Source: Stygiobacter sp. (lineage in GTDB: Bacteria > Pseudomonadota > Alphaproteobacteria > Rhodospirillales > Magnetospirillaceae). From it: a DNA stretch of 64,000 bases. Position 1 is the stretch's first letter, and each line of letters starts with the position of its first letter. Made by a program: the position numbers and the translations under genes. The notes beneath the pieces are model-generated. The model saw only the letters and a list, made by a program, of their open reading frames with translations, was not told the DNA's origin and did no database searches. The DNA lies in contig VBWB01000032.1 in assembly GCA_006218045.1 (NCBI GenBank), positions 1 through 64,000 on the forward strand, in the 5' to 3' direction. Below, one piece after another: positions 1-64,000 of the stretch.

Positions 1-1374
1 GAAGGACCGGCGGTGCATCTGGGGGGCTCGGTCGCCGGCTGGGCCGCCGCCCGCCTGCGCCTGGGCCGGCATCTGTCGCGGTCGCTCTTGGGCTGCGGCG
101 TCGGCGCCGCGGTGGCGGCCTCGTTCAATGCCCCCATCGCCGGCGCCCTGTTCGCCCATGAAGTGGTGGTCGGTCATTACGCCCTGTCGGCCTTCGCCCC
201 GGTGGTGATCTCGTCGGTCACCGCCACCTTGGTGTCACGCGCCTGGTTCGGCAACGCGCCGTCCTTTCTCATCCCCCAACTGTCCTTGGGCTCGTGGGCC
301 GAGTTTCCCGCCTTTGCCGTCCTCGGCCTGGCCTCTGCCCTGACCGCCATCGCCTTCCAGTATCTGGTGCGCGGCTGCGAACGCGGCTGCCAGCGCCTGC
401 CCGGCCCGACCTTCCTTCGCCCGGCCCTGGGCGGACTGGCCGTGGGCGCCATCGCCCTGGCCTTTCCCCAGGTCTTGGGCGTCGGCTACGACATCACCGA
501 CGACAGCCTGAAAGGGCTGGTGGGACTGGGGCTGCTGGCGGCGCTCTTGCTGGCCAAGATGGCCGCCACCGCCATTTCCCTGGGCTCGGGCCTGGCCGGC
601 GGCGTCTTTGGCCCGGCCTTGGTGCTGGGCGCCATGCTGGGCGGGGTGTTCGGCCATCTGGCCGCCCTGCTGGCCCCCGCCTTGGCGTCGGCGCCGGGGG
701 TCTATGTGGTGGTCGGCATGGGCGCCCTGGCCTCGGCGGTGCTGGGCGCGCCCATCTCCACCACCTTGATCGTGTTCGAGCTGACCGGCGACTATCAGGT
801 GACCATCGCCGTCCTGCTGGCCAGCGTCGTCGCCAATGTGACGGCGGCGCAGATCAGCGGGCGGGCATCGTTCTTTCATTGGCAATTGGCCGGACGCGGC
901 ATCGATCTGGAAAGCGGCGCCGCCGCCCATTGGCTGAACCGCCTGAAGGTGGCCGATCTGGTCCGCCGCGACGCCGACACCGTACGCCAGGATGCCCGCC
1001 TGGGCGAAATCCGCCGCCTGTTGCAGGCCCGGCCCGAGGGCGAGGTGTTCGTGCTGTGCGACCAGGGCCAGGTGATCGGCAGCATCACCCTGGCCGATCT
1101 GGCCGAGGCGGCCTTCGATGCCAGCCTGGACGATCTGCTGAACGCCCGCGACGTCGCCCGCCTGCATCCGCCGCTGGTCAGTCTGGACGACGGCATCGGC
1201 ACCGCCATCGACAGCATGCGCCGCCACCATCAGGCCCATATGGCAGTGGTCGCCCACGACGATACCGAGATGTTCGTCGGCTGGATCCATCTGACCGACG
1301 CGCTGGATGCCCATAACCGCGCCCTGATCGCGGCCAGAAACGACGAAACCGGCAGGACAAGAACAAGAAAATGA
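1..1374 (+). CDS. ClC-family chloride channel/transporter with C-terminal CBS pair (5' partial)
   Basis: This is the C-terminal 457 residues of an inner-membrane ClC protein, and the reading frame is open at the left edge. The first three codons read E-G-P followed by AVHLGG, which is the conserved G(R/K)EGP motif whose glutamate gates the anion pathway, so the true start lies upstream and the GTG at 13 is internal. A second hallmark, GGVFGPALVLGA, falls at about fragment residue 200. Several hydrophobic helices follow, then a soluble tail from about residue 310 that looks like two CBS domains, which usually bind adenine nucleotides and regulate the channel. Its stop overlaps the start of the next gene by 4 bases (ATGA), suggesting translational coupling. 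Confidence 0.9.
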   Translation, partial: EGPAVHLGGSVAGWAAARLRLGRHLSRSLLGCGVGAAVAASFNAPIAGALFAHEVVVGHYALSAFAPVVISSVTATLVSRAWFGNAPSFLIPQLSLGSWAEFPAFAVLGLASALTAIAFQYLVRGCERGCQRLPGPTFLRPALGGLAVGAIALAFPQVLGVGYDITDDSLKGLVGLGLLAALLLAKMAATAISLGSGLAGGVFGPALVLGAMLGGVFGHLAALLAPALASAPGVYVVVGMGALASAVLGAPISTTLIVFELTGDYQVTIAVLLASVVANVTAAQISGRASFFHWQLAGRGIDLESGAAAHWLNRLKVADLVRRDADTVRQDARLGEIRRLLQARPEGEVFVLCDQGQVIGSITLADLAEAAFDASLDDLLNARDVARLHPPLVSLDDGIGTAIDSMRRHHQAHMAVVAHDDTEMFVGWIHLTDALDAHNRALIAARNDETGRTRTRK

Positions 1375-1904
1375 CCGACTTCATCGCCCTTGATTTCGAG
1401 ACCGCCGACAATGGCCGCGACAGCGCCTGCTCGCTGGCCCTGGCCGTGGTCAGAAACGGCACGGTGGCGGAAACCTGGTATCGGCTGATCCGACCGCCGC
1501 GCGCCTCGCGGATGTTCACCCATATCCACGGCATCACCTGGGAGATGGTCAAGGACCAGCCGGATTTCGGCCATTTCTGGCCCGAAATCCGTGATCTGAT
1601 CGATAAGGCGCCATTTCTGGCCGCCCACAACGCCCCCTTCGACCAGGGCGTGTTGACCGAATGCTGCCGCGCCCATGGCCACGGCGCCCCCTTGACCCCG
1701 TTCGTCTGCACCGTCCGGGTGGCGCGCGACACCTGGAATTTGCGTCCGACCAAGCTGCCCGATGTCTGTCGCTTCCTGGCCCAGCCGCTCAAGCACCACG
1801 ACGCCCTGTCGGACGCGGTCGCCTGCGCCGAGATCATGCTGGCGGCCCTGCGCGACGGCTATGACCCGAAACGGCAGATCAGGGACTTTTCCCCGAATCC
1901 CTGA
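1371..1904 (+). CDS. DnaQ-like 3'-5' exonuclease (DEDDh family)
   Basis: A 177-residue stand-alone exonuclease related to the epsilon subunit of DNA polymerase III. Motif Exo I is ALDFETA near residue 7 with the D and E metal ligands, Exo II is HNAPFD, and Exo III is HHDALSDA with the catalytic His and Asp. The protein is about the size of the catalytic domain alone, with no polymerase-binding tail, so it is more likely a housekeeping DNA or RNA trimming enzyme than the replicative proofreader. The ATG lies inside the stop of the ClC gene. It ends tail to tail with the permease gene, with no intervening base. The exact substrate cannot be read from the sequence. Confidence 0.85.
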   Translation: MTDFIALDFETADNGRDSACSLALAVVRNGTVAETWYRLIRPPRASRMFTHIHGITWEMVKDQPDFGHFWPEIRDLIDKAPFLAAHNAPFDQGVLTECCRAHGHGAPLTPFVCTVRVARDTWNLRPTKLPDVCRFLAQPLKHHDALSDAVACAEIMLAALRDGYDPKRQIRDFSPNP

Positions 1905-3134
1905 TCACCGGCCCATCCAGCCGCCCAGCAAAAGCCAGGCCGAAGCCACCGCCAGCGAGCCGAGGGTCATGGGAATGCCGGCACGGGCGAAGTCGGTGAA
2001 GGTCAGCTTGACCCCCGAGGCCGCCGCCCGTTCGGCGACGATGATATTGGCCAGCGACCCCACCAGCAGCAGATTGCCGGCCAAGGTGGACAACAGCGCC
2101 AGACCATAGACCGGGCCGTCGCCTTCGATCGGCCACATGGACAGGATCAGCATCACCGCCGGCACATTGCCGATGGTGTTGGAGGCGATTGTCAAAAGCG
2201 GTGCCATCACGCTGATGCGGTCGGGCAGCCATTGCCGTTCCGCCAGCCATTCCACCCCCAAGGCCGCCCACGGACTGGCGGCGAAGGAATCGGTGATCAC
2301 GAACAGGCAGGCGAACAGCACCAGCAGATGCCAATCCACCGCCCCGATCATGTCGCGGCTGGCCAGCCGCCGCGACAGCAGCAACGGCGCCGCCACCGCC
2401 AGGGCGCCGACTTCGCGCGGCAAGTCGGTGGTGAACAGGATCATCAGCCCCAGCACCGCCACCACCCCCTTGGCGGTCTGCCAATAATCCAAAGGCGGCA
2501 CCAACCCTTCCGCCGCCGGCACCGGCGGAATGGCCAATTGACGCCGCCACAACAGCCGGATGCAGCCATAGACCAGCAGCATGGACAGCAGCCCCGGCAC
2601 CCCGCAGACCAGCAGGAAATACCAGAAATCCAGCCCGCCCACCTGACCGATCAGGATGTTTTGCGGATTGCCGATGATGGTCATGGCACTGCCGGCATTG
2701 GCGCCGCCGGCCAGACCCAGCAGGAACGGGCGCGGGTCCATGCCGCGGCCCTTGATGCCTTCCACCAGCATGGGCGTCATGGCGAAGACGATGATGTCAT
2801 TGGCCAACACCGCCGACAGCAGGCCGGCGGACAGGATGGTCAGGAACAGCAGGCGATGGGCGCTGCCCGCCGACACCGCCACCTTGCCGGCGACGACGCG
2901 GTAAAGTCCGGCTTCCTGGAACTGGGCCGAGACCAGCATCAGCGCGAACAGAAGCAGCAAGGTGGGCATGTCGATGGCGGCACCGGCATCCCCGACCCGC
3001 ACCAAACCCGAGGCCAACAACACCACGGCGGCGATCAGGGCGATGCCGGTCCGATCCAGGGTCAGCCCGGGCACCCGCCCCAGGGCCATGCCCGCATAGG
3101 TCAGGGTGAAGACGATGAGGATCAGATGTTCCAT
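1905..3134 (-). CDS. SLC13/ArsB/NhaD-type (IT superfamily) permease
   Basis: A 409-residue inner-membrane protein with about ten hydrophobic segments. The centre carries GNPQNILIG, a signature loop of the ion-transporter superfamily that includes ArsB, NhaD and SLC13 carriers. I chose the ATG at 3134, which starts MEHLILIVFTLTYAGM directly at the first membrane helix; the frame stays open upstream to 3167 but gives a charged non-conserved leader. The substrate is not determinable: arsenite, sodium/proton exchange and dicarboxylate are all represented among relatives. It lies 36 bases downstream of the cyclase stop on the same strand, so the two may be cotranscribed. Confidence 0.8.
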   Translation of the reverse strand: MEHLILIVFTLTYAGMALGRVPGLTLDRTGIALIAAVVLLASGLVRVGDAGAAIDMPTLLLLFALMLVSAQFQEAGLYRVVAGKVAVSAGSAHRLLFLTILSAGLLSAVLANDIIVFAMTPMLVEGIKGRGMDPRPFLLGLAGGANAGSAMTIIGNPQNILIGQVGGLDFWYFLLVCGVPGLLSMLLVYGCIRLLWRRQLAIPPVPAAEGLVPPLDYWQTAKGVVAVLGLMILFTTDLPREVGALAVAAPLLLSRRLASRDMIGAVDWHLLVLFACLFVITDSFAASPWAALGVEWLAERQWLPDRISVMAPLLTIASNTIGNVPAVMLILSMWPIEGDGPVYGLALLSTLAGNLLLVGSLANIIVAERAAASGVKLTFTDFARAGIPMTLGSLAVASAWLLLGGWMGR

Positions 3135-3170
3135 GAACCGGTCCGTGTTTCGTCCGCGCTGGTGCACACG

Positions 3171-4811
3171 TTATAGCATGCTCATACCTTGGTACCGTGA
3201 AAATCGACCCGCGGTTCGTGCTATAAAGACAGATCGGGTTCTTGTGCGCAAAGGCGAATCGTCATGGACGTCACCGGCATGACCGAGTTGTCCCTGGCCG
3301 GATGGAAAGGCCATCAGGGCCATGATCTGGGCGTGCGTATGCTGCGCCACGCGGCGCAGCAGGACGCCGCCGTCGCCCAATTGGTGGCCGCCGCCGCCGA
3401 GGGTCAGCCGGTCGCCCAATCCCACACCCAGAACGGTCTGGGCAAGCTGATCGACGTCAGTATTTAAGTCGCCTTCGGCGTCACCCTTCACGTCGCCTTC
3501 GGCGGCGTCGGTCAAGTCGCCTTCGGCGGCGTCGGTCAAGTCGCCTTCGGCCAGGGCGCTGCGGCCCTTGACCTTGTTGTCTTCCGCCGGCGAATACTCG
3601 GCGTCGGGCAGGCCCGAGCGGCGCAGCGCCATCTCGTCGACCACCAATTGCCCATCCTCGGCCAAAGAGCACAGCCGTGCCGCCAGATTGACGCTGTCGC
3701 CGATGACGGTGAAATCCTGGCGTTCCTTGGGCCCGATGGCCCCCAAAATGGCTTCGCCGTCATAGATGCCGACGCCGATGCCGCGCGCCATCGGCCGCGC
3801 CGCCAGATCGGTCAGGATTTCCTGGGCCGCCAACAGGGCGCGGGCTTCACGGTCGGCGCCCTCGAAACGCACCAGCAGAGCGTCGCCGATCATCTTGTCG
3901 ACATCGCCGCCGTGACGGCTGACCACCTCCACCTGGCGGGTCATCAAGTCGTTGAGGAAATCCACCGTCGCCTTGGGTGGGTGGAATTCCGCCAGACTGG
4001 AGAAGTCACGCACGTCGGAATAGAACAAGGTCATGCCGGCGCGGGTGATCGGCGCCGAGCCATCGGGCGATAACCGCGCCGCCGCGCCGGCGCTTTGCGA
4101 GACGAAGCGTTCCAATTGCCGCCGCAAGCTTTGCTGCACGCCGACCCGGGTGTCGATATCGGCCTGGGCGCGACGGACCATGCGGTTGAGCCACAGACCG
4201 AGAACCAGCAAAATGCCCAAAGGCAGGGCAGCGAAGCGGACGAAACTGTCGACGATGATTTCATCGAGCACGCTGGCCGGCTCATAGACCTCGAAGGCGA
4301 TGCGCTGACCGGCGGTTTCCACCGGGATATAGATTTCATACAAGGTGTCCGCCGAGCGCCGGGCGATCTCGATGGCCGGTTTGTTGCTGGCCAACACCTG
4401 CCGCAGCAGGGCGTTTTCCTCGCGTATGCCGATATCGGCTGGGTCGGTGGCATAAAGCGTGATGCCGCGATGATCGAAAATCTTCAATTGCAGGGCATGA
4501 CCGTCCTTGGCCACCGCCTCCAGCATGGCCGCCGCCCGCGCGCTGGCCGGATCGGCGAACACCGCCGCCGGGTTTTCCCCAGACAGCAGTCGCACCCACA
4601 CATGCGGCTCGGCCTGCTCGGCCAGATCGACGGTGGTTTCCACCCGCCGCTGGGTGGTTTCCAGATAGACATGGCGTTCCAGCGAATTGACCGCCACCCA
4701 ACCGCCGCCCAGCAACACCAGCGCCGACATCATCAGCGCCGGCACCACCCGGGTCAGGAACAGACGGCGGATGGGATAAGGCAGATCGCTGGTATCGGCT
4801 GCTTGGTTCAT
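3171..4811 (-). CDS. membrane-anchored class III adenylate/guanylate cyclase with an unusual C-terminal tail
   Basis: A 546-residue predicted cyclase that makes cAMP or cGMP. A hydrophobic helix near residues 20-42 and a second near 195-212 bracket an extracytoplasmic sensor region. The catalytic domain covers about residues 255-430: LFYSDVRDFSS supplies the first metal Asp, DKMIGDALL the second, and DFTVIGDSVNLAARL the purine-binding and Asn/Arg segment. After about residue 420 the protein enters an 8-residue repeat (LTDAAEGD), and roughly the last 98 codons run antisense through the small gene at 3264-3467. That tail has no family resemblance, so the ancestral protein probably ended near residue 420-450. 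It may share a transcript with the permease gene downstream. Confidence 0.8.
   Translation of the reverse strand: MNQAADTSDLPYPIRRLFLTRVVPALMMSALVLLGGGWVAVNSLERHVYLETTQRRVETTVDLAEQAEPHVWVRLLSGENPAAVFADPASARAAAMLEAVAKDGHALQLKIFDHRGITLYATDPADIGIREENALLRQVLASNKPAIEIARRSADTLYEIYIPVETAGQRIAFEVYEPASVLDEIIVDSFVRFAALPLGILLVLGLWLNRMVRRAQADIDTRVGVQQSLRRQLERFVSQSAGAAARLSPDGSAPITRAGMTLFYSDVRDFSSLAEFHPPKATVDFLNDLMTRQVEVVSRHGGDVDKMIGDALLVRFEGADREARALLAAQEILTDLAARPMARGIGVGIYDGEAILGAIGPKERQDFTVIGDSVNLAARLCSLAEDGQLVVDEMALRRSGLPDAEYSPAEDNKVKGRSALAEGDLTDAAEGDLTDAAEGDVKGDAEGDLNTDVDQLAQTVLGVGLGDRLTLGGGGHQLGDGGVLLRRVAQHTHAQIMALMAFPSGQGQLGHAGDVHDDSPLRTRTRSVFIARTAGRFSRYQGMSML
3264..3467 (+). CDS. YjfB-like small putative motility protein
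   Basis: A 67-residue protein starting MDVTGMTELSLAG and ending NGLGKLIDVSI. The overall layout resembles the small YjfB (putative motility protein) family: an N-terminal MD(I/V) start, an amphipathic middle rich in A, Q and L, and a C-terminal LGxxIDV(x)I. A purine-rich ribosome site (AAAGGCGA) lies a few bases upstream. The gene lies wholly inside the antisense of the cyclase tail. Its TAA abuts a 24-bp tandem repeat. Function in this family is not established. No flagellar gene is adjacent, the nearest being the hook operon near 60 kb. Confidence 0.6.
   Translation: MDVTGMTELSLAGWKGHQGHDLGVRMLRHAAQQDAAVAQLVAAAAEGQPVAQSHTQNGLGKLIDVSI
3468..3539. repeat. 24-bp tandem repeat (three units) at the 3' end of the cyclase domain
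   Basis: Three consecutive 24-base units begin GTCGCCTTCGGCG. Units two (3492-3515) and three (3516-3539) are identical, and the first (3468-3491) diverges in its second half. A fourth partial unit continues into the cyclase coding region. Read on the minus strand the unit encodes LTDAAEGD. The array starts at the base after the TAA of the small plus-strand gene. The 24-base length keeps the cyclase frame open whatever the copy number. Confidence 0.9.
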
Positions 4812-4842
4812 GTCGTCCCCCTGACGGCTTTGACCTTGGGCG

Positions 4843-5523
4843 CTAAGCTACCCAGCCGCACATGAACAGGGCCTGAACCATATGCGGCGGCGGCGGCGCC
4901 ATCGCCCTGATCCAGTCCTTGCCCGCCGACAGGGGCGGCACGCCGATGGCGTGGGATTGCAGGTGCAGGCCCAGCCCGCTTTCCGGGTCGGGGCCGTAAT
5001 AGACGTCGCCGCGCACCGGACAGCCCAGATGCTTCATGTGCACCCGGATCTGGTGGGTGCGTCCGGTCAAGGGCGTGCATTCGATCCAGGAAAGCCCGTC
5101 ACCGCGCCCCAGCACCCGCCACCTTGTCACCGCCGGCTGGCCGGCGGCATCGATGATGATGCGCCAGCCGCCCTTGCCGGTGACCTTGTGGATAGGTGCG
5201 GCAACCTCGCCGGTATCCTCGACCGGGCCGCCGTGGACCACGGTCCAATAGGACTTTTCCACCCGGCCTTGCATGAACATCTTGCCCAAGCGCTTGATGG
5301 ATTTGTCGTGGCGTCCCAAAAGCAGGCATCCCGAGGTATCGCGGTCGAGGCGATGGGCCAGGCGCGGCGCCATGGACCAGCCGAATTTCAGCCCATCCAG
5401 ATAAAGCTCCAGATGGTCGGGGGAATTGGGGCCGGCATGCACCGCCAGCCCCGCCGGCTTATCCAGGACGATGACGTCCTGGTCCTTGTAGAGGATGCGG
5501 GCTTGAATCTCGTCCGGGGTCAC
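4843..5523 (-). CDS. RluA-family RNA pseudouridine synthase
   Basis: A 226-residue enzyme that isomerises uridine to pseudouridine in rRNA or tRNA. The catalytic signature HRLDRDTSG lies near residue 58, with the Asp as nucleophile. Other family elements are VIVLDKPAGLAVH near the start and GRTHQIRVHMKHLGCPV towards the C-terminus. No N-terminal S4 domain is present, so it resembles the shorter RluA/TruC type and the target base cannot be assigned. The start is GTG at 5523, inside the stop of clpA (GTGA overlap), which implies coupling to the clpSA transcript. Confidence 0.88.
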   Translation of the reverse strand: MTPDEIQARILYKDQDVIVLDKPAGLAVHAGPNSPDHLELYLDGLKFGWSMAPRLAHRLDRDTSGCLLLGRHDKSIKRLGKMFMQGRVEKSYWTVVHGGPVEDTGEVAAPIHKVTGKGGWRIIIDAAGQPAVTRWRVLGRGDGLSWIECTPLTGRTHQIRVHMKHLGCPVRGDVYYGPDPESGLGLHLQSHAIGVPPLSAGKDWIRAMAPPPPHMVQALFMCGWVA

Positions 5524-7814
5524 TCCACCAGTTCCGGCACTTTCTCCGCCTTGCCCGGAGTGGCTTCGATGATGAAGGTCAACTTGCCGTCATCGTCGAC
5601 GCCGACCTTGACCACGCCGCCCTTGGCCAGTTTGCCGAACAGCAATTCCTCGGCCAGCGGCTTCTTGATGTGCTCCTGGATCACCCGGCCCAGGGGACGG
5701 GCGCCGAAGGCGCGGTCATAGCCCTTTTTCACCAGCCATTGACGGGCCGATTCGGTCAGCTCGATATGGACGTCACGGTCACCCAATTGCGCCTCCAACT
5801 GGATGACGAACTTGTCGACCACCTGCGCCACGATCTCGGGGCTCAGGCTGGCGAACGGGATGATCGAGTCCAGGCGGTTGCGGAATTCGGGGGTGAACAT
5901 GCGCTGGATGGCCTCCTGGTCGTCGCCATCACGCGATTCACGCTCGAAGCCGATGGCCGGCTTGGCCATGTCGGCGGCCCCGGCATTGGTGGTCATGATC
6001 AGGATGACGTTGCGGAAGTCGACGTTCTTGCCGTTATGGTCGGTCAGGCGGCCATGATCCATCACCTGCAACAGGATGTTGAACAGATCGGGATGGGCCT
6101 TCTCGATCTCGTCCAGCAGCAGCACGCAATGGGGATGCTGGTCGATGGCGTCGGTCAGAAGCCCGCCCTGGTCGAAGCCGACATAGCCGGGCGGGGCGCC
6201 GATCAGGCGCGACACCGAATGCCGCTCCATGTATTCCGACATGTCGAAGCGGGTCAGCTCGATGCCCATGATGCGGGCCAACTGGCGCGCCACCTCGGTC
6301 TTGCCGACGCCGGTGGGGCCGCTGAACAGGTAGCAGCCGATGGGCTTTTCCGGCTCGCGCAGGCCGGCGCGGGCCAGCTTGATGGCCGAAGCCAAGGCCT
6401 CGATGGCCTTGTCCTGGCCGAACACCAGGGTCTTCAGGTCACGTTCCAGCGTGCGTAACGCCTCGACGTCGTTGGTGGACACCGATTTGGGCGGGATGCG
6501 GGCGATCTTGGCGACGATGTCTTCCACGTCCTTGACCGTCACCGTCTTGCGCCGCTTCGATTCGGGCAGCAGCATGCGCGCCGCCCCCACTTCGTCGATG
6601 ACGTCGATGGCCTTGTCGGGCAGCTTGCGGTCGGTGATGTACTTGGCCGCCAGTTCCACCGCCGCCTTGATGGCGTCGGCCGTGTATTTCACATGGTGGT
6701 GGTTTTCGTAATAGACCTTGATGCCGTTCAGGATCTTGATGGAATCCTCGACCGACGGCTCGTTGACGTCGATCTTCTGGAACCGGCGCACCAGGGCGCG
6801 GTCTTTTTCAAAATGGTTGCGGTATTCCTTGTAGGTGGTCGAGCCGATGCAGCGCAGCGCCCCCGAGGCCAAGGCCGGCTTCAGCAGGTTGGACGCATCC
6901 ATGGAGCCGCCCGAGGTGGCCCCCGCCCCGATCACCGTATGGATTTCATCGATGAACATGATGGCGCCGGGGAAGTTCTCCAACTCGGTGACCACCGCCT
7001 TCAACCGTTCCTCGAAATCGCCGCGATAGCGGGTGCCGGCCAACAACGTGCCCATGTCGAGCGAGAAGATGGTGGCGCCCCGCAGTACGTCGGGCACCTC
7101 GCCCTTGACGATGCGCAGCGCCAGCCCCTCGGCGATGGCGGTCTTGCCGACGCCGGGATCACCCACGTAAAGCGGGTTGTTCTTCGACCGCCGACACAGA
7201 ATCTGGATGGTGCGCTCGATTTCCGCCTCGCGCCCGATCAGGGGATCGATCTTGCCGGCGCCGGCCTTCTTGTTGAGATCGACGCAATAGGCGTTCAGCG
7301 CCTCGTGCCCCTTCTTCACCACCTTTTCCGGGTTGGCTTCCTCGTCGGCGCCATGCACCGTGCGGTTCTGGCTACGCCCCGCCGCCTTGGCGACGCCGTG
7401 ACTGATGTAATTGACCGCGTCCAGCCGGGTCATGTCCTGGGTTTGCAGGAAATAGACGGCGTGGCTTTCGCGTTCCGAGAACAGGGCGACGATGACGTTG
7501 GCGCCGGTCACCTCTTCCCGCCCCGAGCTTTGCACGTGGATGGCGGCGCGCTGCACCACCCGCTGGAAACCGGCGGTGGGCTTGGGCTCGACCTGCTTGT
7601 CGCTGACCAGATCATTAAGCGAATGATCGACGAAATCGCGCAGATCGCTGGTCAGCCGCCCCACATCCACGTTGCAGGCCCGCATTACCGCCAAGGCGTC
7701 GTTGTCCTCGGTCAGGGCCAGCAGCAGATGTTCCAAGGTGGCGTATTCATGGCGGCGATCCGTCGCCAGGGCCAAGGCGCGGCGCAGGCTTTGTTCAAGA
7801 TTTTGCGACAGCAT
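5520..7814 (-). CDS. clpA: ATP-dependent Clp protease ATP-binding subunit ClpA
   Basis: A 764-residue AAA+ unfoldase that feeds substrates to the ClpP peptidase. The double Clp N domain occupies about residues 1-145. AAA-1 contains Walker A GDPGVGKT and Walker [10 protein letters not shown], and AAA-2 contains GPTGVGKTE and [13 protein letters not shown]. An IGL-type ClpP-contacting loop is consistent with [13 protein letters not shown]. The length matches E. coli ClpA (758). clpS lies immediately upstream in the same direction, the usual arrangement for the N-end-rule adaptor. The stop overlaps the start of the pseudouridine synthase gene. Confidence 0.97.
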
Positions 7815-7841
7815 GTGGCCCTCTCCTTGGCTGTTAGGCAG

Positions 7842-8171
7842 CTAGTCCTTTTCGATGGTGCATTGCAGCGGATGCTGATTCTGCCGGGCCAGATCCATGA
7901 CCTGGGTCACCTTGGTTTCCGCCACTTCATAGGTATACACGCCGCAGATGCCGACGCCCCTGGTATGGACGTGCAGCATGATGCGCGTGGCGTCCTCGCG
8001 GGATTTGTTGAAAAAATGCTCAAGCACGTGGACGACGAACTCCATCGGCGTGTAGTCGTCGTTCAGCATCAGCACTTTGTACATGGACGGCTTTTTCGTC
8101 TTGGGGCGGGTCTTGATCACCACCCCGGTCTGATTGTCGCCGTTTTGCTTGTCGTCGTTGTGGTCGCTCAT
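7842..8171 (-). CDS. clpS: ClpS adaptor for N-end-rule degradation
   Basis: A 109-residue adaptor that binds N-degron residues and delivers them to ClpA. The core has the typical [20 protein letters not shown] segment, where NDD and the following residues form the N-degron pocket, then [19 protein letters not shown]. The frame is open to 8282, but I place the start at the ATG at 8171 (MSDHNDDKQ) because the family begins with a short polar tail there; 8198 is a weaker alternative. It is separated from clpA by 27 bases and probably forms a clpS-clpA-rluA-like unit. Confidence 0.95.
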
Positions 8172-8255
8172 GGTCTCGTTTGCGGGATTGGTGCCCATCG
8201 GTACACGCCTATCATATTGGGCAAAATTGTCGGACGAAAAGAGGCTCTTTGCGTC

Positions 8256-8294
8256 CGCGAAAAAGAAAACGGCCCGGCGCACTGCGCCGGGCCG
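8256..8294 (-). terminator. Rho-independent terminator after the phasin gene
   Basis: A near-perfect GC hairpin at 8270-8294 (arms CGGCCCGGCGC and GCGCCGGGCCG) is followed on the minus strand by TTTTCTTTTT at 8260-8269. It lies 24 bases past the phasin stop and before clpS, so the two genes are probably separate transcripts. Confidence 0.85.
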
Positions 8295-8317
8295 TCAGAA
8301 TAGCAGGAAAAATCGGA

Positions 8318-9013
8318 TCAGACGCCAGGCTTGGTGAACTTCTCGACCACTGCCTTGACGCGGGCGTTCAGCGGCGCCACCGCATCCTCGACCAGCTTGA
8401 CCGACAGGTCGCCCAAGCGCGGCGCCTCGGTCAACAGGCGATCCAACTGCGCCTTGACCTGGGCGGATTGCAGGTCGACCAACTCGCGCAGGGTCTTGGC
8501 GGCCATCAACTGCTTGGACAAGGCCACGCCGTCATCGACGCTCTGCTGGGCCAGACCATAGACGGTGTGGCCCAAATGCTGCAAGCCCTGCGACAGCACT
8601 TCCGACGAGGCGACCACGGCATCAAGGGCGTCCTTGGCGGCAGCCGACAATTCTTCATAGGATTTCAGCGCCGCGGCTTGGGCCCGGGCGGCGGCATCGC
8701 TTTGCGCCGCAATCGGCTCGGCGACGGCGGCGGCAACCTCGACCACCGGAGCGGCTTCGACCACGACGGGGGCCGGAGCTTCAGGAGCGGCTTCGACCAC
8801 GACGGGGGCCGCGACTTCGACCACGACCGGAGCTTCGACCACGACCGGAGCTTCGACCACGACCGGAGCTTCGTCGACCACAACCGGAGCTTCGACCACG
8901 ACCGGGGCCGGGGCGGCAGCGGCGGGCTTGGCGACAACCTTGACGGCAGTGGTGGACTTGCCGGCAGCGGTTTTCTTGGCGGCGGGCTTGGCGGGGGTTT
9001 CGGCGGTGGCCAT
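8318..9013 (-). CDS. phasin-type granule-associated protein with VVVEAP-repeat linker
   Basis: A 231-residue protein that probably coats polyhydroxyalkanoate granules. Residues 1-35 are Ala/Lys/Pro-rich, similar to histone-like tails. Residues about 36-100 are repeats of VVVEAP and relatives. The last 120 residues form a helical phasin domain (LKSYEELSAAAKDALDAVVASSEVLSQGLQ). I chose the ATG at 9013 because AAGGA lies about ten bases upstream and the frame above it lacks family character. An intrinsic terminator follows. The repeat linker is encoded by an 18-bp tandem array. No PHA synthase lies in this window. Confidence 0.85.
   Translation of the reverse strand: MATAETPAKPAAKKTAAGKSTTAVKVVAKPAAAAPAPVVVEAPVVVDEAPVVVEAPVVVEAPVVVEVAAPVVVEAAPEAPAPVVVEAAPVVEVAAAVAEPIAAQSDAAARAQAAALKSYEELSAAAKDALDAVVASSEVLSQGLQHLGHTVYGLAQQSVDDGVALSKQLMAAKTLRELVDLQSAQVKAQLDRLLTEAPRLGDLSVKLVEDAVAPLNARVKAVVEKFTKPGV
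8816..8908. repeat. 18-bp tandem repeats inside the phasin gene
   Basis: Three perfect copies of TTCGACCACGACCGGAGC run from 8816 to 8869. A fourth copy carries a 3-base insertion and a fifth has one change. Each unit encodes VVVEAP on the minus strand, so copy number can change without breaking the frame. Confidence 0.9.
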
Positions 9014-9166
9014 CGGCGGAGCATCCTTAAGTTGGAACGATCGGAAGAGGCGACGGGCGCGCCAAATAAGCGCATGCTGCGACGCGATGGGGACAGTGTG
9101 TGTGATCGCCAACGCCAAAGTCAAGACCATTTTGTGCAGTGCAGCAAAAGCTTAATTTTGGCGCCC

Positions 9167-9829
9167 TCAGCGCACCATTCCATTCGCTCCGACCTTCAGG
9201 GAAAACGAGACCACCTCGCCATGGCGCAAACTCGTCTCGTATTGCGGATCGACCGGGATCGGGCCGGGCCGGGCCACGGCGACACCGGTGGGGTCGGCGG
9301 CGAAAAGCGGCGCGGCGAAGGCCAGGGCGTTCAAATCGGTCTCGGGATAGACCCAGCCGGTAAAGCGGAACTGGCCATCCTTGCAACTGGCCGCCGCCCA
9401 GTGATAGCCGCGCGATGGCAATTCGCGCCCCACCGCCGGCGGGCCGAACAGACCGGCGGCGGTGAAATCGCCGACCAGAGCCGTATAGGCCGCCTCGTCC
9501 AGGGGCACCTTGCCTTCGACCGCCCGCCACGGCGCCAGCAGATCGTCGCCGGACACTTGCGCCGCATTGCCCGGCGCCGTCACCTTGACCGTCAACAGCC
9601 GCCTGACCGAATCCAGTTCGTACAGGCGGAGTTGCTGATCGTAGATGCCGTTATAGACCAGACGGAAGCGATCGGGCGTGCCGGTCTGGCAGTTGGCGCG
9701 GATATCGTCGCCGGCCACGTACGAGAACCAATGGAACTTGCGGGTGACCGGGTCGCCCATGTCGCCGCCGCCATAGGTGCAGCCGGCCAAGGCCAAGACT
9801 GAAAGCAAGCCCGGGGAAATCCACCGCAT
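9167..9829 (-). CDS. hypothetical lipoprotein
   Basis: A 220-residue protein with a short signal peptide and the lipobox LALAGC, so Cys16 is the expected lipidation site. The mature part is mostly beta-prone (FHWFSYVAGDDIRANCQ, FRLVYNGIYDQQLRLYELD) and I recognise no catalytic motif or family. It stands alone: the phasin gene lies 153 bases downstream and the divergent carboxypeptidase gene lies upstream. Codon use matches its neighbours. Expression as an outer- or inner-membrane-anchored lipoprotein is inferred; the function is unknown. Confidence 0.75.
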   Translation of the reverse strand: MRWISPGLLSVLALAGCTYGGGDMGDPVTRKFHWFSYVAGDDIRANCQTGTPDRFRLVYNGIYDQQLRLYELDSVRRLLTVKVTAPGNAAQVSGDDLLAPWRAVEGKVPLDEAAYTALVGDFTAAGLFGPPAVGRELPSRGYHWAAASCKDGQFRFTGWVYPETDLNALAFAAPLFAADPTGVAVARPGPIPVDPQYETSLRHGEVVSFSLKVGANGMVR

Positions 9830-10002
9830 GGAACCGTCCTTTCGCCAACCTCAGATTTATAGGCCCAAATCCACATCGACGCCACCATGTCCGAATGGAA
9901 GTTATCGAATGAACGCCGGGAAAGTGGACAGGAAATTGTGATTTCTTTAAGGTCTTCGGCGGATTGTTAATCTGCCGTCTTTACCAGGGGAAGGTTGGAC
10001 CA

Positions 10003-11241
10003 TTGCCATTGCTCCGTCACATCGCCGGCTGGGTGGGCCGCGCCTTGATGCTGATGACCATTCTGGTCTTGGCTCCGCACGTTGCCCATGCCCGTGAAGA
10101 TCGCTATGCGTCCATCGTCGTCGATGCCGATAGCGGCAATGTGCTTTATGCCGTCAATCCCGACCGCCGGTCCTATCCCGCCTCGCTGACCAAGGTGATG
10201 ACGCTGTACCTTCTGTTCGACGCGCTTGAACAAGGTAAACTGAGCTTGAATTCACGCCTGCCGGTGTCGGCCCACGCCACCCGCCAGTCACCCTCCAAGC
10301 TGAACCTGCAAGTGGGCGACCGTATCGACGTGGAAGACGCGGTATTGTCGCTGGTGACCAAATCGGCCAACGACGTCGCCGTGGTGGTGGCCGAGGCCAT
10401 CGGCGGCAGCGAGGACGATTTCGCCGAGATGATGACGCGCAAGGCGCGCCAGTTGGGCATGGGATCCACCACCTATCGCAATGCCTCGGGCCTGCCCGAC
10501 ATGGGCCAGATCTCGACGCCGCGCGACCAGGCCACCCTGGCCCGCGCCCTGGTCCGGCACCATGCCCGCTATTACCATTATTTCTCCACTCGCCAGTTCA
10601 AATGGCAGGGGCAGCCCATCACCACCCATAACCGGCTGATGCTGCGCTATCAGGGCGCCGACGGCATCAAGACCGGCTATATCAACGCCTCGGGCTTCAA
10701 TCTGATCGCCTCGGCCAAACGCGACGGCAAGCGCATCGTCGGCGTCGTTTTTGGTGGCAACACCGCCGGCTGGCGTGACAACAACATGGCGCAAATCCTC
10801 GACAAGGGCTTCGCCCGCCTGGGTCGCGGCGCCGATGTGCGATCGGCCGCCGTCGAGGAAGAAGACCGCGCCGATCTGGACAAGCTGATCGCCAGTGCCA
10901 CCAGCGAACCCACGACCAAGGGCAGCAATACCGCCCGGGCATCGTTCAAGGCACCGCCGCGCGACGACCAGGACGTGGGCGACGCCGATCCCGATTCCTG
11001 GGGCATTCAGGTCGGCGCCTTCGGCGATTACAAGACATCCCACAAGGCGGCCAGCACCGCCGCCAAGAAATTGGGTGCCCTGGTGTCGGTCGCCAGCATC
11101 GAGGTGGCCAAGGCCAAATCCGGCAAACAGGTGGTTTATCGCTCGCGCCTGACCGGCTTCACCGAAGATCAGGCCCGCGCCGCCTGCAAACGGCTGAGCA
11201 AGGCCAAGCAAGCCTGCACGCTGGTTCAGCCCAGCGCCTGA
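10003..11241 (+). CDS. D-alanyl-D-alanine carboxypeptidase (peptidase S11) with SPOR domain
   Basis: A 412-residue periplasmic penicillin-binding protein that trims the terminal D-Ala of peptidoglycan stem peptides. A signal peptide ends at about AHA near residue 30. The active site is complete: S61-L-T-K64, SAN at 121-123 and KTG at 223-225. The final 75 residues (WGIQVGAFGDYKTSHKAAST) form a SPOR domain that would recruit it to denuded septal glycan. I chose a TTG start at 10003 because AGGGGAAGG at 9986-9994 sits eight bases upstream; the TTG at 9964 has no such site. A strong terminator follows. Confidence 0.93.
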   Translation: MPLLRHIAGWVGRALMLMTILVLAPHVAHAREDRYASIVVDADSGNVLYAVNPDRRSYPASLTKVMTLYLLFDALEQGKLSLNSRLPVSAHATRQSPSKLNLQVGDRIDVEDAVLSLVTKSANDVAVVVAEAIGGSEDDFAEMMTRKARQLGMGSTTYRNASGLPDMGQISTPRDQATLARALVRHHARYYHYFSTRQFKWQGQPITTHNRLMLRYQGADGIKTGYINASGFNLIASAKRDGKRIVGVVFGGNTAGWRDNNMAQILDKGFARLGRGADVRSAAVEEEDRADLDKLIASATSEPTTKGSNTARASFKAPPRDDQDVGDADPDSWGIQVGAFGDYKTSHKAASTAAKKLGALVSVASIEVAKAKSGKQVVYRSRLTGFTEDQARAACKRLSKAKQACTLVQPSA

Positions 11242-11286
11242 TGGCGCCGGCGCTGCCCCAAGCCGGCCCGGAGCGAATGCAAATGA

Positions 11287-11330
11287 AAAGGCCGGGGGGT
11301 GTCGCCACCCCCCGGCCTTTCTTTTTTCTT
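11287..11330. terminator. bidirectional intrinsic terminator between dacA-like gene and lpd
   Basis: A 15-bp perfect stem (AAAGGCCGGGGGGTG and its complement) with a TCGC loop spans 11287-11320. It is followed on the plus strand by CTTTTTTCTT; on the minus strand the AAAG arm supplies a shorter T-run. It lies between two convergent genes. Confidence 0.9.
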
Positions 11331-11345
11331 GGACGGTCCTGAACT

Positions 11346-12752
11346 TTAGGTATGCAGGGCGCGCTTGTTGGCGGCCAGGCAGGCTTCCTTCACCGCTTCG
11401 CCCAGACCGGGATGCGAATGGCAGGTGCGCGCCACGTCCTCGGCCGACGCGCCGAATTCCATGGCCATGACCATTTCCGCCAGCAGATCGCCGGCATTGG
11501 GGCCGACGATATGAGCGCCCAGCACACGGTCGGTGGTGGCGCAGGCCAGCACCTTGACGAAGCCCTCGGTCTCGTTCATGGACCGCGCCCGGCCATTGGC
11601 CGAGAACGGGAACTTGCCGGCATTGTAAGCCACGCCCTCGGCCTTCAGCTGTTCCTCGGTCTTACCGACGGCAGCCACTTCCGGCCAAGTGTAGACGACA
11701 CCGGGGATGACGTCGTAATTGACGTGGCCGTGTTCGCCGGCCAGCAATTCGGCCAGGGCGACGCCCTCTTCCTCCGCCTTGTGAGCCAGCATGGCGCCGC
11801 CGATGACGTCACCGATGGCGAACACGCCCGCAACGTTGGTGCGGAAGTAATGGTCGACCTTGATGAAGCCGCGCGCATCCTTCTCGATGCCGACATTTTC
11901 CAGGCCGAGGCCCTCGGTATAGGGCTTGCGGCCAATGGCCACCAGCACCACGTCGGCCTTGATCTCTTCCGGCGTGCCGCCGGCGGCGGGTTCCACCGTC
12001 AGGGTCACGGCCTTGCCCTTCTTTTCCGCCTTGGTCACCTTGGTGGAGAGCTTGAAGTCCATGCCCTGCTTGGCCAGGATCTTCTGCATGGTCTTCGACA
12101 CTTCGCCGTCATTGGTCGGCAAAATCTTGTCGAGGAACTCGACCACGGTGACCTTGGCGCCCAGGCGCCGCCACACGGTGCCCAGTTCCAGACCGATGAC
12201 GCCGCCGCCGATGACCACCATGCTCTTCGGCGTCTTGGCCAGCTTCAGGGCGCCGGTGGAGGAAACGATCACCTCCTCGTCGATTTCGACGCCCGGCAAG
12301 GGGGTGACGTCGGAGCCGGTGGCGATGATGATGGCCTTGGCGGTGACCACCTGCTCGCCGTCCTTGCCGGTCACCTTGACGGTGCCGGCCCCGGTGATTT
12401 CGCCGGCGCCGATCAGATAGGTCACCTTGTTCTTCTTCATCAAGAACTCGATGCCCTTGGTGTTGTCGGACACCACCTTGTCCTTGTGCGACATCATGCC
12501 GTCGACATCGATTTCCACCTTGCCGATCTTGATGCCGAAGGCCGCGTATTCGTGGCTGGCCGCCTCGTAGGCGTGCGAGGCCGACAGCAGGGCCTTGGAC
12601 GGGATGCAGCCGACGTTCAGGCAGGTGCCGCCCAAGCTCCCGCGCTTTTCGATAATGGCGGTCTTCAGGCCCAACTGGCCGGCACGGATGGCGGCGACGT
12701 AACCGCCGGGGCCACCACCGATGATGACGACGTCGAAGGATTTATCGGACAT
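11346..12752 (-). CDS. lpdA: dihydrolipoyl dehydrogenase (E3)
   Basis: A 468-residue flavoprotein that reoxidises the lipoyl group of the 2-oxoglutarate dehydrogenase complex with NAD+. The FAD motif is [10 protein letters not shown], the redox disulfide is in GGTCLNVGC (Cys44/Cys49), and the NAD motif is [12 protein letters not shown]. The C-terminal active-site His-Glu dyad is in [13 protein letters not shown]. The ATG at 12752 starts [14 protein letters not shown]; ten extra upstream codons are not conserved. It is the last gene of the TCA block and follows sucB after a 98-base palindromic repeat, so read-through from sucB is likely but not proven. Confidence 0.97.
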
Positions 12753-12770
12753 GATCTTCAGTCCCAATAA

Positions 12771-12868
12771 TAATTGAACCACAGAGACACAGAGGCACAG
12801 AGATATCGTGCTGGCTTTGAAACACAGTCACCTCTGTGTCTCCATGCCTCCGTGGTTATTTTCAATTA
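12771..12868. repeat. imperfect palindromic repeat, family A copy 1 (lpd/sucB gap)
   Basis: Inverted arms AACCACAGAGACACAGAGGCACAGAGA (12777-12803) and CTCTGTGTCTCCATGCCTCCGTGGTT (about 12833-12858) are separated by about 30 bases. The palindrome extends outward as TAATTGAA/TTCAATTA and includes the sucB stop codon. The same arms recur at 21.9 kb and 38.3-38.9 kb. It fills almost the whole sucB-lpd gap. Confidence 0.9.
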
Positions 12869-14071
12869 CATGTCCAGCAGGATACGCTGCGGGTCTTCGA
12901 TGCATTCCTTGACGCGCACCAGGAACGACACCGCCTCGCGGCCGTCGATGATGCGGTGATCATAGGACAGCGCCAGATACATCATCGGGCGGGCCTCGAT
13001 CTTGCCGTCGGGCATGACCATGGGACGCTGCTGCACCTTGTGCATACCCAGAATACCCGATTGCGGGGTGTTCAGGATCGGGGTGCTCATCAGCGAGCCA
13101 TAGACACCGCCGTTGGAGATGGTGAAGGTGCCCCCCGTCAGGTCTTCCATGCTGAGCTTGCCGTCACGGGCCTTCTTGCCCAAGGCCGCGATGGCCTGCT
13201 CGACGCCGGCGAAGCTGAGCTGGTCGGCATTGCGCACCACCGGAACCACCAGACCCTGCGGGGTGCCGACGGCGACGCCGATGTCGTAGTACTTCTTGTA
13301 GACCAGATCGGTGCCGTCGATCTCGGCATTGACCGCCGGCCAGTCCTTGAGCGCCGAGATACAGGCCTTCACGAAGAAGGACATGAAGCCCAGCTTGGTG
13401 CCGTGACGCTTCTCGAACTGGTCCTTGTACTGGTTGCGCACGGCGAACAGCGCGCCCATGTCCACTTCGTTGAACGTGGTCAGCATGGCGGCGGTGTTCT
13501 GCGCTTCCTTCAGGCGACCGGCGATGGTCCGGCGCAGACGGGTCATGGCGACGCGGTCTTCCAGATCGGCCTTGGCGCGCGGACCCGAGGGAGCGGCGGG
13601 CTTGGGCGCGGCAGCCGGAGCGGCGGCGGCGGCGATGACGTCACCCTTGGTCACCCGACCGCCCTTGCCCGAACCGGCGATGGCGATGGGGTTCAGACCG
13701 ACGTCGGCAGCCAGCTTGGCGGCAGCCGGGAAGGCGGCGGCGGCAGGAGCGGCGGCAACAGGGGCCGGAGCCGGGGCGGCAGCCGGAGCCGGAGCGGCGG
13801 CGGCCTTGGCGGCCGGGGCGGCAACAGCACCGGTGCCAGCGCCGATGACGCCCAGTACCGCGCCCACTTCGACGGTGGTGCCGGCGGCGGCGACGATCTC
13901 GGTCAGCACGCCAGCCGCCGGGGCCGGCACTTCAACGGTCACCTTGTCGGTTTCCAGCTCGACGATGGGCTCGTCGGCCTTGACCGCATCACCAACATTC
14001 TTGAACCACTTGGCGATGGTGGCTTCGGTAACGGACTCGCCCAGGGTGGGCACCGTGATCTGAGTGGTCAT
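12866..14071 (-). CDS. sucB: 2-oxoglutarate dehydrogenase E2, dihydrolipoyllysine succinyltransferase
   Basis: A 401-residue core enzyme that transfers the succinyl group to CoA. The lipoyl domain spans residues 1-75, with the modified Lys43 in [11 protein letters not shown]. An Ala/Pro-rich flexible linker follows (about 78-120). A peripheral subunit-binding domain ([28 protein letters not shown] region) lies near 125-160. The catalytic domain ends in [15 protein letters not shown] with the active His and Asp. Only 22 bases separate it from sucA. The stop codon is part of palindromic repeat copy 1. Confidence 0.97.
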
Positions 14072-14093
14072 CTTCTGGTTTCCCTATCTGAAC

Positions 14094-17054
14094 CTAGGCG
14101 TTGAGACGCGAAAGAGCGGTGGCGCGGCGGAACGGCACCGGCATGTCGGCATGCTTGCCGGTCAGCGCGGTCTCGCAGATCCACGCCTGCTCGGCGTTGT
14201 GGGTCTTGTAAAGGCCGGTGGCGGGCGAGGCGGCGGCCTTGCGACCGACGTAATGCGCCTGCTTGGCCTTGTTGTCGGGCAATTCGTCGCAGATGAATTC
14301 CAGCCGGCGATCGACGAAGGTCCACGGCCCCATATTGGCCGGCTCTTCCTGCGCCCACACCAGATCGGCGTTGGGATAGCGGGCGAGCTGGGCCTTCAAG
14401 GTGTCCTTGGGCCAGGGATACAATTGCTCGACGCGGAGGATGGCGACGTCCTTGATGTCGCGCTTGGTCCGTTCTTCCAACAGGTCGTAATAGACCTTGC
14501 CCGAGCAGACGACGACGCGACGGATCTTGGCATCGGCCACCAGATTTTCGGCTTCCGGCAAGACGCGGCGGAAGCGCGAGCCCAAGGCCATGTCTTCCAG
14601 CGGGCTGACGCACAGCTTGTGCCGCAGCAGGCTTTTCGGCGTCATGATGATCAAGGGCTTGCGGAAGTTGCGCTGCAACTGGCGGCGGAGCGCGTGGAAG
14701 TAATTGCCCGGAGTGGTCAGGTTGCACACCTGCCAGTTATCTTCCGCCGACAGCTGGAGATAGCGTTCCCAGCGCGCCGACGAATGTTCCGGCCCCTGGC
14801 CTTCGTAGCCGTGCGGCAGCAGCATGACCAGACCGGACATGCGCAGCCATTTGGACTCACCCGAATTGATGAACTGGTCGATGATCACCTGGGCGCCGTT
14901 GGCGAAGTCGCCGAACTGCCCTTCCCACAGGGTCAGGGTGTTCGGCTCGGCCAGCGAATAGCCGTACTCGAAGCCCAGCACCGCTTCTTCCGACAACGGG
15001 CTGTCGATGACCTCGAAATAGGCCTGATTGCCGTCGCGGATGTGGTTCAGGGGCTCGTAGCGGCTTTCGTTTTCCTGGTCGGTCAGACGGGAGTGGCGCT
15101 GCGAGAAGGTGCCGCGACCGCAATCCTGGCCCGACAGACGAACGCCATGACCATCGGTCAGCAGGGTGCCGAAAGCCAGGGCTTCCGCCGTGGCCCAGTC
15201 GATGCCCTGGCCGGTCTGCATCATTTCCGCCTTGGCCTGCATCTGGCGCAGGATTTTGCGGTTGATGTTGAAGTCCGCCGGCACCTGGGCCAGCTTCATT
15301 CCCACGTCCTTCAGGGTGTCGATGGCGACGCCGGTCTTTTCCTCGCGGAATTCCTCTTCGTCGGCCAGTTGGGCCAAGCCTTGCCACTTGCCTTCCAGCC
15401 AGTCGGCCTTGTTGGGCTTGAAGCTCTTGGCGGCGTCGAATTCACGTTCCAGCATTTCCTGGAAGGCGGTGACCAGACCGTCGGCCTCTTCCCGGCTCAT
15501 GGAACCCTCGGCCACCAATTGCTGGGCGTAGACGGCCCGGGTGGTCGGATGGCTGGCGATCTTGCGGTACATCAACGGCTGGGTGAAAGCCGGCTCGTCC
15601 GATTCGTTGTGGCCGTGGCGGCGATAGCAGATCATGTCGATGACCACGTCGGCGCTGAATTCCTGGCGGTATTCGGTGGCGATGCGGGCCACGTGCACCA
15701 CCGCTTCCGGGTCGTCGCCGTTGACGTGCAGCACCGGGCACTGGAAGCCCTTGGCCACGTCGGACGAATACGGACCCGAGCGCGAATATTCCGGCGCGGT
15801 GGTGAAGCCGATCTGGTTGTTGATGATGATGTGGATGGTGCCGCCGGTGCGATAGCCCTCGAGCTGGGACAGCAGCATGGTTTCCGGCACCACGCCCTGG
15901 CCGGCGAAAGCGGCGTCGCCGTGCAGCAGGATGCCGACCACCTTCTTGCGCTCGGCGTCGTTCTTCTGCTGCTGCTTGGCGCGGACGCGACCGATGACCA
16001 CCGGGTTGGCCACTTCCAGATGCGACGGGTTGGGCTGCAAGCTCAGGTGAACGACATTGCCGTCAAAATCGCGGTCGCTCGAGGTGCCCAGGTGATACTT
16101 GACGTCGCCCGAGCCCTGCACGTCGGACGGATTGGCGGTGCCGCCCTGGAATTCCGAGAAGATGACCTGATAGGGCTTCTTCATGAAATTGGCCAGAACG
16201 TTCAGACGACCGCGATGGGCCATGCCGATGACCACTTCCTCGACGCCCAACTGACCGCCGCGCTTGACGATCTGTTCCAAGGCCGGAATCACCGATTCGC
16301 CGCCTTCCAGGCCGAAGCGCTTGGTGCCGGTGTATTTCAGTTGCAGGAAGCGCTCGAAGCCCTCGGCCTCGACCAGACGCTCGAGGATGGCGCGCTTGCC
16401 CCTGGGCGTGAAGTCAGTGTGGTTGCGCACGCTTTCCACGCGCTTCTGAATCCAGGCCTTTTGGTCCGGATCCTGAATGTGCATGAACTCGACGCCGATC
16501 TTGCCGCAATAGGTGGCGCGGACGACGCTGATGATCTGGCGGAGCGTGGCGCTTTCCAGACCCAGCACGTTGTCGATGAAGATTTCGCGGTCCAGATCGG
16601 CCTCGACGAAACCGTAGGTGCGGTAATCCAGTTCGGGATGGGGCTGGCGCTTGGCCAGATGCAGCGGATCGAGATCGGCTTCCAGGTGGCCGCGCACCCG
16701 GTAGGTGCGGATCATCATCAGGGCGCGGATCGAATCGAGCACCGCCTGGCGGCTTGCCGCCGGGTCAACCGCCGGAGCGGCCTTGGCATCCTTGCCCCCC
16801 TTCTTGGCGGCGGCGGCGGCGGCGGCGGCCGCTTCCGGGTCGACGGCACCGATGATCTTCAGATCACGCTTGGCACCCGCCGTGCCCTTGAAATCCTGGG
16901 CGATGGCCGCGCCTTCGTCCCGCAGTTCGGTGAAGAACTGCACCCACGAGGCGTCCACCGAGGACGGATCCTCGACATAGCGGGCGTAAAGCTCGGCAAT
17001 GAACACGGCGTTGCCGCCGGTCAGGAAGGACGTTTCGTCGAACTGGTTCGTCAT
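14094..17054 (-). CDS. sucA: 2-oxoglutarate dehydrogenase E1 component
   Basis: A 986-residue thiamine-diphosphate enzyme that decarboxylates 2-oxoglutarate. The N-terminal DETSFLTGGNAVFIAELY segment is typical of OdhA. GMAHRGRLNVL and the cofactor-binding GDAAFAGQGVV lie in the central domain. The C-terminal half has the transketolase-like pyrimidine-binding domain, with SGLVMLLPHGYEGQGPEHSS. I prefer the ATG at 17054 (MTNQFDETSF) on homology; the frame is open to 17132 and an ATG at 17081 follows AAAGGG too closely to be a good start. A hairpin separates it from sucD, so sucAB-lpd may have its own promoter. Confidence 0.97.
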   Translation of the reverse strand: MTNQFDETSFLTGGNAVFIAELYARYVEDPSSVDASWVQFFTELRDEGAAIAQDFKGTAGAKRDLKIIGAVDPEAAAAAAAAAKKGGKDAKAAPAVDPAASRQAVLDSIRALMMIRTYRVRGHLEADLDPLHLAKRQPHPELDYRTYGFVEADLDREIFIDNVLGLESATLRQIISVVRATYCGKIGVEFMHIQDPDQKAWIQKRVESVRNHTDFTPRGKRAILERLVEAEGFERFLQLKYTGTKRFGLEGGESVIPALEQIVKRGGQLGVEEVVIGMAHRGRLNVLANFMKKPYQVIFSEFQGGTANPSDVQGSGDVKYHLGTSSDRDFDGNVVHLSLQPNPSHLEVANPVVIGRVRAKQQQKNDAERKKVVGILLHGDAAFAGQGVVPETMLLSQLEGYRTGGTIHIIINNQIGFTTAPEYSRSGPYSSDVAKGFQCPVLHVNGDDPEAVVHVARIATEYRQEFSADVVIDMICYRRHGHNESDEPAFTQPLMYRKIASHPTTRAVYAQQLVAEGSMSREEADGLVTAFQEMLEREFDAAKSFKPNKADWLEGKWQGLAQLADEEEFREEKTGVAIDTLKDVGMKLAQVPADFNINRKILRQMQAKAEMMQTGQGIDWATAEALAFGTLLTDGHGVRLSGQDCGRGTFSQRHSRLTDQENESRYEPLNHIRDGNQAYFEVIDSPLSEEAVLGFEYGYSLAEPNTLTLWEGQFGDFANGAQVIIDQFINSGESKWLRMSGLVMLLPHGYEGQGPEHSSARWERYLQLSAEDNWQVCNLTTPGNYFHALRRQLQRNFRKPLIIMTPKSLLRHKLCVSPLEDMALGSRFRRVLPEAENLVADAKIRRVVVCSGKVYYDLLEERTKRDIKDVAILRVEQLYPWPKDTLKAQLARYPNADLVWAQEEPANMGPWTFVDRRLEFICDELPDNKAKQAHYVGRKAAASPATGLYKTHNAEQAWICETALTGKHADMPVPFRRATALSRLNA

Positions 17055-17156
17055 ATTGGGCTGACGCGGGGGATACCGCATCCCTTTCTGCCAAGTCGGG
17101 ACGGGGCGGCGCCGCCGGGCGCCGTCCGTCACGGCGCTAAAAACAAGACAAGGATA

Positions 17157-17188
17157 CGGCCCGATGCTCCGGCGGGTGCATCGGGCCG
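17157..17188 (-). terminator. hairpin terminator or attenuator between sucD and sucA
   Basis: A perfect 11-bp stem, CGGCCCGATGC with GCATCGGGCCG, has a ten-base loop. On the minus strand it starts eleven bases after the sucD stop. A T-rich stretch (TTGTCTTGTTTTTAG) begins several bases downstream of the stem rather than immediately, so termination may be partial. Confidence 0.6.
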
Positions 17189-17198
17189 TTTTGACCTC

Positions 17199-18074
17199 TT
17201 AGCCCTTCAGGACCTTGAGCATGGTCGAACCCAGCGTGGCCGGGCTGTCGGCGACAGCGATACCGGCGGAACGCATGGCGTCGATCTTGAAGTCGGCGGT
17301 GTCGTTGCCGCCCGAGATCACCGCGCCGGCATGGCCCATGCGACGGCCCGGAGGAGCGGTACGACCGGCGATGAAACCAACGGTCGGCTTCTTGATCTTG
17401 GACGAACGCAGCAGCTCGGCACCCTGGACCTCGGCGTCGCCGCCGATTTCACCGATCATGATGATCGCTTCGGTTTCCGGGTCGTCCAGGAACATCTGCA
17501 AGCTGTCGACGAAGTTGGTGCCGTTGATCGGGTCACCACCGATGCCGATGCAGGTGGTCTGGCCCAGACCGGCGGCGGTGGTCTGCGCCACCGCTTCATA
17601 GGTCAGGGTGCCGGAACGCGAGACGATACCGATCTTGCCGCGCTGGTGGATGTGACCGGGCATGATGCCGATCTTGCATTCACCCGGGGTGATGACGCCC
17701 GGGCAGTTCGGCCCGATCAGGCGGGTCTTGGAACCGACCAAAGCGCGCTTGACGACCAGCATGTCGGCCACCGGGATACCCTCGGTGATGCAGACGGCCA
17801 GCTCGATCTCGGCGTCGATGGCTTCCAAGATGGCGTCGGCGGCGAACGGCGGCGGCACATAGATGACGCTGGCATTGCAACCGGTCTTGGCCTTGGCTTC
17901 GGCGACGGTGTCGAACACCGGCAGGTCCAGATGCTTGGAGCCGCCCTTGCCCGGGGTCACGCCGCCGACCATCTTGGTGCCGTAGGCGATGGCCTGTTCG
18001 GAGTGGAAGGTGCCCTGAGCGCCGGTGAAGCCCTGGCAGATCACCTTGGTGTTGGCATTAACGAGAACGGCCAT
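17199..18074 (-). CDS. sucD: succinyl-CoA synthetase alpha subunit
   Basis: A 291-residue subunit that binds CoA and carries the phosphohistidine of succinyl-CoA synthetase. The CoA-binding [15 protein letters not shown] lies near the N-terminus, and the active His lies in [17 protein letters not shown]. The ATG at 18074 ([10 protein letters not shown]) is one base after the sucC stop, a coupled arrangement that makes equimolar subunits likely; the longer open frame overlaps sucC and lacks conservation. A hairpin follows the stop. Confidence 0.97.
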
Positions 18075-18075
18075 G

Positions 18076-19272
<1,197 letters not shown>

Positions 19273-19332
19273 GGATTTACGCTCCCCTGTCGTGACCCCG
19301 CGCCTTTCCGCCCCAAGGGCGGTCCGGCGCGG

Positions 19333-19418
19333 TGCCGCGCAATTCAACGAAAGCGCGATGTCGCGCTATTCAACGAAAGGGCACCCGCGGCCCGCGCCAT
19401 CCGTCGATGGAGCGGGCC
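19333..19418. repeat. 26-bp direct repeat pair and hairpin in the mdh-sucC gap
   Basis: Two adjacent 26-base units (19333-19358 and 19359-19384) share CGCG(C)(A/T)ATTCAACGAAAG. A hairpin, GGCCCGCGCCAT paired with ATGGAGCGGGCC, lies at 19389-19418, just after the mdh stop. No T-run follows, so the hairpin may be a processing or stabilising structure rather than a terminator. Confidence 0.7.
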
Positions 19419-19431
19419 GGGCCCCTAAGGC

Positions 19432-20716
<1,285 letters not shown>

Positions 20717-21790
20717 CTAATCCAGCCCGACCAGGGAGCGGGCGAAGGAATTGGCGTCGAAGGGACGCAGGTCTTCCACCTTCTCGCCGACGCCGATGGC
20801 ATGCACCGGCAGGGCGAATTTTTCCGCCAAGGCCACCAGCACGCCGCCGCGCGCCGTACCGTCCAGCTTGGTCAGCACCAGACCGGTGACGTCGACCATG
20901 TCCTTGAACACCTCGACCTGGGAATGGGCGTTCTGGCCCACCGTCGCATCCAAGACCAGCAGCACGTCGTGGGGGGCGGTTTCGTCCTGCTTCTTGATGA
21001 CGCGCACCACCTTGCGCAGTTCCTCCATCAGATCGGCCTTGTTCTGCAAACGCCCGGCGGTATCGATGAACAACAGATCATCGCCGCGCTTGGCCGATTC
21101 GGCCATGGCGTCGAACACCAGACCGGCGGCATCGGCGCCGGTGTCGCGGGAGAAGACCGGGCACTGGGTGCGTTCGCCCCACACCTTCAACTGCTCGACG
21201 GCGGCGGCGCGGAAGGTGTCGCCGGCGGCCAGGGCCACCTGCTTGCCCTGATCCTTGAAATGCTTGGCCATCTTGCCGATGGTGGTGGTCTTGCCGGACC
21301 CGTTGACGCCGACCACCAGCACCACATGCGGGCGCGCCACATAGGCCGGGTGCAGCGGCTTGGCGACGGGCGCCAGGATCTGTGCCACTTCCTCGGCCAG
21401 CACCTGCTTGATTTCCTCGGCCCCCACATCCTGGCCGAAGCGGGTCTTGGCCAGCCGTTTGGTGACGCGCGTGGCGGTCCCCACCCCGAGATCGGTGGTG
21501 ATCAGCAGGTCTTCCAGGTCCTCCAGGGCCTCATCGTCCAGCTTGCGCTTGGTGAACAGATCGCCCAACCCCTGGGTCAGCTTGGACGATGATTTGGTCA
21601 GGCCGCCTTTCAGCCGCGACAGCCAGGATTGCGGCGCTTCGGCCAGGATTTCCGCCGGATGGGGATCATCGACGATGGCGGCCTCTTCCTCGGGTGCCTC
21701 GACGGGCGGCACCGCCACGGCATCGGCTTCCGCCACCGCCGCTTCCGATTTGCCGCCGAACAGCCGCCCGAACAATCCCTTGCCGCTCAT
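20717..21790 (-). CDS. ftsY: signal recognition particle receptor FtsY
   Basis: A 357-residue SRP-receptor GTPase that docks ribosome-nascent chains at the membrane. It has an acidic N-terminal A region (residues about 15-60), then the N domain, then the G domain with GVNGSGKTTT (G1), DTAGR (G3) and TKLDGTARGG (G4). It is the last gene of a dapF-mtaB-ftsY cluster seen in many alphaproteobacteria. Here a palindromic repeat separates it from mtaB. Confidence 0.97.
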   Translation of the reverse strand: MSGKGLFGRLFGGKSEAAVAEADAVAVPPVEAPEEEAAIVDDPHPAEILAEAPQSWLSRLKGGLTKSSSKLTQGLGDLFTKRKLDDEALEDLEDLLITTDLGVGTATRVTKRLAKTRFGQDVGAEEIKQVLAEEVAQILAPVAKPLHPAYVARPHVVLVVGVNGSGKTTTIGKMAKHFKDQGKQVALAAGDTFRAAAVEQLKVWGERTQCPVFSRDTGADAAGLVFDAMAESAKRGDDLLFIDTAGRLQNKADLMEELRKVVRVIKKQDETAPHDVLLVLDATVGQNAHSQVEVFKDMVDVTGLVLTKLDGTARGGVLVALAEKFALPVHAIGVGEKVEDLRPFDANSFARSLVGLD

Positions 21791-21874
21791 GCCCTGGTCC
21801 TTTTGTGGAAATCTCGTGTGAACGCCACCCGTTGTGGCACTGCGGAGAGTACCGGGTCAAGCCTGGGCATGCTG

Positions 21875-21967
21875 GAAAACCACAGAGACACAGAGGCACA
21901 GAGAGGGGGGGCTTGGTGGCGACATCTCCGCCTTTTGGCGAGCTCTCTCTGTGCCTCTGTGGTTTCC
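21875..21967. repeat. imperfect palindromic repeat, family A copy 2 (mtaB/ftsY gap)
   Basis: The left arm at 21876-21908 begins AAAACCACAGAGACACAG. The right arm at 21944-21967 reads CTCTCTGTGCCTCTGTGG followed by TTTCC. They are separated by about 35 bases, and the arms extend outward with GGAAA/TTTCC. The arms match those at 12.8 kb and 38.3-38.9 kb. The element ends three bases before the mtaB stop codon. Confidence 0.92.
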
Positions 21968-21969
21968 TA

Positions 21970-23220
21970 TTATTCCGGTTCGCCCACCAGCACCCCGCCG
22001 TCGCGACCGCTGATGCGGGCTTGCACCACACTGCCTTCGGGCGGCGCGCCCGTCACCCGCACCGGCAGATAATGGGCGCAAAAGCCCTGGCCGTCCTTTT
22101 CCACCAGCACGCCGGCACTCTTGCCCAGGCGCGAGTCCAAAAACGCGTCCATGGCCGTCTGGCCCTTGGCCCGCAGCCGCGCCGCGCGGTCCTTGACCTC
22201 GGCGCCCGGGACTTTCGGCATGCGTGCCGCCGGGGTGCCGGGGCGCGAACTGTAGGGGAAGACGTGCAAATGGGTCAGCACAGCCTCGTCCACCAGATCG
22301 AGCGAACGGCGGAACATCTCTTCGTCCTCGGTGGGGAAACCGGCGATGATGTCGGCGCCCAGGGCGATGTCGGGGCGCAGATCGCGCAATTTTGCCGCCA
22401 GGGTGATGACGTCGGCGCGCAGATGGCGACGCTTCATGCGCTTCAACACCATGTCGTCGCCGGCCTGGGCCGACAGGTGGAAATGCGGCATCAGCCTAGG
22501 CTCTTCCGCCACCAGCCGCAGCAGATCGTCGTCCACCTCCACCGGATCCAGCGACGACAGCCGCAGGCGCGGCAATTCCGGCACGCTTGCCAGCAGCCGC
22601 CGGGCCATTTGCCCCAGGCTGGGGCTGCCGGGCAGATCGCCGCCATAGGCGGTGATGTCGACGCCGGTGAACACCACCTCGGCGAAGCCTTGCGCCACCA
22701 ACCCGCGCACCTGATCGACGATACGGCCCATGGGCACCGAGCGATTGTTGCCGCGACCAAAGGGGATGATGCAGAAGGTGCAGCGATGGTCGCAGCCGGT
22801 CTGCACCTCGACGAAGGCCCGTGCCCGTCCCTCGAAGCCGGAGACCAGATGCAAGGCGGTTTCGCGCACCGTCATGATGTCGGTGACGACGATGCGCTCC
22901 TCGGGCGGATGGGTGAAGATGTCGGGGTGCAGCTTTTCCGCATTGCCCAAAACCTGATCCACCTCGGCCATGGCCGCGAACTTGTCAGGGCTCACCTGGG
23001 CGGCGCAGCCGGTGACGACGATGCGGGCATCGGGGTGATCGCGCCGAAGCTTGCGGATGGTCTGGCGCGCCTGCCGCTCGGCCTCGGCGGTGACCGCGCA
23101 GGTGTTGACGATCACCGTCTCGACACCGTCTTCCACCGCCTTGGCATGTTCGCGCATCACCTCGGATTCATAGGCATTGAGACGGCAGCCGAAGGTGATG
23201 ACCTTGGGTGGCGCGGTCAT
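21970..23220 (-). CDS. mtaB: tRNA threonylcarbamoyladenosine methylthiotransferase (MtaB-like radical SAM)
   Basis: A 416-residue radical-SAM enzyme expected to methylthiolate t6A at position 37 of ANN-decoding tRNAs. The N-terminal UPF0004 domain starts VITFGCRLNAYESE. The radical-SAM cluster is GCDHRCTFCIIPFGRG, with the CxxxCxxC cysteines. GCRLN rather than the MiaB-type start favours the MtaB branch. The ATG at 23220 overlaps the dapF stop (ATGA). The long upstream extension of the frame is antisense-like and rejected. Confidence 0.9.
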   Translation of the reverse strand: MTAPPKVITFGCRLNAYESEVMREHAKAVEDGVETVIVNTCAVTAEAERQARQTIRKLRRDHPDARIVVTGCAAQVSPDKFAAMAEVDQVLGNAEKLHPDIFTHPPEERIVVTDIMTVRETALHLVSGFEGRARAFVEVQTGCDHRCTFCIIPFGRGNNRSVPMGRIVDQVRGLVAQGFAEVVFTGVDITAYGGDLPGSPSLGQMARRLLASVPELPRLRLSSLDPVEVDDDLLRLVAEEPRLMPHFHLSAQAGDDMVLKRMKRRHLRADVITLAAKLRDLRPDIALGADIIAGFPTEDEEMFRRSLDLVDEAVLTHLHVFPYSSRPGTPAARMPKVPGAEVKDRAARLRAKGQTAMDAFLDSRLGKSAGVLVEKDGQGFCAHYLPVRVTGAPPEGSVVQARISGRDGGVLVGEPE

Positions 23221-24059
23221 GACAGCAAGCTGGAATGCAGCCGCCCTTCCGCCACCAGCGCCACCGGCCCGGTCATCATCACATGGTCGTCGGGCAGCCA
23301 TTCGATGGTCAGCACGCCGCCATCCAGCACCACGTCGGCCTTGCGCCCGGTCAGGCCGCGACGGGCGGCGGCGACCACGGTGGCGCAGGCGCCGGTACCG
23401 CAGGCGCTGGTGATGCCGGTGCCGCGTTCCCATACCCGCATACGGATGCGATCCGGGGCCAGCACCTGGGCGGCTTCGATATTGGCCCGCTCGGGGAACA
23501 GATCATGGTGTTCAAGCCCCGGCCCGAGAGCGGCCAGATCGATACCGGCGACATCGTCGACGAAGAACACCGCGTGCGGGTTACCCATGCTGATTCCGAC
23601 CGGATCGGTCAGCGCGCCGCTGCCGATGCCCAGATGCAAGGTATCGACCGCCTTGGCCAGCGGGATTTCCCGCCAGTCCAGCCGCGCCGGCCCCATGTCG
23701 ACGGCGACCAGCCTGTCGCCGCGCCGTTCGGCATCGAGCAGACCGGCTTTGGTTTCGATGACCGCATGATCGCTGCCGGATTGTTGCATCAGCAGCCAAG
23801 CGACGCAGCGTGTGGCGTTGCCGCAGGCCGAGGTGGCCGAGCCGTCGGCGTTCCACAGGCTCATCCAGGCGTCGGACAGGCCGGACCGCGCCGGCTCGAT
23901 CACCACCACCTGATCGCAACCCAAGCCGGTATGGCGATCGGCGATGGCGCGGGCCATGGCCGGCGTGAGGGCAAAGCCGGATTGGCGCACGTCGAGGACA
24001 ACGAAATCGTTGCCCAAGCCATGCATCTTCAGGAAGGGGTGGCCGATGGTATCAGTCAT
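23217..24059 (-). CDS. dapF: diaminopimelate epimerase
   Basis: A 280-residue enzyme that interconverts LL- and meso-diaminopimelate for lysine and peptidoglycan synthesis. The two catalytic cysteines sit in SACGNATRC and SACGTGACAT, and KMHGLGNDFVV marks the N-terminus. I place the start at the ATG at 24059 (MTDTIGHPF), because the frame upstream to 24551 runs over the chemoreceptor gene on the same strand and is not conserved. It overlaps mtaB by four bases. Confidence 0.96.
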   Translation of the reverse strand: MTDTIGHPFLKMHGLGNDFVVLDVRQSGFALTPAMARAIADRHTGLGCDQVVVIEPARSGLSDAWMSLWNADGSATSACGNATRCVAWLLMQQSGSDHAVIETKAGLLDAERRGDRLVAVDMGPARLDWREIPLAKAVDTLHLGIGSGALTDPVGISMGNPHAVFFVDDVAGIDLAALGPGLEHHDLFPERANIEAAQVLAPDRIRMRVWERGTGITSACGTGACATVVAAARRGLTGRKADVVLDGGVLTIEWLPDDHVMMTGPVALVAEGRLHSSLLS

Positions 24060-24105
24060 AGCCCGGTTATATGGGGGTGGGCGCGGACAAGTCCAGCCCC
24101 ACCGA

Positions 24106-26601
24106 TCACGACCGCACTTCGGCCAGGAACTTGCGCACCTCGCTGCGCAGTAATTCGGTGTGGCCGCCCAGGGTCTCGGCGGCGCCGGAAACCACCCGCG
24201 CCGCCTGTTCCGCCCGCTGGGTGGCGTGCAGAACCTCGCCGATATTGGCGCTGACCTGATCGGTGGACAGCGAGGTTTCCTGGACGTTGCGGCTGATTTC
24301 GGCGGTGGCCGCCTCTTGTTGTTCCACCGCCGCCGCCACCGCCGCCGAGATTTCGTTGATGCCGGCGATGCGGTCGGTGATGGCACGGATGGCGTCGACG
24401 GACGAGCGGGTGGCCGATTGGATGGCGTTGACCTGATCGATGATGTCCTCGGTCGCCTTGGCGGTCTGGTTGGCCAGGTTCTTGACCTCACCCGCGACCA
24501 CGGCGAAGCCTTTGCCGGCGTCACCGGCCCGCGCCGCCTCGATGGTGGCATTCAAGGCCAACAGATTGGTCTGGCTGGCGATGGTCTGGATCAACTGCAC
24601 CACCTCGCCGATGCGTTCGGCCGAGCTGCGCAGGCCGTCCACCTGGCTGTTGGTGGCCTTGGCCTGGTCCACCGCGTCACGGGTGGCGGTGGCCTGGGTC
24701 TGGACCTGGCGGGCGATCTCGCGGATGGAAGCGGCCAGTTCCTCGGTGGCGGCGGCGGTGGATTGCACCCGCTGCGAGGTATCGTTGGCGGCATGCGACA
24801 CATCGTCGCTGCGCGCGGTGGTCTCCGACGCCACCTCGGTCATGGTGCCGGCGGAGATCATCAGCGACTGAGCGCTTTCCCCCACCTCTTCCACGAACTT
24901 GGCCATGCGCTGGTCGAATTCGGTCACCGCACGTTCCTTGCGCAGCATGACTTCGATGCGGGACTGGTTGTCCACATTGGTGGTGGCGCTCATCAATTCC
25001 GCCGCGATCAATTTTTCCTTGAAAAACTGGATGGCGCGGGCCAGTTCGCCCAGTTCGTCGCGCAATTGCTGACCGGGCACTTCCACCGTGCGGTCACCTT
25101 CGGCCAGACGGGCGGTGGCCTTGCGCGCCGCCAGCAAGGGCGGCACCAGACCGGCGACGATCAGCATGCTGGTCAGACCGCAGACGCTGACCAGGGCCAG
25201 CAGCAGGATGCCTTGGGTCCAGGCCGAGGCGGTCAGCCGGGTCAACACGCCGCCGGCATGATCCATCAGCACGGCGGCGGCGGCATCCTCCACCATTTTC
25301 ATCTGGTCGATACGCCTGGTGGTCAGCTTGAACCAATCGGGGGCCTTGATGTCGTTCAAGCTGCCGGTGAACGGGCTTTCGATGGCGATGGTGCGCCATT
25401 CGGCCACCCTTTTTTCCGACTCGTCGGCCTGGGCCTGATCGAGGGCGGCGATGGCCGGACTGCCGGCGGTGGTGCGGAAGACGTGGAGGAAGGCCTTTTG
25501 CTCGGCCCCCAATTCGTTGAGGCGGCGATGCAATTGCGGCGTGAACGTGCCGGCGGCGAAACCGGCGGAGCCGGTGGCCCGTTCCAGACCGGCGCGTTCC
25601 TTGGCGTTCAGGATGGCGGCATAGGCGGTGATATTGGCCGACATCAAGGCGTCGTTGGCCAACAGGCCGATGGCTTCCACCACCGCCAACTGATCGGCGA
25701 TGGCACCGGTGTAATAGCCCAGCACCTGCGGCACCGGCAGGGTCTGGCCATCGGTACCCTTGCGGATTTCCGCCAGCTTTTCCATGTCGGCCACCGCCTT
25801 TTTCAGCCGCTCGGCCTGGGCGCCGCCCATGCTGGCCAACATGGGCACCGATTCCTGGCGGAAGACGGCCAGACGGCCATCGGTGAGCTGACGCTGCGCC
25901 GCCAGTTCCGGGCCGAACTGGGTGCCCTTGCTGCCCAGGAACAGCGCCGACGAGCCGCGTTCCTTCTGCAATTCATGGATCAAGGCGCTGCTGACCGTAC
26001 TGAACCGGGTCAGCGTGATGATCGCCCTTTGCTGACCCACCTTTTCCACCGCTTCAGCCAGATTGACCAGCACCAGACCGGCGATCACCACCAGGGGCGC
26101 CCAGGCGACCAGCAGGATACGGGTCTTGAGCGCCAGGAAATCGGTCCGCGCCGCCAGTCGCGCCCACAGGGACGGACGAGAGCCGATGCCCAAGTCGGCG
26201 ACGCCCTTTTCGCGGAAGAAGTCGCGCAACTTCAGATCGTTGCCGACGACGTGATTGATGAACCAGGCCTTGAGGAAATCCAGCACCGCCAGGGCGGCCT
26301 TGGCATCGTCCTCGGCGGCCAGGGCTTCCAACTCGCGTAGGCGGGACAAGGTGTGGTTATGCTGCTGGGCGTGGTCGGCGGCCTCGGGATAACCGCTGCT
26401 GTGCAGCAAGGCTTCCTCGCGGGCGAAATGCTCGCCCACATGCCGGCGCAAACGGACCAGCACCGGGCCAACCGCCTGAGGGCCGCGCTGTTCGTCGATG
26501 GCCTGACTGAACTCGTTGATCAGATCGACCAGGACGCGGTGATCCCGATCCAAAGCGGAGACGCCGACGCTGAGCTCGTCACTCCAGGTCAACAAGGCCA
26601 T
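24106..26601 (-). CDS. methyl-accepting chemotaxis protein with bacteriohemerythrin and NIT domains
   Basis: An 831-residue chemoreceptor. Residues 1-135 form a bacteriohemerythrin domain: [32 protein letters not shown] and FINHVVGND supply the His/Glu di-iron ligands, suggesting O2 or redox sensing in the cytoplasm. A transmembrane helix follows near 165-185. A periplasmic NIT-like region follows ([18 protein letters not shown]), a domain type linked to nitrate/nitrite sensing. A second helix, HAMP and the MCP hairpin ([16 protein letters not shown]) complete it. GGAGG lies six bases before the ATG at 26601, and directly abuts the ATG at 26607, so the former is preferred. Confidence 0.92.
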
Positions 26602-26713
26602 TTTCATCCTCCAGGCAGACACAACCGGCGCAATGCGGGCCGGGGGCACGGTGATTACCTGAAGTTAGCAGAAAAAAACAGGTCCATAGGATGCACTTTA
26701 GGACTAATACGAA

Positions 26714-27352
26714 CTAGAACAGAGCGTATTGTCCGCGCCCTTTGCCGGAAACGGCAGCTTTTCTGCCCTTGTTCCGCTCCGTCGGCAGATTGGCCACCGC
26801 CACGGCGTTTGCCGCTGGTGCCAAGGCCTGGGCCTCGGCCAAATCCAGCCTGAGCGCGTGGTTGGCATGGCTGAGACGGCGATTTTCCGCCTCCAGCCGC
26901 AGACGCCGGCTTTCCGCCTCGGACAGACGCAGGCCCAAGGCGCCGGCCTCGGCCAAAGCATGGCGGAACTGTTCCTGCAAGGTCGCCTCGTGCGCCAGCG
27001 CTCGCAGCATCTCGGCCCGCAGGCCATCCAGTTCGGCCCGCAGGCGGATCAGCTCGGCGGCATCGCGGGCGGCATCCTGGAAAGAGGGCGCCACGGCGGC
27101 GGCGGTGGCCGGGCGCCCTTGCCGCAGGCGCTCGTTTTCGCTGCGCAACTGGCGGACCTCGTTGCGCAGGTCGAAGACCGCGTCCTCCAGCGCCTCGGCG
27201 GCCTCGCCGCCGGCCAGACGCTTGGCCAGACCGACGAAATCGGTGCCGTGGCTGTCCAGCAGACGCCGCGCGGTGCGCAAGGCATGCAGCGCCTCGGTTT
27301 CATTGTCCGAAGCGGCCATGGCCAGCACCTTGGCCAGCTTTTGCGCGTCCAT
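26714..27352 (-). CDS. coiled-coil protein of unknown function
   Basis: A 212-residue soluble protein. Residues 1-45 (MDAQKLAKVLAMAASDNETE...ARRLLDSHGTDF) form a short helical unit resembling the N-terminus of DUF2786-type proteins. Residues about 55-165 are heptad-rich and dominated by L, R, E and A, with a predicted coiled coil. The tail is short and basic (NKGRKAAVSGKGRG). I recognise no enzyme motif. It stands upstream of the chemoreceptor gene on the same strand with a 112-base gap. Confidence 0.65.
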   Translation of the reverse strand: MDAQKLAKVLAMAASDNETEALHALRTARRLLDSHGTDFVGLAKRLAGGEAAEALEDAVFDLRNEVRQLRSENERLRQGRPATAAAVAPSFQDAARDAAELIRLRAELDGLRAEMLRALAHEATLQEQFRHALAEAGALGLRLSEAESRRLRLEAENRRLSHANHALRLDLAEAQALAPAANAVAVANLPTERNKGRKAAVSGKGRGQYALF

Positions 27353-27426
27353 GGGCGATATCTCGTGGGTTCGGGGTCGACCTAACCGCCAGATACTGAT
27401 TCGGCCCCGTGGTTAAATCAATGGCT

Positions 27427-27807
27427 TTATGCACCGTAGGTACATATCTCGATCAGATTGTGGTCGGGATCGCGAACATAGACCGACATGATCGGCCCCA
27501 CCGCCCCGGTCCGCGCCACCGGGCCTTCGACGATGGCCACCCCCTTGTCCCGCAATCGTGCCTGCACCGCGTCCGGACCGAGGGCGGCGACGAAGCACAG
27601 ATCGGCCGAGCCGGGGGTGGGGTGCCGGGCCTTGGGCTCGAATTCACGGCCCTTTTGGTGCAGGTTGATCTTTTGCGCGCCGAAGACCAGGGCATGGCGA
27701 TTGCCGGCGAAGGTCACCGGCCGCATGCCCAGGACATCGCCGTAAAACGCCAATGTGGCCTGGATGTCGGCCACCGTCAGCACCAGATGATCCAATGACG
27801 CGATCAT
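27427..27807 (-). CDS. VOC-superfamily (glyoxalase/dioxygenase-like) protein
   Basis: A 126-residue single-module VOC protein. It starts SLDHLVLTVADIQATLAFYG, where the His is the first metal ligand, and ends VYVRDPDHNLIEICTYG, where the Glu is the last ligand. INLHQKGREFEPKA and the DLCF strand match the small glyoxalase-like group annotated near virulence protein YkcA. The substrate is unknown. It is divergent from the PanD-like gene, with a 54-base gap. Confidence 0.82.
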   Translation of the reverse strand: MIASLDHLVLTVADIQATLAFYGDVLGMRPVTFAGNRHALVFGAQKINLHQKGREFEPKARHPTPGSADLCFVAALGPDAVQARLRDKGVAIVEGPVARTGAVGPIMSVYVRDPDHNLIEICTYGA

Positions 27808-27861
27808 GCCTGATTTCCTTCCCTAGTAAGATTCCATTGCCATGCCCGGCACTTCTAGTCT

Positions 27862-28446
27862 ATGTCCGCGACAAATCCGTCGCCCCAACCTCCGGTGCTT
27901 CCCATGATGAAGGTCATCCGCGCCAAGTTCCATGGCATCCGCGTCACCAGCGCCGATCTGAACTATCACGGTTCGATCACGCTCGATCCCGAGCAATGCG
28001 CCCTCGCCGGTATCTACCCCATGGAATTCGTGGAAATATGGAACAAGAGTTCCGGCGCCCGCATTTCCACCTATGTCATCTTCGGCCAGCCCGGATCGCG
28101 CTGCTGCATCCTGAACGGCGCCGCCGCCCGTACCTGCCAGACCGGCGACGAGGTGATCATCGCCGCCGCCGATTACATCAGGGGGCCGGAAGAGCTTTAT
28201 ACCCTGAAGCCGCGCATCCTGACCTTCCTGCCCGACAACCATGTCGACCAAGTGCTTTATTACGACGTCTTCCAAAGCGAAAAGCGCCCCTATGATTTCC
28301 GCATCATGGACGCCGACAAGCATACGGTGGACAGCTGCCACACTTGGCCCAATGTCGACGTCAACGCCATCCGCGCCGATCTCAAGGCCAAGGATTGGGC
28401 CGAGGCCGACATCGACGCCTTCGTCGCCTCGCATTTCTCGCTGTAA
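27862..28446 (+). CDS. aspartate 1-decarboxylase (PanD) family protein with C-terminal extension
   Basis: A 194-residue homologue of the pyruvoyl enzyme that makes beta-alanine. The self-cleavage region is [16 protein letters not shown], with the Gly-Ser pair intact. Matching segments follow: [19 protein letters not shown] and [19 protein letters not shown]. Standard PanD is about 126 residues. This one has about 14 extra N-terminal residues (ATGs at 27904 and 27907 are alternatives) and about 60 extra C-terminal residues rich in acidic and aromatic side chains. queC starts four bases after its stop. Whether it still decarboxylates aspartate is uncertain. Confidence 0.75.
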
Positions 28447-28450
28447 GACC

Positions 28451-29143
28451 ATGACGAAAAAGGCGGTCATCCTGTTGTCGGGCGGATTGGATTCCGCCAC
28501 CGTGCTGGCCCTGGCGACGGAACGGGGCTTCGACTGCGCCGCCTTGTCGTTCCGCTATGGCCAGCGCCATCAGGTGGAACTGGACTGCGCCGCCAAGGTG
28601 GCGGCGGCGGGAGGCGTCACCGACCACCGCATCGCCGACATCGATCTGCGGCTTTTCGGCGGCTCGGCCCTGACCGCCGACATCGCCGTGCCCAAGGACC
28701 GGCTCGAGGCCGAGATGGATGCGGAAATCCCCATCACCTATGTGCCGGCACGCAACACCATCATGCTGTCCTTCGCCTTGGCCTTCGCCGAGGTGCTGGG
28801 CGCCGCCGACATTTTCGTCGGCGTCAACGCCGTGGATTATTCCGGCTATCCCGATTGCCGGCCCGAATACATCAAGGCCTTCGAGACCATGGCCAACTTG
28901 GCCACCAAGGCCGGGGTGGAAGGTCATCGCCTGACGATCCACGCCCCCTTGATCTCGCTGACCAAGGCCCGGATCATCGCCGAAGGTCTGCGCCTGGGGG
29001 TGGATTATGGCCTGACCTCCAGTTGTTACGACCCCGACGCCCATGGCCATGCCTGTGGGCGCTGCGACGCCTGCCGGCTGCGGCTGAAGGGTTTCACCGA
29101 TGCCGGCCTGTCCGATCCGGCCCCATACGCCGGCGGGGTTTGA
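28451..29143 (+). CDS. queC: 7-cyano-7-deazaguanine synthase
   Basis: A 230-residue ATP-dependent enzyme of queuosine synthesis that converts 7-carboxy-7-deazaguanine to preQ0. The PP-loop is [13 protein letters not shown], followed by SFRYGQRH. The zinc site is formed by a Cys in SSCYDP and the cluster [13 protein letters not shown] at 28451 starts [12 protein letters not shown], four bases after the preceding stop. The downstream hydrolase gene has its own ribosome site, so cotranscription is possible. No other que gene is in the window. Confidence 0.95.
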
Positions 29144-29195
29144 CTTGGCGTGAGGCGGCGACCATCATGATTCCCTGACCACTTGGGGAGTTGTC

Positions 29196-30215
29196 ATGCT
29201 GCGCGTCCTGATCTTGTTGTCGGCCCTGTTGGCCGGAGGGCCCGCCTGGGCGCAAAAGCTGCTGCCGCCTTCGGCCATCGTCACCGAAAACCTGCAATTC
29301 GACGCCCGCGATGACGATTTGCGCCTGCATCTGCGCAACAAGCACCCCGATGATTATTACAGCCCCAAGCCGGAAACCACCGTGTTGTTCCTGCACGGGG
29401 CGACCTTTCCCGGCATCGCCACCTTCGACCACGCCATCGACGGCCAAAGCTGGCTGGACTATCTGGCGCGGCGCGGCTACGACGTCTATGCCCTGGATAT
29501 CCGCGGCTACGGCGCCTCGACCAAGCCGGCGGAAATGTCCCAGCCGCCCGAGGGCAAGGCGCCGTTGGTGGACAGCGTCGCCGCCTTGCGCGACGTGTCG
29601 AAGACGGTGGAATACATCCTGTCGCGCCGCAATCTGGACAAGCTGACCATCGTCGGCTGGTCATGGGGCGCCACCCTGGCCGGCAGCTATGCCGCCAACG
29701 CCTCCAACAAGATCCACAAGCTGGTGCTGTATTCGCCGCCGTGGATCTCGGACGAACCCGCGGGTGCCGATGCCGTCAAGGAACTGGGCGCTTGGCGCGG
29801 CGTGCCGTTGTTCCTGGTCAGTGAACGCTGGGGGCACAATCTGCCCGACAAGGAACGCAAGGAGCTGATCACCCCCGAGGCCAAGCGCGGCTGGATGAAC
29901 GCCCTGGCCGAAACCGCCGGTGGCGAGCAATTGCTGAAGGTACCCAACGGCGCCGTTGCCGACGCGTTGAAGACCTGGGGCGCCAACACCCCCGCCTGGC
30001 ACCCCGAGCGCATCTCCGCCCCCACCATGGTGGTGCAGGGCGAATGGGATGCCGACACGCCGCCGGCCATGGGCCTGTCGGTATTCGCCCACCTGACCGG
30101 CACGTCGAGCCGGCGCTATGTGCTGATCGGCGAAGGCACCCATCTGCTGCTGCTGGAAAAGAACCGCCGTCAATTGTTCCAGACCGTGCACGGCTTCCTC
30201 GAGGAACAGCGCTGA
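29196..30215 (+). CDS. secreted alpha/beta hydrolase
   Basis: A 339-residue predicted periplasmic hydrolase with a signal peptide ending GPAWA near residue 18. The nucleophile elbow is VGWSWGA, with the serine near residue 155. VLFLHGATFPG supplies the oxyanion region, and GEWDADTP and GEGTHLLLLE probably carry the acid and His of the triad. TTGGGGAG lies five bases before the ATG. The substrate cannot be deduced. Confidence 0.82.
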   Translation: MLRVLILLSALLAGGPAWAQKLLPPSAIVTENLQFDARDDDLRLHLRNKHPDDYYSPKPETTVLFLHGATFPGIATFDHAIDGQSWLDYLARRGYDVYALDIRGYGASTKPAEMSQPPEGKAPLVDSVAALRDVSKTVEYILSRRNLDKLTIVGWSWGATLAGSYAANASNKIHKLVLYSPPWISDEPAGADAVKELGAWRGVPLFLVSERWGHNLPDKERKELITPEAKRGWMNALAETAGGEQLLKVPNGAVADALKTWGANTPAWHPERISAPTMVVQGEWDADTPPAMGLSVFAHLTGTSSRRYVLIGEGTHLLLLEKNRRQLFQTVHGFLEEQR

Positions 30216-30283
30216 GCCGTCGCGCCCCCCTTGCCGGCAGCCCGGGGGGCGGCTAAAGTGGCGGCGGGACAGGTGAAAGGGAT

Positions 30284-30889
30284 ATGATGCCGCGTATCAT
30301 TCGGGCGGCAGCCTTTGCCGCTGCCCTGTTGACCTCCCCCCTGGCCGCTACTGCCGCCCAACTGCCCGACCAACCGCCCGCCGACTGGATGGCCCAGGCC
30401 GATCTGTTCGGGCGGGTCGCCACCATGGGACCGGGGGAGGACGCCCAGGTCATCGCCTGGACCGGTCGCCACCAGTTGGCCCTGTCCTCGGGCTATCTGT
30501 TCGATCTGTCGCGCCGGTTGCTCGTCGCCGGTCAAGGCGCGGAGGCGCTGGAATGGTATGCGGTGGCGCTGATGCGCGGCCAGTACGATGCCGGGCGCTG
30601 CCGCGATTCGTCGGCCCGACGTGCCGTCGCGGGCCTGGCCCGCCAAGCGGCCATCGTCGCCCGCTATGGTCACCAGCACCCGCAGGAATTCGGCGCGGCC
30701 GGCCAGCGCGCCCTGGCCCGGCCCGACCTGTTCGGCCACACGATCAGTCCCGACTGGGTTTGCGCCCAAGGTCTGACCGGCATGGGCGGGCAAAGCGCCG
30801 GCACCACGTCCCCCAATTTGTGGCCGCCCGTGGCCGAAGCGGTGCGCGCCGATTTCACCAAGCAATTCGGCGACATGCTCGGGCGCTGA
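30284..30889 (+). CDS. hypothetical secreted protein
   Basis: A 201-residue protein with a signal peptide ending ATA near residue 24. The mature region is helical with several Ala/Arg-rich stretches (RRLLVAGQGAEALEWYAVALMRG), two cysteines (GRC and WVC) and a Sel1/TPR-like flavour, but no clear family. AAAGGG precedes two adjacent ATGs (30284 and 30287); spacing favours the second, which differs by one residue. Unknown function. Confidence 0.6.
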   Translation: MMPRIIRAAAFAAALLTSPLAATAAQLPDQPPADWMAQADLFGRVATMGPGEDAQVIAWTGRHQLALSSGYLFDLSRRLLVAGQGAEALEWYAVALMRGQYDAGRCRDSSARRAVAGLARQAAIVARYGHQHPQEFGAAGQRALARPDLFGHTISPDWVCAQGLTGMGGQSAGTTSPNLWPPVAEAVRADFTKQFGDMLGR

Positions 30890-30956
30890 CATTTCCTGAT
30901 AATTTTAACTGTTTGCGCATGAGTTCGGGCCGGCCCGGCCCATCGTTCTTCGCATA

Positions 30957-31005
30957 TCCTCCTGTGCGCTGATCGGGTCTATGATCCAAGGAATGCACAG
31001 GAGGA
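30957..31005 (+). promoter_or_regulatory. 5'-UTR hairpin sequestering the ribosome binding site
   Basis: TCCTCCTGTGC at 30957-30967 is the exact reverse complement of GCACAGGAGGA at 30995-31005, giving an 11-bp stem with a 27-base loop. The right arm contains the whole AGGAGG Shine-Dalgarno site of the gene starting at 31010. This is a candidate thermosensor or other translational switch; the ligand or trigger is unknown. Confidence 0.65.
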
Positions 31006-31009
31006 CGCC

Positions 31010-31216
31010 ATGTTCATGGTCAAGGTCGAAGCCAATCGCGACAGCCGCTACCGGCCATTGACGGTGGACACGCCGCAATATCTGTACGAATTCGCGTCCT
31101 TCATCGCCCGTACCATTCCCGATGCCGAAGTCCATGCCCATCTGGGCAGCCAGATCGGCGATGAAGTGGTCTTCCGCGGCGAGGATCTGGTCGATGACGG
31201 CGTCGATTTGTTCTGA
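31010..31216 (+). CDS. small conserved-looking protein of unknown function (paralogue 1)
   Basis: A 68-residue protein, MFMVKVEANRDSRYRPL onward, with no signal peptide or membrane segment. A perfect AGGAGG lies five bases before the ATG but sits inside a strong hairpin. It resembles the next gene: Y-x-PL near residue 15, then F/L-A-x-x-IAR-x-(I/L)PD-x-x-V, then a hydrophobic end (VDLF against AQVF). The pair looks like a tandem duplication. I do not recognise a function. Confidence 0.65.
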   Translation: MFMVKVEANRDSRYRPLTVDTPQYLYEFASFIARTIPDAEVHAHLGSQIGDEVVFRGEDLVDDGVDLF

Positions 31217-31234
31217 CACTGAAATGGGGCGGGA

Positions 31235-31438
31235 ATGATGGGAACGATCCGACTGAATGACGAGCACATGTACCCCCCGCTGCAACATCTGTCGTTGCAG
31301 GAACGCTTTGATTTGGCCTGCTGCATCGCCCGTGCCCTGCCCGACGTCAAGGTCTGCACGGTGGTCGGCGACACACCGGAGGAATCGGTGACGCTGGACG
31401 GAAGGCTTTTGCGCCGTAAGGGTGCGCAGGTCTTCTGA
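31235..31438 (+). CDS. small protein of unknown function (paralogue 2)
   Basis: A 67-residue protein starting MMGTIRLNDEHMYPPL. Its core LACCIARALPDVKVCTVVG aligns with FASFIARTIPDAEVHAHLG of the preceding gene, and both end in a hydrophobic residue plus F. It begins 19 bases after the first paralogue, with GGGCGGGAA as ribosome site for ATGs at 31235 or 31238, so the two are probably cotranscribed. It has three cysteines where the first copy has none. Confidence 0.62.
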   Translation: MMGTIRLNDEHMYPPLQHLSLQERFDLACCIARALPDVKVCTVVGDTPEESVTLDGRLLRRKGAQVF

Positions 31439-31479
31439 CCACAAATGTTCTTGCATTGTTTCTATTTTTATCGTAAAGC

Positions 31480-31995
31480 TTGTGGCGCCCGCTGACATTG
31501 TTGGCGGGTTTTGTGGATAAACACAACTTTACGAAGTTTAAATTGGTAGATAAACACAATTTCATTGTGGCCGTTCTGGCTTTCGCCGCGCTCTCCGCCC
31601 CGCTGACGGCCAGGGCCGATGATGATCGCCTGCCCGGCCCCATTCCGGCCCGCGTGCTTCGGGTCGTCGATGGCGACACCGTCATGGTCCGCGCCCGCAT
31701 CTGGCTGGGTCAGGATGTGGAGACCAGCGTCCGTCTGGCCGGAATCGATACCCCGGAAAAGCGCGGCAAATGCGACGCCGAACGGGCCGCCGCCGCTCAC
31801 GCCGAGACGTTTGTCGCCGGTAAGCTGGCGAGCGATGAATGGATCACCCTGCGTGACGTCATCGCCGACAAATACGGCAAGCGGGTGGTCGCCCGCATGA
31901 TCACCGCCAAGGGCGAGGACCTGGCCGCCTTGCTGATCGCCAACAAACTGGCGCGCGAATATGGCGGACAAACCAAACAGGGCTGGTGCGACTGA
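31480..31995 (+). CDS. secreted thermonuclease-like (SNase) protein
   Basis: A micrococcal-nuclease homologue of up to 171 residues. VVDGDTVMV and VRLAGIDTPEKRGK carry the metal Asp, the catalytic Arg and the Glu, and DKYGKRVVARM carries the second Arg. A hydrophobic stretch, IVAVLAFAALSAPLTARA, is a likely signal peptide. The start is uncertain: TTG at 31480 opens the frame, but GTG codons at 31513 or 31567 fit a normal signal peptide better. The first 80 bases are AT-rich and contain two near-identical 18-base stretches, unlike the GC-rich remainder. Confidence 0.8.
   Translation: MWRPLTLLAGFVDKHNFTKFKLVDKHNFIVAVLAFAALSAPLTARADDDRLPGPIPARVLRVVDGDTVMVRARIWLGQDVETSVRLAGIDTPEKRGKCDAERAAAAHAETFVAGKLASDEWITLRDVIADKYGKRVVARMITAKGEDLAALLIANKLAREYGGQTKQGWCD
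31513..31562. repeat. imperfect 18-bp direct repeat at the start of the nuclease gene
   Basis: GTGGATAAACACAACTTT at 31513-31530 recurs as GGTAGATAAACACAATTT at 31545-31562, inside an AT-rich patch. Translated in frame, both give (V)DKHNF. This may be a duplicated binding site or a small duplication within the leader. Confidence 0.6.
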
Positions 31996-32138
31996 TCCCG
32001 CTGGATGTGGAGTCGCATGAGGTTGTCCATTCGGTTCAGACCGAGGAAGCTGAAGTTTCTGAAGCTTTAGCTATCCAGGGACGAACCGCATGTCCCACCG
32101 GGGGCCCATCAAGTCTAAGTCATTGATTTTGCAGAGTT

Positions 32139-32214
32139 TGGTGGGCCCGGCAGGACTCGAACCTGCAACCAGACCGTTATGAGCGGCCGGCTCTAACCAT
32201 TGAGCTACCCCCCG
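32139..32214 (-). tRNA. tRNA with CAU anticodon (Ile2-type) and disrupted 5' acceptor strand
   Basis: On the minus strand the D arm (GCTC/GAGC), anticodon arm (GGCCG-CTCATAA-CGGTC), a 5-base variable loop, T arm (GCAGG-TTCGAGT-CCTGC) and a genomic ACCA end are all present. The body resembles the Ile2 (CAU) tRNA rather than initiator or elongator Met. The 3' acceptor strand is CGGGCCC, but the seven bases before position 8 are CGGGGGG, giving only three pairs. Fifteen bases further upstream CGGCCCG (32223-32229) would give six pairs, so a 15-base insertion between acceptor and D arm is a possible explanation. It may be nonfunctional. It lies 44 bases beyond the rpoD stop. Confidence 0.65.
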
Positions 32215-32258
32215 TCGCCTTGCGGGCCGGGGGGGGGATTTTGATACCGCAATTGATC

Positions 32259-34253
<1,995 letters not shown>

Positions 34254-34325
34254 TAACCCGATGCTCCTAATGCGCAAAGCCCGCGGCCATTCCCCCCTTG
34301 GGATGGGACGCGGGGCGAGAAAATA

Positions 34326-36209
34326 TCAGAACCCGGGGCCGGTGTCGTCATCGTCGTCCTTGGCGATGGCCCGACCCACTTCCTTCAATGCGGCAAAACG
34401 GTCGAAAACGTCCGCCGACATCTGTTCCGCCAATTGTTGGGCCGCGTGTCCGATGTCGTCGGACAGCCCGCGTTTCCAGGCATAGCGCTTGAAGTGACGG
34501 TCCCAGTGCTGCCTAGCCTCGATAATCGTCTCTACACGCCCGATCCTGAATTCGTCGGTACCCATCAAGGCGTCGAGACCCTGGCCCAGACCGTCAGCGC
34601 ATAAGTGGGCGCACAACTGGTCCGAGTCAAGGTCATGGATAGTTTGCAGGTGCTTTAGAATCCCGCGTCTCAGATTGTCAAGGTTCTTGTCGGAAAAGCC
34701 CACTTCGCCCAGGCTCTCGAAAACCTGTTCCAGCAGCGGCGGATGGCCGATCAGCAACGACAACAGCTTGGCCTCGGCCCGGCGCAGCCAGACGGCATCG
34801 TCCACCTGCGGCGGCGGCGGCTTGCCGGCCCCGGGCAGGCGGCCATCGGGACCGCGCAACGGCGAATCGCCGGGGCGGCGCTTGAAATCGGCGCGCTGAC
34901 CGCGACCGCCGAAACCGCCCTTGGCCGAAGACGGCACCCAAGCCGGGCGGGTCAAGGCCCGCATCTTGTCGCGGAACACCGACAGATATTGCCAGCGCAC
35001 GGTTTCATCGGTGATGGCGAAGGCCTTGTCCTTCAGTTCCTTCTCCAGGGCGGCGCGGCGTTCCGGCGTATCGATGGGACGGTTGTCGGTGGAGAGCCGC
35101 CACACCACCTCGACCAGCGGCTGGGCGGCGTCCAGTACCGCCTGCATGGCCGCTGCGCCCTTGGCCTTGATCAAGGAATCCGGGTCTTCGGGCGCCGGCA
35201 GGGTAGCGAAGCGCAGGCTTTTGCCCGGCTTGCAGATGGGCAGGCCGCGTTCCGCCGCCCGTGCCATGGCTCGCTGGCCGGCATTGTCGCCGTCGAAACA
35301 CAAGATGGGCTCATCGGCCAGACGCCACATTTCTTCGATCTGCGCCTCGGTAAGCGCGGTGCCCAGGGGGGCGACGGCAAAGGTGAAACCGGCCTGATGG
35401 AGCGCAATGACGTCCATATAGCCTTCCGCCGCCATCACCACGTTGCGTTCGCGCGCGGTTTCACGGGCTATCGCCAGACCGTACAAGGTGGCGCCCTTGT
35501 GGAACAAAGGGGTATCGGGCGAGTTCAGGTATTTGGGCTGACCGTCGCCCAGGGTGCGGGCGCCGAAGGCGATCACCCGACCGCGACGGTCGGTGACCGG
35601 AAACATCACCCGACCGCGGAAGAAATCGAAGCTGGCGCCGCCCGTATCGGGTTTCTTGAGAAGCCCCACCTCGATCAATTGCGCTTCCGGGCAGGCATCG
35701 CTCATCAGCGCGGTTTTCAGCGCCTCGCGCGAGTCCGGCGACCAGCCCAGGCGGAAGCGGGCGATGGTGTCGTCGCCCAGGCCGCGCCCGCGCAGATAAG
35801 CCAGCCCCTCACGCCCGGTCGGGCCGCGCAATTGTTTCTCGAAGAACTGGCAGGCCGCCTCCATGGCGTCGTGCAGGGAGGCGCGCCGGGCCTCGACCCG
35901 GCGTTCTTCCGGCGTCGCCTTGGGCACCTCCAGGCCACATTCCGATGCCAGCCGCTCCACCGCCTCGGTGAAGGACAAATGGTGGGCGCGCATCTCGAAG
36001 CCGATGGCGTCGCCATGGGCGCCACAGCCGAAGCAGTGGAAAAAACCCTTTTCCTCATTGACGGTGAAGCTGGGGCTTTTTTCGTTGTGGAAGGGACACA
36101 GGCCCTGGAATTCCCGCCCCTTCTTGGTCAATTTGACGCGACGCGACACCACCCCCACCAGCGAGGCGCGGGCGCGCAATTCGTCGAGAAATTGGGGCGG
36201 GAAGGCCAT
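34326..36209 (-). CDS. dnaG: DNA primase
   Basis: A 627-residue primase that makes RNA primers at the fork. The zinc-binding domain has CPFHNEKSPSF and FHCFGCGAHGD. The Toprim catalytic core includes AEGYMDVIAL and ILCFDGDNAGQRA. A C-terminal helicase-binding region of moderate conservation ends in an acidic tail (KDDDDDTGPGF). ATG at 36209 starts MAFPPQFLDELRAR. It lies between the yqeY-like gene and rpoD on the same strand. Confidence 0.97.
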   Translation of the reverse strand: MAFPPQFLDELRARASLVGVVSRRVKLTKKGREFQGLCPFHNEKSPSFTVNEEKGFFHCFGCGAHGDAIGFEMRAHHLSFTEAVERLASECGLEVPKATPEERRVEARRASLHDAMEAACQFFEKQLRGPTGREGLAYLRGRGLGDDTIARFRLGWSPDSREALKTALMSDACPEAQLIEVGLLKKPDTGGASFDFFRGRVMFPVTDRRGRVIAFGARTLGDGQPKYLNSPDTPLFHKGATLYGLAIARETARERNVVMAAEGYMDVIALHQAGFTFAVAPLGTALTEAQIEEMWRLADEPILCFDGDNAGQRAMARAAERGLPICKPGKSLRFATLPAPEDPDSLIKAKGAAAMQAVLDAAQPLVEVVWRLSTDNRPIDTPERRAALEKELKDKAFAITDETVRWQYLSVFRDKMRALTRPAWVPSSAKGGFGGRGQRADFKRRPGDSPLRGPDGRLPGAGKPPPPQVDDAVWLRRAEAKLLSLLIGHPPLLEQVFESLGEVGFSDKNLDNLRRGILKHLQTIHDLDSDQLCAHLCADGLGQGLDALMGTDEFRIGRVETIIEARQHWDRHFKRYAWKRGLSDDIGHAAQQLAEQMSADVFDRFAALKEVGRAIAKDDDDDTGPGF

Positions 36210-36234
36210 TTGCCCTACCCTTTGTTTCGGCCGA

Positions 36235-36693
36235 TCAGCCGCCCAGCAGCTTTTTGGTCAGGGCGCTGGCCTTGGTGAAATCCATGGTGCCGGCGTGGCG
36301 TTCCTTGAGGGCGGCCATCACCCGGCCCATGTCCTTGATGCCGCCCGCGCCCAGTTCGGCGATGATGGCGGACACCGCCGCGGTCATTTCCGCCTCGTCC
36401 AGCTGACGCGGCAGGAAGCGTTCGATGATGGCGATTTCATCCTGTTCCTGCTGCGCCAGTTCCAGCCGCCCGCCTTGTTCGTAAAGCGAGATGCTTTCGC
36501 GGCGCTGCTTGATCATGGATTGCAGCATCTGCAGAATTTCGTCATCGCTGATGCCATCCATCACGCCCCTGGAACGGGCGGCGATGTCGCGGTCTTTGAG
36601 AGCCGCGAGAATCAGGCGGACGGTGGATACCACACGGCTGTCCTTGGACAGCATGGCGGTCTTCAAAGTGTCGTTGAGCTGCGGACGCAGCAT
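36235..36693 (-). CDS. GatB/YqeY domain protein
   Basis: A 152-residue protein of the YqeY family (LNDTLKTAMLSKDSRVVSTVRLILAALKD at the start, MGRVMAALKERHAGTMDFTKAS near the end). It corresponds to the tRNA-binding tail domain of GatB but is free-standing; its role is not firmly known. It is the first gene of a yqeY-dnaG-rpoD run on the minus strand, common in alphaproteobacteria, and is divergent from carA. Confidence 0.88.
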   Translation of the reverse strand: MLRPQLNDTLKTAMLSKDSRVVSTVRLILAALKDRDIAARSRGVMDGISDDEILQMLQSMIKQRRESISLYEQGGRLELAQQEQDEIAIIERFLPRQLDEAEMTAAVSAIIAELGAGGIKDMGRVMAALKERHAGTMDFTKASALTKKLLGG

Positions 36694-37016
36694 GGAACCT
36701 CCCGAGATATCCCGTTTCCCCCCGGTCGCGGGAAAGCGAGTAGGCTATCCGGAATCCCCCCTTAAGGCAATGACTCTGTCACGCATTACCGGGTTGAATT
36801 TCTTACATTTTGTTTTACCCTGCGGAAAGCTTGACGGGATCGGTGGATTTCGATAAGAAGCGCCCGTTTGCCTGCCGCATCTTGGGCCAACGTGGCCCCG
36901 CCCGGGAACATCGCCTGTCAGATCAAGGTGAGTTCTCGCGTTCGTGTGCGCCACACGCATATTATAGACACCCTCGTTCCCACCCCTGGGACGACACGCG
37001 ATTAAAAAGGACCATC
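36694..37016. other. 323-base divergent intergenic region (yqeY-like / carA)
   Basis: I see no gene. It contains an AT-rich patch at 36790-36820, with a weak plus-strand promoter candidate TTGAAT (36794-36799), 16 bases, TACCCT (36816-36821). If used, this would give carA a leader of about 190 bases. The carA frame is open through most of it but shows no conservation. AAAAAGGA lies just before the carA ATG. Confidence 0.5.
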
Positions 37017-38198
37017 ATGCCGAACCACGCCGCGGAGCCCGCCTTCGACATTCCGCGTCCGCCGGGCGCCACCGCCGCCCTGGTCCTGGCCGACGGCACC
37101 GTGCTGTGGGGCAAGGGCTTCGGCGCCACCGGCCGGTCGGTGGGTGAAGTGGTGTTCAACACCGCCATGACCGGCTATCAGGAAACCCTGACCGATCCGT
37201 CTTACGCCGGCCAGATCATCACCTTCACCTTCCCCCATATCGGCAATGTCGGCACCAATGTCGAGGACATCGAGACCCTGACCCCCGCCGCGCGCGGCCT
37301 GATCGTGCGCGCCGACATCACCGACCCGGCCAACTGGCGCTCGGCCAAGCATCTGGATGCCTGGGCCAAGTCCCATAACCTGATCGGCCTGTCGGGCATC
37401 GACACCCGCGCCCTGACCCGGCGCATCCGCGACCAGGGCGCCCCCAACGGCGTCGTCGTCCATGCCGAGGACGGTGCCGTGGATTTGGCCGCCGCCTGGC
37501 GCATGGCCAAGGTCTGGCCCGGCCTGGAGGGCATGGATCTGGCGCTGGACGTGTCGTGCACCCAGGCCTATGCCTGGGACGAGACCGAATGGACGCTGGG
37601 CCAGGGATACGGCAAGCAGGCCGATCCCAAGTTCCACGTGGTCGCCATCGATTACGGCGCCAAGCGCAACATCCTGCGCTGTCTGGCCAGCGCCGGCTGC
37701 AAGGTCACCGTGCTGCCGGCCAAGTCGACGGCCGAGGATGTTTTGCGGTATCAGCCCGATGGCGTCTTTTTGTCCAACGGCCCCGGCGACCCGGCGGCGA
37801 CGGGCGAATACGCGGTGCCGATGATCCAGGGCGTCATCGCGTCCGGCAAGCCGCTGTTCGGCATTTGCCTGGGCCATCAGATGCTGTCGCTGGCCCTGGG
37901 GGCCAAGACCTTCAAGATGGATACCGGCCATCGCGGCGCCAACCACCCGGTCAAGGATCTGGAGACCGGCAAGGTCGAGATCACCAGCCAGAACCATGGC
38001 TTCGTCGTCGATGAGTCGTCGCTGCCGGCGGATGTGGAAGTGACCCACCGGTCATTGTTCGACAAGTCGGTGGAGGGCATCAGGGCCAAGGGCAAGCCGG
38101 TGTTTAGCGTGCAATACCACCCGGAAGCCAGCCCTGGGCCGATGGATAGCCATTATCTGTTCGACCGGTTTGTCGAGATGATGGGCCGGTCAAAGTAA
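37017..38198 (+). CDS. carA: carbamoyl-phosphate synthase small subunit
   Basis: A 393-residue glutaminase subunit that supplies ammonia for carbamoyl phosphate in arginine and pyrimidine synthesis. The N-terminal CPSase domain has NTAMTGYQETLTDPSYAGQ. The class I amidotransferase domain has the nucleophile in FGICLGHQML and the catalytic His/Glu in VQYHPEASPGP. I start at the ATG at 37017, with an AAAAAGGA ribosome site; 69 further upstream codons are open but unconserved. carB normally follows directly. Here 754 bases intervene, with repeats and a GxxExxY gene. Confidence 0.96.
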   Translation: MPNHAAEPAFDIPRPPGATAALVLADGTVLWGKGFGATGRSVGEVVFNTAMTGYQETLTDPSYAGQIITFTFPHIGNVGTNVEDIETLTPAARGLIVRADITDPANWRSAKHLDAWAKSHNLIGLSGIDTRALTRRIRDQGAPNGVVVHAEDGAVDLAAAWRMAKVWPGLEGMDLALDVSCTQAYAWDETEWTLGQGYGKQADPKFHVVAIDYGAKRNILRCLASAGCKVTVLPAKSTAEDVLRYQPDGVFLSNGPGDPAATGEYAVPMIQGVIASGKPLFGICLGHQMLSLALGAKTFKMDTGHRGANHPVKDLETGKVEITSQNHGFVVDESSLPADVEVTHRSLFDKSVEGIRAKGKPVFSVQYHPEASPGPMDSHYLFDRFVEMMGRSK

Positions 38199-38236
38199 AT
38201 AAATGAATTCCGGTCGTCCAAGGGTAGATTTTGATA

Positions 38237-38265
38237 TGGATTCCCGCCTGCGCGGGAATGACGAC
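38237..38265. repeat. short hairpin repeat ATTCCCGCCTGCGCGGGAAT, family B
   Basis: ATGGATTCCCGCCTGCGCGG plus GAATGACGA forms a stem, ATTCCCGC/GCGGGAAT, with a four-base loop. Similar ATTCCCGC-GCGGGAAT elements are common dispersed repeats in proteobacteria (dRS3-like). It lies 38 bases after carA and could also slow or end transcription. Confidence 0.7.
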
Positions 38266-38318
38266 GAAAAAGTGGGAATGATGTTCGTCGATAAAAGGAA
38301 ATCTATCCCCATGGTTTG

Positions 38319-38796
38319 ACCTCTCTGTGCCTCTGTGCCTCTGTGGTTAAACTTTTTACGCAAGGACAGCCGATGACCACGCCCCGCGACCCGCTGACCG
38401 ACCGCATTCTCGGTTGCGCCATCGAGGTCCACCGCACCCTGGGGCCGGGATTGTTGGAATCGGCGTACGAGGAATGTTTGTGCTATGAACTGACCCAAGC
38501 CGGAATCGCCGTCAGACGGCAGGTGCCGCTGCCGGTCAGATACAAGCAGGTCAGTCTGGAGTGCGGTTACCGCATGGACATCCTGGCCGAGGCTCAGGTG
38601 GTGGTCGAATTGAAGACGGTGGAGAAACTGCTTCCCGTCCACGACGCGCAAATGTTGACCTATCTGCGCCTCAGCGGCTGTCGGGTGGGTCTGTTGATGA
38701 ATTTCAACGTCCCCATACTGCGGGATGGGATCAAAAGGTTGGTTCTGTAGGAGGATTAAAGAGAAAACCACAGAGACACAGAGGCACAGAGAGAAC
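38319..38796 (+). mobile_element. putative small mobile or repeat-borne unit: inverted repeats around a GxxExxY gene
   Basis: Inverted arms at 38319-38351 (ACCTCTCTGTGCCTCTGTGC then CTCTGTGGTT) and 38764-38796 (AAAACCACAGAGACACAGAG then GCACAGAGAG) enclose a single gene, giving a 478-base unit. A further arm at 38871-38900 is a near-identical direct copy of the first. The same arms occur without the gene at two other loci in this window. No target-site duplication is obvious. Mobility is inferred from the layout, not shown. Confidence 0.5.
38373..38750 (+). CDS. GxxExxY protein (PD-(D/E)xK-like domain)
   Basis: A 125-residue protein with the defining GLLESAYEECLCYEL (G-x-x-E-x-x-Y) motif near residue 30. 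Next come YRMDILAEAQVVVELKTVEK, where D and ExK fit a PD-(D/E)xK nuclease core, and the family end LLMNFNVPILRDGIKRL. The function of the family is not established. It is inserted between carA and carB and bordered by inverted CACAGAGGCACAGAG-type repeats. The ATG at 38373 is preferred; the frame upstream only translates the repeat. No strong ribosome site is visible, which leaves expression uncertain. Confidence 0.85.
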   Translation: MTTPRDPLTDRILGCAIEVHRTLGPGLLESAYEECLCYELTQAGIAVRRQVPLPVRYKQVSLECGYRMDILAEAQVVVELKTVEKLLPVHDAQMLTYLRLSGCRVGLLMNFNVPILRDGIKRLVL

Positions 38797-38900
38797 GTGC
38801 CGGGCGGTGACGATGTGGCCTAATCTCCTGCTGACCAATCATTAAAAGATGAAGTATCCGTTTGGTTTGGCCTCTCTGTGCCTCTGTGCCTCTGTGGTTA
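38764..38900. repeat. imperfect palindromic repeat, family A copy 3 (before carB)
   Basis: The left arm at 38764-38796 and the right arm at 38871-38900 are inverted copies separated by about 75 bases, a longer loop than in copies 1 and 2. The left arm also serves as the right border of the GxxExxY unit. The carB ATG follows 52 bases later. Confidence 0.9.
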
Positions 38901-38952
38901 GAAAAGCCAACGGTTGGTAGTGTTAATAAATTCAGTCCGCCGGAAGTAGATC

Positions 38953-41900
38953 ATGCCCAAACGTACAGACATCAAATCCATCCTGATCATCGGTGCCGGT
39001 CCCATCGTCATCGGTCAGGCGTGCGAGTTCGATTACTCGGGCGTGCAGGCGTGCAAGGCGCTGAAGGAAGAGGGTTACCGGGTCATCCTGGTCAACTCGA
39101 ACCCGGCGACCATCATGACCGATCCCGGTCTGGCCGACGCCACTTATATCGAGCCGATCACGCCCGAGGTGGTGGCCAAGATCATCGCCAAGGAACGCCC
39201 CGACGCCCTGCTGCCGACCATGGGCGGGCAGACGGCGCTCAACACCGCCATGAAACTGGCCGATGACGGCACCTTGGAAAAATACGGCGTCGAGATGATC
39301 GCCGCCAAGCGCGACGTCATCGCCAAGGCGGAAGACCGCCTGCTGTTCCGCGACGCCATGGACAAGATCGGTCTGGACAGTCCCAAATCCCGCGTCGTCC
39401 GCACGCTGCAGGAAGCGCGCGACTCGCTGGATTTCGTCGGCCTGCCGGCGATCATCCGCCCCAGCTTCACCCTGGCCGGCACCGGCGGCGGCATCGCCTA
39501 TAACATCGAGGAATACGAAACCATCGTTTCCGGCGGCCTCGCCGCGTCCCCCGTGCATGAAGTGCTGGTGGAAGAATCGGTGCTGGGCTGGAAAGAGTAT
39601 GAAATGGAGGTTGTCCGCGACAAGAAGGACAACTGCATCATCATCTGCTCCATCGAGAACGTCGATCCCATGGGCGTGCATACGGGTGATTCCATCACCG
39701 TCGCCCCCGCCTTGACCCTGACCGACAAGGAATACCAGATCATGCGCAACGCCAGCCTGGCGGTGCTGCGCGAGATCGGCGTCGATACCGGCGGCTCCAA
39801 CGTCCAGTTCGCCGTCAATCCCAAGGACGGGCGCATGACGGTGATCGAGATGAACCCGCGGGTGTCGCGCTCGTCGGCCCTGGCCTCCAAGGCCACCGGC
39901 TTCCCCATCGCCAAGGTCGCCGCCAAGCTGGCCGTCGGCTATACCCTGGACGAGTTGGCCAACGACATCACCGGGGTGACGCCGGCCAGTTTCGAGCCGA
40001 CCATCGATTACGTCGTCACCAAGATTCCGCGCTTCACCTTCGAGAAGTTCCCCGGCGCCGACCCCAACCTGACCACCTCGATGAAGTCGGTGGGCGAGGC
40101 CATGGCCATCGGTCGCACCTTCCAGGAGAGTCTGCAAAAGGGCCTCAGGTCCATGGAAACCGGCCTGACCGGCATGAACGAGGTGGAAATCCCCGGCGCT
40201 TCCGCCGCCGACCGCAAGGCCGCCATGAAGAAGGCGCTGGCGACGCCGCGCCATGATCGTCTGCTGGTCATCGCCCAGGCCTTCCGCCTGGGTCTGAGCG
40301 TGGATGAAATCCACGCGGCGTGCTCCTACGACAAGTGGTTCCTCGAGCAGATCAAGGGCATCGTCGATGCCGAGGAAGAGGTCCGGGCCAAGGGCCTGCC
40401 CATCGACGCACCGGGCCTGCTGCGGCTGAAGAAGATGGGCTTCTCCGACCAGCGTCTGTCGGAATTGTCGGGCAAGACCCTGACCGAGACGACGTTCCGC
40501 CGCGAGGTGTTGAACGTCAAGCCGGTGTTCAAGCGCATCGACACCTGCGCCGCCGAGTTCCCGTCGTCCACCGCCTATATGTATTCGTGCTACGAAGGCG
40601 ATGGCATCAACGCCGCCGAATGCGAGGCCGACGTGTCGGATCGCGACAAGGTGATCATCCTGGGCGGCGGTCCCAACCGTATCGGCCAGGGCATCGAGTT
40701 CGATTATTGCTGCGTCCACGCCGCCTATGCGCTCGACGATGCCGGCAAAGAGACCATCATGGTCAATTGCAACCCGGAAACCGTCTCCACCGATTACGAC
40801 ACCTCGGACCGCCTGTATTTCGAGCCCCTGACCGCCGAAACGGTGATCGAACTGGTGCGCAAGGAACAGAGCAAGGGCCGGGTGCTGGGCTGCATCGTCC
40901 AGTTCGGCGGCCAGACGCCGCTGAAGCTGGCCCATGCGCTGGAAGATGCCGGCATCCCCATCTTGGGCACCAGCCCCGACAGCATCGACCTGGCCGAGGA
41001 CCGCGAGCGCTTCCAGGGTCTGCTGCACGAGCTGGGTCTGAAGCAGCCGCCCAACGGCACGGCGCGTTCGCTCGACGAGGCCAAGGCGGTGGCCGACCGC
41101 ATCGGCTATCCGGTGGTCATCCGCCCCAGCTTCGTCCTGGGCGGTCGCGCCATGCAGATCGTCTATGACCATGAAGCGCTTGAGCGCTACATGAAGGAAG
41201 CGGTGGTGGTGTCGGGCAAGGACCCGGTGCTGATCGACTTCTATCTGAAGAACGCCATCGAGGTGGATGTCGACGCCCTGGCCGACGGCACCGACGTCTT
41301 CGTCGCCGGCATCATGCAGCACATCGAGGAAGCCGGCATCCATTCCGGCGATTCCGCCTGCTTTGGCCAAGGCGCTCGACGTGCGCGGCCTGATGAACGT
41401 GCAATATGCGGTCCAGGACGGGGTGATCTACATCCTGGAAGTCAATCCGCGCGCCAGCCGCACCGTGCCCTTCGTCGCCAAGGCCACCGGCATTCCCATC
41501 GCCAAGATCGCCGCCCGGATCATGGCCGGCGAGTCGCTGGCCAGCTTCAACCTCAAGAAGGAAAAGCTCGACCATGTGGCGGTGAAGGAAGCAGTATTCC
41601 CCTTCGCCCGTTTCCCCGGCGTCGACATCCTGTTGGGGCCGGAAATGAAATCCACCGGCGAAGTCATGGGCATCGACAAGGATTTCGCCCTGGCCTTCGC
41701 CAAGGCCCAATTGGGCGCCGGCACCGTGCTGCCGACCGAGGGCTGCGTGTTCATCTCGGTGCGCGAGGGCGACAAGCCGGCCATGGTCGCGGTCGGCCAG
41801 CAATTGCAGGACATGGGCTTCAAGCTGATGGCCACCGAAGGCACGGCCCGGACGCTCCGCGATGCCGGCTGCACCGTCCAGGTGGTCAACAAGGTGCTGG

Positions 41901-42142
41901 AGGGTCGCCCGCATTGCGTCGATGCCATGACCAACGGCCAGATCCAGTTGGTGGTCAACACCACCGAGGGCAGCCAGGCGGTCAAGGATTCGTTCTCGAT
42001 CCGCCGCTCGGCCTTGCAATCCAACATCCCGCACTTCACCACGGTGGCCGGGGCGCAAGCGGCAGTGCGGGCCATCGCCGCCTTGAAGCGCGGAGCGCTT
42101 GATGTTGCGCCGCTGCAATCGTACTTTAAGAGCTCGTTTTGA
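38953..42142 (+). pseudogene. carB: carB, carbamoyl-phosphate synthase large subunit, interrupted by a small deletion and frameshift
   Basis: The first 803 codons (to the TGC at 41359-41361) give a normal CarB: two-domain start [20 protein letters not shown], first ATP-grasp module, and the second module up to [12 protein letters not shown]. The expected SLPPYSL-type loop and following helix, about 20 residues, are then missing. Sequence resumes in another frame as [18 protein letters not shown] at about 41363 and runs to 42142 with the allosteric MGS-like domain. The shift requires a deletion length of 2 modulo 3, for example 62 bases. Original frame continues as nonsense to 42102. Either a true lesion or a sequence error. 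Confidence 0.85.
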
Positions 42143-42160
42143 AGCGGGGGCTGTGAAGGA

Positions 42161-42634
42161 ATGGAAAAAATCCCGATGACTCCGGCGGGTTTGACCACGC
42201 TGGAGGATGAATTGCGCAACCTGAAGGCGGTGGAACGCCCGGCGGTGATCAAAGCCATCGCCGAGGCGCGCGAGCACGGCGATCTGTCTGAAAACGCCGA
42301 ATACCATGCCGCCCGCGAACGTCAGAGCTTCATCGAAGGCCGTGTGGCCGAGTTGGAAGACGTCATCAGCCGTGCCCAGGTCATCGACATCGCCTTGATG
42401 TCGGGTGACCAGGTGCGTTTCGGTGCCACCGTCACCCTGGCCGACGAAGACAGCGACGACGAGGTGGTCTACACCATCGTCGGTGCCCACGAAGCCGACA
42501 TCAAGTCGGGCCGCATGTCGGTGCATTCGCCGCTGGCCCGCGCCCTGATCGGCAAGCATATCGGCGACACCGTCGAGGTGACGACGCCGGGCGGCTCAAA
42601 ATCCTATGAAGTGGTCGACGTCAGGTTCGTCTGA
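42161..42634 (+). CDS. greA: transcription elongation factor GreA
   Basis: A 157-residue factor that rescues backtracked RNA polymerase by stimulating transcript cleavage. The N-terminal coiled coil carries the tip acids in the LSENAEYHAARERQSFIEGR stretch, and the FKBP-like C-domain ends GDTVEVTTPGGSKSYEVVDV. ATG at 42161 starts MEKIPMTPAGL. It follows carB after 18 bases, as in many alphaproteobacteria, so it probably shares the car transcript. A hairpin terminator follows. Confidence 0.96.
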   Translation: MEKIPMTPAGLTTLEDELRNLKAVERPAVIKAIAEAREHGDLSENAEYHAARERQSFIEGRVAELEDVISRAQVIDIALMSGDQVRFGATVTLADEDSDDEVVYTIVGAHEADIKSGRMSVHSPLARALIGKHIGDTVEVTTPGGSKSYEVVDVRFV

Positions 42635-42650
42635 GGCGATCTGAATTGCC

Positions 42651-42678
42651 AAGAAGCCCAGGGGAACCTGGGCTTCTT
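42651..42678. terminator. hairpin terminator after greA
   Basis: A perfect 12-bp stem, AAGAAGCCCAGG with CCTGGGCTTCTT, has a GGAA loop. On the plus strand the arm ends in CTTCTT followed by GCTGTGTCT, a weak T-tract. It lies between convergent greA and the BON lipoprotein gene. Confidence 0.75.
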
Positions 42679-42685
42679 GCTGTGT

Positions 42686-43267
42686 CTAAGTGCCGCCATC
42701 CACATGGGCGACCACCCATTTGATGCCGTCCACCTCGCCGGCATCGGCGCGCAGGGACTCGGCCTGAGCCCGGTCGGTGACGCCGCCCAGCAGGAAGGCG
42801 ACGTTATTGACGACGCGGACGATCAGTCCGCCTTTGCCGTCCACCCCCAGATGGCGGCGCACCGCGCCTTCCTTGCCTTGATCGGGGATGAACAGGTCCA
42901 AAGCCCGATCCTCGGCCAGGATCAGCTCATTGATGACGCGGGTGACGCCGGAAATGCCCGCCGCCGCCTGTTCGGCCCGGCGGCGCTGTTCCGGCTTGAT
43001 CACCGCCCCCATCAGCAACACCCGACCGCTCCACACCTCGACAGTGACACCACGATAGGAACCGGCGTCCAGCTCGCGCAATTTGCGGGTCAGGATCGAG
43101 GCGATGACGTCGTCGCGATTGGCATCCTGGCGGGATCGTTCCAAGGCCGACAGAACCGGGCGCACCGGCTCTTGGGGCGCGCTGGCGGGGCGGGGGGCCG
43201 GCTCGACGGTCTGACAGGCCGCCACGGCCAAACCAGCCACCAACAGCACCGCCGGACGTCTGATCAT
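42686..43267 (-). CDS. BON-domain lipoprotein
   Basis: A 193-residue lipoprotein with signal and lipobox LAVAACQ. Two BON-like modules follow: RGVTVEVWSGRVLLMGAVIKPEQRRRAEQAAAGISGVTRVINE and GLIVRVVNNVAFLLGGVTDRAQAESLRADA-type segments. BON proteins such as OsmY and YraP bind phospholipid and stabilise the outer membrane. Its start overlaps the stop of the upstream TVP38-like gene (ATGA), part of a three-gene overlapping run. Confidence 0.88.
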   Translation of the reverse strand: MIRRPAVLLVAGLAVAACQTVEPAPRPASAPQEPVRPVLSALERSRQDANRDDVIASILTRKLRELDAGSYRGVTVEVWSGRVLLMGAVIKPEQRRRAEQAAAGISGVTRVINELILAEDRALDLFIPDQGKEGAVRRHLGVDGKGGLIVRVVNNVAFLLGGVTDRAQAESLRADAGEVDGIKWVVAHVDGGT

Positions 43268-43977
43268 GCCCCGTCGCCCTCATCCTCGGGCAGGCCGCGC
43301 GCCGCACGATAGCGCCGCCACAACCACAATCCCAGCACCGAGGAGACCACGAAAAGCAGCGCCGACAAAATGGTATTGGTGACCGGGTCCAATTGCATGC
43401 CGCCGCCCAACAGGGTGAAGACGATGGTTTGCGGCAGGTAACCGATGGCCGAGCCGGCGAAGAACGGCAGCGCCCGCACCCCCGACACACCGGCACCGAT
43501 ATTGGCGGCCAAGCCATAGGACAAGGGCGACAGCCGCAGGATCAGGGCCATGGTCAGCGGATTGCCGGCCAGGAAGTCGTCCAGACGCTTGATCTTGCCG
43601 GGAAAGCGGCGCGACAGGAAATCGCGGCCCATGAAGCGGGCATAATAGAAGGCCGACATCGAGCCCATCAGGGTGGCGGCTAGGGCCAGCGCGGTGCCCA
43701 ACCAGAAGCCGAAGGCATAACCGCCCAAGAAACATACCATCTGCCGCGGCAGGCCGATGGCGATGACCACGGCGCCCACCAACAGGAACAGCGCCTCGCC
43801 CCACAGGCCCTTGCCCCGCACTTCCGTATCGACCCAGGCCGAATCCAGAAGCGCCCTGAGGCCGATGCCTTCCAGCAGGAAACCGATCAGGGCCAGGGTG
43901 GCGATCAGGACCAAGCCGCGGATCAGCACCCGGGGGTCCAACAGGGGATGGCGCTTGGCGGTCACGGCTTGGCTCAT
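43264..43977 (-). CDS. TVP38/TMEM64 (DedA-like) family membrane protein
   Basis: A 237-residue inner-membrane protein with about six hydrophobic segments. The SNARE-associated domain includes FLGGYAFGFWLGTALALAAT and PLTMALILRLSPLSYGLAAN, near the expected re-entrant loops. Relatives act in lipid scrambling or membrane homeostasis. The ATG at 43977 overlaps the stop of the glycosyltransferase gene by four bases, so I prefer it over the frame opening at 44025. The downstream BON lipoprotein gene also overlaps. Confidence 0.85.
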   Translation of the reverse strand: MSQAVTAKRHPLLDPRVLIRGLVLIATLALIGFLLEGIGLRALLDSAWVDTEVRGKGLWGEALFLLVGAVVIAIGLPRQMVCFLGGYAFGFWLGTALALAATLMGSMSAFYYARFMGRDFLSRRFPGKIKRLDDFLAGNPLTMALILRLSPLSYGLAANIGAGVSGVRALPFFAGSAIGYLPQTIVFTLLGGGMQLDPVTNTILSALLFVVSSVLGLWLWRRYRAARGLPEDEGDGA

Positions 43978-44714
43978 TGCGGCGGGATTTCGACGACCGG
44001 ATTGCGCGAGCGGCGCATCAGCCACATCACCCCCAACAGATCGGGGACACCGACCAGGGCACGGCGCAGATTGCTGTAATTGGAGGCGCCGGCGCCACGC
44101 GGACGATGGTTGACCACCACCGATTCCACCGTGCCGCCGGCCCGGATGGTCAGCGCCGGCAAATAGCGGTGCATGTGGTCGAAGCGCGGCAGGTCCAGGA
44201 ACAAGGCGCGGGAAAACAGCTTGGAGCCGCAGCCGGTATCGGGGGTGTTATCCCTGAGCGCCCAGGCGCGAATGGCATTGGCCGCCTTCGACGCCCACCG
44301 CCGCGACGAGGTGTCCTTGCGGTTGGCGCGCCAGCCGGCGATCAGCAGCTTTTCGCGGCTCGCCTCCGGCTCGGCCCGCCAGCGGGCCAGCATGTTGGGA
44401 ATATCGGCCGGATCGTTTTGGCCGTCGCCGTCGAGCATGGCGATCAGCGGCGCTTGGGCGTGCTTGACGGCGGTGGCGATGGCCTGACTTTGACCGCAGC
44501 TGAGGCGATGACGGAGGAAGCGCAGTTGCGGGAACTGCGCCTTGGCCGCCAGCAGTTTTTGCCCGGTGGCATCGGTGGAACCGTCATCCACATAGATGAT
44601 CTCGAATTCCGCCACCCCATGCAGGGCGGCATGGATTTCCGTCACCAGCGGCAGGATGTTGTCGGCTTCGTTCTTGACCGGAACGACCACCGCCAGTTCG
44701 GGGACCGCATTCAT
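43974..44714 (-). CDS. family 2 glycosyltransferase (dolichyl-phosphate-mannose synthase-like)
   Basis: A 246-residue GT-A enzyme starting ELAVVVPVKNEADNILPLV, with YVDDGSTDATGQ for nucleotide sugar and LDGDGQNDP as the DxD-type metal motif. RRWASKAANAIRAWALRDNTPDTGCGSKLF (in parts) matches polyprenyl-phosphate sugar transferases. There is no C-terminal membrane anchor. It is the first of three overlapping genes with the TVP38-like protein and BON lipoprotein, suggesting an envelope-lipid operon. Confidence 0.88.
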   Translation of the reverse strand: MNAVPELAVVVPVKNEADNILPLVTEIHAALHGVAEFEIIYVDDGSTDATGQKLLAAKAQFPQLRFLRHRLSCGQSQAIATAVKHAQAPLIAMLDGDGQNDPADIPNMLARWRAEPEASREKLLIAGWRANRKDTSSRRWASKAANAIRAWALRDNTPDTGCGSKLFSRALFLDLPRFDHMHRYLPALTIRAGGTVESVVVNHRPRGAGASNYSNLRRALVGVPDLLGVMWLMRRSRNPVVEIPPQ

Positions 44715-44734
44715 GGCGTCACCTTGCGTCGGGG

Positions 44735-44770
44735 TTCAGGGAGTGGGGGGTTCAGGGAGTGGGGGTTCAG
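44735..44770. repeat. 16-bp tandem repeat at the end of accA
   Basis: TTCAGGGAGTGGGG(GG) occurs twice in tandem (44735-44750, 44751-44765), with a third partial TTCAGG that contains the accA stop codon. It occupies most of the gap before the glycosyltransferase gene. Confidence 0.8.
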
Positions 44771-45720
44771 GCCAGGCCGCCCCGGCCCATGGCTAGGAAT
44801 TTTTCCCGCCGCCGCGCCCGCAGCACGCCGCCTTCGATGCCGGCCATGTCGCGCAGGGCACCGTCCAGGGCCGTCGACAGCGACTGCATCACCTGCTCGC
44901 GGTTGCGATGCGCGCCCCCCAACGGTTCATCGACGATTGTATCGCAGATGCCCAGCTTGTGCAGGTCTTGCGCGGTCAGCCGCAAAGCCTCGGCGGCGTC
45001 CTTGGCGTTCTCGCCCGCGCGCCACAGGATCGAGGCGCAGCCTTCCGGGCTGATTACCGAATAGATGGCGTGTTCCAGCATCAAGATGGTATTGGCCGCC
45101 GCCAGGGCGATGGCCCCGCCCGAGCCGCCCTCGCCGATGATGGCGGTGACGAAGGGCACGCGGACATCCAGGCCGGTTTCAATGGAACGGGCAATGGCCT
45201 CGGCCTGACCGCGCGCCTCGGCATCGACACCGGGATAGGCGCCGGCGGTGTCCACCAGGGTCAAGACCGGAATCTGGAAATGGTCGGCCATTTCCATCAA
45301 TCGCCGGGCCTTGCGATAGCCCTCGGGCTTGGCCATGCCGAAATTGTGCTTGAGCCGGGTTTCGGTGTCGTGGCCCTTTTCGTTGCCCAGCACCATCACC
45401 GACTGGCCGCGGAAACGACCGAGGCCGCCGATGATGGCATTATCCTCGCCGAAGCAGCGGTCTCCCGCCAGCGGGGTGAAATCGGTGATCAGGGCGCGGA
45501 TGTAATCCAAGGCATGGGGGCGGTCGGGGTGGCGGGCCACCTGGGTCTTCTGCCAGGGCGATAGCTTGGCGAAGGTGGAGCGCAGCAGCTTGTCGACCTT
45601 GATCTGCAGGCGGGCAACCTCGTCGGCGATATTGAGGTCGCCGCCATCGGTCAGGTGCCGCAGTTCCTCGATCTTGCCTTCAAGCTCGGCGATGGGCTTT
45701 TCAAATTCCAGGATATGCAT
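44767..45720 (-). CDS. accA: acetyl-CoA carboxylase carboxyltransferase alpha subunit
   Basis: A 317-residue subunit that, with AccD, transfers CO2 from biotin to acetyl-CoA in fatty acid synthesis. Characteristic segments are HILEFEKPIAELEGKIEEL at the start, PVLTLVDTAGAYPGVDAEARGQ and IGEGGSGGAIALAAAN. I start at the ATG at 45720; the 66 codons upstream are open but lie in a low-complexity gap. The stop codon falls inside a small tandem repeat. It has no accD neighbour here. Confidence 0.96.
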   Translation of the reverse strand: MHILEFEKPIAELEGKIEELRHLTDGGDLNIADEVARLQIKVDKLLRSTFAKLSPWQKTQVARHPDRPHALDYIRALITDFTPLAGDRCFGEDNAIIGGLGRFRGQSVMVLGNEKGHDTETRLKHNFGMAKPEGYRKARRLMEMADHFQIPVLTLVDTAGAYPGVDAEARGQAEAIARSIETGLDVRVPFVTAIIGEGGSGGAIALAAANTILMLEHAIYSVISPEGCASILWRAGENAKDAAEALRLTAQDLHKLGICDTIVDEPLGGAHRNREQVMQSLSTALDGALRDMAGIEGGVLRARRREKFLAMGRGGLA

Positions 45721-45841
45721 GGGAGGCTTCATACCACAGCGGAGATTGGGAGCAAGAAAAAGCACGCCCCCGCAAAAAATGAAAGCGCCAAAAAGGAAGG
45801 GGGGCCAAAGCCCCCCATCCCCAGGCCCGGCAAGACCCGTA

Positions 45842-47659
45842 TCAGCTTTTGCCGCCCTTGCGCACCGACTTGGAATCCATGCCCTCGTACAGGGGCCACG
45901 CTCCGGTGGCCACCGCATCCAGGGACGGCGAATTTTGCCCCAGACGCGACCGGTAGATCCAGAAATTGGTCATCACCCGTTCGACGAAGGACCGCGTCTC
46001 CCGCGATGGCAGCGCTTCGATGAACAGCAGCGGATCGTCATTGTGCTTGATGGTCGACAGCCACTGCCCCAGCTTGCCGGGGCCGGCGTTATAGGCGGCG
46101 GCCAGCAGCAGCAGATTGCCGTTGACCGGCTCTTCCGCCATCAGCTTGTTCAGATATTTCTGCCCCAGGGCCAGATTGGCCTCGGGCACCAGCAGGCTGT
46201 CGCGCCCGGCCTTGCCGCCGATGGCGGCGGCGGTGGCCGGCATCAACTGCATCAATCCGGTGGCGCCGGCGCCGCTTCGGGCATTGGGGTTGAACGACGA
46301 TTCCTGACGGACGAAGGCATAGACCAAGGCCTTGTCCACCTGCCAGCCGCCGCGCGGATTCCAGTCCGGTAGCGGATAGGTGGCGGCATCGTTCAACAGG
46401 CCGGGGGCCATGCCGCCCAGGCGCACGGCCAAGCCGGGCATGTCGGCCACATGGGCCAGCACCATCATGGACTGGCGCAAGGCCTTGGTGGCGCGGGGAT
46501 AGGATTTGCGCAGCTCTTCCTCGGCCAGTTCGCCTTGCCCCACCTGCACCAGGGCCAGAGCCCGGCGGGTGCCCGGCGCCCGCATCAGCAAATCGGCGTC
46601 AGCCTCGGTGAAGGGCGGCGATTCCCACGAGAACAGGGTCTCATAGCCCAGGGTCTGGCGCGCCAGCATGCCATAGAAGGTGCGTGGATAGGTGGCGGCG
46701 ATTTCCAGCCAGTGATTGACCACCTCGGGGCGGCGCGACACCAGATTGGCCCGCGCGGCCCAGAAGGCGCCGGCGGACACCATCCATGACGATTGACTGT
46801 CGGAATTGGCCACGGCTTCAAAATGGCGCCGCGCCAATTCAGGCTTGCCCTGGCGCCATTGCGCCAGCCCGGCGATCCAATGGGCCGACGGCAATTCGAC
46901 ACCCGAGCGCTCCCCCGCCTGCGACGCCCAGACGGCGGCCTCGGCATCGCGACCGCTGGAGAAATGGTCGGCGGCCATCAGCGTCTTCATCTCGTCCACG
47001 TCCAAGGCGGACAGACTGGCCGCCTCCGACCCGGTCAGCAGCGCCAGCGCCGCCGAGCCGTTATCCTGGCGCAGCAGATGGCGGAACCGGGTCTTGATCG
47101 CCTTGGTCCGGGACGAGCCGCCATCGCTGTTATAGCTGGCCCCCTCCCAATTGGCGCCTTCGTCCGAGGTATCGATGCCGGTGCCCTTGAGCGCGCCCTT
47201 GACCGGCGGCTTGATGGCGCCGAAACCCTTGATGCCCTTGGCGGTGGCCAGATTGTAGATGGCTTCCGATTGCGGCAGGTCGGCATTGTCGGCCATCCAC
47301 GCCCGCAATTCCTGATATTTGGGGCGGTAGCCCGATTGCAGATAGCGCTGGGCCAGGATATGGCCCTTGAGCACATCGTCCCTGAGCTTGCCCAGCTCAC
47401 GGTCGGCGGCGGCCCATTGGCCGGTGGCCTGCATCTTGAAGATGCGGGTGTAAAGGGTGGCGTCGTCGGCGGACAAGGGACGCGGCAGGGGCGCAATGCG
47501 CGCCTCGCGGCCAATGCCGGGCATCACCGCAGCGGTGCGGGTGCCTTCGGCGGCGGACGCATCCGCAAGGTCAGAATGAGCATTTTTGTCGGCGGCGAAA
47601 GCCGGGACATAAAGGCTCAGGATGACTGCCGTCAGCACCGGGAGGAGCCTGTGTCGCAA
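45842..47659 (-). CDS. soluble lytic murein transglycosylase (Slt-like)
   Basis: A 605-residue periplasmic enzyme that cleaves the MurNAc-GlcNAc bond with 1,6-anhydro product. A signal peptide ends AFA. A long alpha-superhelical region (about 60-440) is followed by the SLT domain with catalytic Glu in VRQESSFNPNARSGAGATGLMQLMP and AAAYNAGPGKLGQW. I chose the TTG at 47659 because GAGAGG lies about seven bases upstream and the signal peptide then starts directly (LRHRLLPVLTAV); the frame opens at 47743 with a non-signal leader. Confidence 0.9.
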   Translation of the reverse strand: MRHRLLPVLTAVILSLYVPAFAADKNAHSDLADASAAEGTRTAAVMPGIGREARIAPLPRPLSADDATLYTRIFKMQATGQWAAADRELGKLRDDVLKGHILAQRYLQSGYRPKYQELRAWMADNADLPQSEAIYNLATAKGIKGFGAIKPPVKGALKGTGIDTSDEGANWEGASYNSDGGSSRTKAIKTRFRHLLRQDNGSAALALLTGSEAASLSALDVDEMKTLMAADHFSSGRDAEAAVWASQAGERSGVELPSAHWIAGLAQWRQGKPELARRHFEAVANSDSQSSWMVSAGAFWAARANLVSRRPEVVNHWLEIAATYPRTFYGMLARQTLGYETLFSWESPPFTEADADLLMRAPGTRRALALVQVGQGELAEEELRKSYPRATKALRQSMMVLAHVADMPGLAVRLGGMAPGLLNDAATYPLPDWNPRGGWQVDKALVYAFVRQESSFNPNARSGAGATGLMQLMPATAAAIGGKAGRDSLLVPEANLALGQKYLNKLMAEEPVNGNLLLLAAAYNAGPGKLGQWLSTIKHNDDPLLFIEALPSRETRSFVERVMTNFWIYRSRLGQNSPSLDAVATGAWPLYEGMDSKSVRKGGKS

Positions 47660-47817
47660 GGCGGTGCCTCTCGAGTTGTTATCGGAAAAATCGAATATCC
47701 TGCGCAGTTTTATAAATGACCCCCGGAGCAAAAAGCAAGGCAAAAGGCTGGGAAAATATGGAAAAACGTCAAATTCACATTAAATATCAATGATTTAGGC
47801 TGAAATAAGGCGAGCCC

Positions 47818-48630
47818 TTAGGAATGTCCGTCTATGTGCTTGCGTACGGCCAGCAGGTCGCGCCACGCCTCGCGTTTGGCCGCCGGCGTCCGCAGCAGAT
47901 AGGCGGGATGAAAGGTGGGCATGACCGCCACCGGGCGTGGCAGGCCGGGCGAGGAATACTCGAACCAGCGCCCGCGCAGGCGGTTGATGCCTTCTGATCG
48001 CCCCAGCAGGGCCGAGGCGGCGGCGCCGCCGAACAGGATCAGCAGCTTGGGGTCGACCAACTCGATATGGCGGGTGATGAAGGGCAGGCACACCGCCACC
48101 TCGTCCGCCGTCGGCTTGCGATTATCCACCGGGCGCCAGGGCACCACATTGCTGATGTAGACGCTGGTGCGATCCAGGCCGATGGAGGCCAGCATGCGGT
48201 CGAGCAATTTGCCCGACTTGCCGATGAAGGGCAGCCCCTGGCGGTCTTCCTCCTGTCCCGGCGCCTCGCCGATGCACATGATGTCGGCATCGGCATTGCC
48301 GTCGGCGAACACCGTACTCATGGCGGTGCGTTTCAGCGGCAGGGCGTCGAAAGCCTCCATGGCCTGACGCAGTTGGGCCAGATCGCGGCACTGCCCGGCC
48401 ACATGGGCGGCGGTGCCGCCGTCATGAGGCGAACGGGCGGCAGCGCCGCCGTCATGAGACAAACGGACGGGCTGGGCCGGCGGCGGGGCGGCGGCGGCCA
48501 CGGGGCGGGGCGGCGGGGCGGGCTTGGTCGAGACGGCGAAACGGTCCACCGGCACTTCGCCGATGGCTTCATCGACGCCGGCGTCCAGATACCAGCGCAA
48601 CAGATCGTGGGGGGAGAGGTCCAGGGGCAT
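47818..48630 (-). CDS. uracil-DNA glycosylase, type 4/5-like
   Basis: A 270-residue glycosylase that removes uracil from DNA. Motif 1 is CIGEAPGQEEDRQGLPFIGKSG. NVVPWRPVDNRKPTADE and the late MPTFHPAYLLR with the HP pair complete the fold. Residues about 45-95 are a Pro/Ala-rich linker with a duplicated SHDGGAAAR/SPHDGGTAAH unit. The KCRPP cysteine of [4Fe-4S] type 4 enzymes is replaced (PWRP), and only two candidate ligands (GQC and EVAVC) remain, so the cluster may be absent. ATG at 48630 (MPLDLSPHDLL) is divergent from ETF-QO. Confidence 0.85.
   Translation of the reverse strand: MPLDLSPHDLLRWYLDAGVDEAIGEVPVDRFAVSTKPAPPPRPVAAAAPPPAQPVRLSHDGGAAARSPHDGGTAAHVAGQCRDLAQLRQAMEAFDALPLKRTAMSTVFADGNADADIMCIGEAPGQEEDRQGLPFIGKSGKLLDRMLASIGLDRTSVYISNVVPWRPVDNRKPTADEVAVCLPFITRHIELVDPKLLILFGGAAASALLGRSEGINRLRGRWFEYSSPGLPRPVAVMPTFHPAYLLRTPAAKREAWRDLLAVRKHIDGHS
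48405..48464. repeat. 30-bp tandem duplication inside the uracil-DNA glycosylase gene
   Basis: Two adjacent 30-base units (48405-48434 and 48435-48464) share GGGCGGC and CCGCCGTCATGAG. They encode the duplicated (S)HDGG(A/T)AA segment of the linker and keep the frame. Confidence 0.75.
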
Positions 48631-48765
48631 GACGGCGAACAAAATATCACGAACCTTGGCTCTGTTTGAAGGATTCGTATCTTCACGAAATCCTGTGCTA
48701 TAGAGGCGGCCTCGTTTGTCACACTTCGCGCCGGGTGGGCGGCGCCGGTCAGGGATAGGGACGAC

Positions 48766-50370
48766 ATGGAACGCGAAGCGATGGAATTCGACGTGGTGAT
48801 CGTTGGCGGTGGGCCCGCGGGTCTGTCGGCGGCGATCCGCCTGAAGCAGATCAACCCGGAACTGTCGGTTTGCGTTCTGGAAAAGGGCTCGGAAGTGGGC
48901 GCCCATATCCTGTCGGGCGCGGTGTTCGAGACCCGGGCCCTGGACGAGTTGCTGCCCGATTGGCGCGAGCGCGACGCGCCGCTCAATTGCCCGGCCCTGG
49001 ACGATTCGTTCATGTTCCTGACCGAGAGCAAGTCGATCCGGCTACCGACGCCGCCGCAGATGAACAATCACGGCAATTACATCATCTCCTTGGGCAATGT
49101 CTGCCGCTGGCTGGCCGGTCAGGCCGAGGAACTGGGGGTGGAAATCTATCCCGGTTTCGCCGCTTCCGAGGTGCTGTATCACGATGACGGTTCGGTCAAG
49201 GGCGTGGCCACCGGCGATATGGGCATCGGCAAGGACGGCCAGCCCACCGCCAATTACACCCCGGGCATGGAACTGCACGCGCGCCAGACCATCTTCGCCG
49301 AGGGCTGCCGCGGCAGCCTGACCAAAACCTTGTTCGAGCGCTTCGATCTGCGCAAGGACTGCGACCCGCAGACCTATGGCATCGGCATCAAGGAATTGTG
49401 GGAAATCGATCCGGCCAAGCACAGCCAGGGCAAGATCCTCCACACCGTCGGCTGGCCCTTGGACAGCCAGACCTATGGCGGCTCGTTCCTTTACCACCTG
49501 GAAGACAATCAGGTGGTGGTCGGCTTCGTCATCGGCCTGGATTACAAGAACCCGCATCTGTCGCCGTTCGACGAATTCCAGCGCTTCAAGACCCATCCGG
49601 CCATCCGTTCCACCTTTGAAGGCGGACGCCGCATCGCCTATGGGGCGCGGGCCATTTCCGAGGGCGGCTTGCAATCCATCCCCCAATTGACCTTCCCCGG
49701 CGGCTTGCTGATCGGCGATACCGCCGGCTTCCTGAACGTGCCCAAGATCAAGGGCAGTCACACGGCGATGAAATCGGCCATGGTCGCCGCCGAGGCGGTC
49801 GCCGCCCTGCTGGCGGAGAATTCCGGCAACGAGGCGCATGCCTATCCGCGCGAACTGAAGAAGAGCTGGCTGTGGAGCGAACTTCATCAGGTGCGCAACA
49901 TCCGCCCCAGCTTCCACAAGGGGCTGTGGCTGGGTATCGCCTATTCGGCGCTGGAGACCTATCTGTTCCGCGGCAAGACACCGTGGACCTTCAAGATCCA
50001 TGCCGACCACGAAGGCTTGGGCAAGGCCAAGGATTTCGCCAGGATCGACTACCCCAAGCCCGATGGGGTGATCAGCTTCGACAAGCTGTCCTCGGTGTTC
50101 ATTTCCAACACCAATCACGAGGAAAACCAGCCGGCGCATCTGAAACTGGCCGATGAACGCGTCGCCATCGACGTCAATCTGGCCCTGTACGATGCCCCCG
50201 AGCAGCGCTATTGCCCGGCCGGCGTCTATGAAATCGTCGACGGCCCGGCTTTGCGCATCAACGCCCAGAACTGCGTCCACTGCAAGACCTGCGACATCAA
50301 GGATCCGACCCAGAACATCACCTGGACCGTTCCCGAAGGCGGCGGCGGACCAAACTATCCGAATATGTGA
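48766..50370 (+). CDS. electron transfer flavoprotein-ubiquinone oxidoreductase
   Basis: A 534-residue inner-membrane-associated flavoprotein that passes electrons from ETF to ubiquinone. The FAD motif is [16 protein letters not shown], with [13 protein letters not shown] characteristic of ETF-QO. The quinone-binding face includes [13 protein letters not shown]. The C-terminal [4Fe-4S] domain uses Cys in RYCPAG, NCVHC and KTCDI, and ends in a ferredoxin-like [10 protein letters not shown]. The ribosome site AGGGATAGGGACGAC precedes the ATG. A hairpin follows. Confidence 0.95.
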
Positions 50371-50371
50371 G

Positions 50372-50421
50372 GGCGGTGGGTCGCCGCACACACAATTTGT
50401 TTGTGCGTGGCACGACCCGCC
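50372..50421. terminator. imperfect hairpin after ETF-QO
   Basis: GGCGGTGGGTCG and CCGCACACACAA pair imperfectly with TTGTTTGTGCGTGG and CACGACCCGCC. There is no T-run downstream, so this could be a Rho-independent-like pause, a repeat, or an mRNA-stabilising stem. Confidence 0.4.
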
Positions 50422-50491
50422 GAAATCGTTATTATGACCCCTCGCTCCTTGGATGCGGCGCCGCCGCATCCGCCAGAAAGCATGGGTGACG

Positions 50492-52225
50492 ATGACAAGG
50501 GTGTTGAAGATGGCCGCGATGCGCTGGGCAGCGATGGCCATGGTGGTTTCACTGGCCGCCTCGTGTTCGCCGCAGGGCGGCAACCCCAACGGCTCGGGTC
50601 GTGACGACAGGCCCACGATCATGGCGGGGCGCTCGGGCCTGGGGGCGTTCCTGGCCGGCAGGCTGGCCCAAGGCCAGGGCGACACCGCCGCCGCCGCCGA
50701 TTATTATGCCGCCGCCCTGTCCCGCGACCCTGATAACAGCGATTTGCTGCAACGCGCCTTTACCCTGATGGTGACCGAAGGGCGGATGGACGGGGCCGTG
50801 CCCATGGCCCGTCGTCTCCAGGATCTGGATAACGAATCGGCCATGCCGCTTCTGGTCAGCGGCTTGGCCGATGTCCAGGACGGCCTGTTGGTGCAGGCGG
50901 AAAGCCGTTTTGCCGCCTTGCCCCGACGGGGCCTGAATGGTCTGGTCGGTCCGTTGATGAGCGCTTGGTCACTGGCCGGACAAGGCCGCACCGATCAGGC
51001 CCTGGTGGCGCTGGAGCCGTTGGCGCAGACCAAGGGGTTCGTCGGCATCAAGGCTTATCACTCGGGCCTGATCAACGATCTGGCCGGTCGCCATGACGCC
51101 GCCGAGGCCGCGTTTGTCGAGGCCTTGAGCGGGCAATTATCCATTCGCGGCATCGAGGCGGCGGGCAGCCTGTATCAGCGCCGCAACCGTCCGGATCAGG
51201 CACGGCAATTATACGAGCGCTATCAACAGGAGCATCCCGACACCCTGCTGTTCGACGGCGCGGCCCTGCTGACGGTCGGCGCCGCCCTGGCACCGGCGGT
51301 GCCCGATGCCCAGGCCGGCATGGCCGAGGCCTTGTTCGACGTCGCCTCGCTGATGCGCCAAGGCAACGGCCAGGAAGCCGCCGTCATCTTCGCCCGGCTG
51401 GCGCTTTACATGCGCCCCGACTTCCCGCTGGCCCGCGCCATTCTCGGCGACATGCTGTCGGCCCAGGATCGGCTGGACGCGGCCAATCTGGTCTATGGCG
51501 GTATCGCCGCCGACGCGGCGGCCTATTATTACGGCCAGATGCGGGTGGCGGTTAATCAGGAGGAACTGGGGGATACCGATTCCGCCCTGTCTCGTCTGGC
51601 CAAGCTGGCCAAGGACCGCCCCGACAGCCTGGACCCGTTGATCACCCGAGGCGACATCTTGCGGCGGAAGAAGCGCTTCGCCGAAGCCGCCGAGGCCTAT
51701 GGCGCCGCCATCAGCCGCATCGGCCCCGCCGTGTCGGTGCAGCATTGGCCGCTGCTTTATAGTCGCGGCATCTGCCTGGAGCGGATCAAGCAATGGGGCC
51801 GGGCCGAAGCCGATTTCAAGACGGCGCTGGAGTTGAAGCCCGATCAACCCGACGTGCTGAATTATCTGGGCTATACCTGGGTCGATGCCGGCATCAACCT
51901 GGATGAAGGCCGGGCCATGCTGGAAAAGGCGGCAAGCCTGCGCCCGCGCGACGGCGCCATCATCGACAGTCTGGGCTGGGCCTTGTACCGGCTGGGTGAT
52001 TACCACAACGCCGTCAAATACCTGGAGCGCGCGGTGGAACTGAAGGCCGAGGACCCCACCATCAACGATCACCTGGGCGATGCCTATTGGCAGGTGGGCC
52101 GGCAGGCCGAGGCCATGTTCCAATGGCGCCGCACCATGGGACTGGACCCCGAGCCGGAAATGATCGAGCCCCTGAAGGAAAAGCTGCGCACCGGCCAGGT
52201 TCCGGCCAAACCCGTGACCAAGTAA
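50492..52225 (+). CDS. TPR-repeat lipoprotein
   Basis: A 577-residue protein with a signal peptide and lipobox (SLAASC) at about residue 25. Roughly a dozen tetratricopeptide repeats follow, clearest at the end: AEADFKTALELKPDQPDVLNYLG, DSLGWALYRLGDYHNAVKYL, and DHLGDAYWQVGRQAEAM. Such proteins are assembly scaffolds at the membrane; the partner is unknown. I prefer the ATG at 50492 because the frame upstream is Arg-rich. The stop overlaps the ispE start by one base (TAATG), suggesting coupling. Confidence 0.88.
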   Translation: MTRVLKMAAMRWAAMAMVVSLAASCSPQGGNPNGSGRDDRPTIMAGRSGLGAFLAGRLAQGQGDTAAAADYYAAALSRDPDNSDLLQRAFTLMVTEGRMDGAVPMARRLQDLDNESAMPLLVSGLADVQDGLLVQAESRFAALPRRGLNGLVGPLMSAWSLAGQGRTDQALVALEPLAQTKGFVGIKAYHSGLINDLAGRHDAAEAAFVEALSGQLSIRGIEAAGSLYQRRNRPDQARQLYERYQQEHPDTLLFDGAALLTVGAALAPAVPDAQAGMAEALFDVASLMRQGNGQEAAVIFARLALYMRPDFPLARAILGDMLSAQDRLDAANLVYGGIAADAAAYYYGQMRVAVNQEELGDTDSALSRLAKLAKDRPDSLDPLITRGDILRRKKRFAEAAEAYGAAISRIGPAVSVQHWPLLYSRGICLERIKQWGRAEADFKTALELKPDQPDVLNYLGYTWVDAGINLDEGRAMLEKAASLRPRDGAIIDSLGWALYRLGDYHNAVKYLERAVELKAEDPTINDHLGDAYWQVGRQAEAMFQWRRTMGLDPEPEMIEPLKEKLRTGQVPAKPVTK

Positions 52226-53091
52226 TGCCTCCGGTCAGCGTCGAGGCCTGGGCCAAGGTCAATTTATACCTGCACGTCACCGGCAAGCGCCCGGACGGCT
52301 TTCACCTGCTGGATTCACTGGTGGTGTTCGCCGGCATCGGCGACACCCTCCAGGTGGAAGAGGCCGATGACCTGAGCCTGAGCGTGGACGGCCCCACCGC
52401 CGCGTTGCTGGACGGCACCGACGGCAATGTCGTCGTGGCCGCCGCCCAAGCCCTGGCCCGGGCGGCGCATGTTCCGGCCCGCGCCCTTATCCATCTGACC
52501 AAACGGCTGCCGGTGGCGGCGGGTATCGGTGGTGGCTCCGCCGACGCCGCCGCCGCCCTCCTGGCCCTGTCGCGCCTGTGGGGGGTGACCCTGCCCCCCG
52601 CTCAACTGCACGCCCTAGCCCTGGGCCTGGGCGCCGATGTCCCGGTCTGTCTGCGCCGCCGGCCCACCCGCATGGGGGGCATCGGTGAAACCCTGGCGGA
52701 TGTGCCCCCGCTGCCCGCCGCTTGGCTGGTGCTGGTCAATCCGATGATCGGCCTGTCGACGCCAGCGGTGTTCCAGGCGCGTCAGGGCTGCTTCCGCGAT
52801 CCGCACCCCCTGGAAACCGCCCCCAGCGATGCCGGCCACCTTGCCGCCTTGCTGGCTCGTCGCGGCAACGACCTGACCGATGCCGCCATCAGTCTGGTGC
52901 CGGATATCGCCCAGGTGCTGCACCTGTTGCGGAGCGCCCCCGATTGCCTGTTGGCGCGCATGTCGGGCAGCGGCGCCACCTGCTTCGGCCTGTTCGCCGA
53001 TGAAGCCCAAGCCGCCGCCGCCGCCGCCGCCATTTCCGCCATCCACGGGCAATGGTGGTGTAAATCGGCCCCATTGCTTTCCGCCTCTTGA
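52225..53091 (+). CDS. ispE: 4-diphosphocytidyl-2-C-methyl-D-erythritol kinase
   Basis: A 288-residue GHMP kinase of the MEP isoprenoid pathway. AKVNLYLHVTGKRPDGFHLLDSLVVF forms the substrate region, the ATP loop is PVAAGIGGGSADAAAAL, and SGSGATCFGLF is the third GHMP motif. The ATG at 52225 shares a base with the preceding TAA; the frame opens earlier but overlaps the TPR gene. A tRNA-Gln-like sequence starts 38 bases downstream. Confidence 0.95.
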   Translation: MPPVSVEAWAKVNLYLHVTGKRPDGFHLLDSLVVFAGIGDTLQVEEADDLSLSVDGPTAALLDGTDGNVVVAAAQALARAAHVPARALIHLTKRLPVAAGIGGGSADAAAALLALSRLWGVTLPPAQLHALALGLGADVPVCLRRRPTRMGGIGETLADVPPLPAAWLVLVNPMIGLSTPAVFQARQGCFRDPHPLETAPSDAGHLAALLARRGNDLTDAAISLVPDIAQVLHLLRSAPDCLLARMSGSGATCFGLFADEAQAAAAAAAISAIHGQWWCKSAPLLSAS

Positions 53092-53129
53092 AACCTGGCG
53101 CGGTTCCGACTATGGTGCGGCCCCGCTGT

Positions 53130-53203
53130 TGGGGCGTCGCCAAGCGGTAAGGCACCGGTTTTTGGTACCGGCATTCCCAGGTTCGAATCCGCGCCTTCCG
53201 TCA
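53130..53203 (+). tRNA. tRNA-Gln(UUG)-like sequence with degenerate 3' end
   Basis: The 5' acceptor strand (TGGGGCG), D arm (GCC AAGCGGTAA GGC), anticodon arm (CCGGT TTTTGGT ACCGG, anticodon UUG), variable loop and first T-stem strand with TTCGAAT are canonical. After AATCC at 53186-53190 the expected TGGCGCCCCA and GCCA are missing and the sequence reads GCGCCTTCCGTCACC. The T stem keeps only two or three pairs, the acceptor is imperfect, and no CCA is encoded. It is probably nonfunctional or a partial copy made by recombination. Confidence 0.6.
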
Positions 53204-53240
53204 CCCCGAATCGGGCGCGGGGGCCGATCTTTCCGATGCG

Positions 53241-53525
53241 TTAATGCTGATGGTCGTGATCGGGGAGTTCATCCGCCGCGTGCTGGTGGTCGTGCGGCTT
53301 CCAGGCATGCTTGGAATCGTCGTGACCATGGGCGTGGGCTTCGTCGCCCTCATGGTCATGGGGATGGCTGTGCTGGTGCAGGTGCTCATGGTTGTGGGCA
53401 TGGGCGTGGGCATGGCTGTGGCTGACCTCGCCATGCCGATGTTCATGCGCATGCACGTGGCTATGTTCATGGCCGTGGGCATGCTTGTGGCCGTGGCTGT
53501 GCGGGCCGTGATGGGAATCGTGCAT
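53241..53525 (-). CDS. histidine-rich putative nickel-binding protein
   Basis: A 94-residue protein with 37 histidines (39 percent), mostly in HxH steps (HSHGHKHAHGHEHSH), plus acidic residues, ending DHDHQH. It has no signal peptide. GGAG lies five bases before the ATG. It starts 31 bases after the nikO stop on the same strand, the last gene of the nickel transporter operon, so cytoplasmic nickel (or cobalt) storage or chaperoning is a reasonable inference. The opposite strand has a long hydrophobic frame that I reject. Confidence 0.72.
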   Translation of the reverse strand: MHDSHHGPHSHGHKHAHGHEHSHVHAHEHRHGEVSHSHAHAHAHNHEHLHQHSHPHDHEGDEAHAHGHDDSKHAWKPHDHQHAADELPDHDHQH

Positions 53526-53556
53526 GGGAACTCCGGGCGGTCTGTTTGCGCCAAGC

Positions 53557-54210
53557 TTAGCCCAACAGGCGCCCGGCTTCCAGAATCACCCGGCGGCGGG
53601 TCAGCGCCGCCAGGGCGTCGTCATCATGGGCGATGACCACCATGGCCTGGGGCAGGCTGGCCAACACCCCCAGCAGACGGGCGCGGGCGTCGCGGTCGAG
53701 GCCGTTGGTCGGTTCGTCCAGCAACAGCACCTGTGGTCGCATGGCCAGCACCGAGGCCAAGGCCACCAGCCGTTTCTGCCCACCCGACAATTTATGGGTG
53801 ACGCGATGGCCGAAACCGTCCAACCCCACCTGGGCCAGGGCGTCGTCCGCCGCCCGGCGCGCCTCGGCCCGGCTTTGCCCCAGGTTCAGGGGGCCGAAGG
53901 CCACGTCCTCGGCCACGGTGGGGCAGAACAGTTGATCGTCGGAATCCTGGAACAACAAACCGGCCTGGGCGCGGACCTCGTGGAAATCGCCTTCGCAGCG
54001 GCGCTCGCGGCCAAAGGCGACGACGCTTCCCGATGACGGCGTCAACAGGCCGACCATCACATGCAACAGCGTGGTCTTGCCCGAGCCGTTGGCGCCGCAC
54101 AAGGCCACCCGCTCTCCCGTCGTCAGGGCAAAATCCACCCCGTCCAGCACCGGGTGATCCGGGTCATAGCCGAAACGAATATCCCGAAGCTGAAACAAAT
54201 GTGCACTCAC
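53557..54210 (-). CDS. nikO: nickel/cobalt ECF transporter ATP-binding protein NikO/CbiO
   Basis: A 217-residue ABC ATPase that powers the energy-coupling-factor module. Walker A is CGANGSGKTT, the Q-loop and D-loop region is LFQDSDDQLFCPTV, the signature is LSGGQKRLVALA, and Walker B is VLLLDEPTNGLD. The start is GTG at 54210, overlapping the nikQ stop (GTGA). The frame opens at 54270 but the extra 20 residues overlap nikQ. It acts with the membrane protein NikQ. Confidence 0.92.
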   Translation of the reverse strand: MSAHLFQLRDIRFGYDPDHPVLDGVDFALTTGERVALCGANGSGKTTLLHVMVGLLTPSSGSVVAFGRERRCEGDFHEVRAQAGLLFQDSDDQLFCPTVAEDVAFGPLNLGQSRAEARRAADDALAQVGLDGFGHRVTHKLSGGQKRLVALASVLAMRPQVLLLDEPTNGLDRDARARLLGVLASLPQAMVVIAHDDDALAALTRRRVILEAGRLLG

Positions 54211-54959
54211 CAGACATCCAATACGGCCAGCAGCAGCAAGGACGCGGTCTGCACCGCGCCGAAGCCCCAATCCAGCCTGCCCGGACGATGTTCGTCAAGC
54301 AAATGAAAGCGCCCGTCGAAGCCACGGCAGCGCATGGCGGCGTCGATGCGTTCCGACCGCTCCAGGCTGCCCACCAGCAGCATGCCGAACAGATGGCCGA
54401 GCGAGCGCCAGCAATGCAACGACGCCCGCGGACGGAAACCGCGTGCCCGCATGGCCAGACGCAGGCGGGCATATTCGCGGTGCAGCACGTCGATATAGCG
54501 CACGGTGAACAGGAACAGGGCGACGAAACGTACCGGCAGCCCCAGTCGGGCCAGGGCATGGCCCAGGGCCGGCATGTCCAAGGTGCCGAGCAGGGCCAGG
54601 GTGGCCAGCAGCACCGCACTGGATTTCAGCAACAGGATGCCGGCGCGGTGGAGGCCATCCCCGCCGGCGGCAAAGCCCAACAGGGTGAAGACCGGCTCGC
54701 CGCCCATGGTGAAGGGCAGGCTGGCCAGGGTCAGCAGCATGAACCCCTCCACCGCCAACACCCGGCGCAGGGTCGAAAGCGGCGGCAATCGGGCCAGAAC
54801 CGCCAATCCCGCCGCCAGGGCACAGGCGAATGTCAAGGCTGCGACCGACTGGCACCACACCACGCCGACGGCAAAAGCGAAGGCCGCCAGCACCCGGCTG
54901 CGCGGGTCCAACCGGGCCAAGGGCGATAGGGTGATGCCAAGGGGGAGGACACTGCTCAT
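54207..54959 (-). CDS. nikQ: ECF transporter transmembrane protein NikQ/CbiQ
   Basis: A 250-residue T component of the ECF transporter, with about five membrane segments and the coupling-helix motif AMRARGFRPR (A-R-G) plus a second, AMRCRGFDGRF, that contact the ATPase. The ATG at 54959 overlaps the nikL stop by four bases. It lies between nikL and nikO in an unbroken chain of overlapping genes. Confidence 0.9.
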   Translation of the reverse strand: MSSVLPLGITLSPLARLDPRSRVLAAFAFAVGVVWCQSVAALTFACALAAGLAVLARLPPLSTLRRVLAVEGFMLLTLASLPFTMGGEPVFTLLGFAAGGDGLHRAGILLLKSSAVLLATLALLGTLDMPALGHALARLGLPVRFVALFLFTVRYIDVLHREYARLRLAMRARGFRPRASLHCWRSLGHLFGMLLVGSLERSERIDAAMRCRGFDGRFHLLDEHRPGRLDWGFGAVQTASLLLLAVLDVW

Positions 54960-55477
54960 GTCCGCGACTTCCGCCACGCCGTGATCCAGGCGTAACAGCC
55001 GAACAATCCGAAGATGAAGCCTATGCCGCCGATGATGTCGGACAAACGGGCACGGCTTTCCAAGGCATCGATCTGTTCCCGCAAGGGGCGCAATTGCCGG
55101 GCCAGGGCCGCGTCGAGATCGGGCGTGGCGACGGCGGCGGGAATGGCGGCGGAAGTGGCGGGCAGAGATGGTGCGCTGGTACCGATGCTGGTCTCGGCCA
55201 TGTGGCCGTCGGCGGTTTCAAAGCGGATACGATAAAGACCACCATCGGGCGGGGTGAAGCGGAACGAGCCGTCATCGCCGGTGCGCAGCCGCGCCACCAC
55301 CTGTCCGGTGCTGTCCAGCACCAGGCCGTCCAATTGTCCGGCCTTGCCGCCGCCGGCGAAATACAGGCTGCCGACCACCTGCCCGCCCTCGCCGGTGACG
55401 AACAATTTCAGCTTGTGGGCCAGGGCCGGACTGGCGCAAACCAGCAACAGGCACAGGGCGCAAAGGATCTTTCTCAT
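54956..55477 (-). CDS. nikL: NikL-like accessory subunit of nickel ECF transporter
   Basis: A 173-residue protein with a signal peptide (MRKILCALCLLLVCASPALA) and a C-terminal membrane helix near 148-167. The mature part starts HKLKLFVTGEGGQVVG and forms a small beta-rich domain (GDDGSFRFTPPDGGLYRIRF), then a coiled coil. Size, topology and position between nikM and nikQ fit NikL of NikKMLQO systems, where it takes the place of NikN/CbiN. The ATG overlaps the nikM stop. Confidence 0.78.
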   Translation of the reverse strand: MRKILCALCLLLVCASPALAHKLKLFVTGEGGQVVGSLYFAGGGKAGQLDGLVLDSTGQVVARLRTGDDGSFRFTPPDGGLYRIRFETADGHMAETSIGTSAPSLPATSAAIPAAVATPDLDAALARQLRPLREQIDALESRARLSDIIGGIGFIFGLFGCYAWITAWRKSRT

Positions 55478-56073
55478 CGCAATGCCTCGGGCTTGACCTT
55501 GACCAACAGACCCAAAAGAGCGGCGGTGAATACCGCCTCGACCACCATCAGCGGCACATAGGTGATGGCCAGCGCCTGGGCGCCGACCTGGAATTCGCGT
55601 CCCGACAAAGCCAGGGACAGGGCCACCATCAATGCGGTGCCGGCCACCGCGCCGCCGCCGGCGACCACACCGGCAAAAGCGGGATGGGCCAAGGCCGGGC
55701 GGGCCAGCAAGCCGCGCCCGGCCAAGCCCAGCAATACGGCGGGCAAGGCGATGTTGGCGATATTGACCCCGAGCACCAGCAAGCCGCCGAAGCCGAACAA
55801 GACGGCTTGCAGGATCAGGCCGACGGCGATGGCGGGAAAGGCGGCCCAGCCCAGCAGCAATCCGGCCAGCCCGCCCAGCATCAGATGGACGCTGGTCAGG
55901 CCGACGGGGAAATGCACCAGCGAGGCGACGAAGAACAAGGCCGACAGCACCGCCACCTTGGGCAATCGCTCCGGCGTCAGCCGGCGCAGGCCCAGCCCGA
56001 TGCCGCCGGCGGCGACAACGGCGCCGGCCAGCAGAACCGGGGTGGAGACGATGCCATCGGGAATATGGGCCAT
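55474..56073 (-). CDS. nikM: nickel ECF transporter substrate-binding membrane protein NikM/CbiM
   Basis: A 199-residue S component with about six helices. The N-terminus [10 protein letters not shown] carries the conserved His that, with the terminal amine, binds the metal in CbiM/NikM proteins. A second conserved His is in TSVHLMLGGLAGLLLG. The extra Ala after Met1 means that Met removal would put His at position 2 of the mature chain. The ATG at 56073 shares a base with the nikK stop (TAATG). Confidence 0.88.
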   Translation of the reverse strand: MAHIPDGIVSTPVLLAGAVVAAGGIGLGLRRLTPERLPKVAVLSALFFVASLVHFPVGLTSVHLMLGGLAGLLLGWAAFPAIAVGLILQAVLFGFGGLLVLGVNIANIALPAVLLGLAGRGLLARPALAHPAFAGVVAGGGAVAGTALMVALSLALSGREFQVGAQALAITYVPLMVVEAVFTAALLGLLVKVKPEALR

Positions 56074-56837
56074 TACTTCATGTCCACCGCTTTGACCCAC
56101 ATGAGCGCACCCAATTCGGTGGGAACCGACTTGCCGTCAGGCCCCTTCATCGGCTTGCCGTCGATCAGGGCGGCGAAGGCCCACCAGCCGGCCCGCGGCA
56201 GGGCATAGGCGAACTGGCCTTGGCTGTCAGCCTTGATCACCTGGGTGATGAACGGATCGGACGGCGCCTTGACGCTGCCGTCATTCTTCCATTCCACCTC
56301 GATCTCGGCGAAGGGCACCGGCTTGCCGTTGTGACGGACGATGCCGCGAAACAGATTGCCGGTCCACAGGCCATAGGGGCGGACCAGGGGCTCGATCTCC
56401 ACCGGCAGGCCGACCAGACTATCCCAGCCCTCGCCCGAACCCAGATCGACGACGACCTTGGTGTAGTGGATGATCTGCTTGCCTTCCGCCGGTTCCCAAT
56501 AGGGGGCGGGCTCGATGAAATAGACGTAATCGCCCGGCGCCTTCAGCTTGTGCGACAGGGTATAGGCGGTCTTGCCCTCGCCCTTCTTCACCGGCACCAG
56601 GGCCTTTTTCAAATCTTCCTTGCCGGCGGGCGACACCACGCCCATGCGCACCGGCGGCGCCATCTCCATCACCGGACCGCCTTCCATGGGGTGGGTGAAG
56701 GTGATGTCCAGACTGACGCCGTGATCACCGCCCTCGGCGACGATGTCGGCATTGGGGATCAGCTCCTGGAAATGAGCCTGGGCGCTGACGGGCAGCAGAC
56801 ACAAGGCGGCCATGGCGGCGGCGTGCAAGCGAAGCAT
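56073..56837 (-). CDS. nikK: NikK-like DUF4198 periplasmic protein
   Basis: A 254-residue exported protein with a signal peptide ending AQA, mature start [12 protein letters not shown]. The DUF4198 domain, with several His and Met residues ([45 protein letters not shown]), is the NikK subunit of NikKMLQO nickel importers and probably delivers metal to NikM. I start at the ATG at 56837, with AGGGGA about nine bases upstream; a longer open frame runs over the promoter region and pgi leader. First gene of the operon. Confidence 0.85.
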
Positions 56838-56860
56838 CGATCGATTTCCCCTGAAAAGAT

Positions 56861-56912
56861 TATGCGACTTTGTGTTGCCGGTCAGCATAGACCGGGAGCG
56901 CCATGCTGCCAA
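56861..56912 (-). promoter_or_regulatory. candidate nik promoter with overlapping inverted-repeat operator
   Basis: On the minus strand TTGGCA (-35, 56907-56912), 17 bases, then TATGCT (-10, 56884-56889). The -10 is part of an inverted repeat, TATGCTGAC and GTCGCATA (56861-56889), with about 12 bases between arms. The arm layout resembles NikR-type operators (GTATGA-N16-TCATAC in E. coli), but the half-site differs, so the regulator is not assigned. Confidence 0.5.
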
Positions 56913-57000
56913 TGCAAAAACGCAGAGGCGGGGGGGATGGTCCGGGTGGGGCGGCTCTGCTACCATTGGACCAATAACAATGGGTGGGAAGGGGTCCAAC

Positions 57001-58590
57001 ATGGCGCATCCGATCGACCTGCCGGCATGGCGGGACTTGGCCGTGCATGCCGAAGACATGGCGGGAACCCATATGCGGACTTTGTTCGCTGGCGATCCTG
57101 GCCGTTTCGACCGTTTTTCCCTGCGTCTGGGCGACGTGCTGCTGGATTATTCCAAGAACCGCATCACCGATCACACCATGGATTTGCTGATCCGACTGGC
57201 CGGACAGGCCGGGTTGGAAGCCGCCCGCGACGCCATGTTCAGCGGCGCCAAGATCAACACCACCGAGGGCCGCGCCGTCCTGCACACCGCCTTGCGTGGC
57301 GCCGATCGCCCGGACGTGGCCGCCGTCTTGGACAAGATGGGCCATTTCGCCCAGGCGGTGCGCAATGGTGACTGGCGCGGTGCCACCGGCAAGGCCATCA
57401 CCGACGTGGTCAATATCGGCATCGGCGGCTCCGACCTGGGGCCGGTGATGGTATCGGAGGCCCTGCGGCCCTACCACCAGGACGGCTTGCGCGTGCGCTT
57501 CGTCTCCAACGTCGACGGCACCCACATGGCCGAGACGCTGAAGCTGTGCGACCCGGAAAGCACCTTGTTCATCGTCGCCTCCAAGACCTTCACCACCCAG
57601 GAAACCATGGCCAACGCCCATACCGCCAAGGCTTGGCTGGTGGAGAGGTTGGGCGCGGACGCGGTGGCCAGCCATTTCGTCGCCCTGTCCACCAATGCCC
57701 CGGCGGTGGCCGCGTTCGGCATCGATACCGATCACATGTTTGAATTCTGGGATTGGGTGGGCGGACGCTATTCCCTGTGGTCGGCCATCGGCCTGTCCAT
57801 CGCCGTGGCCATCGGCTTCAACGATTTCCGCCGCCTGCTCGACGGTGCCGCGGCCATGGACGCGCATTTCCGCAGCGCGCCTTTGGCCGCCAACATGCCG
57901 GTGGTCCTGGGGCTTTTGGGGGTGTGGTACAACAATTTCATGGACGCCCACGCCCATGCGGTGCTGCCCTATGACCAGTACCTGCACCGGCTGCCCGCCT
58001 ATTTGCAGCAACTGGACATGGAATCGAACGGCAAAAGCGTGGCCCGCGATGGTACCCCGGTCGCTTGGCAGACCGGCCCGATCATCTTCGGCGAACCGGG
58101 CACCAACGGCCAGCACGCCTTTTATCAACTGATCCACCAGGGCACCAAGCTGATCCCCTGTGACTTCCTCGCCGCCGCCAACAGCCACAATCCGGTGGGC
58201 GAGCATCACGCCTTGCTGCTGTCCAACTTCCTGGCCCAGCCCGAGGCGTTGATGCGCGGCAAGACCTTGGCCGAGGTCAAGGCGGAAAACCCCGGTCTCG
58301 CCGACGATCAGGCGGCGCACCGGGTGTTTGCCGGCAACCACCCCACCAACACGCTGCTCTACAAGCTGCTGGACCCCTATACCCTGGGCATGCTGATCGC
58401 CCTTTACGAACACAAGGTCTTCGTCCAGGGCATCCTGTGGGACATCAATTCCTTCGACCAATGGGGGGTGGAACTGGGCAAGCAATTGGCCAAGAAAATC
58501 CTGCCGCAACTGACCGGCCCCGATCAGCCGGGGGCGCATGATTGTTCCACCTCTGGGCTGATCACCGCCGTCAAGGCGTTCCAGGCGTAG
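57001..58590 (+). CDS. pgi: glucose-6-phosphate isomerase
   Basis: A 529-residue enzyme that interconverts glucose-6-phosphate and fructose-6-phosphate. Sugar-phosphate and catalytic motifs are intact: [32 protein letters not shown], the Glu region of [14 protein letters not shown], and [14 protein letters not shown] near the end. I start at the ATG at 57001 with GGAAGGGG upstream; the frame opens at 56812 over the divergent nik promoter. It is longer than short archaeal forms and of the normal bacterial length. A palindromic element follows the stop. Confidence 0.96.
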
Positions 58591-58598
58591 CGTTGATC

Positions 58599-58824
58599 GG
58601 GGGAAAGTCCTTCGCTTCGCTCAGTGTACTTTCCCCCGTTGAGTGAAGTGGAGAAAAATAGGCTTGGGGCGGCCCTGCGCCTATTTTTCACTTTTGTCTT
58701 TTACCGCCTTTGCCTGGCAAAGGCGGGAGGAAGGGTGAAATCCGCGCGGAGAGCTTGCTTGAGCACGGATTTTCCTTACCAAGGTCGGGGAAAAGTACAC
58801 CGAGGCGAAGCCGAGGGACTTTTT
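58599..58824. repeat. MITE-like element with long inverted ends and internal hairpins
   Basis: The left end (58599-58638, core GAAAGTCCTTCGCTTCGCTC then AGTGTACTTTC) is nearly the reverse complement of the right end (58786-58824, ending GAGGGACTTTTTC). Between them lie stems AAAAATAGGC/GCCTATTTTT (about 58655-58688) and CCGCCTTTGCC/GGCAAAGGCGG (58704-58726). No ORF with coding character lies inside. The right end runs into the lipB stop codon. It fills the whole pgi-lipB gap. Confidence 0.75.
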
Positions 58825-59453
58825 CACGAGTCTCGGGCGAAAACCTCGTCCCAGGCGCCGATCAGGGCGGAATCCACGTCTTCCAGGGTCGGCGTCAGGC
58901 CCAGATCCCACAGCGAGGTGACGCCGTACTGGCTGATGCCGCACGGCACGATGCCGGAAAAATGCGACAGATCGGGCTCGACGTTGAGGGCGATGCCGTG
59001 GAAGGTCACCCAGTGGCGCACGCGCACGCCGATGGCGGCGACCTTGTCTTCGCGCCCCATGCCGCGATTGACCCAGATGCCGACACGACCGTCGCGACGC
59101 TCGCCCTTGACCAGGAAGCGGTCCAGCGCCCGGATCACCCATTCCTCCAGGTCGTGCACATAGCCGCGCACATCGCCGCCCCGGGCCTTCAAATCCAGCA
59201 TGACATAGGCCACCCGCTGGCCGGGGCCGTGATAGGTGTATTGGCCGCCGCGCCCGGTCTGGTAGACGGGAAAGCGGTCGGGCGCCAGCAGATCCTTGGG
59301 ATCGGCGCTGGTGCCGGCGGTGTAAAGCGGCGGATGCTCCAAGAGCCACACGCATTCGGGCGCGGTTCCGGCGCGGATGGCGGCCACCCGCTCCTCCATG
59401 ACGGCCAGGGCTTCCGGGTACGGCACCAATTGCTCGCTGATCCGCCATTCCAT
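58824..59453 (-). CDS. lipB: octanoyltransferase
   Basis: A 209-residue enzyme that moves octanoate from ACP to lipoyl domains such as the one of SucB in this window. [17 protein letters not shown] is the family signature, [11 protein letters not shown] carries the catalytic Lys, and [12 protein letters not shown] the nucleophilic Cys. The length is usual. The stop codon falls at the right end of the palindromic element. The gene is convergent with pgi; no lipA lies nearby. Confidence 0.95.
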
Positions 59454-59551
59454 GCTTTATCGCCTTTGGGAAAGTCCACTTGATTAACCAGGGGCGATTT
59501 GGTATTCCCCTGTCTCCCCATTAGCAAGGTCTTTTGGGGTTCTACCAGCGT

Positions 59552-59636
59552 GCGACCATGGCGGAACTGGTAGACGCGCACGCTTGAGGTGCGTGTGACG
59601 TAAGTCGTGGGAGTTCGAGTCTCCCTGGTCGCACCA
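59552..59636 (+). tRNA. tRNA-Leu(GAG)
   Basis: A complete 85-base type II tRNA. Acceptor GCGACCA pairs with TGGTCGC and the ACCA end is encoded. The anticodon arm is CACGC-TTGAGGT-GCGTG, so the anticodon is GAG. A long variable arm and T arm GGGAG-TTCGAGT-CTCCC are present. An intrinsic terminator follows within three bases. Confidence 0.96.
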
Positions 59637-59638
59637 AC

Positions 59639-59672
59639 AAAAACCCGTTGCCTTTGGGCGACGGGTTTTTTG
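59639..59672 (+). terminator. intrinsic terminator of tRNA-Leu
   Basis: Stem AAAAACCCGTTGCC paired with GGCGACGGGTTTTT (one bulge) and a TTTG loop, ending in a run of six T. Confidence 0.9.
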
Positions 59673-59703
59673 TTTGTGCCCAAGCCCGCGCGGCGTTTCC
59701 CAC

Positions 59704-59737
59704 AAAAAAACACCGGCCCCCAGACCGGGGGCCGGTG
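59704..59737 (-). terminator. intrinsic terminator of the flagellar hook operon
   Basis: On the minus strand, stem CACCGGCCCC/GGGGCCGGTG with a seven-base loop (59711-59737) is followed by seven T (59704-59710). It lies 24 bases past the flgE stop. Confidence 0.92.
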
Positions 59738-59760
59738 ATCAAGTCTGCGCGGTAAAAGGT

Positions 59761-61833
59761 TTAACGCTTGATGTTGACCAGTTCGTCCAGCATTTCGTCA
59801 GCGGTGGTGATGATCTTGGCCGCCGCCGAGTAAGCGCGCTGGGTGACGATCATGGTGGTGAATTCCTCACCGATATCCACGGTCGAGGCTTCCAGCGACG
59901 AGGCGTTGATCTGGCCGGCGCCGGCCGACCCGGCGCCGCGCAAGGTCGGTTCGCCCGAATAGTCGGTGCCGATGAAGACGTTGCCCGACAGGCTTTGCAT
60001 GCCGTTGGGGTTGACGAAGGTGGCCACCGGGATCTGGAACACCGCGCGGGTGACGCCGTTGTCGAAAAGGGCGGTGACGATGCCGTCGGAGCCGATGGAG
60101 ACGCCGGCGAAATTGCCGAACTTGGCACCGTTCTGGTTCCAGTAGCCCAACTGATAATCGCCATCCAACTGGCTCATGCCGTCGCGGATATCCAGATTGC
60201 CCAAGAAGAAGCCGATGGAATCGGTGCCCGACATGTCGTTGGAGCCGTTGGCCCAATCCACGTCGATAAAGGCGACGTTGATTTCCTTAGGCGTGCCGTC
60301 GCCGTTGAACTCGATGGCGTCTTCGCCGGTGGTGCCGGTGATGTTGATGGCGGCGACGGTGAAACCGTTGGTGCCACTGGGGTCCTGGCCCTGCAAGGTG
60401 GCCGAATTGCCATCGGACAGATCCAGGCTGTTGAGGCCGGCGACGGTGATGGCGTCGACGCCGTCGCGTTGGCGGAAGATCAGCGAGTCGGTGCCGGCCA
60501 GGCGCTCGGCATAGACGATGCCGTCGGTGGTCTTGTTGTCCGTCACCAAGCCGCTGGCTTCGTCGGTCCAACCGCCCTGGGCGAAGATGCTGGTGCTGGT
60601 ATTGGCGATGTCGAAGGTCATGGCGTTTTCACTGTAGATGTGAATGGTGCCGTTGTTGTTGAACGCCTTCAGGCCCAGCGACGTGAAAGAGTTGTTGCCG
60701 TTCAGGGACGCTACCGCTTCCGCCACCGTCGGGCTGATGTCGGTATAGGTGAAGCTGCTGGTGGCGCCGTTGATGGTGACGCCCAGCACGGCGCCGTTGG
60801 CGATCGCGCCGGTGCAGGACAGCGAGTTGTATTCCAGGTTGAAGGCGGTCTTCATCTCGCCGGCCAGGGCGTCGACGAAGGCGCCGGTATTGGCGGTGGC
60901 GCCGGGATCGGCATAAAAGATGTTGGTGGCCGCGCCCGAGGTGCCGGTGGTGGTGTTGAAGGTGTAAGTGGCACCGTTGATGGTGGTGGTCATCGAGCCG
61001 GTGGTCTTGGGTTCGCCCAGGAAGTCCAGGCGGCCCATGGCCGAATAGACGGTGCTGCTGTCCTTCTTCAGGCTCATGCTCTTGGCGCCCACCGGCGGCA
61101 CGCCTTCCAGATCCCAGCGGTTCTGCGCCACCTTGGACCAGCTGAACTGCACGGTGGCGTCGCCGCCCAAGCTGTCATAGATGGTGACCGGCTGCTTGTA
61201 GATGTCGCCCACGTCGGAATTGTTGGGCAGGTTGGCGCCCATGCGCAGGTTGCGGGTCTGCGACGCGGTGCCGCCCACTTCGTTCATGTTGAGCGGGCGC
61301 AGGTGATCGGCCGACACCACGTTGTCGTTGATGTAGACGGTGTTGCCGGTGTCGTCCTTGTAGGCCTTCATGAAGACGTTGTTGCCGACGGTGACCTGGG
61401 ACGCCTGCTGCGAGTTGTCCCAGCTCATCAGCGGCCAGCCCTGCATGTACCAGCCCGAGACGTTTTGCAGATAGCCTTCCGAATCGACCTTGAACGAGCC
61501 GGCACGGGTATAGGCGAACATGTCGCCGTTTTCCGGGTTGGCGGCTTCGTTGACGATGAAGAAGCCCTGGCCCGACATGCCGATATCGGTGGACGAGTTG
61601 GTGGCCTGCAACAGACCCTGGACGTCGACGCCCTGACGCGGCTTGGATTGGACGCCGCCGGGGGAATAGGCGGTGACCGAGGTCTGCTTGGTCACCAGCG
61701 TCTGGAAGTTCACCCGGGCGCCTTTATAGCCGACGGTATTGACGTTGGAGATGTTGTCCGAGATGGCACCCATGGCCGACGATTGAGACGCCAGACCGGA
61801 AACGCCAGAGAAGAGAGCGCCGTATAAGCTCAT
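59761..61833 (-). CDS. flgE: flagellar hook protein FlgE
   Basis: A 690-residue hook subunit, longer than the 403 residues of Salmonella FlgE because of the variable surface domains. The N-terminal rod/hook motif is SLYGALFSGVSGLASQSSAM with ISNVNTVGYKGARVNF. The C-terminal helix is TMIVTQRAYSAAAKIITTAD, ending LVNIKR. These ends form the D0 coiled coil. It is the last gene of a fliK-flgD-flgE run, followed by a terminator; 30 bases separate it from flgD. Confidence 0.95.
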   Translation of the reverse strand: MSLYGALFSGVSGLASQSSAMGAISDNISNVNTVGYKGARVNFQTLVTKQTSVTAYSPGGVQSKPRQGVDVQGLLQATNSSTDIGMSGQGFFIVNEAANPENGDMFAYTRAGSFKVDSEGYLQNVSGWYMQGWPLMSWDNSQQASQVTVGNNVFMKAYKDDTGNTVYINDNVVSADHLRPLNMNEVGGTASQTRNLRMGANLPNNSDVGDIYKQPVTIYDSLGGDATVQFSWSKVAQNRWDLEGVPPVGAKSMSLKKDSSTVYSAMGRLDFLGEPKTTGSMTTTINGATYTFNTTTGTSGAATNIFYADPGATANTGAFVDALAGEMKTAFNLEYNSLSCTGAIANGAVLGVTINGATSSFTYTDISPTVAEAVASLNGNNSFTSLGLKAFNNNGTIHIYSENAMTFDIANTSTSIFAQGGWTDEASGLVTDNKTTDGIVYAERLAGTDSLIFRQRDGVDAITVAGLNSLDLSDGNSATLQGQDPSGTNGFTVAAINITGTTGEDAIEFNGDGTPKEINVAFIDVDWANGSNDMSGTDSIGFFLGNLDIRDGMSQLDGDYQLGYWNQNGAKFGNFAGVSIGSDGIVTALFDNGVTRAVFQIPVATFVNPNGMQSLSGNVFIGTDYSGEPTLRGAGSAGAGQINASSLEASTVDIGEEFTTMIVTQRAYSAAAKIITTADEMLDELVNIKR

Positions 61834-61863
61834 GATGTCCTCCTAAAAACTTCCGGTTCCGGC

Positions 61864-62538
61864 TCAGTTGGCCGCGGCAGTGGTTTTTTCCCGAACGGTC
61901 AGGATGTCTTCAACCTTGGACACGACCTTGCCCATGGCGATCAGGGTCTCGGTCGAGTCGGACGCCACGTCGGTCACCCGACCGTAGACGGTGGTGCCCA
62001 CTTCCATGGTTTCACCCTCGGCATTGGTGGCGCTGATCTCGATCTTGTAGGCGCCGTCATCGACCACCTTGCCGGTGGTGTCGCGGCCATCCCAGGTCAT
62101 TTCGGTGCGCCCGGCGGTGCTGGTGGCCGGCAGATTGGCGATCAGCTTGCCCGACGTGTCCTTGATGGCGACGGTGATCGAGCGGGCGTCTTCCGGCAGG
62201 GTGTAGCTGAACGCGGCCTTGCCGTCTTGCAGCGGCACCGCCGATGCCGCGACCTCGATGGTGTGGCCGATATAGGCGATGGCCTGGGCCTTGGTGTTGG
62301 TCTGTGTCACCGAGATCAGGCTTTCCAGGTTCTTGTTGGAGGCGATCTGCTGTTCCACCGCCGAGAACTGCACCAACTGATTGGTGAATTCGGTGGAATC
62401 CATGGGCGACAGCGGATCCTGGTTCTTCAACTGAACGGTCAGCATGGTCAGGAAGGTGTCGAAATTCTCGGCCAGACGGGTGCTGCTATTTGCCGCGCTA
62501 TTGGACGCCCCGGTGGTTTCGATGCCGGTGATGGACAT
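61864..62538 (-). CDS. flgD: flagellar hook assembly (capping) protein FlgD
   Basis: A 224-residue hook cap. The conserved N-terminal export and assembly region contains FLTMLTVQLKNQDPLSPMDS and EFTNQLVQFSAVEQQI. Ig-like/tudor-like C-terminal segments include EMTWDGRDTTGKVVDDGAYKIEISA. It lies 11 bases after fliK and 30 bases before flgE on the same strand, consistent with a single hook operon. Confidence 0.94.
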   Translation of the reverse strand: MSITGIETTGASNSAANSSTRLAENFDTFLTMLTVQLKNQDPLSPMDSTEFTNQLVQFSAVEQQIASNKNLESLISVTQTNTKAQAIAYIGHTIEVAASAVPLQDGKAAFSYTLPEDARSITVAIKDTSGKLIANLPATSTAGRTEMTWDGRDTTGKVVDDGAYKIEISATNAEGETMEVGTTVYGRVTDVASDSTETLIAMGKVVSKVEDILTVREKTTAAAN

Positions 62539-62549
62539 GATCTTGTTCC

Positions 62550-64000
62550 TTACACCTGGATGTCGACGCCCGAGCGACCGCCGGTGAAGCGGGCCTGGGC
62601 TTGGGCGGCGATGCCGCTTTGGGTGGCGTCAAGACCGCCGGCGGCGGCCAGGGCGGCACGGCGCGAGCGCCGCGAGCTATTCTGATCCTGGGCGGCCTGC
62701 TGCTGGCCTTCGCCGCGCAGGTTGAAGCTGAGCGAGCCGGCATCGGTCTTGAAACCGGCATCCGACAACGCTTTTTCCAGGCTGCGCGAGTCGTTCTTCA
62801 GCATGGCCAGGGTCTCCTTGTTGTCGGCGGTGACCACGCCCGACACCGACCCGTCCTTGGCCACGTCGAGCTTGACCTCGATGGAGCCCAACTCGACCGG
62901 CTTCAACTGCACCTTGATGGTGTCGCCATTGGCGCCTTGCTTGGCGATCTGGACCTTGACCTGGTCCATCACCTCCTTGGCCTGGGGCATCTGCTGCGGG
63001 CGCGGCGCCTGGGCGGCCTGGGCCTGGGCAGTCTTGGCCGCCGCCTGGGTGCCGCCGGCGCCATTGAGGCCCGCGACCGCCTGGGTCTGGTTGCCGCCAC
63101 CGCCCGCCGCTTGCGGCTGGCTGGAGGCTTCCGCCTGGGCGGCGGCCAGGGCGGCGACCATGGGACGGGCCTCGGCGGCCTTGTTCAGCAGGCTCGGATC
63201 CTGGCCGGCGGCGGCGGTCTGGGCGGTCTGGCCGCCATTGTCCTGGGGCTGACCGCCGGTCTGGCCGCCATTGCCCTGACCGGGCAGCGGCACTTCGATG
63301 CCGTCCACATCCTGGGTCAACAGCACTTCGGCGGTGCCTACCGTCGGCTGCACCGGGCGGGCGGCTTCCGAGACCTTGACCTGCACGTTCACCTGGGCAC
63401 CGGTATCGTCGATGCTGGCGGCCAGGGCATCGGCCTGGGCCTGGGCGGCGTCGTTCCCGTGGTCCCGCGGCTGGGCGCTTTTGGCCTTGGCGGCATTCTG
63501 CAGGGCGGCGGCATTGGGGTCGACGGTTTCGACCGCGCCATCGGCATTGTGGGCACCGGCATCTTGCCGGTTGGCCTGGTCCTGCCCGGCCTTGTCGGCG
63601 TCATCGGCAATTTTTTCCCCACCCGTCTGCTCGACCACCTGGGTGCCGGCGGTTGCGCTGGTGGTGTCGGCGACCTGGATGGTCTGCGGCTGCACCGGGG
63701 CGGCGACGACCACGGCCTCGGTCTGGGCGGCGTTGGTGTCGGTGGTCACCTGCGGCTGGGTGTCCTCGGCCACGGTTTCGACGGCGGTTTCATCCTGGGA
63801 CTGGGCCTGCTGGTCGTCGTCATCCTGCGGCGCGGCATCGGCGGAATCGGTGACCGTCCTGGTCTCGGCTTCGTCGGCCCTGGCCTCGGTCCGGGTATTG
63901 TCGACCTTGTCGGAACGCTCGGTTTCCTTGGCTTCCGTCCGCTTGGGCTTGTCGACGGCCTTGGCCTGGGGACGGCTTTCCTCGCCCTGGCGGTCGAACA
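62550..64000 (-). CDS. fliK: flagellar hook-length control protein FliK (5' partial)
   Basis: The reading frame is open to the right window edge, giving at least 483 residues. The visible N-terminal part is low-complexity, rich in Q, A, D and T, as expected for the FliK ruler. The C-terminal Flg_hook domain lies near residues 370-460 of this part (IKVQLKPVELGSIEVKLDVA, TLAMLKNDSRSLEKALSDAG). FliK switches export from hook to filament subunits. The GTG at 63773 is internal. It precedes flgD by 11 bases. Confidence 0.88.
   Translation of the reverse strand, partial: FDRQGEESRPQAKAVDKPKRTEAKETERSDKVDNTRTEARADEAETRTVTDSADAAPQDDDDQQAQSQDETAVETVAEDTQPQVTTDTNAAQTEAVVVAAPVQPQTIQVADTTSATAGTQVVEQTGGEKIADDADKAGQDQANRQDAGAHNADGAVETVDPNAAALQNAAKAKSAQPRDHGNDAAQAQADALAASIDDTGAQVNVQVKVSEAARPVQPTVGTAEVLLTQDVDGIEVPLPGQGNGGQTGGQPQDNGGQTAQTAAAGQDPSLLNKAAEARPMVAALAAAQAEASSQPQAAGGGGNQTQAVAGLNGAGGTQAAAKTAQAQAAQAPRPQQMPQAKEVMDQVKVQIAKQGANGDTIKVQLKPVELGSIEVKLDVAKDGSVSGVVTADNKETLAMLKNDSRSLEKALSDAGFKTDAGSLSFNLRGEGQQQAAQDQNSSRRSRRAALAAAGGLDATQSGIAAQAQARFTGGRSGVDIQV

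Follow-up and report, generated by a model that had tools for sequence, protein, structure and literature searches.

Across at least 14 named phyla, small genes of the GxxExxY family are usually accompanied by inverted arms of tandem heptamers, and the letters of the arms are matched to the gene. Genes and arms together probably form a cognate nuclease-palindrome system, in which the protein would recognise the arms, cut there and bring about their copying. The locus considered first lies in a window of 64,000 nucleotides (the whole stretch of Stygiobacter sp. DNA analysed), in which a GxxExxY gene is located between carA and carB. The features of the window are the following.

37002..38198, + strand, reading frame of carA, the upstream neighbour (family match)
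38292..38349, no strand assigned, 58-nt direct repeat, 84% identical to 38843-38900
38321..38348, - strand, upstream arm with three CACAGAG heptamers, right end of a truncated palindrome copy
38373..38750, + strand, GxxExxY gene, 125 aa, predicted PD-(D/E)XK nuclease fold (ORF, family profiles, alignment and model)
38766..38793, + strand, left arm of the downstream palindrome
38872..38899, - strand, right arm of the downstream palindrome
38953..41361, + strand, carB, the downstream neighbour, until a frameshift near 41361 (family match)
21878..21964, no strand assigned, gene-free palindrome of 87 bp
12777..12857, no strand assigned, gene-free palindrome 5' of a dehydrogenase gene, right arm degenerate

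The GxxExxY reading frame starts with the ATG at 38373 and ends with the stop codon at 38748-38750, within the carA-carB gap. An earlier note on this DNA had described the product as a 125-residue protein with a GxxExxY motif and a D...ExK core, and the family profiles agreed, since the protein is a member of both TIGR04256 GxxExxY (153.9 bits, cut-off 35) and PF13366 PDDEXK_3 (146.9 bits, cut-off 22). The inverted arms that the note placed around the gene, and a third arm that it took for a direct copy of the first, were recovered as well. The pairs 38321-38348/38766-38793 and 38766-38793/38872-38899 are both inverted, 28 nt long and 96% complementary, the downstream palindrome (38766-38899) has a loop of 82 nt, and the 58-nt direct repeat identifies the upstream arm as what is left, on the right, of a second such palindrome. 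The gene is flanked by this right-hand part upstream and by the complete palindrome downstream, and the resulting arm order (-, gene, + ... -) is not the commonest orientation among the loci. The same arms form gene-free palindromes at two other loci of the window, 12777-12857 and 21878-21964, as had been claimed. Allowing up to two mismatches, CACAGAGGCACAGAG occurs 11 times in the 64-kb window against 0.07 expected. An Rfam search of the window returned three tRNAs and nothing else. The same carA-carB gap holds a second palindrome, TTCCCGCCTGCGCGGGAATGAC (38241-38262), which is unrelated to the arms and presumably resembles repeats common in proteobacteria; sequences like it are found near other palindromes of the host genome and of a relative, G007. 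The carB frameshift (window 41360-41362), where about 59 bp are missing with respect to G007 and the remainder lies in another frame, could stem from the assembly or mean that the gene is broken.

The window protein was aligned with the proteins of 52 of the 80 named loci described below (alignment A2, 53 rows; L144, L162 and L185, the last with a stop in its reading frame, were among those left out). Residues G26, E29, Y32, D69, E79 and K81 are invariant, and D69, E79 and K81 are the D...ExK of the window protein. The AlphaFold2 model built on this alignment had a mean pLDDT of 94.4. The solved folds nearest to the predicted model by Foldseek were LHK-Exo, lambda exonuclease, Cas4 SSO0001 and AddAB, the best match having an E of 1.9e-3 and a probability of 1.00 and none reaching an E of 0.001 or less; a sequence search for a solved structure gave no match at an E of 1 or less. 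The modelled protein appears most similar to nucleases of the Cas4/RecB/lambda-exonuclease type, with which it also shares the spacing of D...ExK followed by QxxxY, which we take to be a motif of those nucleases. It differs from Cas4-type proteins in that it stands alone, has about 120 residues and scores 13.1 bits with the Pfam Cas_Cas4 profile, under the cut-off of 22.7 bits; no cas genes were noticed in its vicinity. The dN/dS ratio was 0.04-0.18 in the seven computable pairs of eight close GxxExxY pairs, which indicates that the gene is under purifying selection. A phage-borne gene was considered and judged unlikely; the viral-contig scan gave one relative, and two proteins had no PHROG match. 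Within the portions consulted of the open-licence literature that mentions GxxExxY, neither an assigned function nor a tie to repeats was found, and the arm letters had no match in the open-licence PMC literature.

GxxExxY was present in 41 of 199 order-level genomes. The CACAGAG core was present in 34 of the 199, namely 22 of the 41 with GxxExxY versus 12 of the 158 without it. The CACAGAG arm family that the earlier note proposed is real in the window and in the genome, but it proved to be only one among many. All these arm types follow a common grammar of tandem C(A/G)CNNA(G/T), with letters that vary from gene to gene. The arm types ending in G (CACAGAG, CACGAAG, CACCAAG, CACAAAG, CACTAAG and CGCAAAG) have a period of mostly 8-9, and those ending in T (CACAGAT, CACGGAT and CACGAAT) a period of 10. 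An arm was detected by script on at least one side of 52 of the 59 order-level GxxExxY genes, in a table from which three rows of G093 and one of G071:C20 were removed as matches to gene fragments. Two of the seven genes found armless by script, L089 and L107, have degenerate arms by eye.

A wider set consisted of the best 80 loci from a scan in which each of 84,980 species was represented by a single genome; as they were ranked by likeness to the window protein they are no random sample, and the viral locus L201 was left out of the counts. The phyla mentioned at the outset are those of the armed loci in this set, one of which, an archaeal locus, is a short MAG contig in which contamination is possible. 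Arms were located within 200 bp of 75 of these 80 GxxExxY genes (five had none at that distance) versus 21 of 220 further reading frames in these loci, the latter being greedy ORFs of 100 aa or more and not annotated genes, so that the expectation that GxxExxY genes adjoin the repeats far more often than other reading frames was borne out. The count was 70 of 74 when only loci with both flanks were considered. Within 150 bp of the genes of the best 80 loci the arm density was 9.6/kb for + arms upstream and 8.4/kb for - arms downstream; at 0.5-4 kb it was 0.00-0.20/kb per strand. Any gene interrupted by an in-frame stop was taken to end there, so that its downstream side may be misplaced in the density, in the counts within 200 bp and in the comparison of flanks given below. 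A reversed pattern used as control had 22 matches upstream and 13 downstream within 150 bp, both strands included, versus 149 and 138 for the arm pattern; we think that the reversed-pattern matches near genes are contained in long tandem arms. A + arm upstream together with a - arm downstream, an arrangement that places the gene inside a palindrome, was found in 38 of the 74 named loci with both flanks. Fifteen of these genomes had 30 further or repeated loci, where 23 of 26 genes placed by motif had an arm (some of the 26 repeat genes of the 80), and more distant GxxExxY genes in seven of these genomes had one by script in 15 of 20 cases.

The host genome (G000, 4.33 Mb in 62 contigs) contains 76 exact CACAGAGNCACAGAG cores, mostly within gene-free palindromes of about 90 bp, versus 4 for the reversed control, and 88 versus 30 when one mismatch is allowed. 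These 88 cores are grouped in 22 regions, 18 of which have arms in both orientations by script. The search of the whole genome extended what the earlier note had seen in the window, since palindromes that have these letters and no gene are scattered over the host genome. Their usual form is AACC, three heptamers, loop, three heptamers, GGTT. The loop measured 41-46 nt in 15 of 18 palindromes, and in 13 of the 18 it was related to another loop, an indication that the scattered copies arose by copying. At one place (L047 1562-2088, contig 49) two complete palindromes and a partly unread one are found in tandem, with near-identical 41-nt loops. Three GxxExxY genes are present in this genome: that of the window, one before ureC with CACGAAT-type arms, and one before addA at a contig edge.

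The letters of the arms are matched to the gene at several levels. The commonest heptamer was identical on both sides in 29 of the 34 order-level genes with two-sided arms, the upstream and downstream flanks of a gene matched each other better than flanks of different genes (median 16 vs 9), and the gene's own partner flank was the best match in 24 of 75 genes. Exact searches covered one arm type in 199 genomes and three more in 80, and 16 genomes carry a GxxExxY gene with one of these four types. At least three dispersed copies were present in 16 of the 17 cells that pair a genome with the arm type of its gene versus 28 of 147 other cells, a match that none of 20,000 row permutations equalled. 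For example, G147, with CACCAAG gene arms, has 271 CACCAAG cores and none of the CACAGAG or CACGAAG type, and G007, with CACGGAT gene arms, has 37 CACGGAT and 2 CACAGAG cores. At least three copies of any searched type were found in 27 of the 41 GxxExxY genomes versus 6 of 39 genomes without the gene (part of the 158); none of the four types reached three copies in 14 of the 41. One genome, G140, has four GxxExxY paralogues and four arm types.

The matching extends to the protein. The family falls into two classes by a C-terminal indel, situated between NF and the last basic residues, and all short-loop proteins were associated with T-ending heptamers (25) and all long-loop proteins with G-ending heptamers (115). 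There was no exception among these 140 genes, which are those with a clear majority heptamer out of 156 (two mixed and 14 armless genes were set aside) and for which the class was assigned by eye from the tails in 13 of the 115 long-loop cases and one of the 25 short-loop cases (L322). Frames under 95 aa (L144, L162, L185 and L251) were left out of the class and tree analyses. As the split corresponds to one change on the tree, it reflects long joint descent and not repeated switching, and joint descent alone may account for it. The finer arm letters form nested clades and follow the protein tree, with 45 changes versus 56 or more in 300 shuffles. When covariation between residues and letters was examined, supported branches supplied few independent pairs (3 to 7 among those listed), and no clear residue-to-letter code emerged.

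These results bear on the idea that gene and repeats merely share a niche, the gene landing and surviving in repeat-rich gaps whose repeats derive from some other element or serve to terminate or stabilise RNA. Some genomes without GxxExxY are indeed rich in repeats (45 cores in G002, 19 in G005, 15 in G074 and 12 in G058, with 27 and 14 cores of two other searched types in G018), and the palindromes, which lie in short gaps, fold as strong hairpins (z -6.2 to -10.9 in the four folds tested). We nevertheless regard a shared niche as very unlikely, because it does not agree with the genes found inside palindromes, with letters that are matched to both gene and protein class, or with the rarity of arms at other ORFs of the same loci.

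The carA-carB gap holds 16 of the 59 order-level GxxExxY genes, all of them co-directional with carA and carB. The location is not peculiar to one genome, in which respect the earlier note is corrected, and a recent insertion private to the host genome is ruled out by the same count. The GxxExxY lineage at this site is unlinked to that of carB (r = 0.007; 120 pairs, 16 genes). Two same-genus pairs have carB sequences 96% identical and GxxExxY at 59% and 64%; L091 and L092 are 94% identical in both, so that fast evolution alone is no explanation for the unlinking. Other homes of the gene are before ychF (L101 by family, L098 by eye), before addA (L032/L053, L053 by family; L271 by eye), before ureC (L033) and before kdsA (L093), and the sharing of the ychF or the addA site by two genera hints at further preferred sites. 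The patchy presence at one conserved gap, in lineages unlinked to the neighbouring gene, and the further genes next to ychF, addA, ureC and kdsA are reminiscent of homing, in which the nuclease would cleave carA-carB and similar sites between genes and its gene would reach empty alleles through recombination, with arms of regulatory or incidental nature. This is quite unlikely: the GxxExxY genes differ from homing endonuclease genes in their cognate repeats and dispersed gene-free copies, homing leaves unexplained both the arm letters that match such copies and the split of arm and protein classes, and in the wider scan 2 of the 81 listed loci were at carA-carB.

Comparison of 22 readable carA-carB gaps showed the gene in four (G000, G006, G024 and G028), a gene-free palindrome of the CACGGAT/CACAGAT type in four (G007, G004, G010 and G013), and neither in 14, two of which (G005 and G009) have remnants by eye. 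Sites without the gene thus exist in relatives and GxxExxY genes are enriched at the repeats, so neither of the refuting outcomes named in the earlier note occurred, and its reading, in which the protein may act on, move or protect palindromes, is partly supported. The gap of G001 also bears the gene, and before it there is an array of palindromes (L270 903-2256) with alternating arms at a spacing of about 193 nt, which indicates that palindromes can also amplify in tandem. The site at 12777 has CACAGAG palindromes in G000, G002 and G004, a CACAAAG-type palindrome in G006, like the arms of the G006 gene L108, and no palindrome in G001, G005, G007 and G008. A GC-rich hairpin occupies this gap instead in G005, G007 and G008 (L333-L335), and perhaps the hairpins there have a terminator or mRNA-processing role. 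The site at 21878 is occupied in G000 alone among nine genomes, the eight others being same-genus relatives (the flanks aligned well in G007 and fairly or poorly in the others).

Two palindromes common to G000 and G007 differ in arm units, 3+3 vs 2+2 and 3+3 vs 1+2. The first of these changed alike on both arms, and this, together with the different arm types borne by the same intergenic sites in relatives, would suit a nuclease that maintains palindromes spread by other means, trimming or converting them and homogenising their arms, so that the copies would be substrates and not offspring. The related loops of 13 of the 18 scattered host-genome copies point instead to copying, as does the absence of the 21878 element in relatives, and maintenance of this kind is in our estimation unlikely.

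In organisation, the cognate system proposed here is best read as similar to RAYT/REPIN, with an enzyme unrelated to HUH transposases. REP sequences and REPINs are described (PMC3116915, PMC8266576) as short inverted doublets that fold into hairpins and are scattered intergenically, with a RAYT/TnpA-REP gene beside its cognate repeats and groups of RAYT genes that go with their own repeat type. The GxxExxY system likewise has many inverted doublets forming hairpins and a gene flanked by, and matched to, its own repeats. It differs in that the enzyme is a PD-(D/E)XK nuclease and not an HUH protein, the enzyme by which RAYT is defined, and in that the arms are tandem heptamers with a period of 8-10 and the gene is often inside the palindrome. 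It is highly improbable that these are ordinary REPs which owe their spread to a RAYT (HUH) transposase and not at all to GxxExxY. The REP/REPIN-like organisation (PMC3116915) and a Y1_Tnp gene in 7 of 16 repeat-bearing genomes are compatible with it, but Y1 HUH transposases (PF01797) had no match in G000 and in 8 of the 15 other repeat-bearing genomes, G007 included, assembly gaps being possible, and none of the eight Y1_Tnp loci had an arm. Gene-bearing and gene-free forms with common inverted ends are also a property of MITEs and insertion sequences with TIRs. The GxxExxY unit differs from these in the size of its gene-bearing form, about 0.45-0.5 kb, in having no known transposase, and in that a comparison of a few sites, whose borders have diverged, revealed no target duplication.

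The cognate reading can be put as a sequence of steps. The small PD-(D/E)XK nuclease would recognise arms of the type that goes with it, probably when these are extruded into a hairpin or cruciform, and would cut at the recognised arm. Cutting would drive the copying of whatever the arms enclose, whether or not this includes the gene, and the copies would enter short gaps between genes or cistrons and cause no target duplication. Both arms would be kept alike by conversion or by repair templated on the hairpin. Several observations count against this reading, namely the repeat-rich genomes that lack the gene, the 14 of 41 GxxExxY genomes with few repeats of the searched types, the minority of genes that have no arm, and the lack of a target duplication at the sites compared. 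A broader proposal, which we advance tentatively, is that GxxExxY genes and their arms may constitute a class of minimal mobile DNA that extends across phyla. Each unit would measure about 0.45-0.5 kb and encode a single nuclease, roughly 115-125 aa long and similar to Cas4 and lambda exonuclease; by processing hairpin or cruciform arms in a sequence-specific manner it would spread both itself and gene-free palindromes, as a convergent counterpart of RAYT/REPIN with an unrelated enzyme.

The pattern suggests an undescribed kind of small repeat-spreading element based on an unexpected enzyme. GxxExxY is a common family for which no assigned function was found, and many bacteria carry intergenic palindromes of obscure origin. 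If the two are cognate, both puzzles would merge into a single system that is open to experiment and offers many natural variants of specificity, among them two deep protein and arm classes and a single genome with four paralogues and four arm types. Such a system would represent a route of repeat spreading that uses neither HUH nor DDE enzymes, as well as a source of very small sequence-specific nucleases. Should the reading as a class of mobile DNA also be true, a large group of unattributed bacterial intergenic palindromes would be explained.
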